Source of the DNA: Sulfurimonas sp.
Lineage (GTDB): Bacteria > Campylobacterota > Campylobacteria > Campylobacterales > Sulfurimonadaceae
Assembly (NCBI GenBank): GCA_021648405.1
Contig: JAKISX010000001.1
Coordinates: 1-64,000, forward strand
DNA length: 64,000 nucleotides
Direction of reading: 5' to 3'
Shown here: one piece after another, positions 1 to 64,000 of the stretch
Position numbering within the stretch: position 1 is the first letter of the stretch
How the letters are laid out: the number at the start of each line of letters is the position of its first letter
Made by a program: the position numbers and the translations under genes
Notes under the pieces: model-generated
Database searches by the model: none
Told to the model about the DNA's origin: nothing
Seen by the model: the letters and a program-made list of their open reading frames with translations, nothing else

Positions 1-1264
1 CAGGAAAACCATAACCCATTGTTCCAAGCCCACCAGAACTCATAAATTGACGAGGTCTGCTAAATGGATAAAACTGTGCTGTCCACATTTGGTGTTGTCC
101 AACATCTGTAGAGATATTTGCATCATCTCCAAGTAATTCACCTACACGCTCTATTACCCATTGAGGTTTAAGTCTATCTGTATCTTCATGATAAGCTAAT
201 GGATGAAGTTTTTCAAATTTTTCAATAGTTTCTCTCCATGGTGCATGTTTTTTAGAATCAATTCCAATAGATTGCTCCAACATCTCAATTACAACATTTT
301 TAACATCGCCAACAATTGGATAATCAGCATTAACTAATTTTGAGATAGATGCTGGATCAATATCTACGTGGATTACTCCTGCATTTTTGGCAAATTCTGA
401 TAGTTTACCAGTAACTCTGTCATCAAACCTAGCACCAAGACCAATAACTAAATCTGTTTCACTCATAGCCATATTTGCTGCATATGACCCATGCATACCA
501 AGCATAGAGATAAGCAAATTATCATCGTGAGATAAAGTTCCTCTAGCCATAAAGGTCTCAACTGCTGGAATCCCTGTTTTTTTAACTAGGTCTCTAACTT
601 CATAAGCTGCGTTCGCATTGATAATACCACCACCAAGGTAAAAAAGTGGTCGTTTAGAATTTGCTATAGCTTCCATCGCTTTTTTAATTTGGCGAGGATT
701 ACCTTTTGTATGAGGCTTATATGTTTCTAGTTCTAATTCAATAGAATAATCAAATTCTGCAATCTCGGCTGTAATATCTTTTGGGATATCAATGTGAATA
801 GGACCTGGGCGACCAGTTGCTGCTATATGAAATGCTTCTTTTAAAATTCTTGGTAAATCGGCAGCTTTTGTCACTAAATAATTATGCTTAGTACATGAAC
901 GGCTTATCCCTACTGCATCAATCTCTTGAAATGCATCAGTACCAATAAGACTCATAGGAACTTGACCAGATATTACAACCAAGGGGATTGAATCCATATA
1001 TGCATCTGCTAAACCAGTTACAGCGTTCGTAAAACCTGGTCCAGATGTAATCATTGCTACACCAACTTTTCCACTAGCTCTTGAATAGCCCTCAGCAGCA
1101 TGAATTGCTGCTTGTTCATGGCGAGTTAAAATATGTTTAAAATCTTTTTGTTTATATATTTCGTCATAGACATTCATGATAGCTCCACCTGGGTAGCCAA
1201 ATACTGTGTCTACACCCTCTGCGATTAAAGCTTCTATAACCATTTGTGCGCCACTAATTTGCAT
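1..1264 (-). CDS. ilvB: Acetolactate synthase large subunit, C-terminus cut off by window edge
   Basis: Manual reverse-strand translation from ATG at 1264: MQISGAQMVIEALIAEGVDTVFGYPGGAIMNVYDE...HEQAAIHAAEGYSRASGKVGV, typical ThDP-enzyme N-terminus. Missing from ORF track because no stop lies in the window. Confidence 0.93.
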   Translation of the reverse strand, partial: MQISGAQMVIEALIAEGVDTVFGYPGGAIMNVYDEIYKQKDFKHILTRHEQAAIHAAEGYSRASGKVGVAMITSGPGFTNAVTGLADAYMDSIPLVVISGQVPMSLIGTDAFQEIDAVGISRSCTKHNYLVTKAADLPRILKEAFHIAATGRPGPIHIDIPKDITAEIAEFDYSIELELETYKPHTKGNPRQIKKAMEAIANSKRPLFYLGGGIINANAAYEVRDLVKKTGIPAVETFMARGTLSHDDNLLISMLGMHGSYAANMAMSETDLVIGLGARFDDRVTGKLSEFAKNAGVIHVDIDPASISKLVNADYPIVGDVKNVVIEMLEQSIGIDSKKHAPWRETIEKFEKLHPLAYHEDTDRLKPQWVIERVGELLGDDANISTDVGQHQMWTAQFYPFSRPRQFMSSGGLGTMGYGFP

Positions 1265-1352
1265 GAAAAATCTCCTCTAATAAAAATTTGTTAATTATAT
1301 CTTTTTTGTATTTATTTGAGATTAAAATATTTAATAAATTAAAAGTTACATA

Positions 1353-3470
1353 TTACTCTAAGATATTTATTACTCTCATAGATGGTTTCCATAGCTCTTT
1401 TGAACCTTTTTTTAATGATTTGATATTAAGTTTAATATTTTTATGTTTCTTAGTTAAAATATTAAAAGCAGAAACTATATGGTCATCTAAACCAAAAAAA
1501 AGAATATAATTTTTAATTGCACCTTCTACTATTTCTTTACTTTTATTGTGTTTAATGGCATCTTCTATTTGCATATTATATGCCCATGCATAAATAGTAG
1601 CAATAGACATACTTTTAGAACTTATTTTTTTATATTTTTCTAAAAGAGTGTCAATTTTTGCTATATTACCTTTTGAAGCATAAATCTCCGCCATCTCTAA
1701 GTCATCTTTGTATTGATTGATAAGATTTTTACCATCTAGTGTTTTAGATAGTATTGTTGATTTATCCAAAAGATTATATGCAACTACAAGATCATCATCA
1801 ATAGCTTTTAAAAATTTATCTTGATTCTCAATATCTCTTAACATTTTTTTAGCATCATTTTCAAAATCTGGAAAATCTTGCAAAATCTGCAGTAGTTTAC
1901 TTGCTGCGTGGAAATCTCCTTCTTGAATAAATTTACTTGATTTTATAAATAAGCTATCACCTAATTTAAGTATAGAAAAATACTCTGGAAATTCTTTTAA
2001 AAATTTATTTACTTTTATTAATTCAAAAACTATTTTAAATTCTTTTTGTGTTATAGCATTTTTAAACCTACTGTATATTTCGCTTTTTGAAAACATCTCT
2101 TGAATATGTTTAGTTTTTTCACTAACTCCACGATATGGAGCTAGTAATTCCATAGCCTTTTCTTTACCTTTTGGCTTAAGAATAATTTGTTGGGCTTGAA
2201 AAAAAATCTTCCTCCATTTTATTTCAAGTGCTTTGTAAACTTTAGAATCCTTGTATGATGGGTGTTTGTTTGCAATAGAATATGCTAAAGCTATATTTCC
2301 TTTTTTTACCATTAATAAAAACTTATCAAATTCTGCATACTCTTCAAGCATCTTTTTCATAATAGTATTTTTAGATGGAATATTTTTAAACTCTCTAAAA
2401 GTATTTTTAACTTCGTTATTTTTAGAATGTTGAAGCAACTCAGTTATTTTATCAACTGTTCTATCCCAAATACTCATCATTAAAACATAAGGTTTTGAAT
2501 ATTGTAAAAATGGATTATTTTTTACATATTTTTCCATCTCATCATATTTATTTTCATTAAGTAATTTTTGTAACTCTTGCTTACCTTCATATATATCATA
2601 TGAAGCGAGTACTCCACTTTGTGTAGCTATCACTAGTTCATTTGATTTTTCATTAAATTCCAACATTGTAATAGCTGAATCCATATCCAAAAATTTTCTT
2701 GAAATTTGTTCATAGTTCTTAAGTTCATATACAATTACATAACCTAAAGCTGTTGCTAAAAATAAAAAATTTTTATTTGATGTAACTTTAAGTACATCAT
2801 CGTGTATCGCACTTAATCTTACAATAATTTTATTTGTATTTAAATCCCAGATAATAGCATTATTTGATTTATCAATACTAAAAAATCTATGCTTGGATAA
2901 GAACTTTATTTTTTTTACGGGGGCAGTATGAGATATTAATTTTGCATGAGGAGCCATGATTGAAAGATTAAATATATATATTTTTTTATCATAACTAGCT
3001 GTGGCAATATATTGAGCATTATCACTAAATACAATATCATTAATTTCATCTGAATGTGAAGGTAGTGTAAAACTTAATTTTGTACTTTTTATATCTACTA
3101 CAAACGTTTTTCCATCTTCTCCACATGAAAAAAAATATTTCCCTTTTGGATCTACTGCAACACAAGAGACTTTACCTTCGTGTCTATTGATTTTTGCAAT
3201 AGCTTTTTTTGATTTTGCACTATATACTTGAGAATATTTATAATCAGCACTTTGTAGTGCAAAAAGTGACCCATCATCATTAAAAGAAACTATACTGTTT
3301 TTATACCAAGTATGTTTGATATTTAATTTAAAACCGCTCAATGTTTCAAAAGTGTTTATATCTAAATATCTCAATGTTGTATCTTTATCTACAATTAATA
3401 GTGTATCATTATCTAAATATTTACAATAAATTATAGGTTGATTAAACTTTTTTATTTTTAACGGTTTCAT
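1353..3470 (-). CDS. WD40-type beta-propeller protein with alpha-helical C-terminal half
   Basis: 705 aa ORF; WD-like repeats (HEGKVSCVAVDPKGKYFFSCGEDGKTFVVDI; HSDEINDIVFSDNAQYIATASYDKKIYIFNL) then helical repeats; no signal peptide evident. Confidence 0.8.
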   Translation of the reverse strand: MKPLKIKKFNQPIIYCKYLDNDTLLIVDKDTTLRYLDINTFETLSGFKLNIKHTWYKNSIVSFNDDGSLFALQSADYKYSQVYSAKSKKAIAKINRHEGKVSCVAVDPKGKYFFSCGEDGKTFVVDIKSTKLSFTLPSHSDEINDIVFSDNAQYIATASYDKKIYIFNLSIMAPHAKLISHTAPVKKIKFLSKHRFFSIDKSNNAIIWDLNTNKIIVRLSAIHDDVLKVTSNKNFLFLATALGYVIVYELKNYEQISRKFLDMDSAITMLEFNEKSNELVIATQSGVLASYDIYEGKQELQKLLNENKYDEMEKYVKNNPFLQYSKPYVLMMSIWDRTVDKITELLQHSKNNEVKNTFREFKNIPSKNTIMKKMLEEYAEFDKFLLMVKKGNIALAYSIANKHPSYKDSKVYKALEIKWRKIFFQAQQIILKPKGKEKAMELLAPYRGVSEKTKHIQEMFSKSEIYSRFKNAITQKEFKIVFELIKVNKFLKEFPEYFSILKLGDSLFIKSSKFIQEGDFHAASKLLQILQDFPDFENDAKKMLRDIENQDKFLKAIDDDLVVAYNLLDKSTILSKTLDGKNLINQYKDDLEMAEIYASKGNIAKIDTLLEKYKKISSKSMSIATIYAWAYNMQIEDAIKHNKSKEIVEGAIKNYILFFGLDDHIVSAFNILTKKHKNIKLNIKSLKKGSKELWKPSMRVINILE

Positions 3471-3476
3471 ATCTTA

Positions 3477-4679
3477 CTAATCACTCAAATAACCATCTTT
3501 TTTTAGGGTATATTTTATCTCTGCTTGATGCTCTTCACCTTTTGTTTCCATATGCACAGTTACATTTGCATCACCATAATCAAGGGAAGCGGATGTCCTA
3601 TCATAAGAAATATATACAATATTTGCATTTAAATCTTCTAAAATCTCAGTAAAACGCTTTAGAGACCCTGGTTTATCTACTAAAGTAACAGTCAACTTCA
3701 TTTTACGACCAGATTTTAATAAACCTTTTTCAATAATTACACTTAAAAGTGTAACATCCATATTTCCACCACTTAAAACTATCGCTATTTTTTTACCTTT
3801 TAAATGTGATAGTTTGCCATGAAGCACAGCAGCTACTCCAACCGCACCAGCACCCTCAACAACAAATTTTTGTTTCTCTAGCAAAAACAAGATTGCACTA
3901 GCTATCTCTTCATCATCAACACTAATAAATTCATCAACAGTTTTAAGCATATACGACAGAGTAATTTTAGAACTATCGCGAACAGCAATGCCATCAGCTA
4001 TAGTTTTAACACTTTTAGAATCAACAGCTACACCTAAATCAAAAGAGTTTTTTAAAGCTGGAGCTCCACTAGCCCCTACTCCGATTATTTTAGTATTAGG
4101 ACTTAACTGTTTAATTGCTACTGCCATTCCAGAGATTAAACCACCCCCGCCAACAGGGATAATAATAGCATCTAAATCATCTTTATCATTTAATATATCA
4201 ATAGCTAATGTGCCTTGACCTGCCATAACTTCTTCATCTTCAAAAGGGTGTATAAAAGTTAAAGAGTTTTTTCTTGAATACTCAAGTGCGTACCCATATG
4301 CTTCATCATAGTTTGAACCTTTTAAAATAACTTCAGCACCATAATGTTTAACTCCATCAATTTTTGTCAAAGGGGTTGATTCAGGCATAATTATAACAGC
4401 ACGGATACCAAATCTTGAAGCGGAAAGTGCTACACCTTGAGCATGATTTCCTGCACTAGCTGCTACAACTCCACATGCTAACTGCTCTTTAGTTAATGTA
4501 GATATTTTATTGTAAGCTCCGCGTATTTTAAATGCCCCTGTAACTTGAAGATTTTCTTTTTTTAAATATATTTCAATATCATATAATGTACTTAAATGTT
4601 GAGCATAAGATAATGGTGTATTAATCACTACATCTTTAATTCTTTGTGTTGCTTTTTGTATTTTGTTTAAATCTAGCAA
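3477..4679 (-). CDS. ilvA: Threonine ammonia-lyase with C-terminal ACT domain
   Basis: 400 aa; PLP motif KKENLQVTGAFKIRGAYNK, SAGNHAQGVA, GGGGLISG; C-terminal ACT-like region. Confidence 0.93.
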   Translation of the reverse strand: MLDLNKIQKATQRIKDVVINTPLSYAQHLSTLYDIEIYLKKENLQVTGAFKIRGAYNKISTLTKEQLACGVVAASAGNHAQGVALSASRFGIRAVIIMPESTPLTKIDGVKHYGAEVILKGSNYDEAYGYALEYSRKNSLTFIHPFEDEEVMAGQGTLAIDILNDKDDLDAIIIPVGGGGLISGMAVAIKQLSPNTKIIGVGASGAPALKNSFDLGVAVDSKSVKTIADGIAVRDSSKITLSYMLKTVDEFISVDDEEIASAILFLLEKQKFVVEGAGAVGVAAVLHGKLSHLKGKKIAIVLSGGNMDVTLLSVIIEKGLLKSGRKMKLTVTLVDKPGSLKRFTEILEDLNANIVYISYDRTSASLDYGDANVTVHMETKGEEHQAEIKYTLKKDGYLSD

Positions 4680-4687
4680 TTGTAATC

Positions 4688-5113
4688 CTACCTATTTTCT
4701 AATTCTATTTTTGGACAATGATTTTGAACAACTTTCATACCAGCATCTCTAGCTTTGCTAGCTGCTGCATTGTTTACTAATTCTAACTGTCCCCAAAACA
4801 CTTTAATATCACCACGCTCTATGCAGTCATCTGCTATAGCATCAAAAGCATTTGGCTTACGAAATATATCTACCATATCTATCTCAAAAGGTATATCTAA
4901 AAGTGAGCGATAAACTTTTTCGCCAAGTATAAAATTTTCTTTTGGATATATTGGAACTATTTTGTACCCATTTGATTGCAAATATTTTGCAACTCTATTG
5001 CTAGGCTTTAACTCATTTGGCGAAAGACCAAGCACAGCTATCACTTTTACACTATCTAAAATCTCTAAAATCTCTTGATTATTTGAATTTACAGTAGGAA
5101 ATTCACACTCCAT
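4688..5113 (-). CDS. CoA-binding domain protein (YccU-like)
   Basis: 141 aa; VIAVLGLSPNELKPSNRVAKYLQSNGYKIVPIYPKE...VDIFRKP. Confidence 0.85.
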   Translation of the reverse strand: MECEFPTVNSNNQEILEILDSVKVIAVLGLSPNELKPSNRVAKYLQSNGYKIVPIYPKENFILGEKVYRSLLDIPFEIDMVDIFRKPNAFDAIADDCIERGDIKVFWGQLELVNNAAASKARDAGMKVVQNHCPKIELENR

Positions 5114-5598
5114 ATTTACCTTTCGTATAATCTATTTGCCAACCAAATACTTAAAACACTTCCCAAATATATAGCAACCAAAATAAGAGGTGTATTTTAC
5201 AAAGAGATTATATCAAAAAAATAAGAAATTTTTACAATTCAAAATAGTTCACAATTTCAATTTAAGAGTATTGGAGTGATAGCATAAATGAAAACTTTAA
5301 AAACCTAGCTAAAGAATTATCATTAGATGTAGTAAAAACAACGAATAACTTCGAAGACTATATGGACAGCTGGTCAGGTTAGACTTAATGAAAAAAACAG
5401 ATTCCTAAATAATCATCGACCATTTTCAACTTCAAACTTTTAGTAAATCCATTATGGAATTTAAGCTGTTTTTAACGTGGTAACTTGGGGTATAGCTCAT
5501 TGTAAATAAACCTTTGTTTATTCCAAATATACCATACTTTAAAGCACTTTTTAGACCCCCAAATTTTGCATTAAGTCAAATATTAACTACTTATAATA

Positions 5599-7677
5599 CT
5601 ACCCATCTTCCTCTAGCTCTTTTGCAATTAAAGTCTTATATGTTTCATCCTTAGAAACAAGTCCTGCTTCATATAAAAATTGAGATGGTACAAAATTCAT
5701 TTTTTTAATTTTGTCATATTTTGCATAAGAGAGATAAAGTATATCTTTAGCGCGAGTTACAGAGACATAAAACAGTCGTCTTTCTTCATCAAGAGAACCA
5801 CCTCTTTGCATAAGTTTACGGTTAGGAAATCTCCCATCCATCAAATCTATTACATATACCTCTTTATATTCTAAACCCTTAGAAGCATGGACACTTAATA
5901 AATTTACACCCTCCCCTTGAGTTAAATCAGATGAACCCAAAATCATAGCATTTAAAAATCTATCATGCTTGTTATAAGGGCGTGAAAGTTCTTCTAAAAG
6001 TATCATTTTTCTTTTTATAGATGTAGTTTTTTCTGTTTTTAATTTTTCATCTATTGTGCCATCTTTTAACTGAGCTCTTTTAGTTGATAAAATATCAGAT
6101 ATATATCTTAAAAACTCGGATTCACATATTTTTTTAACTACTACCTTAGGTTCCCTTATCCCTTTTAAATCACGAAATAACAGATAAAAATTATGTAAAA
6201 AAGTAGCACTATCTTTAGTCAATTTTGGATGTTTTAAAACTGGGTTTTTCATAAATTTTGGCTCAAAATTTAGTTTTGCATATTTTCCAACAGCACCTAA
6301 TTCTAAAAACTCATCAAAAAGACCAAGTTGATGATTTAGTTTTCTTTTTTCAAACGGATTTTTAATAGATTCATCAGGGGCATATAAACCATAAAATATA
6401 CTTCCATTTCCAACATATTTTAGTGCTAAATATAACTCTTTTGCCATAGCACTACCAATACCACGAGCGAATTCAAATATATGGATAAATGCCATCATAT
6501 CAGACTCATTAACAAGTAAAGTATATAAATCTAAAACAGCTTTTACCTCTTGTGAATCAAAAAAACTAGTCCCACCTTTACGCTTACAAGGGATTGAAAG
6601 TTCTCTTAGACCCACTTCAATTCCATCAGCAGTTGAGTTATTTCTAAATATAACAGCAATCTCTTCTTGAGGTGTAAAACTATCTCTAATCTTTGTTGCA
6701 ATTGCGTAATATTGATCAAATAATTCATCATAAGCCAAAAGTTTTGGAGCATCAAAATTGCCCTCTCTTGTAACTTCTAATTGTTTTGGATATATTCGTT
6801 CATTGTGTTCTATCACTTTAGTAGCCAAAGATAAAATAGGCACACTTGAGCGATAATTTTTTGTTAAAGTATGCACCTTAGCATCTGGAAATTTAGTTGA
6901 AAAAGAGCCAATGATGGAAATATCTGCACCATTAAAAGCATATATACTTTGGTCATAATCACCAACACAAAAGAGTGATGGTGGATTCATAGCATCTATA
7001 AGTGTACCTTGAAGAGCATTTGTATCTTGGTACTCATCAATAAGAACTTCTTTATATCCTAAATCATTCTCCCTACATAAATCTCTAAAATGCAAAAGTA
7101 AATCATTAAAATTTACAAAACCATACTCTTTTTTTAAGAGCTCAAATTCATCTACTACATCTGCATATATCAAAGCAAAGAGTTCATGTTCTGGATATTT
7201 ATCTATTATCCAATCTTCAAAATTATTATTAAGTTCTGTGTTTTGATAAAATGAATACAAATCATACAAATAATTACCACCATATGGTTGAATCTCTGCA
7301 TCTATATTCATAAATGAGCGTTTTTCAAACACACTACGAAAAAGAGTTTTTAGCTCTCGTTGTTGTTTTAAAATCACTCTTTTGTCATATTTTTTCAACC
7401 ATCTATAACTAACTGCATGAAAAGTTCCTGCATCTATTTTTTTAGCTATATCAGCGCCAAAATATTCTGCAACTCTTGATATCATTTCGGCAGCTGCTTT
7501 ATTTGTAAAAGTTAAAAGAAGAATCTCCTCTGGTTTTACACCATTACCTAAAAGATGACCAATACGACCAACTATTGTAGATGTCTTTCCAGTCCCAGCA
7601 GATGCAATAATAAGATTTTGTAAATCTTTAGAAGTTGCAGCATTGTATTGTTCTTTATTTAAACGAGAAAGTGGCAA
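5599..7677 (-). CDS. UvrD/Rep-family ATP-dependent DNA helicase
   Basis: 692 aa; Walker A ASAGTGKTSTIVGR, LLTFTNKAAAEM, DEYQDTN, VGDYDQSIYAFNGA, LLSVHASKGLEY, RRLFYVSVTRAKD. Confidence 0.95.
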   Translation of the reverse strand: MPLSRLNKEQYNAATSKDLQNLIIASAGTGKTSTIVGRIGHLLGNGVKPEEILLLTFTNKAAAEMISRVAEYFGADIAKKIDAGTFHAVSYRWLKKYDKRVILKQQRELKTLFRSVFEKRSFMNIDAEIQPYGGNYLYDLYSFYQNTELNNNFEDWIIDKYPEHELFALIYADVVDEFELLKKEYGFVNFNDLLLHFRDLCRENDLGYKEVLIDEYQDTNALQGTLIDAMNPPSLFCVGDYDQSIYAFNGADISIIGSFSTKFPDAKVHTLTKNYRSSVPILSLATKVIEHNERIYPKQLEVTREGNFDAPKLLAYDELFDQYYAIATKIRDSFTPQEEIAVIFRNNSTADGIEVGLRELSIPCKRKGGTSFFDSQEVKAVLDLYTLLVNESDMMAFIHIFEFARGIGSAMAKELYLALKYVGNGSIFYGLYAPDESIKNPFEKRKLNHQLGLFDEFLELGAVGKYAKLNFEPKFMKNPVLKHPKLTKDSATFLHNFYLLFRDLKGIREPKVVVKKICESEFLRYISDILSTKRAQLKDGTIDEKLKTEKTTSIKRKMILLEELSRPYNKHDRFLNAMILGSSDLTQGEGVNLLSVHASKGLEYKEVYVIDLMDGRFPNRKLMQRGGSLDEERRLFYVSVTRAKDILYLSYAKYDKIKKMNFVPSQFLYEAGLVSKDETYKTLIAKELEEDG

Positions 7678-7768
7678 TAATCAACTCCAATAGATATTTA
7701 AGAGTATGATTATACTATCACAAGCTTATTATCACTTTTTTATAAGTAAATCATCACTTCTTTTTAGA

Positions 7769-7774
7769 TATAAT
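7769..7774 (+). promoter_or_regulatory. Putative -10 box TATAAT upstream of valS
   Basis: TATAAT about 38 bp upstream of the valS ATG. Confidence 0.5.
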
Positions 7775-7811
7775 CGCGAAATTATTATATATAAGTATAA
7801 GGTAAAAATAT

Positions 7812-10439
7812 ATGTCACCAAAAGCTTACGAACCACAATCAGTTGAAAACAATTTTTATAAAATTTGGGAAAATAGAGGCTACTTTGAAGTAGATTCAAA
7901 CAAGGCTATTCAAAAAGAGGGAAAAAATTTCTCTATAATGATGCCTCCACCAAATGTTACAGGTCGTCTGCACATTGGACATGCCCTTACTTTTACACTT
8001 CAAGATATTATCACTCGCTATAAGCGTATGGATGGTTTTAAGACTCTTTGGCAACCAGGGACTGACCATGCAGGTATTGCTACTCAAAATGTTGTAGAAA
8101 AACAACTTTTGGCTGAGGGGACTACTAAAGAAGAACTTGGCAGAGAAAAGTTTTTAGAGCGTGCTTGGGCTTGGAAAGAAGAATCTGCTGGAATTATGAC
8201 AGATCAACTTCGTAAAATGGGTGTAACCCCTGCTTGGGAACGTGAACGTTTTACTATGGATGATGGACTTCAAAAATCTGTTAAAGAATCTTTTGTTCAC
8301 CTTTACAACGAGGGTTTAATTATTCGTGGAAACTACATGGTTAACTGGTGTACACATGATGGTGCATTGAGCGACATTGAAGTTGAACATGAAGATACTG
8401 ATGGTAAATTTTATCATATCAAGTATCCGTTTGCTGATGGAAGTGGCTTTGTAGAAGTTGCTACTACTCGTCCTGAGACATACTTTGGGGATACTGCTGT
8501 CATGGTACACCCAGATGATGAGCGTTACAAAGACCTAGTTGGTAAAAAAATTCGTCTTCCTCTACTTTCACGTGAAGTAGCTATTATCGCAGATGCTCAT
8601 GTTGATATGGAGTTTGGAACTGGTGTTGTTAAAGTAACTCCTGCACATGATCAAAACGATTACGAGGTTGGAAAAAGACACGACCTTGAATTTATTACAG
8701 TTTTTGATGAAAAAGGTATTTTAAACGATTATGCTGAAGAATTTAAAGGTCTTGATAGACTAAAAGCTCGTGAAATTATTGTACAAAGATTAGAAGAAGA
8801 AGGATTTATGCTTAAGATTGAAGAGCATAAACACCAAGTTGGACATTGTTACAGATGTAAAAGTGTTGTTGAGCCATATATATCTAAACAATGGTTTTTA
8901 CGAAAAGAGGTAGCTGCTGCGTCGATTGAGAAAACTAATGCTGGTGAAGCTCAGTTTTTTCCTCCGCACTGGATTAACTCTTACAACTCTTGGATGGGTG
9001 AACTTCGTGATTGGTGTATATCTCGTCAACTTTGGTGGGGTCACCAAATTCCTGTATTTTATTGTGATGACTGTGAACATGAATTTGCATCTCAAGAAGA
9101 AAATCCAGAAGCCTGTCCTAAATGTGCTAGCAAGAACTTAACTCAAGACCCTGATGTTCTTGATACTTGGTTCTCTTCTGCATTATGGCCATTCTCAACT
9201 CTTGGTTGGGGTAACGGTGACACGGAGATGGATAAACTTTTTCAATCAGATGATATGAAAGATTTTTATCCAAACTCACTACTTATTACTGGTTTTGATA
9301 TCCTTTTCTTCTGGGTAGCAAGGATGATGATGATGGGTGAACATTTTAATGCTAAACTTCCATTTAACCATATCTATCTTCATGCCCTAGTAAGAGATGA
9401 AAAAGGCGATAAAATGAGTAAAAGTAAGGGTAATGTTATTGACCCTCTTGATATGGTAAATGAGTATTCAGCTGACATACTCCGCTTTACTCTTGCTATA
9501 AGTGCTGCTCAAGGTCGTGATATTCGTATGAGTACAGAAAAATTAGAGATAAATCGTAACTTTACAAACAAACTTTACAACGCTACTGTATATTTAAAAA
9601 TGAACGAGGAAACTTTTCCAGATTTAACTAGCTTTTGTCTAAAAACAGATTTAGCAAAATATATGACATCTCGATTGAATCAAGCTACACTAGAAGTTCG
9701 TGAAGCTCTTGATAACTATAAATTTAACGATGCTGCTACCATAATTTATAGATTTATTTGGAATGAGTTTTGTGGGTGGGGGATTGAGCTTTCTAAAGCA
9801 GATAAAAATTCTATCATAGAACTTGGAGCAATATTTAAAGATGCTATGAAATTACTACACCCATTTATGCCATTTGTTACAGAGTATTTATATCATGACC
9901 TATCAGGAACTACTCTTGAGAACGATGAATCTATTATGATTAAACCATATCCTCACAAAACTAAAAAACGAAAAGAGGAAAAAACTTTTGAACTTATTAT
10001 GGATGTTATTGTATCTATAAGACGAGCAAAAGTTCTCGTTGATTTAGCAAATCAAAAAATAAACAAAGCTTTTGTAAAAATCGATGCCTTAACCGATAAA
10101 CAAAAAGAGATGATGTTACCATTTATACTAAAACTTGCAAAAGTAGAAAATATAGAATTTACAGAGATTAAGATTGAAAACTCAGTGAGTGATATTTCTG
10201 ATTTATGTGAGACTTTTATTCCAACTGATTCAATTGATTTAAGTTCAATCATCTCAAAACTTACAAAACAAGACGAAAAGCTCTTGCGGGAAATACAAAA
10301 ACTTAATGGCATGCTTAACAATGAAAAATTTGTAGCAAATGCTCCACAAGATGTATTAGAAAAAAACCGTTCACTTTTAGCTGATGCAAAAACAAAGCAA
10401 AAAAAAGTTTTAGAGCAATTAAGCTCACTCAAGGGTTGA
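7812..10439 (+). CDS. valS: Valyl-tRNA synthetase
   Basis: 875 aa; PPPNVTGRLHIGHALT, DKMSKSKGNVIDP, C-terminal coiled coil. Confidence 0.98.
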   Translation: MSPKAYEPQSVENNFYKIWENRGYFEVDSNKAIQKEGKNFSIMMPPPNVTGRLHIGHALTFTLQDIITRYKRMDGFKTLWQPGTDHAGIATQNVVEKQLLAEGTTKEELGREKFLERAWAWKEESAGIMTDQLRKMGVTPAWERERFTMDDGLQKSVKESFVHLYNEGLIIRGNYMVNWCTHDGALSDIEVEHEDTDGKFYHIKYPFADGSGFVEVATTRPETYFGDTAVMVHPDDERYKDLVGKKIRLPLLSREVAIIADAHVDMEFGTGVVKVTPAHDQNDYEVGKRHDLEFITVFDEKGILNDYAEEFKGLDRLKAREIIVQRLEEEGFMLKIEEHKHQVGHCYRCKSVVEPYISKQWFLRKEVAAASIEKTNAGEAQFFPPHWINSYNSWMGELRDWCISRQLWWGHQIPVFYCDDCEHEFASQEENPEACPKCASKNLTQDPDVLDTWFSSALWPFSTLGWGNGDTEMDKLFQSDDMKDFYPNSLLITGFDILFFWVARMMMMGEHFNAKLPFNHIYLHALVRDEKGDKMSKSKGNVIDPLDMVNEYSADILRFTLAISAAQGRDIRMSTEKLEINRNFTNKLYNATVYLKMNEETFPDLTSFCLKTDLAKYMTSRLNQATLEVREALDNYKFNDAATIIYRFIWNEFCGWGIELSKADKNSIIELGAIFKDAMKLLHPFMPFVTEYLYHDLSGTTLENDESIMIKPYPHKTKKRKEEKTFELIMDVIVSIRRAKVLVDLANQKINKAFVKIDALTDKQKEMMLPFILKLAKVENIEFTEIKIENSVSDISDLCETFIPTDSIDLSSIISKLTKQDEKLLREIQKLNGMLNNEKFVANAPQDVLEKNRSLLADAKTKQKKVLEQLSSLKG

Positions 10440-10443
10440 GTAG

Positions 10444-11982
10444 TTGTTTGATTTAAAAAAATATACATCAAAAAATATTAAAAATGACATTTTATCTGGT
10501 TTGGTTGTAGCGGTTGCTTTAGTTCCTGAAGCTATTGCTTTTAGTTTTATAGCTGGTGTTAGTCCAATTGTTGGTCTTTATACTGCATTTATATTAGGTC
10601 TTATTACATCATTAATTGGTGGTAAAGCTGGTATGATTTCTGGTGCTACTGGTGCTGTAGCTATAGTCTTAGTTGGTTTAACTCTTCAAGCTAATGAACT
10701 TTTATCTGCACAGGGGATAAATAAAGAAGCTATAGCTATGGGTGTTTTGCACTATATTCTTTTAGCAACAGTTATAGCTGGACTTATTCAAGTAGCTATT
10801 GGAGCATTAAAACTTGGTAAATTTATCCGTCTTGTTCCAACTCCTGCTATCCATGGTTTTGTTAATGGACTTGCTATTGTTATTGGAACAGCTCAATTTA
10901 GATTTTTTGAAGACCAAGGCTATATGATGTATATTTTAGTTGCATTAACAATGGCTATTATGTATTTTTTACCAAAATTTACAAAAGCTATCCCTGCTGG
11001 ACTTGTTGCAATTATAGCAATTACTCTTGGTGTTTATTTTACTAACGCAGAGACCCTACTTTTAAGCGGCTTAGATGATATGAGTAAATATGCTGGAGAG
11101 ATGCCAACTTTTGGAATCCCTGAGTATTTATTTTCTTTAGATGCAATTATGCTAGTTCTTCCATATGCGGTAATTATTGCAATGGTTGGTATAATAGAAT
11201 CACTTCTTACTCTTTCTGTTTTAGATGAACTTAGTAATACTAGAGGGAGTGCAAACAAAGAGTGTATAGCTCAAGGGACTGGAAACATCACTTGTGGATT
11301 CTTTGGTGGTATGGCTGGATGTGCTATGATTGGACAGAGTATCATCAACTATACATCTGGTGGAATTGGACGACTCTCATCATTTGTAGCAGCTGTTGGA
11401 CTTATCATCTTAGTTGTATCTATGAGTGGTGTTTTAAATGCTATACCTGTTGCCGTTCTTGTTGGTATCATGTTTATGGTGAGCATAGGTACTTTTGAGT
11501 GGTCAAGCTTTTCAAGACTAAACAAGATGCCGCGAACTGATGCTTTTGTTATGGTAACTGTAACCATAATAACAGTAGTTGAAGATTTAGCTATTGCAGT
11601 TATCGCAGGAGTTATCATCTCAGCACTTGCTTTTGCTTGGAAACATGCGCGTATCTGGTCAAAAAGCCATATAGAGGAGGATGGAACTAAAGTTTATGAA
11701 CTTGATGGTCCACTCTTCTTTGGAAGTGCTACAACATTTGGGGATAACTTTGACATACCAAATGACCCTCCAAAAGTTGTGATTGACTTTAAAGATGCTA
11801 GAGTTATGGATAGCTCTGGTGTTGAAGCTGTAGATATGATAACTAAAAAGTATGAAGATGCTGGGAAAAATCTGCTTCTTCGCCACCTAAGTGCAGACTG
11901 TAAAGCTATACTAAAGCTAGCTGGACCACATTGCTCATATGAAGAAGATGACCCAACTTATAAGGTTGCTTTTAACTACTAA
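10444..11982 (+). CDS. SulP-family anion transporter with STAS domain
   Basis: 512 aa starting at TTG; VALVPEAIAFSFIAGVSPIVGLYTAFI; C-terminal STAS VVIDFKDARVMDSSGVEAVDM. Confidence 0.93.
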   Translation: MFDLKKYTSKNIKNDILSGLVVAVALVPEAIAFSFIAGVSPIVGLYTAFILGLITSLIGGKAGMISGATGAVAIVLVGLTLQANELLSAQGINKEAIAMGVLHYILLATVIAGLIQVAIGALKLGKFIRLVPTPAIHGFVNGLAIVIGTAQFRFFEDQGYMMYILVALTMAIMYFLPKFTKAIPAGLVAIIAITLGVYFTNAETLLLSGLDDMSKYAGEMPTFGIPEYLFSLDAIMLVLPYAVIIAMVGIIESLLTLSVLDELSNTRGSANKECIAQGTGNITCGFFGGMAGCAMIGQSIINYTSGGIGRLSSFVAAVGLIILVVSMSGVLNAIPVAVLVGIMFMVSIGTFEWSSFSRLNKMPRTDAFVMVTVTIITVVEDLAIAVIAGVIISALAFAWKHARIWSKSHIEEDGTKVYELDGPLFFGSATTFGDNFDIPNDPPKVVIDFKDARVMDSSGVEAVDMITKKYEDAGKNLLLRHLSADCKAILKLAGPHCSYEEDDPTYKVAFNY

Positions 11983-13234
11983 AATCAGTAACCAACTCTC
12001 CCGTTGGTTCACTAAAATAATATCCTTGTGAGTAATCAATTCCCATATCTACCACTTTATCTAATACCTCTTTTGAATGTACAAATTCAGCAATAACTTT
12101 AATATCACTCTGTTTACAAACATTGACAATAGCTTGAACAATTATTTGACTTATTTTTGATGTGCAAATATTTTTGATAAAAGCACCATCAATTTTCAAA
12201 TAATCAGGATGTAGATTTAAAAGTCTTAAAAAATTTGAATTCTCTGCTCCAAAATCATCTATAGCTATCTGAAAACCAAGTTCTCTAAGATTATTAAGTT
12301 GAGCTATAATTTTATCTCCATTTATATCAATCACATCTTCTAATATCTCTAAAATTACTCGTGATGGCTCTATGTTGTATTTTTTAGCATTCATAACTAA
12401 AAAGTCTTCTAAATATCCTACTTGTAAATCATTTCCTGTTATATTTAATGAGAATTCAAATGCATTATTACTAAATTTTTTAAAACTTTGTTTTATTATT
12501 GTTTTTGTAAGCAAAATTAATAAACCAGATTTTTTTGTAGCTTGCATAAACTGATATGGACAGATTATTTTTTTATCTTCTTCTATTCTTGCTAAACATT
12601 CAAATTTTTCAATTTTATTTGTTTTGTTATTTATAATAGGCTGATAAAAAGTATTTAGTCTTTCATCTTCTAGCGCTTCTTTTATCTTATTTATCCACAT
12701 ATCTAACTCTATTTTTTTTATCACATATTCAGCACTAGAATCATAAATAAGATATGAGTTTTTATTAAACTTTTTTGCTTCTGATAAAGCTAATTCTGCT
12801 TGTTGTAAACTCTCTACACCATTTGAAATAGAAGCACCCATACTAATAGACACTTTCATATCAAGATCTATCTCTTGGATATATAATTCAATATGATTAA
12901 AAAAAGATATAATAGATTCACAAAACTCTTTTAGTTTATTTTTATCTACAGCACCATTTACTACAAAGGAAAACACATCACCGTTACTTCTAAATAAAAT
13001 AGCATTATCTGGTTTTATAGTTTTTAGCATTTTTGATACTTCTACTAAAAGTTTATCACCTATTTTATAGCCATATGAATTATTTATGCTAGAAAAATTA
13101 TCTAAGTTTATTAGATACAAACTAAATAATGAATTTGATTCAAGATATTCAAAAAAAGCATATCTATTCTCTAAACCTGTCAAAAGATCTACATAAGAGT
13201 AAAACTCATTCGATAAGTCTTCTTTTGGCATCAT
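11972..13234 (-). CDS. GGDEF/EAL domain protein (degenerate GGDEF, EAL variant)
   Basis: 420 aa; LTGLENRYAFFEYLE, SNGDVFSFVV at GGDEF position, ECLAR at EAL position, IAIDDFGAENSNF, LKIDGAFI, YSQGYYFSEP. Confidence 0.9.
   Translation of the reverse strand: MMPKEDLSNEFYSYVDLLTGLENRYAFFEYLESNSLFSLYLINLDNFSSINNSYGYKIGDKLLVEVSKMLKTIKPDNAILFRSNGDVFSFVVNGAVDKNKLKEFCESIISFFNHIELYIQEIDLDMKVSISMGASISNGVESLQQAELALSEAKKFNKNSYLIYDSSAEYVIKKIELDMWINKIKEALEDERLNTFYQPIINNKTNKIEKFECLARIEEDKKIICPYQFMQATKKSGLLILLTKTIIKQSFKKFSNNAFEFSLNITGNDLQVGYLEDFLVMNAKKYNIEPSRVILEILEDVIDINGDKIIAQLNNLRELGFQIAIDDFGAENSNFLRLLNLHPDYLKIDGAFIKNICTSKISQIIVQAIVNVCKQSDIKVIAEFVHSKEVLDKVVDMGIDYSQGYYFSEPTGELVTDFSS
11990..12009. terminator. 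Hairpin AACCAAC-TCTCCC-GTTGGTT at the end of convergent SulP and EAL genes
   Basis: Perfect 7-bp inverted repeat just after the SulP stop, inside the 3' end of the EAL gene. Confidence 0.5.
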
Positions 13235-13245
13235 ATGTTCCTTAT

Positions 13246-14685
13246 TTATCTAACTACAATAAAACTATTTGGTTTTTTTGATATATATTTTGGCATACTT
13301 TGCCCAATATTAGCATTAATATATGTAGGGTCAGCTATTACAAATCTTTTTAAACCAGCCATAACACTATCACCTTGCATTGGAATATAAAGAGCAGTAG
13401 CCATATGATCCATATATTTTATTCCTATAATACCCACTCCAAATAACTCTTTTACTAAATATGAAAAAAGCACAGCCCTATCTTCACAATCAGATTTATT
13501 ATAATAGAGAGTTTCTTGAGCAAACATAACTTTTTCTCGTCCAAATTGTTGATTATCTACTTCATACTTAAAAGATTTTTGCACAAAATGAAGTACAAAG
13601 TTCATAGCTTCACTAGTTTTTTTACCATCTATATGTTTTTTTAGTGCTTTTAAAATTTGAGTATTTGTAGTATTTTCAAGTGGCGCATTAAAATATGTTT
13701 CATAATCAGCTTGAGGATATGTAGCCATAAAATCAATTAAATTTTTGTTATAAGTAAATTCAATTTTTATATTTTCTCCATTATTTATGAAGCTCAAATC
13801 TTTATTTTGCTTATTTTGTGCAAAATTTGGAAGTGATTTTAAAGATAAATCCAATGGGGCATCAGAACCTGGATAGTTTTGAGCATATGTATAAAGCCTG
13901 CCAACACTTCCTTTATTATAGTGAGAAAGTGCATAAAACTTTTTCTTTGAGAAAGTATAATTAGGTGTAGAGTAGATAATTTTTTTAGAGTAATGAAGAA
14001 GAACTACATGCTTATTAACAATACCTACTTTTACCGCGTATCCTAATTTGTTAAAAATAAACCAACTAAAAAGTTTTGCATTATTATGATCTGAATATAT
14101 TAATTTAGATAGTTCTAAAGTAAGTAAATATATACCCCAATCATTTAAATTTAAATCAATTTTAACTTTTTGAATATCATTAACTAATTCTTCATGATTA
14201 CTAGATGCTATTGTTTGAAAAAAACTTGTAACACCTTTTTGATTTCTAGGAAAATAATTAGCTGTTTTTATATCATTTGATACTTCAAATTCAAGTAAAG
14301 TACCAAAAAATACTAAGCTTGTATTTTTTGGTACAATTTTGACTTCTTTTGGTATTTCTAGTGGTTTGATTTTTTTAATTTTAATATTTACTTTTGGACC
14401 GATTTTTTTTATTGGTTGAGCAATAGCTATTGGTAATTTTTTTGGTTTTGATTTTTCATATATAGGTTTACTTAGATGTTCTTGATAAACTTTCCACTCA
14501 GATTTAAGGTAATTGTTAAAGGCAGTATCTCTCTCATCTTTGTATTGTTTAAAATTACTAAACTCTGAGCTTTTAAAATTTTCAAAAGAGCCAGCACTAA
14601 GCATACTGACACTTATAATAGCTGCTATGCTAAAAAGGCCAAATAGCTTCAAGCAAAACTGTCCCCCATCCTTGTTCTGTTGCAC
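13246..14685 (-). CDS. Exported transglutaminase-like cysteine protease family protein
   Basis: 479 aa; N-terminal hydrophobic segment; candidate triad in SDCEDRAVLFSYLV (C), YMDHMATALYIP (H), VIADPTYIN (D). Confidence 0.8.
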   Translation of the reverse strand: MQQNKDGGQFCLKLFGLFSIAAIISVSMLSAGSFENFKSSEFSNFKQYKDERDTAFNNYLKSEWKVYQEHLSKPIYEKSKPKKLPIAIAQPIKKIGPKVNIKIKKIKPLEIPKEVKIVPKNTSLVFFGTLLEFEVSNDIKTANYFPRNQKGVTSFFQTIASSNHEELVNDIQKVKIDLNLNDWGIYLLTLELSKLIYSDHNNAKLFSWFIFNKLGYAVKVGIVNKHVVLLHYSKKIIYSTPNYTFSKKKFYALSHYNKGSVGRLYTYAQNYPGSDAPLDLSLKSLPNFAQNKQNKDLSFINNGENIKIEFTYNKNLIDFMATYPQADYETYFNAPLENTTNTQILKALKKHIDGKKTSEAMNFVLHFVQKSFKYEVDNQQFGREKVMFAQETLYYNKSDCEDRAVLFSYLVKELFGVGIIGIKYMDHMATALYIPMQGDSVMAGLKRFVIADPTYINANIGQSMPKYISKKPNSFIVVR

Positions 14686-15352
14686 GATCTACATCCCCTT
14701 GTACTTTATATAAAATTTTAGCTTCGCTCATTTGTGCTGAATTGATTGTATTATACTGATCAATATCATATGGGCGTATTACACCACTTATTTGAATTAT
14801 TTGCTTTTGCTCATCAAGTAATATCTCTCTTTTACCTGAAATAAAATAGTTTCCATTTGAGAGCACTTTTACTATTCTAGAAGAAACTATTGTATTAAAA
14901 GCTGCATCTTTTGTAGCACTACCACTTCCCTTAAATGAGTTTGATGAATCTAATGTTAATCCCACACCTGCTATTGAATTGATTGATGAAACATGCGAAT
15001 TAATCGCACTATTAGTCCCACCTGAAGTTAAAGATATTCCCCCTAAATCTGTAGCATTTGTTTTAGTTAAACCTTTTGAACCACTTAGTGATGAAGATGA
15101 GTTTTCAGATATAATCACTGTAACTATATCATTGACATGCATAGCTTTATGATCTGAAAAAAGAGGATTATCTCCCTGACCAAAAATACTTCCAGTGGAA
15201 GTGAAATTTTGTCTTTTTTCTTTTGCTGGCATCTCTTCAACATAAACTGGAGGTTCAAAATTTATCTCAGGTTTTGTTAAATTTGCTGTACATCCTGTTA
15301 GAAAAAGTATAACATAAATTGTACTTATTGTTGCTAAAAAAAATCTTCTCAT
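14630..15352 (-). CDS. flgH: Flagellar L-ring lipoprotein
   Basis: 240 aa; lipobox LFLTGC; GSIFGQGDNPLFSDHKAMHVNDIVTVIISE; ISGVIRPYDID. Confidence 0.95.
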   Translation of the reverse strand: MRRFFLATISTIYVILFLTGCTANLTKPEINFEPPVYVEEMPAKEKRQNFTSTGSIFGQGDNPLFSDHKAMHVNDIVTVIISENSSSSLSGSKGLTKTNATDLGGISLTSGGTNSAINSHVSSINSIAGVGLTLDSSNSFKGSGSATKDAAFNTIVSSRIVKVLSNGNYFISGKREILLDEQKQIIQISGVIRPYDIDQYNTINSAQMSEAKILYKVQGDVDRATEQGWGTVLLEAIWPF

Positions 15353-15383
15353 TATTTCTCTTTAATTGTAATATCTATTTTGA

Positions 15384-15389
15384 TATAAT
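15384..15389 (+). promoter_or_regulatory. Putative -10 box TATAAT upstream of yqeY-like gene
   Basis: TGATATAAT 29 bp upstream of ATG 15418. Confidence 0.5.
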
Positions 15390-15417
15390 TAGAGCAAAAA
15401 TAGTTCCAAGGACAATT

Positions 15418-15861
15418 ATGAATTTAAGAGAGACAATTAATCAAGATGTAAAAAATGCTATGAAAGCAAAAAAAACAAAAAAAAGAGATGCTCTGCGTCT
15501 TTTAACAAGTGCGTTTAAACAGATAGAAGTTGATGAAAGAAAAGAATTAAATGATGATGATATTATTAAAATTATTCAAAAACAAGTAAAAAGTAGAAAC
15601 GACTCTATTACCCAATACAAAAAAGCAGATCGTGATGACTTAGTACAGATAGAACTTGATGAGATAGCTTTTTATATGCCTTATTTACCTGCTCAACTAA
15701 GTGACAATGAACTAAACTCAGTTATAAAAAACATAATCTCTAAAGTTGGAGCTACTTCAATGAAAGATATGGGTAAAATTATGGCAATTGCTTCTAAAGA
15801 ATTAGCGGGAAAAGCTGATGGAAAAAGAATAAATGAATGTGTTAAAACACTACTTGGCTAA
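15418..15861 (+). CDS. GatB/YqeY domain protein
   Basis: ORF track starts at 15319 but MNLRETINQDVKNAMKAKKTKKRDALRLLTSAFKQIEVDERKEL begins at ATG 15418; family-typical. Confidence 0.92.
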   Translation: MNLRETINQDVKNAMKAKKTKKRDALRLLTSAFKQIEVDERKELNDDDIIKIIQKQVKSRNDSITQYKKADRDDLVQIELDEIAFYMPYLPAQLSDNELNSVIKNIISKVGATSMKDMGKIMAIASKELAGKADGKRINECVKTLLG

Positions 15862-15874
15862 CGCTAAGTAGTGT
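15847..15874. terminator. Bidirectional terminator hairpin ACACTACTTGGC-TAAC-GCTAAGTAGTGT
   Basis: 12-bp stem (one G-T wobble) with TAAC loop; yqeY-like stop TAA falls in the loop; trpC ends at 15876 from the other side. Confidence 0.75.
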
Positions 15875-15875
15875 A

Positions 15876-16661
15876 TCACCCAAATTTCAGCTTTTTTAGA
15901 GCTGCTTCTTCATCATCTGTACGCATTAAAGACTCACCAACTAAAAATGCATCTACCCCTGCTTTACTCAAATCTTCTAGTTGTCCATGCTCATAGATGC
16001 CACTCTCAGCTACTATGACTTTTCCATTTGGCATGAGTGGAATAAGCTCATAACATAGATTCATATTCATCTCAAAAGTTTGTAAATTTCTATGATTTAT
16101 CCCGATAATGTCACTCCCTGCATATATAGCTTTTATCAAATCAGGTTTATCATGTACTTCAACTAAAGCTTCCATTCCTAAATGCCTAGTATATGCTAAA
16201 AGCTCTTTTAATTCTTTTTTACTAAGTGCTGCTGCGATTAGTAAAATAAAATCAGCACCATGAACCATAGATTCTAATATCTGGTACTTAGATACTATAA
16301 AATCTTTTCTAAGTAGCGGGATAGAAACATATCTTCTAATCCCACCTAAATAATCTAAATTACCTTGAAAAAAATGTGGCTCTGTCAAAACAGATATAGC
16401 ACTAGCGCCACCTCTTTCATATGCTTGTGCTATCTCTAATGGGTCAAAATCTTCACGAATTACACCCTTAGATGGAGAGGCTTTTTTCACCTCACTTATA
16501 ATTCTATATGGATCTTCCTCTGTAGCTGTTAAAAAAGAAAAAACATCTCTTGGAACTCTTGCATTATAGGCTAAAGAGCGACCTAGCCAATCAAGTGAAA
16601 ACTCTTTTTCTCTTTTTGCTAAATCTTCTTTGGTTTTTTTTATAATATCATCTAAAATCAT
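15876..16661 (-). CDS. trpC: Indole-3-glycerol phosphate synthase
   Basis: 261 aa; [49 protein letters not shown]. Confidence 0.97.
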
Positions 16662-16693
16662 TTTAATGTAGTGAGAATTATTTCATAAAATTC

Positions 16694-18031
16694 TCACTGT
16701 TTTCCTTTATTTTTAATTTCTTTACATTTTTTAATTTTTTCATAATGTTCTAAAATTTCAGGCTCATTACCACCTTCTAATTTAATAACTTTTAATATCA
16801 ATTTTTCAGCTTTTAAACATTCGCCCAATTTATAATATCCCCAAGCTTTAGAATCAAGATAATAAGCTGAATTTGGCTCTTTTTCTAATGCTTTTTCTAT
16901 ATATTGCATTCCTAGCTTAATATTTATGTCATGATCAATTAAAAGATATCCAAGGTAATTAAGATATAAAGAATTATCATCTACTTGAACTACTCTTTTT
17001 AATTTATTTATAACTATATTTTGCATCTTTGAATCATTTTTATTTTTAGATAATTCATATTCAAAAATAGCATTTTGACCCAAATAATCTATTTCTGCTG
17101 TATCTTTGTAAATTTTTTTTGCTAACAAAGCTGCTTTTTCATAGTTTTTTCCCTGTATGTAGAGTTGTAAAAGTAACTTATCATCACTAGAACTATTTTC
17201 CAAAAAAGTCATTAATTTTATATAATCTTTTTTATATCCATAAATTTGAATAATTTTTATAGCTATTTTTTCAGATTTATCAATTTTATATAATCGTAAA
17301 TAAGTTGAGAGTAAACCATCAATATCATTTTCATCACTATAAAAACTCAGTAATCGCTCACATATTAATTTGGAGCATTTATACATCAATGAATGAGATT
17401 CTAATTGTGCTATTGCATCTTTTTTTCTATCTAGATTTACATAAAGGATTATTGAGAGTCTATCTAAAATTTTTTCATTAAAATTTTTTGCGTAAGCGCT
17501 TTCTAAATATTTTAAAGCAGTATCATACTTTTGAAGCCTAACATATATCTCACTAACTATTATATAATCATTAACTTCCTCTGATTCTTGAACTAAAAGC
17601 ATCGATATTGTTTTGGCAAGTTCTAGCTCATTTAAGCTGATTAAAGCTATTATTTTTATTCGTATTAAATTTAAATCATTAAACTTACCTAAAGTAATTT
17701 CATCTACTCTTTTTATAACTTTTGCATATTTTTTAATTGCTAAATCATTTTTTAAAGAACGATATAAATACTCTTTTTTATTAGATTTTTCATATAATGT
17801 GTTAAATATATCTGCTGATATGCTGTACTCTTTTAATTGTTCTGCTCTTAAAGCTAGAAGAATCATCTTGTCTTCTTGCTCAAACATTTTCTTTTTTCCA
17901 TCTACTTTAATTTCATCATTTGCCAACTTAACATTAGTTAATGTACTACATCCACTAACAATAAGTACTAAAAAAAACACAACTAAAAAATTAAAAGTAA
18001 GCTTTAAATTATTATTTATTATATTTGACAT
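16694..18031 (-). CDS. TPR-repeat lipoprotein
   Basis: 445 aa; lipobox LIVSGCS; helical tetratricopeptide-like repeats. Confidence 0.75.
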   Translation of the reverse strand: MSNIINNNLKLTFNFLVVFFLVLIVSGCSTLTNVKLANDEIKVDGKKKMFEQEDKMILLALRAEQLKEYSISADIFNTLYEKSNKKEYLYRSLKNDLAIKKYAKVIKRVDEITLGKFNDLNLIRIKIIALISLNELELAKTISMLLVQESEEVNDYIIVSEIYVRLQKYDTALKYLESAYAKNFNEKILDRLSIILYVNLDRKKDAIAQLESHSLMYKCSKLICERLLSFYSDENDIDGLLSTYLRLYKIDKSEKIAIKIIQIYGYKKDYIKLMTFLENSSSDDKLLLQLYIQGKNYEKAALLAKKIYKDTAEIDYLGQNAIFEYELSKNKNDSKMQNIVINKLKRVVQVDDNSLYLNYLGYLLIDHDINIKLGMQYIEKALEKEPNSAYYLDSKAWGYYKLGECLKAEKLILKVIKLEGGNEPEILEHYEKIKKCKEIKNKGKQ

Positions 18032-18717
18032 TTTATACTCTGTGTATTTGCTTTTTCATAAATATCTTGTGCTTTTTGTGAAATAGTATTTCCATTAAAG
18101 CTGATAAATGGCTCATGAACTTTCATTAAAGAGTTTGAGCCATTTCTAGCATGAACCATGACCAATGATGCTGCTCTATCTATTTTTGGATGGACAAACT
18201 GGATATCCACTACTTTCATCTTTACATTTGCCAATTCTGCACATATCTCAGCAAAATATATAGCATCATAACAAAAAATAAAATGAGATTTTGGTTTTAG
18301 AAGCTGTGAGACTTTTTTAAAAAAACCACTTATTGGTAAGTTTACATTATATCTAGCAGTAGATAGCATCTCATCTTCACTTTTTGTACTTTTGCTATGA
18401 TAAAAAGGTGGATTTGAAATTATATAATTATATTTTTTTTCAAATTGGTATGTCAACACATCTCCTAAATATACTTTGTAATCAATATTATTTACCCTAG
18501 CATTATTTGTAGCATATGATACAAATATATCTTGCTTGTCTATAGCTTCTAAGTTTACTTTTTTATTATCTCGTGCAACTAAAAATCCAATAATACCACA
18601 CCCTGCCCCAATATCAAGCATATCGCCACGAGGATTAAAAGATGAAATAAAGTCATACAAAAACAAAGAGTCACTATTGTAACAGTAACCTGATTGTGGT
18701 TGATAAAGCAACATCAA
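18019..18717 (-). CDS. tRNA1(Val) (adenine-N6)-methyltransferase-like protein
   Basis: 232 aa; LDIGAGCGIIGFLVA SAM motif and NPPFY motif (ISNPPFYHSKS). Confidence 0.82.
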   Translation of the reverse strand: MMLLYQPQSGYCYNSDSLFLYDFISSFNPRGDMLDIGAGCGIIGFLVARDNKKVNLEAIDKQDIFVSYATNNARVNNIDYKVYLGDVLTYQFEKKYNYIISNPPFYHSKSTKSEDEMLSTARYNVNLPISGFFKKVSQLLKPKSHFIFCYDAIYFAEICAELANVKMKVVDIQFVHPKIDRAASLVMVHARNGSNSLMKVHEPFISFNGNTISQKAQDIYEKANTQSIKCQI

Positions 18718-18734
18718 TATCCTTGATTTTATTT

Positions 18735-18756
18735 GATATAATAATGATATTATATC
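18735..18756. promoter_or_regulatory. Palindromic bidirectional promoter candidate GATATAATA-ATGA-TATTATATC
   Basis: Perfect 9-bp inverted repeat between divergent genes; TATAAT at 18737-18742 (+) and 18749-18754 (-). Confidence 0.55.
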
Positions 18757-18772
18757 TTAAAGGTTTTAAATT

Positions 18773-19489
18773 ATGATAATTATACCAGCTAGACTTGCAT
18801 CAACAAGATTTCCGCAAAAAGTTTTAGCAGATATTGGTGGGCTTCCCATGGTTGTTAGGACTGCAAAAGCAGTTGAGCATTTAGATAAAGTTGTAGTAGC
18901 TGCTGATGATGAAATAATTATATCAACATGTAAAAAGCATGGCATAGAAGCTATGCTCACATCTACTACACACAAAAGTGGAACAGATAGAATCAATGAA
19001 TGTGCCAATATTTTAAACCTTAAAGATGATGAGATAATCATAAATGTTCAAGCTGATGAACCTTTTATAGAGTCTGAAGTTGTAGAATCATTAATCAATA
19101 AACTCAAAAAATTACAAAATACAAAAGAACCATTCATTATGGGTAGTTGTTACAACTCTATAAATGCAGAGTCTGCAAAAGACCCAAATCTCGTAAAAGT
19201 TGTTTTAGATAGTGATAATAATGCTATATATTTTTCACGCTCATTGATTCCATACAACAGAAGCGGAAGAGCAAACTATTTTGGACATATCGGCATCTAT
19301 GGATTTTCAAAAAAAAGTTTAAAAGAGTTTTGTAACCTTGCAGATGCACCAATAGAAGATATAGAGGGACTAGAGCAACTTCGAGCTATCCATCATCAAA
19401 AAAAAATAACTATGCTAAAAGTTGCAAGTACAGGTTTTGGAATAGATACAAAAGAGGACTTACAAAGAGCTATAGAGATTTTCTTATAA
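18773..19489 (+). CDS. kdsB: 3-deoxy-manno-octulosonate cytidylyltransferase
   Basis: 238 aa; IIPARLASTRFPQKVLADIGGLPMVVRT; NVQADEPFI. Confidence 0.96.
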   Translation: MIIIPARLASTRFPQKVLADIGGLPMVVRTAKAVEHLDKVVVAADDEIIISTCKKHGIEAMLTSTTHKSGTDRINECANILNLKDDEIIINVQADEPFIESEVVESLINKLKKLQNTKEPFIMGSCYNSINAESAKDPNLVKVVLDSDNNAIYFSRSLIPYNRSGRANYFGHIGIYGFSKKSLKEFCNLADAPIEDIEGLEQLRAIHHQKKITMLKVASTGFGIDTKEDLQRAIEIFL

Positions 19490-19495
19490 AATCAA

Positions 19496-19705
19496 TTAGC
19501 CCCTTGGTTTTATTACAATAGTATAATCACCAAATTGCTCATTCATTGCAAACTCATGTTTTTTGCAAAAATTGTCTTGCATGTGTTGTATCATCATTTG
19601 TGCTTCATTTTTAGCATCATCTTTTGATTTAAAATCATTAACCTCTACAAGTCCACTTTTCAAAAAGCATCTACATGCATTTTGAACTTTTACTTTATAC
19701 GACAT
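19496..19705 (-). CDS. Small conserved-type hypothetical protein (69 aa)
   Basis: ORF between kdsB and ParA-like gene; RBS-like AGGAG upstream of start. Confidence 0.6.
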   Translation of the reverse strand: MSYKVKVQNACRCFLKSGLVEVNDFKSKDDAKNEAQMMIQHMQDNFCKKHEFAMNEQFGDYTIVIKPRG

Positions 19706-19838
19706 AACTAACTCCTAATTTTAAAAATTTAAGCTGAGTTGTTGCAGCTAAAAAATTTTGTATGTTTACTAAACACTTTTGAAATATAAATATTAATTTT
19801 ATTTATATCATCAACTATAAGTATGTTTATATCTTCTC

Positions 19839-20588
19839 CTATAATTTTTTAAGTAGCTCTTCTACACATCTTTTATAATCTTTCATTCCCTTTGAACGCT
19901 TCTCATCTAAAACAATAGGACGACCCTGCTCAAACTGACGAGCAAGTTTTATGTCAACTCCAATTGGACTTAATAGCTTTTCTTTGCCAAAAGATGTCTC
20001 TACTTTTAATAAAGATTCTTTGTGCTCATTAATATGAGAATTATACATAACAGGTAATATTGATATATCTGCTATATCTCTATCAAACTGAGATGCACTT
20101 TTAAACACTGCTCTAAGCATCTGTCCAACTGCTACTACACCCAAATGATGTGGCACAAATGGAATTAACACACTATCTGCAACTTCTAGTGAATTTTTTA
20201 ATTGCGCATCTAAAGTTGGTGGAGTATCTATTATGCAATAATCAAAAAAATCAGCTATTTTTTCTTTTTTAAAACGATTTTTCAATACACCACGCAAATC
20301 TGAATATTCATACACATCAAAAAAAGCTAAAGCTGGAGATAGCGTAAGATTTTCATGGCATGTTGGAATAAATGTTTCGCTTAATGTTTTTCCCTCAAAA
20401 ATAGAATGAACACCAAGGCTTTCACTTGGCTCACATCCAACACCAATACTTGCGTGACCTTGTGTATCAAAATCAAGCAAGAGTACTGGTCCTTTTTTAG
20501 CTAAGGAACTAGCTATATTTACGGCTGTAGTAGTTTTAGCACTACCACCTTTACGATTACTAACTACAATGGTTTTCACTAACAACAA
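19839..20588 (-). CDS. ParA/MinD-like ATPase
   Basis: 249 aa; deviant Walker A RKGGSAKTTTAVNIA, LLLDFDTQGHASIG, CIIDTPPTLD. GTG at 20579 is an alternative start. Confidence 0.93.
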   Translation of the reverse strand: MLLVKTIVVSNRKGGSAKTTTAVNIASSLAKKGPVLLLDFDTQGHASIGVGCEPSESLGVHSIFEGKTLSETFIPTCHENLTLSPALAFFDVYEYSDLRGVLKNRFKKEKIADFFDYCIIDTPPTLDAQLKNSLEVADSVLIPFVPHHLGVVAVGQMLRAVFKSASQFDRDIADISILPVMYNSHINEHKESLLKVETSFGKEKLLSPIGVDIKLARQFEQGRPIVLDEKRSKGMKDYKRCVEELLKKL

Positions 20589-20835
20589 ATCCTTTTAAAA
20601 CACTTTCATAAATATATTTGGAATCTCCAAATTCATAAGAAGCAGTATAACTTTTTTTATAAGCTAATACAAGCTGAAGCACTGCTAAGTGAACATCCTT
20701 ACAATCTTTAAAATCAAAAACAACTCCCTCTCCAGCTTTTTCTTGTAAATAGTCTCTCAAAGTTCCTATCTCATCTTCATATATAACTGCATTAAATTTT
20801 ACTGTATTGTTAATATCATCATATACTGTACCCAT
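20560..20835 (-). CDS. STAS-like domain protein
   Basis: 91 aa; VVFDFKDCKDVHLAVLQLVLAYKK resembles the STAS core. Confidence 0.6.
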   Translation of the reverse strand: MGTVYDDINNTVKFNAVIYEDEIGTLRDYLQEKAGEGVVFDFKDCKDVHLAVLQLVLAYKKSYTASYEFGDSKYIYESVLKGFVVSENHCS

Positions 20836-20844
20836 ATAAACTCC

Positions 20845-21600
20845 TTATTTTGGTAATCTTAGCTTAGAGATAACATTTATTAAAATATTATCAATATCTA
20901 AAATTCCTTCTATATCTAAAAATTCATTTTTTTTATGTTCTTCATCTCCACTCATTATATCACTTTCTTGTATATGCGCAATATCATCAATTTTATCAAT
21001 TTTTATAGCAAAAATATTATCCTCATTTTCATATATTAACAATTTTTGTAATGAATTTGCGACACTTTGCATCTCTAAAACAAAAGCATCTAAAGTGTTG
21101 ATAGTTTGTGTGTAAATAACTTTTATCTCATTTTCAAAAATATTTCTAGCAACTTTTGCATCTTTTTTATATATCTCTAAAACTTCTTCACCTCGTAAAT
21201 GAAGTTTTTTATGATACTTTAATAGTTTTACTGATATTTCAAAGACTCTGTCATCATAAGAAGAAAAATCATCAATCCATTTTCCTAGTTCACAAATATG
21301 TGGACTTGTAGATTTTACATCCTCATATAATGAAGCTTTTAGTGAGGTTATCCAAACTAAATAATCTTTTTTAAATTTTTTAAATAACTCAATAAGTTCT
21401 AATTCATAATCAGTAATTCCAATTAATTTTCTAAAATTTAATATTTTTATAATTTTATCTTCATACGACATTATTCCATCTATAAAATCATGAGAGGTAG
21501 GAATTTTTGCTAATTGTGGTACTTGAATAATTCTCTCTATATTATCAATTTTTAAAGCATATTTATTATTAACTACACTAAAAACTATTAAATCAATCAT
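20845..21600 (-). CDS. CheW-like protein with inserted CZB-like domain
   Basis: 251 aa; CheW halves at both ends; middle has CELGKW and HKKLH (CxxGKW and HxxxH patterns of CZB). Confidence 0.75.
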   Translation of the reverse strand: MIDLIVFSVVNNKYALKIDNIERIIQVPQLAKIPTSHDFIDGIMSYEDKIIKILNFRKLIGITDYELELIELFKKFKKDYLVWITSLKASLYEDVKSTSPHICELGKWIDDFSSYDDRVFEISVKLLKYHKKLHLRGEEVLEIYKKDAKVARNIFENEIKVIYTQTINTLDAFVLEMQSVANSLQKLLIYENEDNIFAIKIDKIDDIAHIQESDIMSGDEEHKKNEFLDIEGILDIDNILINVISKLRLPK

Positions 21601-21611
21601 TTTTTTTGCCT

Positions 21612-24290
21612 TTATGCAACTGCTTCATCTTTTTTGAGATGTTGTGAAATTTTCAATAAGCCTAGTGGATCAATGGACATAATGATTTGACCATTACCGA
21701 GTAAAGCAGTACCACTAAATAATGGATGATTTTGCATTATACCAACAAGTGGTTTTTGAACAACATCAAGCTGACCAAGAAATTGATTTACAACAACAGC
21801 TAATAAATTGTCTTTAATATTTAAAACAACTATTGATAGTGGTTTAGTATCTATATCATCTTCATTTAACATGGACTTTATAAATAACAATGGAATCACC
21901 TCACCACGAATATATATAAATGGCTCATTATGTAAATACTCAATTTTAGATTTTTCTATTTTTACAGTTTCACTTACACTATCCATTGGAATTCCATAAT
22001 GAATTTCATTCATTTGAATATGAAGCAAAGATGATACAGCTAAGCTCATTGGAATTGAAAGTGTTATAGTAGTTCCGACATTAGCTTTTGTGCTGATATT
22101 TATGCTACCACCAAAAACATCTATTGATTTTTTAACAACATCCATGCCAACACCACGCCCACTAAATTCTGTAACCACTTCTGCCGTTGAAAGCCCTGGT
22201 AAAAGAACAAGTTCAGCCATTTCAGATTCATTTAAAGCATCTATCTCTTCTGGTGTCATAAGACCTTTTTCCAATACTTTTGCAGCAACTTTTTCAACAT
22301 TAATTCCAGCGCCATCATCAATAATTTTAATAATAATTTTATCTGATTGAGCATAAGCTTTTAAAGTAATTATCCCGCTAGCTTCTTTGCCTTTTTTTTC
22401 ACGAATATCAGGCATCTCAATACCATGATCTAATGAATTACGCATAATATGAATCAAAGGGTCAGCTAACATCTCAATCATATTTTTATCAAGTTTAGTA
22501 TCGCCACCACTCATATCTAATTTTACTTTTTTACCCATTTTTTTAGATATATCGCGAACAAGTTTAGGATATCTATCAAATACATAAGATATTGGTAACA
22601 TTCTCATACCCATAATCAAATCTTGAAGTTGTTCTGATAAACGATTTATAAATATATATTTTTCCATTATTTCGCGTTTAATCATATCGTGTGTCATACT
22701 TACAACATTATCAGCTAAATATGGAAGTGAGTTTTTAGCTACAAGCAGTTCTCCTACAACATTCATCAAGCTATCGATAGACTCTTGCTCTATTTTAACA
22801 GTTTTTCCAATAACTGCTTTTTTAGTTTCTTTTTTAACTTCTACATTCTTTTCTTTTTTAACTTCTGCTTTAACTTCAACTTCTTGATTTTGTTCAGTAT
22901 CAATTTTTATTTCATCTTTAGAAAGTTTTTTACTTAAAAATTCCATCAATTCATCTTTAGAATTAAATTTTGAAGGTATCTCTGGAATGTATTGCTTCAT
23001 CTTATAGAGTATCTCACTCACTCTAGCAACATCATCATCACTCTCAACAAATTCTAAAGCATTATATTGTTGCTCTAACATACCATTTAGTATGGTTTGA
23101 GTAATTTCATCAGCTTGTTTTATTTCATCTTCTTTAACTATAGAGATTTCTTCAGGCTTATTTTCATCTGTTTGTGCCTCTTTTGTTATCTCTAAAGCAT
23201 CATCTACAGCTACATTTTTTGGAAAGTAAACTTCACCCTTATAAATATTTTTAAAAAACATATTCAATTTAGCTGTATCTTCATCTTTAATAAGCCCATA
23301 AATATCTAAAAATCTTTGAAGTTGTGCGTGTTGAAGTGAGTCTTGCCCTACCAACTCTAATGATTTAGCAACTTTATCACTTATGCTATTTAGATCAAGA
23401 GTATCTGTAATACCGCTTAGTTCTTTAAGAGAATCTATCTGATGAGCACCATCACCACTATCTACTTGAAGAAGTGTCTCAATATCTAATGGTAAAACTT
23501 CCATCTCATCACTAAAATTAAACAACTCTTCTTCTATCTCATCGTAAACCCCATAAACAAATGCAACCAAATAAGTTTTAAGCAACAAACCTTCTTCATC
23601 TTCAGTCCCACTAAGAACTGCTTTGGAATTTTCAACACTCATGCAAGCATATACACCAAGTACACTATCTCCAAGTAATGAAAGTGCATATAACGGGTCA
23701 TTACCATAAACCATGCATGATTCATCTATATCTAAGATAATTCCATAAAAGTTTTCACTATCACAAAAATCTTGATTTATCTCATCTAAATTAAAGTTAA
23801 CTTTTTTATGCTTAACTCCGCTTAATGCTTTTAAAGACAGATCAACTATGCTAGATTTATCATCAATTAATATAAAAGGTGAACTCCATTGCACTTCTTC
23901 ATCTTGAGGGTTTTTTCCCATTAAGGTATTAAGATTTGTTACTATTGAATTCACTTTTTCTTCATCAGCATCTATAATTTCGCAACTCTCTTCAGCAGCC
24001 TCTACAAGATTTAAAACCTCATCAAAAGCATCATAAAGAGCTTCTATCATTCCATCTGCTAATTCTAACCTACCATCACGAAGCATATCTAACAAATCCT
24101 CAGCACAATGGGTAATATCTCTTACAGAATCAAAACCAACAATTCCACTTCCACCTTTTAAAGTATGCGCTGCGCGAAATACAGAGTTGAGTAATTCAGG
24201 ATCAGCACCTCCAATATCTTCAATATTTTGGTCAATAAATGCTAAATTTTCTCTTGCTTCACCTAAAAATTGTTCTAATAACTGATCCAT
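21612..24290 (-). CDS. cheA: Chemotaxis histidine kinase CheA
   Basis: 892 aa; Hpt FRAAHTLKGGSGIVGF, HIMRNSLDHGIE N-box, GRGVGMDVVKK, C-terminal CheW-like domain. Confidence 0.97.
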   Translation of the reverse strand: MDQLLEQFLGEARENLAFIDQNIEDIGGADPELLNSVFRAAHTLKGGSGIVGFDSVRDITHCAEDLLDMLRDGRLELADGMIEALYDAFDEVLNLVEAAEESCEIIDADEEKVNSIVTNLNTLMGKNPQDEEVQWSSPFILIDDKSSIVDLSLKALSGVKHKKVNFNLDEINQDFCDSENFYGIILDIDESCMVYGNDPLYALSLLGDSVLGVYACMSVENSKAVLSGTEDEEGLLLKTYLVAFVYGVYDEIEEELFNFSDEMEVLPLDIETLLQVDSGDGAHQIDSLKELSGITDTLDLNSISDKVAKSLELVGQDSLQHAQLQRFLDIYGLIKDEDTAKLNMFFKNIYKGEVYFPKNVAVDDALEITKEAQTDENKPEEISIVKEDEIKQADEITQTILNGMLEQQYNALEFVESDDDVARVSEILYKMKQYIPEIPSKFNSKDELMEFLSKKLSKDEIKIDTEQNQEVEVKAEVKKEKNVEVKKETKKAVIGKTVKIEQESIDSLMNVVGELLVAKNSLPYLADNVVSMTHDMIKREIMEKYIFINRLSEQLQDLIMGMRMLPISYVFDRYPKLVRDISKKMGKKVKLDMSGGDTKLDKNMIEMLADPLIHIMRNSLDHGIEMPDIREKKGKEASGIITLKAYAQSDKIIIKIIDDGAGINVEKVAAKVLEKGLMTPEEIDALNESEMAELVLLPGLSTAEVVTEFSGRGVGMDVVKKSIDVFGGSINISTKANVGTTITLSIPMSLAVSSLLHIQMNEIHYGIPMDSVSETVKIEKSKIEYLHNEPFIYIRGEVIPLLFIKSMLNEDDIDTKPLSIVVLNIKDNLLAVVVNQFLGQLDVVQKPLVGIMQNHPLFSGTALLGNGQIIMSIDPLGLLKISQHLKKDEAVA

Positions 24291-24298
24291 AATATCTC

Positions 24299-24664
24299 CT
24301 AAGTCTCTACTAATATATCTACATAAGCTTTTAATTGCTCAGGACGAATTGGTTTTATCTCAAATAAATTTGCACCAACTTTATATGCTGATCGTTTATC
24401 TTCTTCTTTAGCTTGCGTAGTAATCATAATCACTGGAACAATTTTATAATTTTTCATTTTTCTAAGTTCTATAATAAATGAATAACCATCCATAATAGGC
24501 ATATTTACATCTACTAAATATAAATCAATATCATTATCTAAGCTTTTTTCTAATGCTTCCATGCCGTTTTCTGCTTCTATAATATTTAAACCAAATGATT
24601 TAATGATAGCACCATGATAATTTCTAACTGTTTTTGAATCATCTATAATCATAATATTTGCCAT
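24299..24664 (-). CDS. CheY-like response regulator
   Basis: 121 aa; IMIIDDSKTVRN, LVDVNMPIMDG, MITT, IKP. Confidence 0.95.
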   Translation of the reverse strand: MANIMIIDDSKTVRNYHGAIIKSFGLNIIEAENGMEALEKSLDNDIDLYLVDVNMPIMDGYSFIIELRKMKNYKIVPVIMITTQAKEEDKRSAYKVGANLFEIKPIRPEQLKAYVDILVET

Positions 24665-24692
24665 AATCTCTCCATTCGTATAATTTTTACTG

Positions 24693-25082
24693 CTAAAAAA
24701 ACTCTATTTCATCTTCTTCTTTATGCGTAAGTTTGCCAGAAAAGGCATCTCTTTTCTTCTTAGCATCTTCTAATGTTAGTTCCAATTTTTTTTGTAGTTT
24801 TTCTAAACTACTAGTTACTACAATATCATCAGATTGATAGGAATTTTCAAAAACTCTTATGCTTTGCTCAACACTATTCATCGCTTCAATTGTAGCACTT
24901 AATTGTTGTGATATGATATCTTGATACTGTAAAGCTGTTGCGGCATTATCATCTAGCTCAACTTTAGAATTTTCAATAAATTTTCCAAGCATCATAGTAG
25001 ATTCGAGTGATAGTTTAATAGTATCCTCTTGAACCTCTTTAATATGCTCTAATAATTCTCTTAGTGTACTTAATATCATCAT
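24693..25082 (-). CDS. CheZ-like putative phosphatase (short)
   Basis: 129 aa; ALQYQDIISQQLSATIEAM carries a DxxxQ motif in a CheZ-like context; acidic/aromatic tail KEEDEIEFF. Confidence 0.6.
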   Translation of the reverse strand: MMILSTLRELLEHIKEVQEDTIKLSLESTMMLGKFIENSKVELDDNAATALQYQDIISQQLSATIEAMNSVEQSIRVFENSYQSDDIVVTSSLEKLQKKLELTLEDAKKKRDAFSGKLTHKEEDEIEFF

Positions 25083-25092
25083 CTTAATTCCT

Positions 25093-25464
25093 CTATGGAA
25101 GTCTTAATACTCTAACTATTGCTTGTTTTAATTGTGAAGGGTTAAATGGTTTTACAATCCATCCTGTCAAGCCTAAAGCTTTTCCTTGTTGTTTTAACTC
25201 AGGTTTTGTTTCAGTTGTAAGCATCAAACATGGTGTCCTGCTAGTTGAAGCAACTTCTCTTAAAGCCTTTAAAAATTCAAGCCCATTCATAACGGGCATA
25301 TTTAAATCAGTTATTATTAAGTCTGGTGTCATTCCAGCTTTTATTTCAGCTAATGCTACTTGAGCCTCTGTATATTGTTTAACTTCTATGGGCATTGAAT
25401 TTGTCACCATTTTGGTTGAGGCTAACGCAGTCTCACTATCATCTAGAAATATTACTAACGGCAT
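25093..25464 (-). CDS. CheY-like response regulator
   Basis: 123 aa; FLDDSETALAS, IITDLNMPVMNG, MLTTET, VKPF. Confidence 0.95.
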   Translation of the reverse strand: MPLVIFLDDSETALASTKMVTNSMPIEVKQYTEAQVALAEIKAGMTPDLIITDLNMPVMNGLEFLKALREVASTSRTPCLMLTTETKPELKQQGKALGLTGWIVKPFNPSQLKQAIVRVLRLP

Positions 25465-25473
25465 ATCTTCTCC

Positions 25474-26304
25474 TTATTTTTGATAAATTAATGTTTTATC
25501 AACTTTTATTGCATTAAAGACTGATACTATTCGACTCATATACTCAGCATGACCTAACAATACATAACCTTTTGGGTTTAGCATATCGTAAAAAGTCATA
25601 ACTACCTCTTTTTTTGATGCATCATCAAAATATATAAGCATATTTCTTGAAAATATAACATCAAATTTACCCAACTTTCGCATTTGAGCTTTATCAAATA
25701 CATTGACTACTTGAAAATCAACACTTCGCATTAAGTCATCACTAAGTTGATAACCTATGTTTTTTTTATCAAACCATTTAGCAAGTACATTTTTTGGTAT
25801 TGCATGGACTGATCTATCGGAGTATTTACCTTTTTTTGCTTTTTGAATTACAGTCGAATCAATATCAATACCAACTATTTCAATATCACGATGTTCAATC
25901 AACTTAGCTTCTTCTACAATATGAAGGACTATAGAATATGGCTCCTCCCCAGTAGAACATGGCGAAGATAAAATTCTAAGCGGTCTATTTTTTGGCATAA
26001 CCTTATCTAACTCTAACAACATAAATCCAACAAGTGCTTCAAACTGATCTTTTTCTCTAAAAAAGTAAGTTTCATTTACAGTAATCCCGTTCATAAGCTC
26101 TTGAAACTCTAAGCCTTCTTTATCTTTAAAGCGAAGTTTAAAAAAATACTTTCTAAAATTTTCAACATCAAGTTCTTGTGCTCTTTTATCTATATATTTA
26201 GCAAGTTTTTCATAATGTTTTTCTGACTCAAGATATAAACCACTTTTACGATATATAAATTCACATATTTTAGTAAAATTTTCATGAGATAATAGATAAG
26301 CCAT
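25474..26304 (-). CDS. cheR: Chemoreceptor methyltransferase CheR
   Basis: 276 aa; INVTVNETYFFREKDQF-type motif (NGITVNETYFFREKDQF), SSPCSTGEEPYSI, IFSRNMLIYFD, LLGHAEYM. Confidence 0.96.
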   Translation of the reverse strand: MAYLLSHENFTKICEFIYRKSGLYLESEKHYEKLAKYIDKRAQELDVENFRKYFFKLRFKDKEGLEFQELMNGITVNETYFFREKDQFEALVGFMLLELDKVMPKNRPLRILSSPCSTGEEPYSIVLHIVEEAKLIEHRDIEIVGIDIDSTVIQKAKKGKYSDRSVHAIPKNVLAKWFDKKNIGYQLSDDLMRSVDFQVVNVFDKAQMRKLGKFDVIFSRNMLIYFDDASKKEVVMTFYDMLNPKGYVLLGHAEYMSRIVSVFNAIKVDKTLIYQK

Positions 26305-26306
26305 AT

Positions 26307-26930
26307 TTAACCTTTTATCAACTTAACGGCGCCATCTACTGCAAATTGTGCATATGCATTACCAAAAAATCTATCTTTGAGCGATTCTAATAATTCTATA
26401 TTTTCTACCTCTCCAATTTCACCCATATAATCAACTGCTGTCATTGCTACATTTATATCAGTTTCACTCTCAAGTAATTCAACCAACATATCCCTAGATT
26501 CTGCAAAATTAACATCACCTAAAACATTTATAGCAAAAATTCTCAAATCCCTATCATCTCCAATTAAAAACTTAACTATGTAGTATTTAATTGCTGCACC
26601 AAAATTTTTAAGAATAGATATTCCTAAGTTTCTAACAAAAGCATTGTTTAATTTTAGCAACTCCATAATATCTTCTATTGGTGCATCTTCTGGGTTCATA
26701 GTTGCTATAACAGAAGCTATTTTTGTAGATGTGCTTTTTTTAATACTTTTATCATTAATTAAAGAAACTAAAAATTTACCACCATCTTCAAATTTTACCA
26801 TCTCTTCAATAGCATAGTCTTGTTTATCTTGTTCTTGTGCAGTCCTAAAATAAGACATAGCATCCCCAAGATTTTTAAAGATTGGTAGCTCTTCAACTAT
26901 TTGAGCTACATGATTTTTAATTAAAGCCAT
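26307..26930 (-). CDS. HEAT-repeat-like protein in chemosensory cluster
   Basis: 207 aa; DLRIFAINVLGDVNFAESRDMLVELLESETDINVAMTAVDYMGEIGEVENIELLESL. Confidence 0.7.
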   Translation of the reverse strand: MALIKNHVAQIVEELPIFKNLGDAMSYFRTAQEQDKQDYAIEEMVKFEDGGKFLVSLINDKSIKKSTSTKIASVIATMNPEDAPIEDIMELLKLNNAFVRNLGISILKNFGAAIKYYIVKFLIGDDRDLRIFAINVLGDVNFAESRDMLVELLESETDINVAMTAVDYMGEIGEVENIELLESLKDRFFGNAYAQFAVDGAVKLIKG

Positions 26931-26940
26931 TGCTATCTCC

Positions 26941-27999
26941 TTACTTAAATGTAATAATTTTATGTAAAATTTGTTTAAAATCTAACTGTTGGCTTACTCC
27001 ACCATTATCAAATGCTACCTTTGGCATACCATATATTGTAGCGCTATGTTCACTTTCACCTATTGTATATCCACCAGCATTTTTAATATTTAGCATCCCA
27101 ATAGCTCCATCATCACCAATTCCTGTAAGCAGTACGCCAATTACTTGCGATGGTTTTAATACATCTAAGACACTATTCATCATATCATCAACAGATGGTT
27201 GGAAAAATGATTTTCCTTTATCTTGTTCTTCACGAACAACTATTTTGCCAGATATTTTTTTATTAAACCTCAGATGAACTCCACCACGAGCTAAATATAT
27301 ATTACCTGGTAATATTTCCATGTTATTTGAAGTTTCATGGACATCTAAAACTGAATTACGATTTAACCTTGAAGCAAATGAACTTGTAAATTGTTCTGGC
27401 ATATGCTGAACTATACAAATTGGATATTTATAGTTTTGAGGCAAAGAGGAACAAATCTGATCTATCAGTCTTGGTCCACCAGTAGAAGATCCTATAAGTA
27501 TAATTTTTTCAATATCTATACTTGATAAATTTTCACTGTATTTAGATGAAGATTTTACTACCTTTCTCTTTCTTTTAGGTGCTGCTTTTCTTACTTTTAA
27601 TCTTCTTGTTGGTATTCTAGATAATGATTTTACTTTTTGTATTATTGATTCTGTATTTTGGGACCGACCAACATTCATAGTACCTGGTTTTGATATATAA
27701 TCAATCGCTCCTAAATCAAGAGCATCCATAGTAATACTAGCATCAGCAGTTGTAAGTGAGCTTACCATTAAAATTGCCGTCGGTTTTTTAGCCATAATTT
27801 GCTTAACAGCTTCAAGTCCATCCATAATAGGCATATTTATATCCATTGTAATTACATCATACTGAGTAGCTGTAGCCTTATCAACCGCTTCTTGCCCATT
27901 TTTTGCAGTATCAATTTCATAGCCCAACTCTTTAATCATATCTGTTAGTTGTTTTCTAACTAATGCTGAGTCATCAACTATTAAAATTTTCTTAGCCAT
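26941..27999 (-). CDS. cheB: Chemotaxis methylesterase CheB
   Basis: 352 aa; receiver ILIVDDSALVRKQL, MDINMPIMDG; catalytic GSSTGGP, QHMPEQFTSSFASRL, GIGDDGAIGM. Confidence 0.97.
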   Translation of the reverse strand: MAKKILIVDDSALVRKQLTDMIKELGYEIDTAKNGQEAVDKATATQYDVITMDINMPIMDGLEAVKQIMAKKPTAILMVSSLTTADASITMDALDLGAIDYISKPGTMNVGRSQNTESIIQKVKSLSRIPTRRLKVRKAAPKRKRKVVKSSSKYSENLSSIDIEKIILIGSSTGGPRLIDQICSSLPQNYKYPICIVQHMPEQFTSSFASRLNRNSVLDVHETSNNMEILPGNIYLARGGVHLRFNKKISGKIVVREEQDKGKSFFQPSVDDMMNSVLDVLKPSQVIGVLLTGIGDDGAIGMLNIKNAGGYTIGESEHSATIYGMPKVAFDNGGVSQQLDFKQILHKIITFK

Positions 28000-29363
28000 T
28001 AGATACTCTTTTCTTTAATTATCTTTTGTATATCCATTTTTAAAACTAATCTTTTACCATTATCTAAGTGCAATACATCTGTTAAATAATTATCATCTTG
28101 AGATATTATCTCTTCTTTTGCTATTGATAAAATATCACTAACATTATCAACTACAAAACCAACTTTTGTATTGTCTATATTACATACTATTATTTTAGAA
28201 TCATCTTTAAAATATTTATCTATATTTAAAATATTTTCTAAAGATACTATTGGTACTATCTGACCACGAATATTTATAATGCCACTTACACAATCATTAG
28301 TATAAGCAACATCGGTCGATTTTTCAAAATCTATTATCTCTGCTACTATATCTACTTCAAACGAGTACTCTTTACCTTGAAGTTCAAAAAGTATAAATTC
28401 AGAAAAATTTTCATCACTTGCTTGGGTGTGAGTAACTGCATCATTTGAATCAACATAAGCTTCATTTTCATTTAAAATTATTTTTAAGACTTTGTCATCT
28501 AAAAATGAGATTAAGCTCTCTTTGTCATGTAAGACACCAGCTATCTTATTTTTTTCAAGTTCATCTTTCATATAATCAATATCTTCATTAATAAAATCTC
28601 TAATATCAAGAATTTCATCAACCAATAGACCTATTGTTTTATTATCAATCATAACTATAAGTATTCTATTTTTGTCATTTTCTTTTTGATTAAATTTATA
28701 ATATAAACGCAGGTCAATTACAGTTATCAAATCATCTCTTAAAGCTATGAGACCTACTATTTCATCAGCACTTCCTAAGATTTCTGTAAAATTTATATCA
28801 GCTAAAATAATTTCACGCAAATAATCTAATTCTAAAGCAAATTTTTCATTTTCCATCTTAAATATTAAAAATCTTTTGGAATTTTCTTGAATAACTACAT
28901 CTGCCTTAATTTTGCCATTATTTACAATTTTTGACTTAATATCAACTCTTTTGACTTTATCAAAAAGCGAATTTAGAGATAAAATTTGTATAATAAAATT
29001 TTCATGTTTATATATAGCTACAATAGAATCATCAACTCTATTTATATATTCTATTTTTGACTTATTAATTTGCGCTGTATTGTAAACTTCACTAACTAAA
29101 AGTGCATTTGTAGATTTATCATTTGTTAAAGTTAAAAGCCTGCTTTTTTCATCTGAAATATCAACTTGGGGCATTTGTAAAAGCAAATTTAAATCTAAAA
29201 CATTAGCAATATTACCACCAACAGCACTTAAACCTCTAACTTCATAAGGTTTAATAGGTAGTTGCATAATACTTGGCACACGAAAAATTTGACTTATATC
29301 TTCAGTAGATATTCCAAAGCTTTGTGTACCATTTTTGATGATAAGTATTTCAACTATTTGCAT
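27999..29363 (-). CDS. Protein with three tandem CheW-like domains
   Basis: 454 aa; three CheW-like units, e.g. RFLIFKMENEKFALELDYLREII...VGLIALRDDLITVIDLR and FILFELQGKEYSFEVDIVAEII...SGIINIRGQIVPIVSL. Confidence 0.85.
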   Translation of the reverse strand: MQIVEILIIKNGTQSFGISTEDISQIFRVPSIMQLPIKPYEVRGLSAVGGNIANVLDLNLLLQMPQVDISDEKSRLLTLTNDKSTNALLVSEVYNTAQINKSKIEYINRVDDSIVAIYKHENFIIQILSLNSLFDKVKRVDIKSKIVNNGKIKADVVIQENSKRFLIFKMENEKFALELDYLREIILADINFTEILGSADEIVGLIALRDDLITVIDLRLYYKFNQKENDKNRILIVMIDNKTIGLLVDEILDIRDFINEDIDYMKDELEKNKIAGVLHDKESLISFLDDKVLKIILNENEAYVDSNDAVTHTQASDENFSEFILFELQGKEYSFEVDIVAEIIDFEKSTDVAYTNDCVSGIINIRGQIVPIVSLENILNIDKYFKDDSKIIVCNIDNTKVGFVVDNVSDILSIAKEEIISQDDNYLTDVLHLDNGKRLVLKMDIQKIIKEKSI

Positions 29364-29388
29364 CTCTTTATCCTATAAACTTTATGAA

Positions 29389-31269
29389 TTAACCTTGTTG
29401 AAGCTCATCTGCCATCACAGCTAATTCTTCTACACCATTACCAATATAAGATACAGTTTCTATAATAAGTTCGCTAGCTTTGCGTGATTCCATAGCATTT
29501 TTAGCACTAAGTTCAACTGCTTTTTGAACTTCACTAATGCCAATGTTTACTTGATTCATCCCCTCAAGATTTTGGTCATTTACATCTTTTAATTCTGTAT
29601 ATCTATCAAGTAAATCAACTAACATCTCTATAATTTTACTTATATCATGTATAAGTGTATCGATGTTTGATTGCTCACTTTCTTGTGAAGCAAGCAGGTT
29701 ACCCCAGTCATTTTTAACAGTATCAATTTCTGAATTCATTGATTCAACAATATCATTGATTTTTTCAGTGTTAGATTCAGAATCTTTTGCTAAGTTACGA
29801 ATATCAGAACTTACAACTGCAAAACCTTTTCCAAAATCACCTGCGCGAGCAGCTTCTATAGAACCACTAATAGCAAGCATATTTAACTGAACAATAGAGT
29901 TAGAGATACTACTAACTGTTTTATCAACACTCTTTGTTTCTTTAATTATTACTTGCAGTTCACTAGCAGCTACATTACCTTTTTCTATAGAGCCACTAAA
30001 AGCTTCTCTAATCTCTGTTACACTAATTTTAACAACATTAAAAGATACCTTTAATATATCAAAGTTACGACGAGCAATTTCAATAAGCTTATCAATATCT
30101 TTTGCAGCGAGCAGTCCGGCTTGAATTAGTTCTTTGTTTGTAATAGCGCTTTGATTTGTAGTGTTAGATGATGATTCTATCTGATTTAATGCATTTGTTA
30201 CATCTTCTAAAGCATTTTGAATATCCTCCATACTTCCGCCAATAGTATCAGCTGATAGTGCTATATCTTCTGCTGATTTCATAGTATCAGTTGAAAATTT
30301 TAATTCTTCAGCTAAATTAGAAAGGTCTTTTATATCATCTTGTGTTTGAGCAAGAGCATCTGATTGAATATCTATACCATTTAATGTTTTTTCAACTGAT
30401 AATGCTATCTCACTAGATGCTGTTGCAATATCTTGTGAGCCCTCATTAATTTTAGAAACTACATCGCTAAGATTTTGAGTATAAGTATTTACGCTTCTTG
30501 CTGCTTCTACTGAATAAACAGCTATTTTAGTTAGTTCTTCCATTTTGTTACTAAGGGCATCACCTTTAGTCCCATTTCCTGAGATTATTTTTGTAGTATC
30601 TCCAATGCTTGCAATAATTCCATCAATAGAAGATTGAATTTTTGTAACAAGTTCAGAGATAAATTCAGCATTTTTTTCACTCTCTCCAGCTAAAGCGCGA
30701 GTCTCATCAGCAACAACTGCAAAGCCTTTTCCATGCTCTTTTGCACGAGATGCTTCAATAGCAGCATTTAGAGCTAATAAATTTGTTTGATCTGCAATTT
30801 TTGCAATAAAACCAACAGCATCACCAATATTTTGTGAAGAAATTTTTAACTCTTCACTTTTTGTAGCTGATTGCTTAGCTACTACAACCGTACTATCCAT
30901 TCGACCAACAGAATCATTGATTTTTTTAACAGAGGACATAATGCTATTGCCTGTTGAAAGTGTTGATGATATAACAGTATTTATGTTTGAGTTCATACGA
31001 GTTATGTTTGAAGTGATGCTTTTTACATTTGCTAAGGCTTGCTCACTTGCACCACTATTTTCTTCAGCTGCAGTTGCAATTTGCTCCATTGAAGATTTTA
31101 ACTGCTCAATTGCACTAACACTCTCTTGTGCATTATCTAAAATTGTCATAGCTACACCAGCAATAGATTCACTAATTTGCTGCTGTTTAGCTAGTGTTCG
31201 CTGATGTCTTTTGTCTGAACCGCTAGATGCAGATGAGGTAGATGGGGTATTTTTTTTCACTAATGTCAT
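29389..31269 (-). CDS. Soluble methyl-accepting chemotaxis protein with two signalling hairpins
   Basis: 626 aa; hairpin 1 IADQTNLLALNAAIEASRAKEHGKGFAVVADETRALA; hairpin 2 LNMLAISGSIEAARAGDFGKGFAVVSSDIRNLA; no TM segment seen. Confidence 0.92.
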   Translation of the reverse strand: MTLVKKNTPSTSSASSGSDKRHQRTLAKQQQISESIAGVAMTILDNAQESVSAIEQLKSSMEQIATAAEENSGASEQALANVKSITSNITRMNSNINTVISSTLSTGNSIMSSVKKINDSVGRMDSTVVVAKQSATKSEELKISSQNIGDAVGFIAKIADQTNLLALNAAIEASRAKEHGKGFAVVADETRALAGESEKNAEFISELVTKIQSSIDGIIASIGDTTKIISGNGTKGDALSNKMEELTKIAVYSVEAARSVNTYTQNLSDVVSKINEGSQDIATASSEIALSVEKTLNGIDIQSDALAQTQDDIKDLSNLAEELKFSTDTMKSAEDIALSADTIGGSMEDIQNALEDVTNALNQIESSSNTTNQSAITNKELIQAGLLAAKDIDKLIEIARRNFDILKVSFNVVKISVTEIREAFSGSIEKGNVAASELQVIIKETKSVDKTVSSISNSIVQLNMLAISGSIEAARAGDFGKGFAVVSSDIRNLAKDSESNTEKINDIVESMNSEIDTVKNDWGNLLASQESEQSNIDTLIHDISKIIEMLVDLLDRYTELKDVNDQNLEGMNQVNIGISEVQKAVELSAKNAMESRKASELIIETVSYIGNGVEELAVMADELQQG

Positions 31270-31282
31270 TATAATATCCTTA

Positions 31283-31714
31283 TTAATCTAGTGTAGCGTA
31301 AAGCTCTTGAGCTTTTCTAACATCTTCTTTTGAAGGTTTAATTCTAATACTGACATATTTAGTATTTCCACTTTTGTCAATTGATCTAAGCACTGTTGCA
31401 TAAACCCAATAAAATCCACCACCATTACGAGAATTTTTTACATACCCAGTCCAAAAACCTTTGTTTTGTACATCATCCCAAAGTGATTTAAAAGCAGCTC
31501 TAGGCATCTCTGAATGGCGAACTACATTATGTGGTTCGCCTATTAATTCATCTTTTTTTAAATTTGCGATCTTTAAAAAAGATTCATTTGCATATACAAC
31601 AAATCCTTTTTCATCTGTTTCACTTAAAAGATACAAATCGTCATATAAAACTTCACCATCTTCTAAAAAAGTTAAACCCTCAGTACTGATGGCATTTTCA
31701 TTTTTCGACATCAT
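31283..31714 (-). CDS. Aer/CetB-like PAS domain protein
   Basis: ETDEKGFVVYANESFLKIANLKKDELIGEPHNVVRHSEMPRAAFKSLW; likely start 31714 or 31711 (RBS GGAGG) rather than ORF-track 31753. Confidence 0.88.
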   Translation of the reverse strand: MMSKNENAISTEGLTFLEDGEVLYDDLYLLSETDEKGFVVYANESFLKIANLKKDELIGEPHNVVRHSEMPRAAFKSLWDDVQNKGFWTGYVKNSRNGGGFYWVYATVLRSIDKSGNTKYVSIRIKPSKEDVRKAQELYATLD

Positions 31715-31887
31715 AAACCTCCGTTTAAATACATTAATTGCACAAGCATACATATATAAAACTAAAAGTAAATTTAAATAGAGTTTTTTTTGTAGATTAT
31801 TGGTAATATTTAAAATATATCACTTTTTTACCTATCTATTCTTATAAAATAATATAAATAATAAATTAATATGAAAACCAAATAAAA

Positions 31888-31900
31888 GTCTAAAATAGAC
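31888..31900 (-). terminator. Small hairpin GTCTA-AAA-TAGAC downstream of rpsO
   Basis: 5-bp perfect stem followed on the minus strand by TTTTATTTGG. Confidence 0.5.
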
Positions 31901-31922
31901 AATTATTTAGTGAGGAGAGAGG

Positions 31923-32198
31923 TTATATATTGTCGCGAATATCTAATTTTTCAACTAAAGCTAAGTAAGAAACTCTATCAGTTTTTTTAAAATATTTCAT
32001 TAAACGACGACGCTTGCCAACTAATTTTAATAACCCTAATCTTGATGCATGATCTTTTTTGAAAATTTTCAAATGCTCTGTTAACTCAGCAATCCTTGCT
32101 GTTAAAAGTGCAATTTGTACTTCACTTGAACCTGTGTCGTCTTCTTTGCGACCATAATTTGCGATAATCTCTAATTTTTTCGCCGAATCTAAAGCCAT
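31923..32198 (-). CDS. rpsO: 30S ribosomal protein S15
   Basis: 91 aa; [51 protein letters not shown]. Confidence 0.98.
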
Positions 32199-32270
32199 AA
32201 TAGCCTCCTGAATGGTATAGTAATCTAACTATTATTAATACATTAAATTGAGCAAAAGCTTATTTTAATG

Positions 32271-32324
32271 GCAGAGACTTAATAATGAAAAGTGCCAAAT
32301 ATTAGCACTTCTAAAAGTCCCTGC
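32271..32324 (-). ncRNA. Candidate structured rpsO mRNA leader
   Basis: Nested inverted repeats GCAGAGACTT/AAGTCCCTGC (one mismatch) around AAGTGC/GCACTT, in the ~190-nt rpsO 5' leader. Confidence 0.4.
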
Positions 32325-32391
32325 AACTCTCTAAAGCTACAAAAAAATATTTTTTTGAGATTTATAAAGTCGATTTGTAAAAGTTGAAGTG

Positions 32392-32430
32392 AAATTATAG
32401 CTAAATTTTCAAGTTCTTTGGCTATAATTT
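32392..32430. promoter_or_regulatory. Divergent promoter region rpsO / Rrf2
   Basis: Perfect 10-bp inverted repeat AAATTATAGC ... GCTATAATTT places TATAAT on both strands (32394-32399 minus, 32423-32428 plus). Confidence 0.6.
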
Positions 32431-32458
32431 ATAAAAATTATACTTTAAAGATATATAT

Positions 32459-32860
32459 ATGTTAATTACAAAAGCAAGTGAATATGCGATTCTTGCACTT
32501 ATAGTTTTATCAAAAGAGAAAAAACCAATGGGAAGCGAATCTTTAGCCAAACAACTATCTATCCCTAAAAGTTTTTTGGCAAAAATACTTCAATCACTAG
32601 CTAAAGCTGGAATTTTAAAGTCATTTAAGGGAATTAATGGTGGATTTGCTCTAGCTCATGAGGCTAAAAATATAAGTATGCTAGATATTATGAGTGCGGT
32701 AGAGGGGAAAAGCCCTGCTGTATTTGAGTGTTCATTATCTGAGAGTGCTTGTCCGTCTGATACAGCAAGCATTTGTTCAATTTGGCCATTTTTAAATAAA
32801 CTTCAAGGAAAAATAGATAATTTTCTTGCTGAATTAACATTAGCAGATATACTAGAGTAG
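32459..32860 (+). CDS. Rrf2-family transcriptional regulator
   Basis: 133 aa; winged-helix SLAKQLSIPKSFLAKILQSLAKAGILKSFKGINGGFALA; cysteines ECSLSESACPSDTASICSIW. Confidence 0.93.
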   Translation: MLITKASEYAILALIVLSKEKKPMGSESLAKQLSIPKSFLAKILQSLAKAGILKSFKGINGGFALAHEAKNISMLDIMSAVEGKSPAVFECSLSESACPSDTASICSIWPFLNKLQGKIDNFLAELTLADILE

Positions 32861-32864
32861 CAAA

Positions 32865-35051
32865 TTGGCAAAAAAACCTACATTAAAACAGCAAGTTGGA
32901 AGAAGCCTAAACTTTTTACTAGGTCAAAAAGATCTTAGTGTTGTTTTATTTGTAATGGCTATTTTAGTTATCATCATAGTGCCACTTCCAGCTGCGATGC
33001 TTGATTTTTTACTAACTGTCTCTATCGCTATTGCTGTTTTAATTTTACTTATCTCACTATATGTCCCTAAACCAACTGATTTAACCACTTTTCCAACTTT
33101 AATATTAATTGTTACGCTGTTTAGACTCGCCTTAAATATATCTACAACAAGGATGATTTTAAGTCATGGTCATGAGGGTCCAGAAGCTGTAAGTTCCATA
33201 ATTAGTAGTTTTGGAGACTTTGTAGTAGGTGGAAACTTTGTAATAGGAATTATAGTTTTTTCAATTCTTGTTTTGATTAATTTTATGGTAATTACAAAAG
33301 GTTCTACAAGAGTTGCTGAAGTTGGTGCTAGATTTGTGCTTGATTCTATGCCTGGTAAACAGATGGCTGTTGATGCTGATTTAAATGCTGGTCTTATTGA
33401 TGATGCACAAGCAAAAGCGCGCCGCGCAGAGATACTTCAAGATGCAAATTTTTACGGAGCAATGGACGGATCATCTAAATTTGTAAAAGGTGATGCTGTT
33501 GCAAGTATAATTATTACACTTATCAATATTATTGGTGGATTTCTTATTGGTGTGTTTCAGCATGATATGACAGTTGGTGATAGTGCATCAACATTTACTC
33601 TTTTAACTATTGGTGATGGATTAGTTGGTCAAATTCCTGCCCTTATTGTATCAACTGCAACTGGTATTATGATTACTAGAAGTTCAAACGATGGAGAGAA
33701 TTTCGCTGAGGGTACTATAAATCAGATGATGGGAAATGCCAAAATTATGATGATTGTTGGATTTATCATGATTTTATTTGCTCTTGTTCCAGGTTTACCT
33801 ACTGCCTCTATGGGTCTTGTTGGAATAATATTTGCATCTTTAGGTTGGGCTACATATAAATACCAAAAAGGGGAACTTAGCATCCTTGATATTGGTACCT
33901 CTTTTGGCGGTAAAAAATCTAAAGAGACCTTAAAAAAAGAAAAAGAAACTCTAAAACCTAAAAAAACTCAAGAAGAGATAGCTAAAGATGAAGAAAGTGC
34001 TTTAGAGGATATTTTAAAAGTTGAGATGCTAGAGCTTACTCTTGGTTATCAACTCATTAAGTTAGCTGATAGCAATCAAGGTGGTGATTTACTTGAGCGT
34101 ATCCGATCTATGAGAAGAAAAATAGCATCAGATTTTGGTTTTTTAATGCCTCAAGTTCGTATTAGAGATAACCTTCATTTGCAACCTAAACAATATCAAA
34201 TACTTCTAAAAGGTATATCAATTGGTGATGGTGAAATAGTCCCAGATAAGTTTTTAGCAATGGATAGCGGAATGGCTACTGGTGAGATAAAAGGAGAGGC
34301 TACTAAAGAACCAGCTTTTGGTCTTGATGCACTTTGGATAGACCCATCAGATAAAGAAGATGCTATTATAAATGGATATACTGTAGTTGATCCATCTACT
34401 GTTATTTCAACTCATATGAGTGAGCTTGTCAAAAATAATGCACAAGACTTACTTACACGCCAAGAAGTACAAGTACTTATAGATAAAATAAAAAATGATT
34501 ATCCTGTAATTATTGATGATGTGTTAAAAATTGCCTCTATTGGACTGATTCAAAGAGTATTAAAATCTTTACTTCATGAAAAGATACCTCTTAAAGATAT
34601 GCTTAGCATACTTGAAACCATAGCGGATGTTTGTGAATTTACAAAAAATGTTGAATTTATAACAGAACAAGTTCGTGCAAAACTTTCTCGCACCATTACA
34701 CAGATGTACGCAAGCGATGATGGGATTATAAGATTGTTAACTTTTGATACTTCATCAGAACAGATGATGCTTGAAAAATCACAAGAAAGCGATGGCGTTA
34801 GAAACATAATGTTAAATGTTGGAGAGATAAATGAACTAATTCAAGCTACAAGCGCAAAAGCAACAGAGTTACTTCAAAAAAATATCTCTCCTGTTATTAT
34901 TATAGTTGATCCTGCACTTAGAAAAGGTGTATCTGAAATATTTGAGAGGTTCTCTTTGGATGTTATTACACTATCACATGCTGAGATAGATTCTAGTGCT
35001 ACATTTGAAGTGCTTGGTTCAATATCAATAAATCTACCAAAACAAGAATAA
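32865..35051 (+). CDS. flhA: Flagellar biosynthesis protein FlhA
   Basis: 728 aa; VTLFRLALNISTTRMILSHGHEGPEAVSSIISSFGDFVVGGNFVIG; RVAEVGARFVLDSMPGKQMAVDADLNAG. Confidence 0.98.
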   Translation: MAKKPTLKQQVGRSLNFLLGQKDLSVVLFVMAILVIIIVPLPAAMLDFLLTVSIAIAVLILLISLYVPKPTDLTTFPTLILIVTLFRLALNISTTRMILSHGHEGPEAVSSIISSFGDFVVGGNFVIGIIVFSILVLINFMVITKGSTRVAEVGARFVLDSMPGKQMAVDADLNAGLIDDAQAKARRAEILQDANFYGAMDGSSKFVKGDAVASIIITLINIIGGFLIGVFQHDMTVGDSASTFTLLTIGDGLVGQIPALIVSTATGIMITRSSNDGENFAEGTINQMMGNAKIMMIVGFIMILFALVPGLPTASMGLVGIIFASLGWATYKYQKGELSILDIGTSFGGKKSKETLKKEKETLKPKKTQEEIAKDEESALEDILKVEMLELTLGYQLIKLADSNQGGDLLERIRSMRRKIASDFGFLMPQVRIRDNLHLQPKQYQILLKGISIGDGEIVPDKFLAMDSGMATGEIKGEATKEPAFGLDALWIDPSDKEDAIINGYTVVDPSTVISTHMSELVKNNAQDLLTRQEVQVLIDKIKNDYPVIIDDVLKIASIGLIQRVLKSLLHEKIPLKDMLSILETIADVCEFTKNVEFITEQVRAKLSRTITQMYASDDGIIRLLTFDTSSEQMMLEKSQESDGVRNIMLNVGEINELIQATSAKATELLQKNISPVIIIVDPALRKGVSEIFERFSLDVITLSHAEIDSSATFEVLGSISINLPKQE

Positions 35052-35138
35052 CAGAGTAAATCTTTTTCTTTTCTGGCTAAATATTTATTTCATAAATATT
35101 TGCTCATCAAAGATATTTACACTATAAAAGGAAAAAAA

Positions 35139-36227
35139 TTGAAAAATAAAATACTTCATCATCTATCACATATTGATTTAGACGGTTACAGCTGTCAGCT
35201 TGTAATGAGTTTTACACCATACAATATTAAAAACTATAATGCAAACTATGGAGCGGAAGTTAGACAAAAATTAGAACTTATACTTGAATCAATCAAAAGA
35301 GATATCAAGACACCTGCGTATATACTTATCACAGATTTAAATCTAAGTACTGATGAAGCTAGATGGCTAAACAATGAAGTTAAAAAGCTTAATGAAAACA
35401 GATATGATGTTATTATAAATTTACTAGATCACCACGGAAGTGGAGAAGATAGTGCTAATAAATACGATTGGTATTATCTTGACACTTCAAGATGTGCTAC
35501 AAAAATTACTTATGACTATGCTAAAGAAAATTTTGATTTCAATGAACCTGAGTGGATGAATAAAATGGTAAATGTTGTAAATGCTGTTGATTTGTGGAAG
35601 ATGGATGAACGAGAAAATTTTGAATATGGCAAAGTATGTATGCGTCTTGTTACAGAAACAAGAGAGTTAAACCGTGTAATGTTTGCAAAGTATGATAGTG
35701 CATATAAGCTATCACTATTATTTGAAGCTTCAAAATATATAAATGAAGAAAATGCACCTATACTTTTAGATGAAAAAATACACCTGTTAAAAAAAGATTT
35801 TTTCAAAGATGATGAAAACAATACTCTAGATAATTTAGCAACAAAATATATAGTTAAGCTTTTAGGTGCACTTAGAGAGACTCATACTATATACTATAAG
35901 GGATATAGAGGATTTTTGAGTTATGGCGTAGGCAATACCTCAATTGTAGGTAATGGTTTTTTACTAACATATCCTGAATATGATTTTATAGTAGATGTAA
36001 GTTACCGTGGGACAATGAGTCTTAGAGCTAATAATAAAGTAAGTGTATCTCAAATATCTAAAGAGTGGGCTAATGGTGGTGGACATCCCAATGCTGCTGG
36101 CGGTAGAATTATAGGGTTTAAAGAGCAATATCGTTATGATAAAGTTAAAAAACAGATTCAGAGGTTGATAGATGACAAAGAATCTGTTGCAGGTGATCTA
36201 GCATATAAAAAAGAAGATTCAAAGTGA
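35139..36227 (+). CDS. DHH-family phosphoesterase
   Basis: LHHLSHIDLDGYSCQLV, LLDHHGSGEDSANKYDW, GGGHPNAAGG; TTG 35139 with AAAGGA upstream preferred over ORF-track start 35100. Confidence 0.88.
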   Translation: MKNKILHHLSHIDLDGYSCQLVMSFTPYNIKNYNANYGAEVRQKLELILESIKRDIKTPAYILITDLNLSTDEARWLNNEVKKLNENRYDVIINLLDHHGSGEDSANKYDWYYLDTSRCATKITYDYAKENFDFNEPEWMNKMVNVVNAVDLWKMDERENFEYGKVCMRLVTETRELNRVMFAKYDSAYKLSLLFEASKYINEENAPILLDEKIHLLKKDFFKDDENNTLDNLATKYIVKLLGALRETHTIYYKGYRGFLSYGVGNTSIVGNGFLLTYPEYDFIVDVSYRGTMSLRANNKVSVSQISKEWANGGGHPNAAGGRIIGFKEQYRYDKVKKQIQRLIDDKESVAGDLAYKKEDSK

Positions 36228-36248
36228 TTGAATTAAATTAAGGACACC

Positions 36249-36929
36249 TTATCTTTTTTTGAAGATAAGTAGTATTTTATCGTCCATATCATATAATGAA
36301 AAAGTTTTTTTATCTATTAATTTTAAGTTATCTAAATTTTGAAATATTTTAATTTTATGAAAAAACTGGACAATAGTATCTTGAAATTTATTATATAAAT
36401 TACCCTCTTTTTGAAACAAAGTAAATTTTGTATGGAGTTCATTGTTTGAAAATTCTGCATCTACACTTAAAAATTCATTTTTTGCATCAACACTCATACT
36501 CCCATCAGCTACTTCACTAAAGCCAAACAATGTATTTATATCTGCTATAAATACTCCGTTGTCATTTAATCTATTTGAAATAGAATTTAAAAATTTAAAA
36601 AGCGAGTTTTTATCCATGAAATTTAGCACATCAAATATTGCTACTATTGCATCAAATTTTCCATTTTCATTCGCAATATCTATACATTCGACATCTAAGC
36701 CTTTTGATACACACTTATCAACCATGGTTTGACTAAGGTCAATCCCTTTGCATTTTATTCCATCATTTGTAAGTTGTTGGATAAAATCACCATCCCCACA
36801 GCCAACATCTAAAAGTGTTTTTGTATCATAATTAGCGAGTTGTAATTTATATATATGATGAAGTGTTTTAGTAGCTTCTTGTATGCCTAACAAATGTTGA
36901 GCATTTGCGTATAGATCTAAGTTTGTCAA
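36249..36929 (-). CDS. SAM-dependent class I methyltransferase
   Basis: 226 aa; LLDVGCGDGDFIQQLTNDGIKCKGIDLSQTMV. Confidence 0.88.
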   Translation of the reverse strand: MTNLDLYANAQHLLGIQEATKTLHHIYKLQLANYDTKTLLDVGCGDGDFIQQLTNDGIKCKGIDLSQTMVDKCVSKGLDVECIDIANENGKFDAIVAIFDVLNFMDKNSLFKFLNSISNRLNDNGVFIADINTLFGFSEVADGSMSVDAKNEFLSVDAEFSNNELHTKFTLFQKEGNLYNKFQDTIVQFFHKIKIFQNLDNLKLIDKKTFSLYDMDDKILLIFKKR

Positions 36930-36931
36930 AA

Positions 36932-37546
36932 CTATCCGTTTATAACTTTATTTATTTTTTCATATATATCTAATACTTCATCTTTTTTAGCAATATAAGA
37001 ATTTTTATTTGCTATGAGATAAGTTGAACTTGTCATAATATCAGCAACAACTTCAAGTCCATTTTGCTTCATTGTAGCACCAGTTTCAACCACATCCACT
37101 ATCATATCGGCAAGACCAATAAGTGGAGCTAGCTCAATTGAGCCATAAAGTTTAATAATTTCAACACTTACAGCTTTCTCTTGGAAATACCTTTTTGTAA
37201 TATTTACCATTTTTGATGCAACTTTTAAATCAGGTTTGTTAAGATCAAATTTTTCACCTTTTTTCATCCCAATACTTACTTTACATACACCTTTTTTCAA
37301 ATCAAGTAAACGAACAACATCAAGACCTTGTTCTTCTAAAGTATCTAGTCCCACCACGCCAATATCTGCTGCTTGATGATATACATAAGTTGCTACATCT
37401 TGGTTTCTTACAAGTAAAAATGTAAAGTTTGGTGTCTTTAAAATAAGTTTTCTATCATCAAATTTAAATTCCTTACCAAAAATTTTACCAAAAATTTCAA
37501 GTGTATCTTTCGCAATACGACCTTTTGGAAGTGCAACTGTTAGCAT
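36932..37546 (-). CDS. hisG: ATP phosphoribosyltransferase (short form)
   Basis: 204 aa; LTVALPKGRIAKDTLEI; VATYVYHQAADIGVVGLDTLEE; GLADMIVDVVETGATMKQNGL. Confidence 0.97.
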   Translation of the reverse strand: MLTVALPKGRIAKDTLEIFGKIFGKEFKFDDRKLILKTPNFTFLLVRNQDVATYVYHQAADIGVVGLDTLEEQGLDVVRLLDLKKGVCKVSIGMKKGEKFDLNKPDLKVASKMVNITKRYFQEKAVSVEIIKLYGSIELAPLIGLADMIVDVVETGATMKQNGLEVVADIMTSSTYLIANKNSYIAKKDEVLDIYEKINKVING

Positions 37547-37593
37547 TTATTAGCCTTTTGTATTTATAAATAATTTCGCATTTTATCTAAAAT

Positions 37594-38214
37594 TTACTTA
37601 ATTATCTTCTTCATCCCATTAAATACTAACATCTTATCTATCCTAGCATTTGGAAAAACAAAAGCTAATTTATCAGCATCGCCACCAGTTAAAATAATGT
37701 CCATATCATATTTTACAACTTCACTGTGTAAAAGTTTCAAATATCCATAGCTTATAGCATCTTGAGAATTTTTTGGTAATTTTTCTAAATCTAGGGAATA
37801 ATTAAACTCATAAGAGAGTGCTTGTGAAATATTTTTATATGCATTGCCCATAGCTATTGTACCTGGATAGATAAATCCACCACTAAAAATTCCATTTTGA
37901 ACAACATCAACTGTTATTGCTGAACCAGCATCAACTATTACACCATTTTTTATAGCTTCACACGCCATAATACGGTCTATTCCCATAGTGTCATAGTAAT
38001 TATTTATATTTAGTTCTAAGGAGAGATCAATCCAGTTATCTAAGTTTTTTAATTTACTTTTAATTTTTTGATTTACACATATATAATAAATTTTTTGCAC
38101 AAATTCTGATGGAGAAAAAGAATCAACTGATTTTTTATAATTTAACTCTAATAAAGTATTTGTATTTATTTCTAAAAAATTATAAGTAGTATTGCCAATA
38201 TCGCATAAAAGCAT
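37594..38214 (-). CDS. coaX: Type III pantothenate kinase
   Basis: MLLCDIGNTTYNF, GIDRIMACEAIKNGVIVDAGSAITVDVV, GGFIYPG; start likely 38214. Confidence 0.9.
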   Translation of the reverse strand: MLLCDIGNTTYNFLEINTNTLLELNYKKSVDSFSPSEFVQKIYYICVNQKIKSKLKNLDNWIDLSLELNINNYYDTMGIDRIMACEAIKNGVIVDAGSAITVDVVQNGIFSGGFIYPGTIAMGNAYKNISQALSYEFNYSLDLEKLPKNSQDAISYGYLKLLHSEVVKYDMDIILTGGDADKLAFVFPNARIDKMLVFNGMKKIIK

Positions 38215-38567
38215 TATTGAATTTTCCACCCACACTCTTTAAATGCTGCTTTTGCTTTAGAACAAAGTGGTGCATCCACAAAAAGAATTTTATGTTTATA
38301 GTTATGTTCTGAAAATATACATAGTTTTGTATATATCTCTTCAAATTTTCTAACATCTTTCATGAGTAGTCTTGATTTTTGAGTAATTGCAAAAATTCCC
38401 CAAAAGTATCCCGTAGTATCTGTTGCTTTATAAATTTTTATCTTATTTCTAATACCGAGTTCCCTAGGAAGAACCTCTTGCATTTTTTTAAATAACTTTC
38501 CCTTTGCTCGAAAGGAATCTACTATCATTTGCATATTTATTATATTCCCTATGTAATGAAATCTCAA
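38214..38567 (-). CDS. Hypothetical protein (117 aa)
   Basis: ORF overlapping coaX start by TAATG-like junction. Confidence 0.6.
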   Translation of the reverse strand: MRFHYIGNIINMQMIVDSFRAKGKLFKKMQEVLPRELGIRNKIKIYKATDTTGYFWGIFAITQKSRLLMKDVRKFEEIYTKLCIFSEHNYKHKILFVDAPLCSKAKAAFKECGWKIQ

Positions 38568-38611
38568 TGATTAAGATTTGCTCTATTATTTTAATGACGC
38601 AAGTTTAACAT

Positions 38612-39055
38612 TTATGTCATAAAATTAGGATATATTTTTTTAATAATAAAATAAACTTTACATCCAACGCAATAATTAAAAAACACATCAAGTAGTGCAC
38701 AACTCAAAAATATAATAGCAATAATATATGAGAACAATGATAAAGAAAAATAATTACCAATAATAAGTAGTATTAAAAAAAAGATTCCAAAATAGCCAGC
38801 AAGCATTTTTGCACCACCATCATAAGGTCTTGATTTTAATTTTAAAACCTCTTTTAAAGTTTTTGATATAAGAAAGAGTAACGAATAATCTTTTTTTCCA
38901 AAAGAACGAATAATAAAATCTACAAGTAAAAAATATAAAACAAATACATTAAAAGTAAACAAGTAGTAGATTATGAATAAACTAACTAAAAACGCATTAA
39001 ACCTTGAAACAGTTGAATCAACTTTTTTAAATGTGATTGGACAAGCATATGACAT
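38612..39055 (-). CDS. DUF4395-like membrane protein
   Basis: 147 aa; CPITFKKVDSTVSRFNAFLVSLFIIYYLF; several hydrophobic segments; C-terminal YCVGCKVYFI. Confidence 0.75.
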   Translation of the reverse strand: MSYACPITFKKVDSTVSRFNAFLVSLFIIYYLFTFNVFVLYFLLVDFIIRSFGKKDYSLLFLISKTLKEVLKLKSRPYDGGAKMLAGYFGIFFLILLIIGNYFSLSLFSYIIAIIFLSCALLDVFFNYCVGCKVYFIIKKIYPNFMT

Positions 39056-39214
39056 AAAAACTCTTTAATATTAAAATAATAATGCTATTTTAGTGTTATA
39101 ATCTTAATATAGTATTATTTAAAATTCTTATCTTAACTTGTTAGTCCTTTAACTTAATTAATTTTTATTTTAATATTAAGAAAGTTTTTTAAGATTCAAA
39201 AAGTATTATAAGTG

Positions 39215-39220
39215 TATAAT
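39215..39220 (+). promoter_or_regulatory. Putative -10 box TATAAT upstream of ispDF
   Basis: GTGTATAATTTCG 26 bp before the start. Confidence 0.5.
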
Positions 39221-39245
39221 TTCGTAACACTTTTTCTCAAGAGGA

Positions 39246-40370
39246 TTGTTTTTGATAAATTTAACACTTATTTTGCTTGGGGCTGGTAGTTCTAGCCGTT
39301 TTGAACTTGATGTTAAAAAACAATGGATTCGCATAGAAACTAAACCATTGTGGCAATTTGTAGCAGATTCATTACAAAATACGAATAAATTTGAAAATAT
39401 AATCATTACATCTTCTAGTGATGATATTGCTTTTATGAAAACTTATGCAGATTATACATTTATTGAGGGGGGAAGTACTCGTCAACAATCCCTTAAAAAT
39501 GCCCTACAACACGCAACTACAGAATATGTGCTAGTTAATGATATTGCTAGAGCATGTATTAGTAATGACTTTTTAAATAATGTATTAACACAATCAACAT
39601 CAGCAGACTGCATTGTTCCATATATTAGTGTAAACGATACTATAGTGTATGATGGTAACACAATAGATAGAGAGAAAATAAAACGAATACAAACTCCACA
39701 ACTCTCAAAAACAACTGCTCTAAGGGATGCTTTAGATACAAATGAAGAATTTACTGATGAAAGTAGTGCTATTGTAGCAAATGGTGGCACTAGAAAATTT
39801 ATTAAAGGTGATGAAAATGCTATAAAAATAACTCACCTTAGTGATTTAGTAAAAATACCATGTTTAAAACCACCATCAACAGATATATTAAGTGGTACTG
39901 GTTTTGATGTGCATGCATTTGAAGATAACACTGAAATGTATCTAGGTGGGGTTAAAATAACCTCTGATTATGGTTTTAAAGCGCATAGCGATGGAGATGT
40001 AGCTATACATGCGCTTATAGATGCTCTTTTGGGTGCAGCATCAATGGGTGATATTGGGATGATGTTTCCTGATAATGACAACTCTTACAAAGGGATTGAT
40101 TCTAAAAAACTTTTAGCTAGAGTTGTAAAAAAGATATATAGCTTTGGTTTTGTCATAATAAATGTTGACCTAACAATAGCTGCTCAAAAACCTCATATTA
40201 GCGAGTATAAACTAGAGATGAGAAAGACACTAGCAAAAATACTTAACTGTGAGAGCGCTAGAGTAAACATCAAAGCTACAACAACTGAAAAATTAGGCTT
40301 TATTGGCAGAGGTGAAGGCGTTGGCGTAATAGCTAGTGCTAATTTAAAATATTTTGACTGGAGAAATTAA
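39246..40370 (+). CDS. ispDF: Bifunctional IspD/IspF isoprenoid enzyme
   Basis: 374 aa; IspD part LLGAGSSSRFELDVKKQWIRI; IspF part GTGFDVHAFEDN, HSDGDVAIHALIDALLGAASMGDIGMMFPD, IKATTTEKLGFIGRGEGVGV. Confidence 0.97.
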   Translation: MFLINLTLILLGAGSSSRFELDVKKQWIRIETKPLWQFVADSLQNTNKFENIIITSSSDDIAFMKTYADYTFIEGGSTRQQSLKNALQHATTEYVLVNDIARACISNDFLNNVLTQSTSADCIVPYISVNDTIVYDGNTIDREKIKRIQTPQLSKTTALRDALDTNEEFTDESSAIVANGGTRKFIKGDENAIKITHLSDLVKIPCLKPPSTDILSGTGFDVHAFEDNTEMYLGGVKITSDYGFKAHSDGDVAIHALIDALLGAASMGDIGMMFPDNDNSYKGIDSKKLLARVVKKIYSFGFVIINVDLTIAAQKPHISEYKLEMRKTLAKILNCESARVNIKATTTEKLGFIGRGEGVGVIASANLKYFDWRN

Positions 40371-40373
40371 AAT

Positions 40374-41261
40374 TTGAAAATACTTATTATAGAAAATGAA
40401 ATATATTTAGCGCAAAGTATAGCAACAAAACTAGGTGACTTAGGTCACCTGTGTGAAATGTGTACATCATCCAAAGATGCAATAAATAGTAATAACTATG
40501 ATGTAGTTTTACTATCAACAAACATAAATGGGCAAGATTTCAATCCAGTAATAGACACATTTAAAAGCTCTATCATCATTTTAATGGTCTCGTATATATC
40601 AAATGATACTGTGTCAAAACCACTAGCAGATGGTGCAAAAGACTATATATTAAAACCATTTATGATAGAAGAGTTAATTAGAAAAATAAATCATTATCAA
40701 GATTATGAAAAAATTAAAAAACGCAATGAAGCATATGAGAAATATTTAGCTCACTCGTTTACTAACATCTCAAATGATTACAATCATAACGAGATAAAAC
40801 TACCTATATTTATATCCTCTGGATTCTCTAAAAATGCTGATGCCTTTGCATTTGAATATGCTAAAGTTCATAATAAGCCATTGAATTTTATTAGCTTAAG
40901 CAATCCAAAAGCAATCAGTGAAATCAATTCACACACTCAAAATACCATACTATATATTATTGATTATCAAGTACTTAAAAAGAATGAGAGAAAAACTTTT
41001 TGTGAAGCTATACATGATAAACAAGCAATAATAGCAAGTAGCGATAAAATAGATGATATAGAATTTGATGTATTAGAAATTAAAAGCGAAAATAATGTTT
41101 TTGATCTAGGTGAAATTTTGCCTATTGAAGATTATGTAAAATTTATAGTTTTAAATTATCAAGATAAATTTCCTGATACTGAATTATCAAAAAAACTTGG
41201 TATCTCTCGTAAAAGCTTATGGGAGAAACGAAAAAAATATGATATTGTCAAGAAAAAATAA
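40374..41261 (+). CDS. HP1021-like atypical orphan response regulator
   Basis: 295 aa; receiver with Ser48 in place of Asp (YDVVLLSTNINGQD); C-terminal HTH ELSKKLGISRKSLWEKRKKYDI; located directly after ispDF as in H. pylori HP1020-HP1021. Confidence 0.85.
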   Translation: MKILIIENEIYLAQSIATKLGDLGHLCEMCTSSKDAINSNNYDVVLLSTNINGQDFNPVIDTFKSSIIILMVSYISNDTVSKPLADGAKDYILKPFMIEELIRKINHYQDYEKIKKRNEAYEKYLAHSFTNISNDYNHNEIKLPIFISSGFSKNADAFAFEYAKVHNKPLNFISLSNPKAISEINSHTQNTILYIIDYQVLKKNERKTFCEAIHDKQAIIASSDKIDDIEFDVLEIKSENNVFDLGEILPIEDYVKFIVLNYQDKFPDTELSKKLGISRKSLWEKRKKYDIVKKK

Positions 41262-42429
41262 AACACTAATAGTAGATTCTGAAGCTGTTTCAGCCCTAAA
41301 GTTGCTAAAAAATGGCTTACTCGCACCAGCAACTAAACTTATGAATAAAAAAGAGAGCGCAGATGTTCTACAAAGTGGACTAATTAATGGACAAACATTT
41401 CCGTTTCCGTTTATTTTAGCTCCATCTGGAAAGATGAATCATGAAATTTTAAAATCATTAAAAATTGGTGAAGAGATTACACTTTTATCTAATGATGAAG
41501 AGTTTGCTTATCTAGTTGTAGAAGAAGTATTTGAAATTGACCCACAAGAGCGTATAATACAAATATATGGTACATCTGATTTATCTCATCCTGGAGTACA
41601 AGCTACTTTTAATAGAATTGGAACATTTGCTATCAGCGGTAATTTTGAAATAATCAATCAAAAAAAATCAAAATCAAAACAACTTATTAATGAAGCTAAA
41701 AATAGAGTAAACGCAAAACATACTACAGCACTAATGATGGCTGCAAACCCTTTACATCGTGCACATGAACGCTTCATTCGTCAAACACTCGATAGCACAG
41801 ACTTGCTTGTAATATTTTTATTAAAACCTTATACTGAAGCTAATTTAGATTTTCAAATTAGAAAAGATTCTCTAGAGTATTTCATAAGTAATTTTTTAAC
41901 TAAAAATAATGTTGTAATTGTAGAACTAGATAATAGCTATGTTTTTTCTGGTTACAACGAAATAATTCTTGATGCAATAGTAGCAAAAAATTACGGTTGT
42001 AATAGACTTACTATTGGGAGAAATCATGCTGGTCTTGGTATGCTTTATGATGCAAATTCAGATAAATCTATAATTGATAAAATGGTAGGTACTGATATAG
42101 AAATAATAGTAGCTAGTGAGTATGTTTATTGTGATAAATGTACAACATTAGTTAGTAAATCTACATGTCCACATGGCCAACATCACCAAATTTCTTATCA
42201 TTCAGATTCTATATTAGAACTATTTGAACTTGGCATCTTACCACCTACACTACTTGTAAGAAAAGAAATTTCTGCACATATCCTTTCTAAACTTTTCCCA
42301 AATCGTTTTAAAAATTTAGAAAAATTATATTATGATATATTACCTGTAGAGGGACTCTTAGAAGAACATACTGAAAAAGATTTTTATTTAGAACTAATGA
42401 AGCTATATCAAACTACTTCACTTACATAA
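41239..42429 (+). CDS. sat: ATP sulfurylase (sulfate adenylyltransferase) family protein
   Basis: ANPLHRAHERFIRQTL, TIGRNHAGLG, Cys motif YCDKCTTLVSKSTCPHGQHH; start probably 41239 rather than 41197. Catalytic motif is altered (see findings). Confidence 0.78.
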   Translation: MILSRKNKTLIVDSEAVSALKLLKNGLLAPATKLMNKKESADVLQSGLINGQTFPFPFILAPSGKMNHEILKSLKIGEEITLLSNDEEFAYLVVEEVFEIDPQERIIQIYGTSDLSHPGVQATFNRIGTFAISGNFEIINQKKSKSKQLINEAKNRVNAKHTTALMMAANPLHRAHERFIRQTLDSTDLLVIFLLKPYTEANLDFQIRKDSLEYFISNFLTKNNVVIVELDNSYVFSGYNEIILDAIVAKNYGCNRLTIGRNHAGLGMLYDANSDKSIIDKMVGTDIEIIVASEYVYCDKCTTLVSKSTCPHGQHHQISYHSDSILELFELGILPPTLLVRKEISAHILSKLFPNRFKNLEKLYYDILPVEGLLEEHTEKDFYLELMKLYQTTSLT

Positions 42430-42441
42430 GAAGGCAAAAAA

Positions 42442-42939
42442 ATGAACTGGTTTTTTATAACTCTCGGATATAGTGGATTATTTCCAAAAGCACCTGGAAC
42501 TATCGGCACATTAGTATCATTACCACTTGGTATGCTAATACTAATATATTATGGTGCAGAAACGCTTTTTTTAGTGACACTTTTAATCACAGCAATAGCA
42601 ATTAAAGAGATAAATAGATATGAAAAAAAATCCAATATTCATGATGACAAACGAATAGTTATAGATGAGCTAGTTGGGATGTGGTTTGCACTAAGTGTAG
42701 CTCCAGCAATTAGTATAAATATGGATGAAATTGCAAACCTTGAAAATGGATTTTTAATACAGTCAATCTTGTCATTTTTTTTATTTCGATATTTTGATAT
42801 AAAAAAACCTTCAATCATAGGAAGAATTGACCGTGAAGCAAAAGGTGGAGTTGGTGTAGTGGGTGATGATATCATTGCAGGATTTGCTGCTGGAATTTTA
42901 AGTGCGGTAATTTGGCAAGGTATTTTAATTATAGTATAA
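42442..42939 (+). CDS. pgpA: Phosphatidylglycerophosphatase A
   Basis: 165 aa; GLFPKAPGTIGTLVSLPLG, IHDDKRIVIDELVGMWFAL, GGVGVVGDDIIAGFAAG. Confidence 0.94.
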   Translation: MNWFFITLGYSGLFPKAPGTIGTLVSLPLGMLILIYYGAETLFLVTLLITAIAIKEINRYEKKSNIHDDKRIVIDELVGMWFALSVAPAISINMDEIANLENGFLIQSILSFFLFRYFDIKKPSIIGRIDREAKGGVGVVGDDIIAGFAAGILSAVIWQGILIIV

Positions 42940-42968
42940 TAACTGTCTTATAAAATAAGGTTTATTAT

Positions 42969-45086
42969 ATGAAAAAAAAATTACTTATCACCGCATTCGC
43001 TCTACCTCTTTTTGCTGCTACTTCTGGGGCATCTGAGCAAGAGACTTTAATAATATATATATTTGCTTTGGCTATTATTGGCATTTTTGCTCTATTTTTA
43101 TCCTCACATCAAATGCGTAAACTAAAAATTGAACATAAAAAAATGCGTCAACAACAAGAAAGTATGGAAAAAAATCAACAAGATTTGCTACTAAAGATGA
43201 GTAATAATATTTTATCAATCACTAAAGAAGCTATTGGTAATACAAATAACTTAGTAGATTTAGATGAAAAAGATGTTCGCTCAAAACTATCTCAAGTGAT
43301 AAACACGGAAAATACACTGCTTGATGTTACTGGTGATTTAATAGAATTTTTAAAATTAAAATCAAAAAAAGTTAAAATTACAAAAAATAATTTTAAACTT
43401 GAAAATTTATTAAATGATATACTTGGTCAGACAAGAACTAACTATAAAAACAGCAATATTGATTTGATTTTTGATGTTGATGATAACATTCCAGATACTT
43501 TATTTAGCGATACCTTAAGTATTTCAAAGATATTAGTAAATCTTCTTGACTTTTGTATATTAAACAAATCAAAACAAATTGTACTACAAGTGTCAAAAAG
43601 AAGTAGATTTAATGCTGAATCTACTTTACACTTTATTTTATATACAGATATGAAAATAGAGATAAATAATGATATTTTTAATACAAAATATAATGAAAAA
43701 ACAAAAAAATATGATGGTATTTCACTATTTGTATCAAAAGAATTATCCATTCTTTTAGATGGTATTTTAATAGCTAGAAATGCTAAAGATTCAACTGCTG
43801 AATTTGTTTTAACATTGCCATATTTTCCTATAAAAAAAGAGATTCTGAGTCGTAATAATTTAGATATTAATGCTCTTTGTGGAAAAAAAGTTTTTGTTGT
43901 AGATTCTTTTTTTCAAAGCACATTGTCTATACAAAAAATACTACAAAGTTTAAAATTCCAAGTAGATATTAGAACTAAAGATGAATATTTAAAAGAGCTC
44001 CCTGATTTTTCTAACTATGACACAATTATATTAGATGAAAGACTTATAACAGATCAAGCTATACAAGAGATAAATAGCGTTAAAAAAACAATAAACCTAA
44101 AAATTATAATACTTACTAATGTATTTTCTGAAGAAAAAAAGATAAAATTAGATGGCTTAAAACTAAACAAACCACTCACTAAAGAGAGTATTTATTATAC
44201 ATTACTTAATGCTCATAAAAAGACAGATTCAAAAGAGATAACTTCTAAACAAACATTGAAAATTCAAACAGAACGCTTTAAAGATACACCAAATATTTCG
44301 CTATCTGACTTTATAGACTTTGCAGGCGCTAATTTATTAATAGTTGAAGACAATCTTATTAATCAAAAAGTGCTCGTAAGTATGTTGAAAAAATCTAAGA
44401 TAAATATTACTATTGCAAACAACGGTCAAGAAGCACTAAATATATTGTTTTCACAAGAACAATTTGATCTGGTGCTAATGGATATAAATATGCCTGTTAT
44501 GGATGGATACTTAGCTACTCAAAGAATTAGAGAAAATTCAGGTCTTAATCATACCCCTATCGTAGCACTTAGTGCACTGACTGCAACTGATGAGATAAAT
44601 AAAATTTTTCACTCAGGTATGAATGGATACTTATCAAAGCCTTTTTACAAAGAAAAGCTTTATACAGCATTTGATACATTTATGGTAAATAAAAAAACCG
44701 CCCATGCAAAAAAAGAAAAAGAAATAATTAAAATTGTAAACCATGATGGTTTAAATGTCTTTAAAGGATTAGAGCAAACAAATGGAAATGTAATATTTTA
44801 TATAGAGATATTAAAAGAATTTTTAGAAGGCTATGGTCAAAGTGATTCTATTTTTGAAAAACTAATCAAAGATCATAGGTTTGAGCAAACAAAAATGCTG
44901 TGTCTGGATATAAGAGGACTATCTGGTTCTATTGGGGCATATGAGCTACAAGAGCTCTCAAGTGAAATTATTCAAAAAATTGTATTTAAGAAATTTGATT
45001 CACTTCCTAGTCTTATTCAAAGATACACACAGATAGTTTCTACGCTAAAACATTCAATAAATAAATTTATTGATTCACAAACATAA
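42969..45086 (+). CDS. Membrane-anchored hybrid sensor kinase-like protein (degenerate HK, two receiver-like regions, degenerate Hpt)
   Basis: 705 aa; N-terminal hydrophobic segments; receiver LLIVEDNLINQKVL...LVLMDINMPVMDG...LSKPF; C-terminal Hpt-like LDIRGLSGSIGAYEL. Confidence 0.85.
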   Translation: MKKKLLITAFALPLFAATSGASEQETLIIYIFALAIIGIFALFLSSHQMRKLKIEHKKMRQQQESMEKNQQDLLLKMSNNILSITKEAIGNTNNLVDLDEKDVRSKLSQVINTENTLLDVTGDLIEFLKLKSKKVKITKNNFKLENLLNDILGQTRTNYKNSNIDLIFDVDDNIPDTLFSDTLSISKILVNLLDFCILNKSKQIVLQVSKRSRFNAESTLHFILYTDMKIEINNDIFNTKYNEKTKKYDGISLFVSKELSILLDGILIARNAKDSTAEFVLTLPYFPIKKEILSRNNLDINALCGKKVFVVDSFFQSTLSIQKILQSLKFQVDIRTKDEYLKELPDFSNYDTIILDERLITDQAIQEINSVKKTINLKIIILTNVFSEEKKIKLDGLKLNKPLTKESIYYTLLNAHKKTDSKEITSKQTLKIQTERFKDTPNISLSDFIDFAGANLLIVEDNLINQKVLVSMLKKSKINITIANNGQEALNILFSQEQFDLVLMDINMPVMDGYLATQRIRENSGLNHTPIVALSALTATDEINKIFHSGMNGYLSKPFYKEKLYTAFDTFMVNKKTAHAKKEKEIIKIVNHDGLNVFKGLEQTNGNVIFYIEILKEFLEGYGQSDSIFEKLIKDHRFEQTKMLCLDIRGLSGSIGAYELQELSSEIIQKIVFKKFDSLPSLIQRYTQIVSTLKHSINKFIDSQT

Positions 45087-45098
45087 AGTTATTTGATT

Positions 45099-46901
45099 TT
45101 ACTCTTCTTTATAAATAGATATAGAAGGGTATGCAAATTCTAAATTATTTCTCTCAAATATTTCCATCATTTTAAACATAACATCTTCTTTAACTTCTAG
45201 CCATTCACTCCATATAACTGTTTTTGAAAAACAATATACCAGTATATTTATACTAGAATCATTAAACTCATCTAAATATACTAACAAAGTTTTTTTAATT
45301 CCGTGAGAGTCTTCACGAGAGATTATTTTAGCTTCATTTGAATTGTTTACATTAATTTTTGTTTCATCTGAAGCTATCTTTGGATGTTTTAACAACATCT
45401 CTCTAATCTCTACAACTGCGCTTTTTATATCCTCTGCTTTTGAATCATATTTAACACCAAGACTCATCTTAATTCTACGACCAAGACGACGCTTATTCCA
45501 ATTTTTTATATCTGCATTTGCAAGATTTGCATTAGGAATTGAGATAAGTGCATTATCAAATGTTCTTATAGTTGTAACACGAAGTCCAATCTCAACTACA
45601 GTGCCCTCTTGCCCATCAGCAACTATCCAATCTCCTTGAGAAAAAGTATCACTAAGTAAAATTGATAATGTACCAAAAAAGTTAGCAAGAGAGTCTTTTG
45701 CCGCTAACGCAAGTGCAAGACCACCAATACCAAGACCTGATAAAACAGCTGTTAAATTAACACCAGCAGAGTGAAGAACAAGCAATAATCCAAATATTAA
45801 AATTAAAAAATTAATAATTTTTACACTTATATTTATAACTTCATTTTTTATATTTTTACTTGAAGTGGCCATGTTTGAAATTTTTATTTTAGCAATGCTA
45901 TTTAAGATTTTATATACCACTAAAGTAAATAAAATACTATAACCTATACTAAACACCATATCTGTAGTCTCATAAGAAACAAAATCATTATATGTATATA
46001 TAACCAATTCTATATTGATTAAAATGAGTGTTAGTTTTACAGGTTTATTAATACTTTTCAATATATCAAATGAATATTTTTCAATATATTTTATTTTAAT
46101 AATTAAATTTTTAAATAGTTGAAATACATACTTACTAATTATATAAATAAACACTGAAACCAATAACATAAAAATAATTTTTACAATGCTTAATTCAACA
46201 ACAGCTAAAAATTTATTTATGCTTTGGGTAAGCTCAGAATTATTAATCTTCATAACTGGGCCTAAAAGTCCATATTTTGCGTATTCATTTAAACTATACA
46301 TTTTTTTATCATAGAATGAAAAATATTTTATGATATCGTGATTCATATCAATAACTGCATAAAAATCTTTTATATTTTCTTTGGCTTGATTATATGTTTT
46401 AGTATCTAAGTTCAACTCTAATTGCGCTATATAATCTTTGTTATTTATTTTAGATATATCTATCTGATTTTGAGCAAAAAGATCAGATGTGTATTTTTGA
46501 TACTCATTAAAATCATAATCATCCAATGATTTTAATAATTTTTGAATCATTTTAGTTTGCATATCTAAAATTGTATAAGTTTTTATTAAAACTTCGTCGC
46601 GCAACACTCCGTATGTCTTACCTAAGCGTTCATTTAATTTTATAATTTTCCTTAGAGCAAATATATCTGATTTATACACTTTAGTTTCATCTAAATATTG
46701 TACTTTATTACTCAAAATATAATTAATATGTTTTTTATACATCTGTTCTTGGAGTTTAACTAAATCAAGCATCATAGTTTGATTTAAATCATCACTATTC
46801 ATCTTTTTTATAATTTTTAGTTGCTCCTTAACAAATGGTGCAAAATTATCATTTGAAAAAAGTAAAAATGGTATAAATAATAAAAATAATATTTTTTTCA
46901 T
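45099..46901 (-). CDS. MscS-family mechanosensitive channel
   Basis: 600 aa; LSGLGIGGLALALAAKDSLANFFGTLSILLSDTFSQGDWIV; VVEIGLRVTTIRTFDNALISIPNANLANADIKNW. Confidence 0.94.
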   Translation of the reverse strand: MKKILFLLFIPFLLFSNDNFAPFVKEQLKIIKKMNSDDLNQTMMLDLVKLQEQMYKKHINYILSNKVQYLDETKVYKSDIFALRKIIKLNERLGKTYGVLRDEVLIKTYTILDMQTKMIQKLLKSLDDYDFNEYQKYTSDLFAQNQIDISKINNKDYIAQLELNLDTKTYNQAKENIKDFYAVIDMNHDIIKYFSFYDKKMYSLNEYAKYGLLGPVMKINNSELTQSINKFLAVVELSIVKIIFMLLVSVFIYIISKYVFQLFKNLIIKIKYIEKYSFDILKSINKPVKLTLILINIELVIYTYNDFVSYETTDMVFSIGYSILFTLVVYKILNSIAKIKISNMATSSKNIKNEVINISVKIINFLILIFGLLLVLHSAGVNLTAVLSGLGIGGLALALAAKDSLANFFGTLSILLSDTFSQGDWIVADGQEGTVVEIGLRVTTIRTFDNALISIPNANLANADIKNWNKRRLGRRIKMSLGVKYDSKAEDIKSAVVEIREMLLKHPKIASDETKINVNNSNEAKIISREDSHGIKKTLLVYLDEFNDSSINILVYCFSKTVIWSEWLEVKEDVMFKMMEIFERNNLEFAYPSISIYKEE

Positions 46902-46906
46902 AAAAA

Positions 46907-48262
46907 TTATATACCCTCTGCAATCATAGCATCAGCTACTCTTTTAAATCCTGCTATATTTGCACCATCAACATAATTGCCCTCAACTCCATAATCTTTA
47001 GCTGTCAAAGCTACCCTTTTTGCAATTTGTTGCATTATTAATTTTAATTTTTCATCAACTTTTTCAAAACTCCACTTAGTCATAGCTGCATTTTGACTCA
47101 TCTCAAATTCACTAACAACTACGCCACCTGCGTTAGCAGCTTTTGCTGGAGCAAAACAAATTTTATGTGATAAAAAATCATTTATAGCTTTAGTGGTTGA
47201 TGGCATATTTGCCCCTTCGCTAACACTTACACAACCATTTACTATTAAATTTTGTGCATCTATATCTGTAAGTTCATTTTGAGTAGCACACGGAAATGCC
47301 GCGTAACATGGTATATCCCAAACAGCGTGTCCGCCGTCTGGGTATTCTTTTAAGGGGATATATTTAGCATCTGAATGAGTTTTAATATACTCTTTTAATG
47401 AGGTTTTATTTTTTAATTTCATCTCTTTGAGCAAACATAAATCAACTCCACGCGGATCATATATAGTACCTTTAGAATCTGTACATGAAACAACAATAGC
47501 ACCAATTTCTTGAAGTTTTTCAATTGCATGAATTGCAACATTTCCAGCTCCACTAACTGTACAAATTTTTCCGTCTAATGGTTCTTTACCTTCCATCTCA
47601 AGCATAGTTTGTGTAAAATAAACAACACCAAAACCAGTAGCTTGTGGTCTCATAAATGAACCACCAAAGATGTAAGGCTTACCAGTCAATACACCCTCAT
47701 AAGATGAAGTTATTTTTTTATACGCTCCAAATAAATAACCGATTTCGCGACTACCAACACCAATATCACCAGCAGGAATATCTATACGAGGTCCGATATA
47801 CTTATGAAGTTCTGTCATAAAAGATGAACAAAATTTCATAACTTCAAAATCACTTTTACCTTTTGGGTCAAAATCACTACCACCTTTAGCCCCACCAATA
47901 GGTAGCCCAGTGAGTGCATTTTTAAAAATTTGCTCAAATCCTAAAAATTTCAATACTCCTTCATTAACTGTTGGATGAAAACGCAAACCACCTTTATATG
48001 GTCCAAGTGCATTATTAAACTGAATTCTATAGCCAATATTTACTTGAATCTCATTCTTATCATTTAACCATGTTACTTTAAATTTAATTATTCTATCTGG
48101 AACAACAAGCCTTTCTAAAATCGAATATTTTGCATATCTTTCATCAGATTCTAAAAGAGGTGCTATAGAATAAATAACCTCCTCCATCGCCTGATAAAAA
48201 ACTTTATTTTCATCACAATTTTCATTTTCAAATTTTTTAATTTTATTTATTGCTATACTCAA
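46907..48262 (-). CDS. gdhA: Glutamate dehydrogenase
   Basis: 451 aa; GGLRFHPTVNEGVLKFLGFEQIFKNALTGLPIGGAKGGSDFDPKGKSD; PAGDIGVGSREIGYLFG. Confidence 0.97.
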   Translation of the reverse strand: MSIAINKIKKFENENCDENKVFYQAMEEVIYSIAPLLESDERYAKYSILERLVVPDRIIKFKVTWLNDKNEIQVNIGYRIQFNNALGPYKGGLRFHPTVNEGVLKFLGFEQIFKNALTGLPIGGAKGGSDFDPKGKSDFEVMKFCSSFMTELHKYIGPRIDIPAGDIGVGSREIGYLFGAYKKITSSYEGVLTGKPYIFGGSFMRPQATGFGVVYFTQTMLEMEGKEPLDGKICTVSGAGNVAIHAIEKLQEIGAIVVSCTDSKGTIYDPRGVDLCLLKEMKLKNKTSLKEYIKTHSDAKYIPLKEYPDGGHAVWDIPCYAAFPCATQNELTDIDAQNLIVNGCVSVSEGANMPSTTKAINDFLSHKICFAPAKAANAGGVVVSEFEMSQNAAMTKWSFEKVDEKLKLIMQQIAKRVALTAKDYGVEGNYVDGANIAGFKRVADAMIAEGI

Positions 48263-48394
48263 CTCAAAACCTTATTTTTTGTTGCTTTATTGTAGCTATT
48301 TTTTAGTTAAATAATGCTTTTTAGTATTTCGCTTAAAATAATTACAATATAAACTGTTATAATATTATAAACATATTTCTAATAGGATATTTAA

Positions 48395-48814
48395 GTGATT
48401 ACATATACAGTTTTACATACTATACACATATTTTCTGTCTTTATATATGGTGGGTTTTTATTTGTCGATATATTATTTTTGAGTAAAATGAAACAAAGTT
48501 TAGATGAAGATGAGTCAAAAAAAGCTCGTGAAGCTATTATGATTCATGTAAGAAAAGTAGTGCCATATTCTTTGATGGTAGCGGTGGCTTCAGGAATCTA
48601 TCTTTTTATGCAAACTTTTGGTCAAATAGGTGCAGACGGTTTTACTTATTTTCAAACCGTTTTAAGTATAAAAGCGTTCTTAGGATTATGGCTTGGACTT
48701 CGTGGAGTAAATCAAAAACTATTTGGCATACAACCATGGGTATTTAAAAGTCATTTTTTTCCATTTTCTCTAGTTGTTATAATTATACTGTTATCCCAAT
48801 TTATGTATATTTAA
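48395..48814 (+). CDS. CopD-like integral membrane protein
   Basis: 139 aa; four hydrophobic helices; TVLHTIHIFSVFIYGGFLFVDILFL. Confidence 0.6.
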   Translation: MITYTVLHTIHIFSVFIYGGFLFVDILFLSKMKQSLDEDESKKAREAIMIHVRKVVPYSLMVAVASGIYLFMQTFGQIGADGFTYFQTVLSIKAFLGLWLGLRGVNQKLFGIQPWVFKSHFFPFSLVVIIILLSQFMYI

Positions 48815-48864
48815 CATAAATATGACAATTTGCCATATTTTTAAACTTAAATATTTCAAACTAG

Positions 48865-48870
48865 TATAAT
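48865..48870 (+). promoter_or_regulatory. Putative -10 box TATAAT upstream of radA
   Basis: CTAGTATAATTGC about 31 bp upstream of ATG. Confidence 0.5.
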
Positions 48871-48900
48871 TGCTTAATTGTTAAAAATTAAGGTAGCTTT

Positions 48901-50247
48901 ATGTCTAAGAAAAAGATTTTATTTGAATGTCAACACTGCGGTCTAAGCACTCCAAAATGGATGGGAAAATGCACCAATTGTGGAGCATGGGACTCACTAA
49001 TAGAGCTAAATGAACATCAACAAGATGTAGTAAAAAAAACAAAATCTACAACTTCTCAACCATCAAAAGCTATTAGTATTAACGAAATTAAAGAAGAGAT
49101 GGTATCTAGATTTAGTTCTCAAGATGCAGAATTGGACAATGTGTTAGGTGGGGGGATAGTTCCAGGATCTTTAACGCTAATTGGAGGAAGTCCAGGTGTT
49201 GGAAAATCAACCCTACTCTTAAAAGTTGGTGGCGATATTGCAAAAAGTGATAAAAATGTACTTTATGTAACAGGGGAAGAATCAACAAGTCAAATAAAAA
49301 TCAGAGCAAATAGGCTAAACGCTAATAGTGATAATTTATATCTACTTAGTGAGATAAAACTAGAAGAGGTATTAATAGAACTAGAGCATCGCCACTATGA
49401 TTTTTTAATCATCGATTCTATCCAAACTATATACTCAGAAAATATAACTTCAGCACCCGGTTCAGTTACCCAAGTTAGACAGATTACATTTGAGCTTATG
49501 CGAGTAGCTAAAGAGAGAGATCTTTCTATATTTATTATTGGGCATATTACAAAAGAGGGTTCTATTGCTGGTCCTAGGGTACTAGAGCACATGGTTGATA
49601 CTGTACTTTATTTTGAGGGAGATTCATCTCAAGAACTTCGAATACTTCGAGGTTTTAAAAATCGCTTTGGACCAACAAGCGAAATTGGAGTATTTGAGAT
49701 GAGAGGTGAGGGTTTAATTCCTGCAACAAATATTGCATCTAGATTTTTCAACCGTGATTCAAAACAGCCAGGCTCCGCACTTACTGTAGTTATGGAGGGT
49801 ACTCGTCCTATTATTTTAGAAGTACAAGCGCTAGTAAGTCAATCACATACTCCAAACTCTAAAAGACAAGCTACAGGTTTTGATAACAACCGATTAAATA
49901 TGCTTTTAGCATTACTGGAGCGAAAATTAGAGATTCCACTTTCTGGATATGATGTATTTATAAATATAACTGGTGGTATTAAGATAAATGAAACATCTGC
50001 AGATTTAGCAATTTTGGCAGCAATTATAAGTAGTTTTAGAGATCGTGCAATTTCAAAAGAAACAATTTTTTTGGGGGAAGTATCACTTGTTGGGGATGTA
50101 AGAGAGGTGTTTGGGTTGGATGTTAGATTAAAAGAAGCAAAAATGCAAAATATATCCAAAGTTCTTTTAGCAAAAAAACCACTAGAAAAAACTAGCATAA
50201 AAACTTTTATAGTAGATGAAGTAACAAAACTATTAGAGTGGTACTAA
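48901..50247 (+). CDS. radA: DNA repair protein RadA
   Basis: 448 aa; Zn finger CQHCGLSTPKWMGKCTNCGAW; GGSPGVGKSTLLLK; KNRFGPTSEIGVFEM. Confidence 0.97.
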   Translation: MSKKKILFECQHCGLSTPKWMGKCTNCGAWDSLIELNEHQQDVVKKTKSTTSQPSKAISINEIKEEMVSRFSSQDAELDNVLGGGIVPGSLTLIGGSPGVGKSTLLLKVGGDIAKSDKNVLYVTGEESTSQIKIRANRLNANSDNLYLLSEIKLEEVLIELEHRHYDFLIIDSIQTIYSENITSAPGSVTQVRQITFELMRVAKERDLSIFIIGHITKEGSIAGPRVLEHMVDTVLYFEGDSSQELRILRGFKNRFGPTSEIGVFEMRGEGLIPATNIASRFFNRDSKQPGSALTVVMEGTRPIILEVQALVSQSHTPNSKRQATGFDNNRLNMLLALLERKLEIPLSGYDVFINITGGIKINETSADLAILAAIISSFRDRAISKETIFLGEVSLVGDVREVFGLDVRLKEAKMQNISKVLLAKKPLEKTSIKTFIVDEVTKLLEWY

Positions 50248-50311
50248 ATTTAAAATCGATTTTAATATAAAATGTGTATAATGTGTTAATTAAATATTTT
50301 AAAGGTTTTAG

Positions 50312-50572
50312 ATGATTGATGCTGAATACAGAAGCGAAGAAAGATTCGCTAAATTATCACTTGCTTATGAGGGTGATGAAGAAAAAAGCAAAGTAGATAA
50401 ATGTGTTGAGAAGATAATAGCACAACACAGAATTAAACCTGAACTATATACATGTTGCATCTCTAATAACAAAGAAGTTTTAGTTATTGAATACCATGAT
50501 GATACGAACCGTGAATCTGGTGTAATTTTTGAAGAGATAATGAAAGAGTTAGATATAAAATGTTGCGATTGA
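50312..50572 (+). CDS. Hypothetical protein (86 aa) with two Cys-Cys pairs
   Basis: Own putative promoter TATAAT 50277-50282; ELYTCCISNN and IKCCD. Confidence 0.65.
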   Translation: MIDAEYRSEERFAKLSLAYEGDEEKSKVDKCVEKIIAQHRIKPELYTCCISNNKEVLVIEYHDDTNRESGVIFEEIMKELDIKCCD

Positions 50573-50626
50573 TAAAAATAATTTCATAGAGACCGATATA
50601 CTGATAAATAAACTAAGGAAGATGTA

Positions 50627-51184
50627 ATGGCTGAAGAAGAGAAAAAAGAAAATAAAGAACAGCAAGAAGGTGGTGAAAAAAAATCTAAAATGCTAATGAT
50701 TATTATTATTGGTGTATTGATTTTTATTATTATCATTGGTGCTGTTATTGCTATACTTTTAATGGGTGGAGACAATGAACAAAATATTTCAAATCAGTCA
50801 CCTCAGGCAATGGAATCTTCAACTACCAAAAAAATGAGAAGAACATCTTCAGCCCTTGAAGGTTCAAGAAAATTAAGCGAAATAGGAATACTATATCCCT
50901 TGGATACATTTACAGTAAATCTTAAAAGTGATTCAGGTAGAAGATATCTAAAAGCTACTATGTCTTTAGAGTTAAGTGGTGACGAATTAAGCTTAGAGTT
51001 AGATGCAAAGGCACCTGTTTTAAGAGATAGAATTATTAGGATATTATCATCAAAAACTCTCGAAGAAATATCTTCTAAAAAAGGTAAGCAAAAAGTTTCT
51101 GACCAAATAATAGATACTTTAAATGCTATTATCTCAGATGGCCATGTACAAGGTATCTATTTTACTGAATTTGTTATTCAGTAG
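50627..51184 (+). CDS. fliL: Flagellar basal body-associated protein FliL
   Basis: 185 aa; single TM IIIIGVLIFIIIIGAVIAIL; YPLDTFTVNLKSDSGRRYLKATMSLELS; ISDGHVQGIYFTEFVIQ. Confidence 0.94.
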   Translation: MAEEEKKENKEQQEGGEKKSKMLMIIIIGVLIFIIIIGAVIAILLMGGDNEQNISNQSPQAMESSTTKKMRRTSSALEGSRKLSEIGILYPLDTFTVNLKSDSGRRYLKATMSLELSGDELSLELDAKAPVLRDRIIRILSSKTLEEISSKKGKQKVSDQIIDTLNAIISDGHVQGIYFTEFVIQ

Positions 51185-51535
51185 ATGATAGGTATTGACC
51201 TTGTTAAAATTTCACGCATAGAGCGCTTAATCAAGCGCTTTGGTGATAAAGCACTTCAAAAATTTCTCTCTAAAAATGAAATTTCTTTAATCAAAAATCA
51301 TAAAACTGCAGCTGGTTTTTGGGCAACGAAAGAAGCATGTTCAAAAGCTTTGGGTGTTGGGATAGGTAAAGAGTGTAGCTTTTTTGATATAACAATATCA
51401 AAAACAACAAAAGGGGCACCACTATTGAAATTATCTCAAAAATTAATGAGTGATTTCAATATTAAAAATATGAGCGTATCTATTACTCACGATGGAGAAT
51501 ATGCTATAGCAGTAGTAGCAATCGAGACGTTTTAA
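51185..51535 (+). CDS. acpS: Holo-[acyl-carrier-protein] synthase
   Basis: 116 aa; [45 protein letters not shown]. Confidence 0.96.
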
Positions 51536-51732
51536 CCACCAGCAACAAAGTCAAGTAGCTCTAACTTATCATTATCTTTTAAAATATATGTTGACCAACT
51601 ATTTTGTTTTACTATCTCCATATTTACAGCTGCTGCCATAACTTTACCATCTAAAGAGAGTTCATTTAATATATTTTGAAGTGTCATTGCCTCTTCAAAT
51701 TCTCTTGATTCACCATTTATTATTAATTTCAT
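51532..51732 (-). CDS. thiS: Sulfur carrier protein ThiS
   Basis: 66 aa; [12 protein letters not shown]...[13 protein letters not shown]-terminus. Confidence 0.93.
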
Positions 51733-51881
51733 ATTTATTCTTTTTTTTTAGAGATTATATCATTATTATTTCACTATATACTAATGAGACTAATATATAA
51801 CATACAAAATTACTATTTAATTCAGACGTTTTTAATATTTAAAATACGATAATATTAATATATAGACGATTAGGAGACACA

Positions 51882-52139
51882 ATGAGCAAACATGAAGAGA
51901 AAATAAAAAAGTTATTTCAACATCCAATATCTGGAAATATTAATACTACAAGGTTAATTCATGCGCTTGAGCATTTTGGTGCTAAAGTAGATATGAGCAA
52001 GAAACATCGTGCGCTAATCCATATAAATGGTAAGGAGCATTCGTTGACGTTATCACATAGGAATGAACTCTCAAAAGATTCTATAGTTAAGCTTCGTCAT
52101 TTTCTCCAAGAGGTAGATTTAACTCCAGATAAACTATAA
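51882..52139 (+). CDS. Small HicA-like (YcfA-fold) protein, tentative
   Basis: 85 aa; RLIHALEHFGAKVDMSKKHRALIHINGKEHSLTLSHRNELSKDSIVKLRHFLQEVDL resembles the HicA double-stranded RNA-binding-like pattern. Confidence 0.45.
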   Translation: MSKHEEKIKKLFQHPISGNINTTRLIHALEHFGAKVDMSKKHRALIHINGKEHSLTLSHRNELSKDSIVKLRHFLQEVDLTPDKL

Positions 52140-52154
52140 AAGTATATTTTTGTA

Positions 52155-52826
52155 ATGAAAACTAAAATATTTTTACTAGAAGATGATTTAACATTATGTG
52201 AGACTATAGTTGATTTTTTAGAAGATAATGATTTTGAGGTGGTAACAGCTTATGATGGAGAAGAAGCTTCAGATATCATCTATGAGCAAACATTTGATTT
52301 ATTTTTACTTGATGTAAATGTTCCACGCATTAATGGCTTTGAGCTTTTAAAACAAAAGCGTGAAGATGGTGTTAAAACTCCAGCTATCTACATCACATCA
52401 CTAAACTCGATAGATTCGCTTGAAGATGGCTATAAAAGCGGTTGTGATGATTATATTAGAAAGCCATTCATTTTAAAAGAGCTTCTTTTTAGGATAAAGA
52501 CCATTATAAAAAGAAATTTTTTTCATGAAAGTAATGCTAAAATTAAAATAGATGAAAATATAGAGTACGATACAGAATTAAATCTACTATTTGTAAATTC
52601 TAAACAAATTCAACTAAACACAAAAACATCACTACTTTTGAAACTTTTTTTACAAAACCAAGAAGAAGTTATTTCACATGAGAGAATTTATGATACTCTA
52701 TGGAGCTACGAAGAGAGTGCTAGTGAGAATGCCTTAAGAACCTACATAAAAAATCTTAGAAAAATTATAGGAAAGGAAAAAATTGTTAGCATCAAAAAAA
52801 TTGGGTACAGATTTTCATCAAAGTGA
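52155..52826 (+). CDS. OmpR-family response regulator
   Basis: 223 aa; FLLEDDLTLCETIVDFL, LFLLDVNVPRINGFELL, KPF; C-terminal winged helix ALRTYIKNLRKIIGKEKIVSIKKIGYRF. Confidence 0.95.
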   Translation: MKTKIFLLEDDLTLCETIVDFLEDNDFEVVTAYDGEEASDIIYEQTFDLFLLDVNVPRINGFELLKQKREDGVKTPAIYITSLNSIDSLEDGYKSGCDDYIRKPFILKELLFRIKTIIKRNFFHESNAKIKIDENIEYDTELNLLFVNSKQIQLNTKTSLLLKLFLQNQEEVISHERIYDTLWSYEESASENALRTYIKNLRKIIGKEKIVSIKKIGYRFSSK

Positions 52827-53967
52827 AAAGCAAACTTTATTTAGATTCTCTGCTCTATATATTTTACTAACAATTATCATAATATCAGTTTTTTCTTTTA
52901 TCTATTTTGAACTTCAAAAAGATTTAATGCTCCAGCAACAAAAATCAACTTTGCAAAAATACTCTAAAGAACTTATTGAAAACCTAAAACAACTACACAA
53001 AAATTTTGATAAAACACAAATTTATCCAAGAAGCGATAAGTTTGAATCTGCAATTTTTGATAATGAAAAAAAGCTAATTTTTTCAACAACAAAAACTAAG
53101 TTGAGGCTAGATAAGATTTTGTATCTTGAAAATGAGACAATTCATCTAGTTAATATACCAGAGTCTTACTATCTTGGTGCCAGATATATAATAGTAAAAG
53201 TAAAAGATGATAAACAATGGTTAGAACAAACTAAAAAAGAGATTATTATTTTTGGGATTATAACATTTTTATTTATGTTGACAATAGGCTATATTCTGCT
53301 TCGATTATTTTTAAAGCCTATGCGCGATGCTATCACTTTACTAGATGAGTTCATAAAAGACACTACCCATGAGTTAAATACCCCTGTAAGCACCATAGTA
53401 TCAAACATAGAGATGATAGATAGGTCATCTCTTGATGAAAAATTATTAAAAAAGATAGACAGGATAGATATAGGTGCAAAAACAATATCTAATATCTACC
53501 AAGACTTAACCTACTTAACACTTGGTAATAAGATAATATCTAATAATGAAGATATAGATATAGAACAATTGGTTTTAGAGAGAGTACAATATTTTACTTC
53601 CTTAGCTCTTGCAAAAAAAATAAAGATCTGCACAAATATTATACAAAATACGATTTTATATGCAGATAAATTCAAAATCTCAAAACTTTTAGATAACTTG
53701 CTATCAAATGCTATCAAATACAATAAAGTTGGCGGAGAGATTGTAGTTAGTGTAGAAAATAAAAAAATTAGTGTAGAAGACACAGGGATAGGTATAGCAA
53801 AAGATAATATCTCTAAAATTCAAGAGAGATATAAAAGATGCAATAAGAGCAGTGGTGGTTTTGGGATTGGACTCAATATAGTTTCTACAATAGCAAAAGA
53901 GTATAATTTAAAAATAGATATAACCTCTAAAGAAAATATCGGTACAAAAGTGAGTATCTCATGGTAA
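52783..53967 (+). CDS. Membrane sensor histidine kinase
   Basis: 394 aa; two TM segments; H-box DTTHELNTPVSTIVSNIEM; LLDNLLSNAIKYNKVGG; GGFGIGLNIV. Exact start uncertain (overlaps regulator). Confidence 0.93.
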   Translation: MLASKKLGTDFHQSEKQTLFRFSALYILLTIIIISVFSFIYFELQKDLMLQQQKSTLQKYSKELIENLKQLHKNFDKTQIYPRSDKFESAIFDNEKKLIFSTTKTKLRLDKILYLENETIHLVNIPESYYLGARYIIVKVKDDKQWLEQTKKEIIIFGIITFLFMLTIGYILLRLFLKPMRDAITLLDEFIKDTTHELNTPVSTIVSNIEMIDRSSLDEKLLKKIDRIDIGAKTISNIYQDLTYLTLGNKIISNNEDIDIEQLVLERVQYFTSLALAKKIKICTNIIQNTILYADKFKISKLLDNLLSNAIKYNKVGGEIVVSVENKKISVEDTGIGIAKDNISKIQERYKRCNKSSGGFGIGLNIVSTIAKEYNLKIDITSKENIGTKVSISW

Positions 53968-54293
53968 AAAAAACAGTTTTAATTTTTAGTCTTATGTTTT
54001 GTTTTGCAAATGCAACTGTATATGAAGACAATTGTATTAAGTGCCATAAACAATTTACACCAAGTATAGATAAATATTTTTATAAATATCTTCTTATATA
54101 TAGCAGTGAAACAGATATGAAAAATGCGATTATTAGTTATTTGAAATATCCAGCTAAAGAGACTAGTGTTATGTCAGATGCATATATAGATAAATTTGGT
54201 ATAAAGGAAAAAAGTAAACTTAATGAGAATGAGATAAAACAAGCTGTTGATGTTTACTGGGAAAAATATAAAGTTTTTGGAAAATTAAAATAG
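53961..54293 (+). CDS. Small c-type cytochrome-like protein
   Basis: 110 aa; signal peptide-like N-terminus; CIKCHK heme motif; overlaps kinase 3' end. Confidence 0.8.
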   Translation: MVKKTVLIFSLMFCFANATVYEDNCIKCHKQFTPSIDKYFYKYLLIYSSETDMKNAIISYLKYPAKETSVMSDAYIDKFGIKEKSKLNENEIKQAVDVYWEKYKVFGKLK

Positions 54294-54319
54294 TGAAATT
54301 TTCATTACACAATTGCTTC

Positions 54320-54331
54320 ACAATTAATTGT
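54320..54331. promoter_or_regulatory. 12-bp perfect palindrome ACAATTAATTGT upstream of cytochrome c gene
   Basis: Perfect palindrome in the intergenic region, 33 bp before the ATG at 54364. Confidence 0.3.
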
Positions 54332-54363
54332 TAAACTAGCTCCATCAAAACAAGGAGTTTCAA

Positions 54364-54684
54364 ATGAAAACTACATTAACAACAACATTAAAATCTTTAG
54401 TTTTAGCAGGTGCTATTTTATCTTCATCAACATTATTAGCTAATGGTGCTGCGCTTTATAAAAATTGTGCAGGATGTCATGGTGCTAATGGTGAAAAAGT
54501 TGCTCTTGGAAAAGGAAAAGTTATTGCTGATATGAGTGAAGATGAGTTAAATAAATCTATGAATGGTTATTTAGATGGAACATATGGTGGTCCCATGAAA
54601 GGTCTTATGAAAGGGCAATTAGTAAAACTTTCAAAAGATGATATCAGCGCACTATCTACTCACATAGTTTCGTTAAAAAAATAA
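54364..54684 (+). CDS. Class I c-type cytochrome
   Basis: 106 aa; signal peptide; NGAALYKNCAGCHGANGEK. Confidence 0.93.
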   Translation: MKTTLTTTLKSLVLAGAILSSSTLLANGAALYKNCAGCHGANGEKVALGKGKVIADMSEDELNKSMNGYLDGTYGGPMKGLMKGQLVKLSKDDISALSTHIVSLKK

Positions 54685-54708
54685 TTTGTAGTTGAGAAGT
54701 TAAACAAG

Positions 54709-54785
54709 TGGTGGGTTCGCCGTGACTCGAACACGGGACCACTCCGTTATGAGCGGAGGGCTCTAACCAACTGAGCTACGAACCC
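54709..54785 (-). tRNA. tRNA with CAT anticodon (elongator Met or lysidine-modified Ile2), CCA encoded
   Basis: Reverse strand GGGTTCGTAGCTCAGTTGGTTAGAGCCCTCCGCTCATAACGGAGTGGTCCCGTGTTCGAGTCACGGCGAACCCACCA folds as a cloverleaf; loop CTCATAA; G1-C72 pair argues against initiator Met. Confidence 0.96.
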
Positions 54786-54818
54786 ACTTTGTAGGGCGAA
54801 ATTATAGCGAGTAGCAAC

Positions 54819-55838
54819 TTAACTTTTCTTTACATCCTTAGCACTATAGTTTCTATCTGCTATACTTTCTAAAAATACTGTCGCGTATGAGCCTTTTGGC
54901 AGGGTAAAAGAAAGATTTAACATTGTTTGTTTTTTGATATATTTGCACTCTATATCTTGTGGATAAATGAGCGCTTCTCTTCTATAACCCTTTGCTTGTA
55001 AAAATTCATCATCATATTTTTTCTCTATCTCTAGTGCATCGTCTCTTGAGCGAAAAGTGTCACGACCACACAAAAGTCCAGTTGGAACAAGTTTTTTTGA
55101 TTCAAAATCTTTTGTAGGTTTAATTTTTGGAGTTACTAATTTACCATCTTTAGCGAGATAAATATCTCCATCTAAAATCAAATATTTTCCATCATTTTCT
55201 TTACGAGACAGTTCCACTCTTTCACGAAGCCAATTATTAAAAAACTCACTTTGATAAATTGATATTAAAAAGTTTTTTACTTTAGGATCCTCTATAAATA
55301 TCTCTCCACTAAGCATATCTTTAGCTTGTTTAAAACTGTCACTATCGCGACCAAATCGTTGATATCCAAAATAATTTGGTAGACCATTTTTAGAAATTTT
55401 TCTAGCACATTTCTCAAGTCTGCCAGCGTCAATATTATCTAATTCAAAAAGGTTAATACTAAATCTGTTTCCTGCTAAGTCCCCCATTCTTATAGATTTA
55501 GAATGTCTAGTTATATCCATAATCTTAATCTGTCTATGTCTAAACTGCTTCATCATTTTTTCATAAGAAGATTCTACTGATATATATTGTGTAGTTGTTG
55601 CGTGCTTATCTTTTAAACCTGCATAACCTATCTTTTGAGCAGGAATTCCAAGGTACTCAGAAAATACAGCTATCATATCCCAAGTTGTCATCTCAACTTT
55701 TTTTACATGAAGAATTAAGAAATTCCCCTTCCCTTTAAATTCAATATTAGGAACTTCATCAACTATAAAATCATCCTTATTTTGGTAAAATTTAAACCTA
55801 ATATCGCCTACGCTATCTAAATATTCTCTTTTTCTCAT
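54819..55838 (-). CDS. truD: tRNA pseudouridine(13) synthase TruD
   Basis: 339 aa; IGYAGLKDKHATTTQYIS; GLPNYFGYQRFG. Confidence 0.96.
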   Translation of the reverse strand: MRKREYLDSVGDIRFKFYQNKDDFIVDEVPNIEFKGKGNFLILHVKKVEMTTWDMIAVFSEYLGIPAQKIGYAGLKDKHATTTQYISVESSYEKMMKQFRHRQIKIMDITRHSKSIRMGDLAGNRFSINLFELDNIDAGRLEKCARKISKNGLPNYFGYQRFGRDSDSFKQAKDMLSGEIFIEDPKVKNFLISIYQSEFFNNWLRERVELSRKENDGKYLILDGDIYLAKDGKLVTPKIKPTKDFESKKLVPTGLLCGRDTFRSRDDALEIEKKYDDEFLQAKGYRREALIYPQDIECKYIKKQTMLNLSFTLPKGSYATVFLESIADRNYSAKDVKKS

Positions 55839-56719
55839 AATGCTAAAATCTTTAATTGTTTTGAAGCGATTGCTATATCTTTTTTAATCGCTTGTTTCAA
55901 TTCAGGTAATGAATCGAATTTTTTATTATCTCGTATAAAAGAGATAAAACTAATACTTGCTTTTTGTGTACATACTATTTCGCCATCAAGAATATGCGAT
56001 TCAATAGCAAAACTTCCATCAGTACTTACTCGATGACCTACAAATGAAACTGAGGGGTGGTAATGTTCTTCATTATCGATTCGTGTTAAAGTCACATATA
56101 CACCCTCTCTTGGTGTTAAAAACCCAGATGCTGAGATATTAATAGTAGCAACAAGCTCTTTTTTACCAATCCCTTGCCCTTTTTGTATTAAACCTCTAAT
56201 AGTATAGTTATGACCCAAGAATGCATTAGCACCTTTTATATCGCCTATTGTAAGTTTAGCACGAATTTTATGGGAATGGATAGAATCTCCATCTAAGGAT
56301 ACCTCATCAACCACTTTAACTTCTCCATCAAAAAGTGTTTTCAAATCATTAAAATCATATTTACGATTTTTTCCAAAATGAAAATCATATCCAACTACGA
56401 TTTTTTCAAGTTTATTAAATTTGTTTTTTAAAAATTCAATAAACTCTTTAGCATCTAAATGACGAATATCCTCTAGCTTTAAATATAAAACAGGATACGA
56501 AGTAAAATATCCACGCTCTTGTTTTGGAGTTAAGTTTGCATAACCTGTTTCTATAACCACTATACACCCATCTTCTGCAAGTTCATTAAAAAGGTGTTGA
56601 TGTCCTATATGCATACCATCAAAACCACCAATTGCTATTGCAGTTACATCACATCTATCCAAAGAACTAGCCTCTGTCTCTTTATTTTCAAACTTTGGCA
56701 CTGTTTTTGGTTTTTTCAT
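55835..56719 (-). CDS. ribF: Riboflavin kinase/FAD synthetase
   Basis: 294 aa; IGGFDGMHIGHQHLF; VVGYDFHFGKNRKYD; SHKIRAKL. Confidence 0.88.
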   Translation of the reverse strand: MKKPKTVPKFENKETEASSLDRCDVTAIAIGGFDGMHIGHQHLFNELAEDGCIVVIETGYANLTPKQERGYFTSYPVLYLKLEDIRHLDAKEFIEFLKNKFNKLEKIVVGYDFHFGKNRKYDFNDLKTLFDGEVKVVDEVSLDGDSIHSHKIRAKLTIGDIKGANAFLGHNYTIRGLIQKGQGIGKKELVATINISASGFLTPREGVYVTLTRIDNEEHYHPSVSFVGHRVSTDGSFAIESHILDGEIVCTQKASISFISFIRDNKKFDSLPELKQAIKKDIAIASKQLKILAL

Positions 56720-56812
56720 TAATAACTCTCTCCTCTTTACTCATATTTCTATTGTACTCTATTTTAAAGCAGTATAAAAAAATTAATTCAACTCTTCGTA
56801 AATAATTTTGGC

Positions 56813-56818
56813 TATAAT
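56813..56818 (+). promoter_or_regulatory. Putative -10 box TATAAT upstream of aminotransferase
   Basis: GGCTATAATACG 29 bp before ATG. Confidence 0.5.
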
Positions 56819-56846
56819 ACGATTAATTTAACAAAGTGACAAAACT

Positions 56847-57986
56847 ATGAACTTCGAGCCCTATCCATTTGAAAAATTAAACACTTTACTTAAAGACATT
56901 ATACCAAATAAAGACTATGCACCATATGTTTTGACAATTGGTGAGCCACAATTTGAAACACCTGATTTTATACAACAAGCATTAAAAGACAACACTAATC
57001 TACTTCAAAAATACCCAAAAACTACTGGAGAGATGCATTTAAGAGAAGCTCAGAGAGGTTTTTTTAAAAAACGCTTTGGAGTTGAGTTAAGTGATACCCA
57101 AATAATTCCTACCTTTGGAACTCGTGAAGTATTATTTAACTTCCCTCAATTTTTGCTTTTTGATGTAAAAGAACCAACTATCGCTTTTACAAACCCTTTT
57201 TATCAAATTTATGAAGGTGCTGCGATTGCAACTCGTTGTAAAATTATACATCTAAACCTAGATGAAACTAATAATTTTAAGCCAACTATAGATGAGCAAC
57301 AATTAACAAAATGCGATTTAGTAATATTAAACTTTCCAAATAACCCAACAACAGCAACATTAAGTTTAAGCGAGCTTGGAGAGTGGGTATATTTAGCTTT
57401 AAAACATGATTTTGTTCTTCTAAATGATGAATGTTATAGCGAAATATATACAGATAGACCTATCGCGTCTCTACTTGAAGCAGCTGTACATGTTGGAAAT
57501 AAAAATTTTAAAAATTTACTTGTTATAAACTCAATCTCAAAACGCTCATCGTGCCCAGGACTTAGAAGTGGTTTTATTGCAGGTGATGAAAACATATTAA
57601 AACAATACATGAAATACCGTACTTATATTGGATGTGCATCCCCTCTTCCACTTCAAAGTGCAGCAGCAGTTGCTTGGAGTGATGAAAAACATGTAGCTAC
57701 CTCTCGTGAAATATATAAAAATAATTTTATAATAGCAAAAGAAATTCTTGGTATTAAGATTCCAGAGGCTACTTTTTATGTTTGGTTAAAAGTAAATAAT
57801 GCAATAGAGTTTACTAAAAAATTATACAAAAACTATAATGTCAAAGTTTTACCAGGTGAATATTTAGCTCGCAAAGATACAAATGGAGATAACCCTGGTA
57901 TTGGATATATCCGTATTGCATTAGTAGAAAATGAGGAAAAAACAAGAGATGCATTAATGAGAATAAAGGAGTGCTTAGATGGATAA
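56847..57986 (+). CDS. dapC: Pyridoxal-phosphate aminotransferase, probable succinyldiaminopimelate transaminase
   Basis: 379 aa class I/II aminotransferase; SISKRSSCPGLRSGFIAGD lysine motif; LNFPNNPTTATLS. Confidence 0.8.
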   Translation: MNFEPYPFEKLNTLLKDIIPNKDYAPYVLTIGEPQFETPDFIQQALKDNTNLLQKYPKTTGEMHLREAQRGFFKKRFGVELSDTQIIPTFGTREVLFNFPQFLLFDVKEPTIAFTNPFYQIYEGAAIATRCKIIHLNLDETNNFKPTIDEQQLTKCDLVILNFPNNPTTATLSLSELGEWVYLALKHDFVLLNDECYSEIYTDRPIASLLEAAVHVGNKNFKNLLVINSISKRSSCPGLRSGFIAGDENILKQYMKYRTYIGCASPLPLQSAAAVAWSDEKHVATSREIYKNNFIIAKEILGIKIPEATFYVWLKVNNAIEFTKKLYKNYNVKVLPGEYLARKDTNGDNPGIGYIRIALVENEEKTRDALMRIKECLDG

Positions 57987-58485
57987 AGAAGAATTAAAAT
58001 CAAAAATACTACAAGCTCAACAAAACTCAGATATAGCATTACTATATGTACTAGAGCAAAATGCCCATGAAGTTCTTGATGAAAAAACACTACAAAGTTA
58101 TTATACAAATATTTTAGATTTAGCTCTACAGAGACTTACAGATACGCTTGAAAATCATATAAAGATGGATATGAACGAAGTTCAAGATTTTGCAACCCTT
58201 CGTGCACTTTATGAATATGCTATCGAGCATTATAGTGCTGGTGAAATATCTGATGCTTGTGCACTTTTTGAAGTTTTAAGCGGACTTAGTAATGATGAAA
58301 AATTCTCCAAAGCTCTTAGACTTCATACTATTGCATCTAAAGAAAAAATAAGCTTGGATGATTTTATTGCTAACATTGCAGATATTGAAACCACTCAAAA
58401 ATGTGGAACTTTTTATATCAGTGAGTTTACAAAAAAGGCACAAAAATTGCTTGATAATTCCAAAGATAATGGAAAATCAAAATGA
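57979..58485 (+). CDS. Hypothetical protein (168 aa), helical
   Basis: ORF overlaps the aminotransferase by 8 bp. Confidence 0.7.
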   Translation: MDKEELKSKILQAQQNSDIALLYVLEQNAHEVLDEKTLQSYYTNILDLALQRLTDTLENHIKMDMNEVQDFATLRALYEYAIEHYSAGEISDACALFEVLSGLSNDEKFSKALRLHTIASKEKISLDDFIANIADIETTQKCGTFYISEFTKKAQKLLDNSKDNGKSK

Positions 58486-58568
58486 TTTACTTTCTCGCCA
58501 AAGGCGAAGCTTTAGTGACTGAATATACTTTGGATTTATTCAAAGTATATGAGAAAAAGGACAAGTAG
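58482..58568 (+). CDS. Possible 28-aa ORF overlapping the preceding stop (ATGA)
   Basis: Manual translation MIYFLAKGEALVTEYTLDLFKVYEKKDK*, filling the gap before murC. Confidence 0.3.
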   Translation: MIYFLAKGEALVTEYTLDLFKVYEKKDK

Positions 58569-58571
58569 TAG

Positions 58572-59885
58572 ATGAAGATACATTTTATTGGAATTGGTGG
58601 TATAGGGATTTCTGGTTTAGCTCAATTTATGTGCTTTAATGGTCATGAAGTTAGTGGTTCAGATATTTCTGATACATTAATCACTAAAAAACTCCGTAAA
58701 ATGGGAATATGTATCACAGTTGGACACACTACCAAAGCTATAACTGACCAAGATTTAGTTGTCCATTCAGCTATCATAGGTCATGATAATCCAGAAATAA
58801 TAGCAGCAAAAGGAAAAGGCATTAAAGTATTAGCGCGTCGTGAAGCACTCTCTCAAATCTTAGCTGATAAAAAAGTTTACTCTGTAGCTGGAGCTCATGG
58901 AAAAAGCACAACTACTGCAATTTTAACTTCAATCATGTGTGGTTCAGCAATTATTGGTGCTGAATCAAAAGCTTTTGGCTCAAACGTCCGCTACAATGAA
59001 AAAACAGATGTTTTACTATTTGAAGCAGATGAAAGTGATGGAAGTTTTGTAAATTCAAATCCATATTGTGCTATTGTGATCAATGCTGAACCTGAACATA
59101 TGGAATATTATGATTATAATATTGACAGATTTTATGATTCATATCGCACATTTATAAATTCTGCAACATGTAGGGTACTAAATGCCGAAGACCCATTTTT
59201 AAGTACGCTCATTGATGAGATTGATGCTAACTGGTTATATCCGAGTAAAGATATTACAAATATTGAGTATATGCTCAAAGGCGATGAACCACATACAAAA
59301 TTTACTCTAAAAAATATGGGTTCATTTGAGGTATGGGGTTTTGGAAAACATATAGCACTTGATGCAAGTTTAGCTATTATTGCAGCTAGTAAAACTATGG
59401 AAATATCACAAATAAGAAAAAATATATTAGATTTCAAAGGTATTAAAAAGCGTTTTGATATTGTTGGTACTGATAAAAATAAAGTTATCATTGATGATTA
59501 TGGACATCATCCAACTGAGATTAAAGCTACATTTGAATCTGTTAAAGAGTATGCGCACCTTAAAGGCATAGAAAATATAACAGCTATTTGGCAACCACAT
59601 AAGTATTCTCGTACTATTGATAATTTAGAAGAATTTATAAAATGTTTTAAAGGTGCAAAAGAGTTAATTATACTTCCTGTTTGGGCTGCTGGCGAAGCAA
59701 CTCGTGAGATAGATTTTGCTGAAAAATTCAAAGAATACAACCTTACTATTGCAGATAAAATCATACGCTCAAACAACGAGATAACTGTTGTAAAAGATAA
59801 AGAAAATTTAAAAACTATTGATGATGGTATTATTATTGGCTTTGGTGCTGGTGATATCACCTATCAAATGAGAGGCATAGCTTAA
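58572..59885 (+). CDS. murC: UDP-N-acetylmuramate--L-alanine ligase
   Basis: 437 aa; IHFIGIGGIGISGLAQF; AGAHGKSTTTAILTSIM; WQPHKYSRT. Confidence 0.94.
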   Translation: MKIHFIGIGGIGISGLAQFMCFNGHEVSGSDISDTLITKKLRKMGICITVGHTTKAITDQDLVVHSAIIGHDNPEIIAAKGKGIKVLARREALSQILADKKVYSVAGAHGKSTTTAILTSIMCGSAIIGAESKAFGSNVRYNEKTDVLLFEADESDGSFVNSNPYCAIVINAEPEHMEYYDYNIDRFYDSYRTFINSATCRVLNAEDPFLSTLIDEIDANWLYPSKDITNIEYMLKGDEPHTKFTLKNMGSFEVWGFGKHIALDASLAIIAASKTMEISQIRKNILDFKGIKKRFDIVGTDKNKVIIDDYGHHPTEIKATFESVKEYAHLKGIENITAIWQPHKYSRTIDNLEEFIKCFKGAKELIILPVWAAGEATREIDFAEKFKEYNLTIADKIIRSNNEITVVKDKENLKTIDDGIIIGFGAGDITYQMRGIA

Positions 59886-59890
59886 CTCAA

Positions 59891-60616
59891 ATGCCAAATA
59901 TTGTATCAAAAAAAATAATCATCTTTAGCGGTGCTGGTATTAGTGCTGAATCTGGAATTAAAACATTTCGTGATTCAGATGGACTATGGGAAAACTACAA
60001 AATAGAGGACATTTGTAATCAATACACTTGGGAGCAAAACTATGACACAGTTCATGAGTTTTATAACCAAAGGAGATTACAATTAGCAGATGTAAAACCA
60101 AACTATGCTCATGAAATAGTAGCTAGTATAAAAGAAAAATATCAAGACGACTGCATCATAATAACTCAAAATGTAGATGATATGTTTGAGAGAGCTGGGT
60201 GTAAAGATGTTATCCATCTACATGGAGAACTAACCAAGATGGAGTGTATGGCATGTGGAGATATATTTAGCATTGGATATAAAGAGTTTAAAAATACTGA
60301 TACCTGTCCAAAATGTTCTCATACAAAAATAAAACCTTTTATAGTTTTCTTTGGTGGATCAGCGCCATATTATGCAAATATGTATAGTGCATTTGAACAC
60401 TTACAAAATGAAGATTCAATCGTTGTTGTGATAGGAACTTTAGGTAATGTCATACAAATTAGTGCGAATTTGGAGCTGGTAGAGTGTTATAAAATACTAA
60501 ATAATCTTGAAATATCTCCCTACATAGATGAATCACAATTTGATAAAGTATATTACGAAGAAGCTACAACTGCATGTGACAAAATAGAATTTGATATTAG
60601 TGAATTTTGGCTATAA
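59891..60616 (+). CDS. Sir2-family NAD-dependent deacylase
   Basis: 241 aa; FSGAGISAESGIKTFRDSDGLWENY; TQNVDDMFERAG; LHGELTKMECMACGD...CPKC. Confidence 0.95.
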   Translation: MPNIVSKKIIIFSGAGISAESGIKTFRDSDGLWENYKIEDICNQYTWEQNYDTVHEFYNQRRLQLADVKPNYAHEIVASIKEKYQDDCIIITQNVDDMFERAGCKDVIHLHGELTKMECMACGDIFSIGYKEFKNTDTCPKCSHTKIKPFIVFFGGSAPYYANMYSAFEHLQNEDSIVVVIGTLGNVIQISANLELVECYKILNNLEISPYIDESQFDKVYYEEATTACDKIEFDISEFWL

Positions 60617-60617
60617 T
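60612..60617 (+). promoter_or_regulatory. Putative -10 box TATAAT overlapping sir2 stop
   Basis: GGCTATAATTC overlapping the TAA of the sir2 gene, 38 bp before the next gene. Confidence 0.45.
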
Positions 60618-60654
60618 TCTAAGTATAAATATACATTATTAAAAGGTTTTTAAA

Positions 60655-60984
60655 TTGGCATATATCATAGGACTTATAGTTGTAGGACTTTTCTTTTTAG
60701 TTCTAAACTACTTTACAAAATTTACTCGCTCTCAAAAAATAATCATCTCAGCAGTTTTCTTTGGCATTATCATAATGGCAATATTATTTAATTCATACAG
60801 CGAAAATAAAGATCAACAAACCTTAGATATTGCTATGAAATTTAATCAAGGTAAGACTATAAAATGCGATGGAGTTGATGTAAACTCATCACTTTATGAG
60901 TTAAGTACTGGCACCTACACTTTTATAGGTATAGAAAATACTCCAAATTTTGGGAAGATGATTAGCGCTTCCACATGCAAATAA
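60655..60984 (+). CDS. Small membrane protein of unknown function
   Basis: 109 aa from TTG; two N-terminal hydrophobic helices; short overlap with mutS2. Confidence 0.7.
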   Translation: MAYIIGLIVVGLFFLVLNYFTKFTRSQKIIISAVFFGIIIMAILFNSYSENKDQQTLDIAMKFNQGKTIKCDGVDVNSSLYELSTGTYTFIGIENTPNFGKMISASTCK

Positions 60985-63167
60985 TATCTCAACTTGATTT
61001 AAGTGAGCATATAGAACTATTTAAAAGCTTTTTTTCAAGAAACACCTCTCTTTTTATGGAGGGTGATCAAAATCTACATTTTAACTATATTAAAGCACTT
61101 GATAAGCTAGAATTTAAAGCTCCACCAAAAGTCTCTGATTTTAATACTATAAAATCTCACTTAAAGAAAAAAGGTATCCTTAATTTTGAGCAAATTTTTG
61201 AAATTGTTAAAATTGTAAGATATTTTAGATATTTTAAAAATCGTGATATAGATGGACTTATCGGTGAATGGATGAATAAATTTATCTTCGATGAAAGATT
61301 TTTAGAGATTGAAAAATACTTTACTCATGATGGGAAATTTGAAGAAAACCTTGATGAAAACTTATTTGAACTTTCACAAAGAATTAGTGAGCAAAAATCA
61401 AATATTTCATCATCTCTAAAAAGATTAACAGCCTCACAAAAGCTATCCTCTTACCTTATAGATACTCAACTTCACTTGATAAATGATGAAGACTGTTTGT
61501 TGGTTCGTGGTGGTTTTAACCATGTATTAAAAGGTAGCGTAGTTGGAAGAAGTTCTAGTGGTGGTTTTTTTGTAACACCAGATAGCATTATGAAAGCTAA
61601 AGAAAAAATTCGCTTTATAAATCAAGAGCGTGAAGCTATTTTTTATACTTATGTTAAAAAATTTTCATCTACACTTGGAGAACTTCAATCATTTATTAAT
61701 TTTATTGACAAAGAGTTTACTCGTTTTGATAACTATCAAGCTAGAGTTTTATTTGCCAAAAGTAAAAGTTTACAAATAGTAAAATCTAAAAATAACAATA
61801 AAATAGTTTTAAATGGTTTTATCCACCCTGCTCTTCATCATCCAAAACCAATTGATGTTGATTTTTCAAAAAATATTTTAATGGTTACTGGTGTTAATGC
61901 TGGTGGTAAAACAATGCTTTTAAAATCAATACTCGCATCTGCTTTTATGGCTAAATATATTATACCGATGAAGCTAAATGAGCAAAAATCACATATTGGG
62001 ACATTTAAAAATATTTTATCTATTATAGATGACCCACAAAATGTAAAAAACGACATCTCTACTTTTGCTGGTCGTATGCAAGAGTTCTCAAAAATTTTTA
62101 CACAAAAACAAGCACTCATTGGTGTCGATGAGATAGAACTAGGGACTGACAGTGATGAAGCGGCAGCTCTATTTAAAGTGATACTTGATGACTTGATAAA
62201 AAGAGGTCAAAAAGTGGTAGTTACTACTCACCATAAAAGATTAGCTGCTCTTATGGCTGATCGTGATGATGTTGAGCTAATGGCTGCAATATATGATGAA
62301 GCAGCTAGGAAGCCAACCTATGAGTTCATGCAAGGCATAATCGGTAAGAGTTACGCATTTGAGACTGCAAGTCGTTATGGTATAGCTTCTTGTCTTGTTA
62401 ATGAAGCTAAAAGTGTTTATGGTGATAACTCTGAAAAATTAAACTTGCTTATAGAGAGAAGTTCTCAACTAGAGCGTGAATTAAAACAAAAGCATAAAAA
62501 AGCTGATGATAAACTTCAAAAATTACAAACGAAAGAAAAAGAGCTAAAGGCGTTACGCGAAAACCTTTTTAAAGAGCTTGATGAACAAAAAGCAGCACTC
62601 AAAAATTCTTATGCAGTTGCGATAAATGAAGCAAAAATAGCAGCAAAAGCTGGAGATACAAAAGCTATTCATCGTGCTATGAATAAAGCAAACAACAAAC
62701 TTCCTGATGGTAAAAAACAAGAGATAAAAAGAGAGGTAGAGTTCAAAGTTGGCGATGATGTTAAATACCATACTCAAAAAGGCACTATCAGAGCACTTAA
62801 AGCAAACAAAGAAGCTATACTAGAGATAAATGGTATTACCGTTAGAGTAAAAACTTCACACTTAAAGCCTACAAAGATTATAATACCTAAAACACAAGTA
62901 AATGTTAATATAAATGTTGAGAAAAAAGCTGGATTAAAATGTGATCTTCATGGTATGAGAGCGGATGAAGCTACTGAAGTTTTAGATAAATTTTTATCAG
63001 ATGCGCTCATAAATGGTTGGGATGAAGTTATTGTTTATCATGGGATTGGTACAGGCAAATTAAGTTACGCTGTAAAAAATTTCCTCAAAGCTCATCCAAG
63101 AGTAAAAAGCTTTGATGATGCACCACAACACCTTGGTGGTTTTGGTGCAAAAATAGTGTATTTATAA
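60975..63167 (+). CDS. mutS2: Endonuclease MutS2
   Basis: 730 aa; Walker A VTGVNAGGKTMLLKSIL; GVDEIELGTDSDEAAAL; C-terminal Smr domain LKCDLHGMRADEATEVLDKFLSDALINGWDEVIVYHGIGTGKL. Confidence 0.95.
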   Translation: MQIISQLDLSEHIELFKSFFSRNTSLFMEGDQNLHFNYIKALDKLEFKAPPKVSDFNTIKSHLKKKGILNFEQIFEIVKIVRYFRYFKNRDIDGLIGEWMNKFIFDERFLEIEKYFTHDGKFEENLDENLFELSQRISEQKSNISSSLKRLTASQKLSSYLIDTQLHLINDEDCLLVRGGFNHVLKGSVVGRSSSGGFFVTPDSIMKAKEKIRFINQEREAIFYTYVKKFSSTLGELQSFINFIDKEFTRFDNYQARVLFAKSKSLQIVKSKNNNKIVLNGFIHPALHHPKPIDVDFSKNILMVTGVNAGGKTMLLKSILASAFMAKYIIPMKLNEQKSHIGTFKNILSIIDDPQNVKNDISTFAGRMQEFSKIFTQKQALIGVDEIELGTDSDEAAALFKVILDDLIKRGQKVVVTTHHKRLAALMADRDDVELMAAIYDEAARKPTYEFMQGIIGKSYAFETASRYGIASCLVNEAKSVYGDNSEKLNLLIERSSQLERELKQKHKKADDKLQKLQTKEKELKALRENLFKELDEQKAALKNSYAVAINEAKIAAKAGDTKAIHRAMNKANNKLPDGKKQEIKREVEFKVGDDVKYHTQKGTIRALKANKEAILEINGITVRVKTSHLKPTKIIIPKTQVNVNINVEKKAGLKCDLHGMRADEATEVLDKFLSDALINGWDEVIVYHGIGTGKLSYAVKNFLKAHPRVKSFDDAPQHLGGFGAKIVYL

Positions 63168-63170
63168 TAT

Positions 63171-64000
63171 TTAAATTTTAGCGTAATTAACACCAACACA
63201 AGCATCTAGTTCTGATAACTCTTTTAGTGCAGCTTCACTTACAGCATCATCAACTAAAATTACGGCTAAAGCTTCTGATTTATCATTTCTAGCAAGTGAA
63301 AAAACTGATATATTTATGTTATATTTTGCTAATGTAGCGCCTACACTTCCAATAACACCAGGTACATCAGTGTTTTTAAACATAATCATATCCCCGCCAA
63401 GTGCTACCTCAATATCAAAACCATCTATAGCAACTATACGATGAACATTATCATCAAAAATAGTAGCTGAAATAGTAGTAGTCCCCTCACTAGTTGTAAG
63501 TTTTATGGTGATAAGGTTTTTATATACAGAAGAATCTCCACAAGACTCAACCTCTATGTTGATTCCTTTTTCTTTTGCAACAAATTCAGCATTGACATAG
63601 TTAATAGTATCACTTGAATTTTGACTCATTGCACCAACAGCGACAAAAGTTGAAAGACTTTCTACATACTTAGCAATCTCACCATATCCACTTACTTTGA
63701 TAGATATAATTTGACTTTTATTAATTTGAGATTCCAAGAAACCAATTTTTTGTCCCATCTCTAAAAATGGTTTAACAAATGATGGAATTTTGCTTTCATC
63801 TATTGGTAAATTCATAGCATGTGGATATGCGATACCTTTAGCAGCTTCTATAGCATTTGTAGCTGCTTGAATACCAATATTGTATTGAGATTCAAATGTA
63901 TTCGCACCCAAGTGAGGAGATACTGTTATATTATCAAGCTCTAAAAGTGGGTGATCTGTTGCTGGTTCTTTGATAAATACATCAATTCCAGCAAAACGAA
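63171..64000 (-). CDS. serA: D-3-phosphoglycerate dehydrogenase, C-terminal part (truncated by window edge)
   Basis: Reverse strand reads FAGIDVFIKEPATDHPLLELDNITVSPHLGANTFESQYNIGIQAA... and continues through ACT domain; ORF-track start at 63911 is an internal Met. Confidence 0.95.
   Translation of the reverse strand, partial: RFAGIDVFIKEPATDHPLLELDNITVSPHLGANTFESQYNIGIQAATNAIEAAKGIAYPHAMNLPIDESKIPSFVKPFLEMGQKIGFLESQINKSQIISIKVSGYGEIAKYVESLSTFVAVGAMSQNSSDTINYVNAEFVAKEKGINIEVESCGDSSVYKNLITIKLTTSEGTTTISATIFDDNVHRIVAIDGFDIEVALGGDMIMFKNTDVPGVIGSVGATLAKYNINISVFSLARNDKSEALAVILVDDAVSEAALKELSELDACVGVNYAKI

Follow-up and report, generated by a model that had tools for sequence, protein, structure and literature searches.

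In E. coli CheZ, residue D143 contacts the conserved lysine of CheY, while Q147 positions the attacking water. CheC and CheX are likewise CheY phosphatases, and their fold and active site, like those of FliY, are unrelated to CheZ. The CheZ signature, AxxFQ combined with DxxxQ, is conserved in over 1800 CheZ sequences (PMC7750401). The F9 class of chemosensory systems, with a DosM receptor carrying tandem signalling domains and CheW3 as its signatures (PMC9321776), forms purely cytoplasmic, double-layered arrays (PMC9321776, PMC7534058, PMC7184735), the role and output of which are unknown (PMC7534058, PMC7184735).

The window, i.e., the whole analysed stretch of 64,000 nucleotides from Sulfurimonas sp. 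(contig JAKISX010000001.1), revealed a chemosensory operon on the minus strand, to which all coordinates given here for its genes refer. It begins with a DosM-like cytoplasmic receptor of 626 aa with two signalling domains (29389..31269; two hairpin-tip motifs recognised by eye; PMC9321776, PMC7534058) and CheW3, a triple CheW of 454 aa identified by its ORF and homologs (27999..29363; PMC9321776). These are followed by CheB (26941..27999; ORF and synteny), a HEAT-repeat protein (26307..26930; PF13646), which occupies the same place in proteobacterial F9 clusters, CheR (25474..26304; ORF and BLAST synteny), CheY1, the presumed cognate response regulator (25093..25464), the CheZ-like protein CheZl (24693..25082), CheY2 (24299..24664), and CheA (21612..24290; Pfam domains Hpt, H-kinase_dim, HATPase, and CheW). 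Adjoining CheA is a CheW-like protein (20845..21600) with a probable CZB zinc-binding insert, which scored below the Pfam cut-off and sits between two CheW-like stretches. The operon ends with an ORF of 91 aa without Pfam match, STAS-like by eye (20560..20835), and a ParA family ATPase recognised by eye (19839..20588), the equivalent gene being annotated ParA in proteobacterial clusters. Since the receptor with double signalling domains and the triple CheW are the F9 signatures, and the gene order is that of F9 clusters, the operon was assigned to this class. Directly upstream of the receptor gene, a PAS-domain protein of 156 aa is encoded (31283-31753), which may provide sensory input; most relatives have an ORF of 135-162 aa at this position.

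A preliminary description of this DNA had proposed a minimal CheZ-like phosphatase of 129 aa between two CheY genes, much shorter than classical CheZ. The ORF lies where it was described, starts with ATG, and runs on the minus strand, which that description did not give; its neighbours are indeed receivers (PF00072, E 3.9e-21 for CheY1 and 2.5e-24 for CheY2), and with 129 aa it is well below the 214 aa of E. coli CheZ and the c. 220-270 aa of the F3-type CheZ of Campylobacterota. Its sequence includes ALQYQDIISQQLSATIEAM and ends with EEDEIEFF. Based on about 46 distinct homologs and the same gene order, CheY1-CheZl-CheY2-CheA, in 30 of 37 examined loci holding CheZl, we regard it as a real gene. 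Counted from the ORF start at 25082, the stretch A50-Q59 (ALQYQDIISQ, i.e., AxxYQDxxxQ) is encoded at 24906..24935, with D55 and Q59 as the presumed catalytic pair, while residues 124-129, the C-terminal tail DEIEFF as delimited by ORF sequence, conservation, and a tail survey, correspond to 24696..24713.

AxxYQDxxxQ fits the CheZ signature, its counterpart in E. coli being AQDFQDLTGQ. The motif stands above chance: in a census of 3126 distinct ORFs taken from the fetched loci, [AGVI]xx[FYH]QDxxxQ was present in 65, some 62 of which belong to the CheZl family, to the F3-type CheZ, or are the CheZ of E. coli, while the remaining three look like chance matches. Comparison of the CheZl family profile with that of 26 F3-type CheZ sequences via hhalign resulted in an alignment of 31 columns (probability 52.8, E 1.4e-4) in exact motif register (LQYQDIISQ against MQYQDIHRQ), which covers the motif helix only. 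None of 300 scrambled controls (150 column-permuted and 150 block-reversed profiles) reached its score of 33.6, the maximum being 23.4. E. coli CheZ also aligned with CheZl in register, though not significantly (E 0.26), and the N-terminal arms of CheZl and F3 CheZ revealed no similarity at profile level, as 49 of 100 permutations scored equally high. The E-values of hmmsearch from the CheZl family to F3 CheZ (8e-5 to 0.01) were discarded as evidence, since an unrelated coiled coil of 173 aa scored E 3e-5, and searches with CheZl against Pfam, NCBIfam, and PDB sequences gave chance coiled-coil matches only.

A search with the Pfam CheZ profile, suggested in the preliminary description as a check, turned out negative: PF04344 matched no member of the CheZl family, CheZl of the window gave no match at E<=10, and CheZ was not among the 25 most-matched Pfam families of 35 members, while E. 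coli CheZ as positive control scored E 6.3e-77. This negative is one half of the refuting condition named there, and it carries little weight, as the established long CheZ of the Campylobacterota F3 system does not reach the PF04344 cut-off either. In the tests made, the putative active-site helix of CheZl thus appears CheZ-like, and the protein falls outside PF04344. The preliminary interpretation is supported in part: the DxxxQ pattern, a docking-like tail, the association with CheY, and a profile match of the motif helix to F3-type CheZ stood, while the Pfam match did not. It had not recognised the F9 nature of the operon, the motif and tail on small chemoreceptors, or CheY1 as the probable partner.

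The AlphaFold2 monomer model of CheZl (35 sequences, pLDDT 85.2) predicted helices at residues 2-39, 45-84, and 89-115, while the tail 119-129 was of low confidence and disordered. The hairpin fold expected for a CheZ was thus predicted for the first two helices, accompanied by a third helix (89-115) besides. A model of F3 CheZ showed a long hairpin (69-129/134-200) and a C-terminal helix (226-237), and the catalytic Asp lies about 41 residues past the turn there, as against about 11 in CheZl. Foldseek with the CheZl model retrieved no CheZ, which is uninformative, as the model of F3 CheZ, run as positive control, failed likewise. The predicted geometry fits a CheZ hairpin trimmed at its tip by about 30 residues on each arm, for which the A. 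caulinodans protein offers a smaller precedent (PMC7750401); since the N-terminal arms revealed no profile similarity, this idea is left as a conjecture.

All CheZl homologs found belong to Campylobacterota and come from several families, the relatives of the source genome being mostly Sulfurimonas and Sulfurimonadaceae MAGs. Q52, D55, Q59, and Q60 were invariant in all 45 rows covering them, as were A107, G116, and F129 in all 46 sequences. These include the presumed catalytic Asp and Gln of the pattern read in YQDIISQ by the preliminary description, as well as the last Phe of the tail that it had likened to the CheY-binding C-terminus of CheZ. A50 (33/45), Y53 (40/45), and Q54 (42/45) were less strictly conserved. 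H13 in helix 1 was kept in 45 of 46 sequences, and none of the readings considered here, including the best one, accounts for this. Among 60 relatives, including the own genome, CheZl was present in each of the 14 CheW3-bearing genomes and in one of the 46 lacking CheW3 (Fisher p 9e-13, uncorrected for relatedness and with a weak match in genome G040 left uncounted). The latter match (locus L016) lies inside a long reading frame and was rejected as spurious. Thirteen of the 15 genomes with strong CheZl matches also encode an F3 CheZ, which suggests an additional phosphatase dedicated to F9 and not a replacement; the exceptions are G054 and the own genome, whose assembly (82% complete) revealed no F3-type CheZ by either PF04344 or the F3 CheZ profile.

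The one CheW3-less genome and four others carry a divergent CheZl in a different chemosensory cluster, mostly composed of CheA, MCP, CheW, CheV, CheR, CheB, a pseudo-receiver protein, and CheZl. The pseudo-receiver protein (350-366 aa; locus L123, 2157-3206; L127, 9721-10818; L129, 9944-11017; L136, 9811-10887) adjoins the divergent CheZl and shares its DDxLxFF-like C-terminal tail, suggesting a common docking site. One further CheZl is a solitary gene with TamB/Omp85 genes as neighbours, from a genome that is 99% complete and in which no CheR was detected; its D and Q are intact, and its tail has drifted to SELF.

For comparison, we read ten plasmid-borne proteobacterial F9 clusters; triple-CheW records of Ruegeria and Marinitoga gave partial clusters only. 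In the clusters of Methylobacterium, Sphaerotilus, Methylosinus, and Eleftheria, CheY and CheA enclose no gene, but each cluster encodes a small chemoreceptor (353-488 aa) that carries QxQDxxxQ close to its end and terminates in IELF (L071, 18909-20204; L072, 17837-19150; L073, 5864-7327; L074, 17253-18311). This receptor adjoins a response regulator of the cluster in all but Methylosinus, where it directly precedes DosM and the extra regulator lies at the opposite end. The putative receptor-fused module was recognised by motif and tail, the best HMM hit having E 0.02 without a significant full-length alignment. In the three Azospirillum clusters, the regulator is accompanied by CheC, and in those of Rhizobium, Agrobacterium, and Novosphingobium by CheX. 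Related F9 systems thus seem to carry either a CheZl-like module fused to a receptor or another phosphatase instead.

A strict tail pattern, applied to 456 non-overlapping ORFs from 25 loci, was found only in CheZl, the four small receptors, and the pseudo-receiver protein adjoining CheZl in the second chemosensory cluster, and tblastn with the receptor tail revealed no clusters beyond those already known. A looser likeness was seen in a protein of about 440 aa with a receiver domain, which mostly follows ParA in relatives and ends with DDIFDF (e.g., L018, 13585-14373; L035, 12944-14269; L128, 7921-9231; and about 15 others). It is absent from the operon of the window, and a search of the own genome gave receiver-level matches only.

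By eye, both CheY1 and CheY2 retain the acidic pair, the phospho-acceptor Asp, the Thr, and the Lys. In a tree of 43 receivers, for which the program issued a long-branch warning, CheY1 grouped with the extra regulators of Methylobacterium, Sphaerotilus, and Methylosinus (support 96/95), while CheY2 grouped with the F9 regulator between CheR and CheA (100/99) and is considered the ortholog of this proteobacterial regulator beside CheA; an earlier tree had given supports of 93/88 and 96/97, respectively. Joining CheY1 to the regulator between CheR and CheA was rejected (AU p 0.0275), and the Eleftheria regulator was placed elsewhere on a long branch. As CheY1 groups with regulators of clusters that carry motif and tail, it seems to travel together with the module. 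We therefore favour CheY1 as target of CheZl, with chances somewhat better than even, and its partner would probably be CheY1 rather than both CheYs.

Taken together, CheZl likely works like CheZ. On the strength of motif, tail, and gene neighbourhood, it is probably a response-regulator phosphatase of minimal, CheZ-like build that would be specific to the cytoplasmic F9 array. We infer binding, catalysis, dimerisation, and the CheY target as follows. The acidic-aromatic tail DEIEFF would dock on phosphorylated CheY, most likely CheY1, which is encoded directly upstream; D55 and Q59, both located on helix 2, would then enter the CheY active site and speed hydrolysis, with Q59 positioning the attacking water and D55 contacting the conserved lysine. 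The context supports a phosphatase through the motif and IELF end on small receptors, the grouping of CheY1, and CheC or CheX in other F9 clusters. Against this reading stand the missing Pfam match, a likeness limited to the motif helix, the short distance of D55 from the turn, and the conserved H13. Slightly less than an even chance is given to the wider idea of a modular F9 phosphatase, consisting of a DxxxQ helix and an acidic-aromatic docking tail, that would be free in Campylobacterota, receptor-fused in Proteobacteria, and tied to the same regulator lineage.

The main rival to the phosphatase is an adaptor for adaptation or scaffolding of the array, in which the tail would tether CheR (or CheB) like the NWETF pentapeptide. 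EIEFF and IELF resemble the pentapeptide of Tar/Tsr in their acidic residues and final Phe (PMC7390727), cheR lies in the same operon, and similar tails occur on the small receptors and the pseudo-receiver protein, more loosely on the DDIFDF receiver protein. In CheR-binding pentapeptides, however, position 2 is mostly W and position 5 mostly F (PMC7390727), while EIEFF departs from them in having Ile, not W or another aromatic residue, at position 2. In addition, a homolog exists in the genome without detectable CheR, though with the tail SELF, and a tether leaves the invariant D55/Q59 and the likeness to the CheZ motif unaccounted for; we consider it unlikely. Conservation of motif and tail would also fit a protein that binds CheY without catalysis and sequesters or localises CheY1 at the array. 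Yet the two residues that catalyse in CheZ are precisely those that are invariant here, and CheC or CheX adjoins a regulator in other F9 clusters without CheZl, making such a binder distinctly improbable.

The essentially invariant H13, together with a helical protein of about 120 aa encoded between two receivers, would suit an HPt-like phosphotransfer between CheY1 and CheY2, but there is no Hpt Pfam match, HxxKG is absent, the Lys two residues past H13 is variable, and neither D55/Q59 nor the tail would be explained, so that this is very improbable. A generic coiled coil bearing the motif by coincidence, finally, is hardly credible: the helical sequence is simple, and an HMM search with the CheZl family scored unrelated coiled coils on a par with F3 CheZ, but the motif census, the scrambled-profile controls, the invariance of D, Q, and tail, and the conserved operon already disfavour it.

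If CheZl is a phosphatase, the regulator to watch is CheY1, which differs from the CheY adjacent to CheA; two residues would suffice for a mutation test, and the protein would illustrate how few parts of CheZ are required. The common tail points to a shared docking site in the F9 array, and the receptor-fused form, if true, would amount to a chemoreceptor that brings along a CheY phosphatase of its own, with signal termination inside the receptor.

Among the closest known proteins is the F3 CheZ of Helicobacter and other Campylobacterota (the remote CheZ of H. pylori), sharing the [LM]QYQDIxxQ helix in identical register, a predicted hairpin, an acidic-hydrophobic C-terminus, the phylum, and usually the genome. 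It differs in its length, in hairpin arms about 30 residues longer, in an N-terminal region without detectable similarity, in its C-terminal helix (...IEALLAQFG in place of the short EIEFF), and in not being found in the F9 cluster. Proteobacterial CheZ (PF04344, E. coli) shares AxxFQDxxxQ, the pairing with CheY, and a C-terminal Phe. While that of E. coli is a dimeric four-helix bundle, CheZl is represented here by a monomer model, with a tail not predicted to be helical and without a match to the Pfam family. Phosphatases of the CheC/CheX/FliY type adjoin a response regulator in other F9 clusters without the CheZ-like motif. The operon as a whole resembles those of the F9 class (cluster I of Vibrio cholerae), with which it shares DosM, CheW3, CheB, HEAT, CheR, CheY, CheA, a protein of 80-90 aa, and ParA. 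Compared to proteobacterial F9 clusters, the Campylobacterota operon harbors an extra CheY1 and CheZl pair between CheR and CheY2, and the clusters read here have a receptor-borne motif, CheC, or CheX in place of CheZl.
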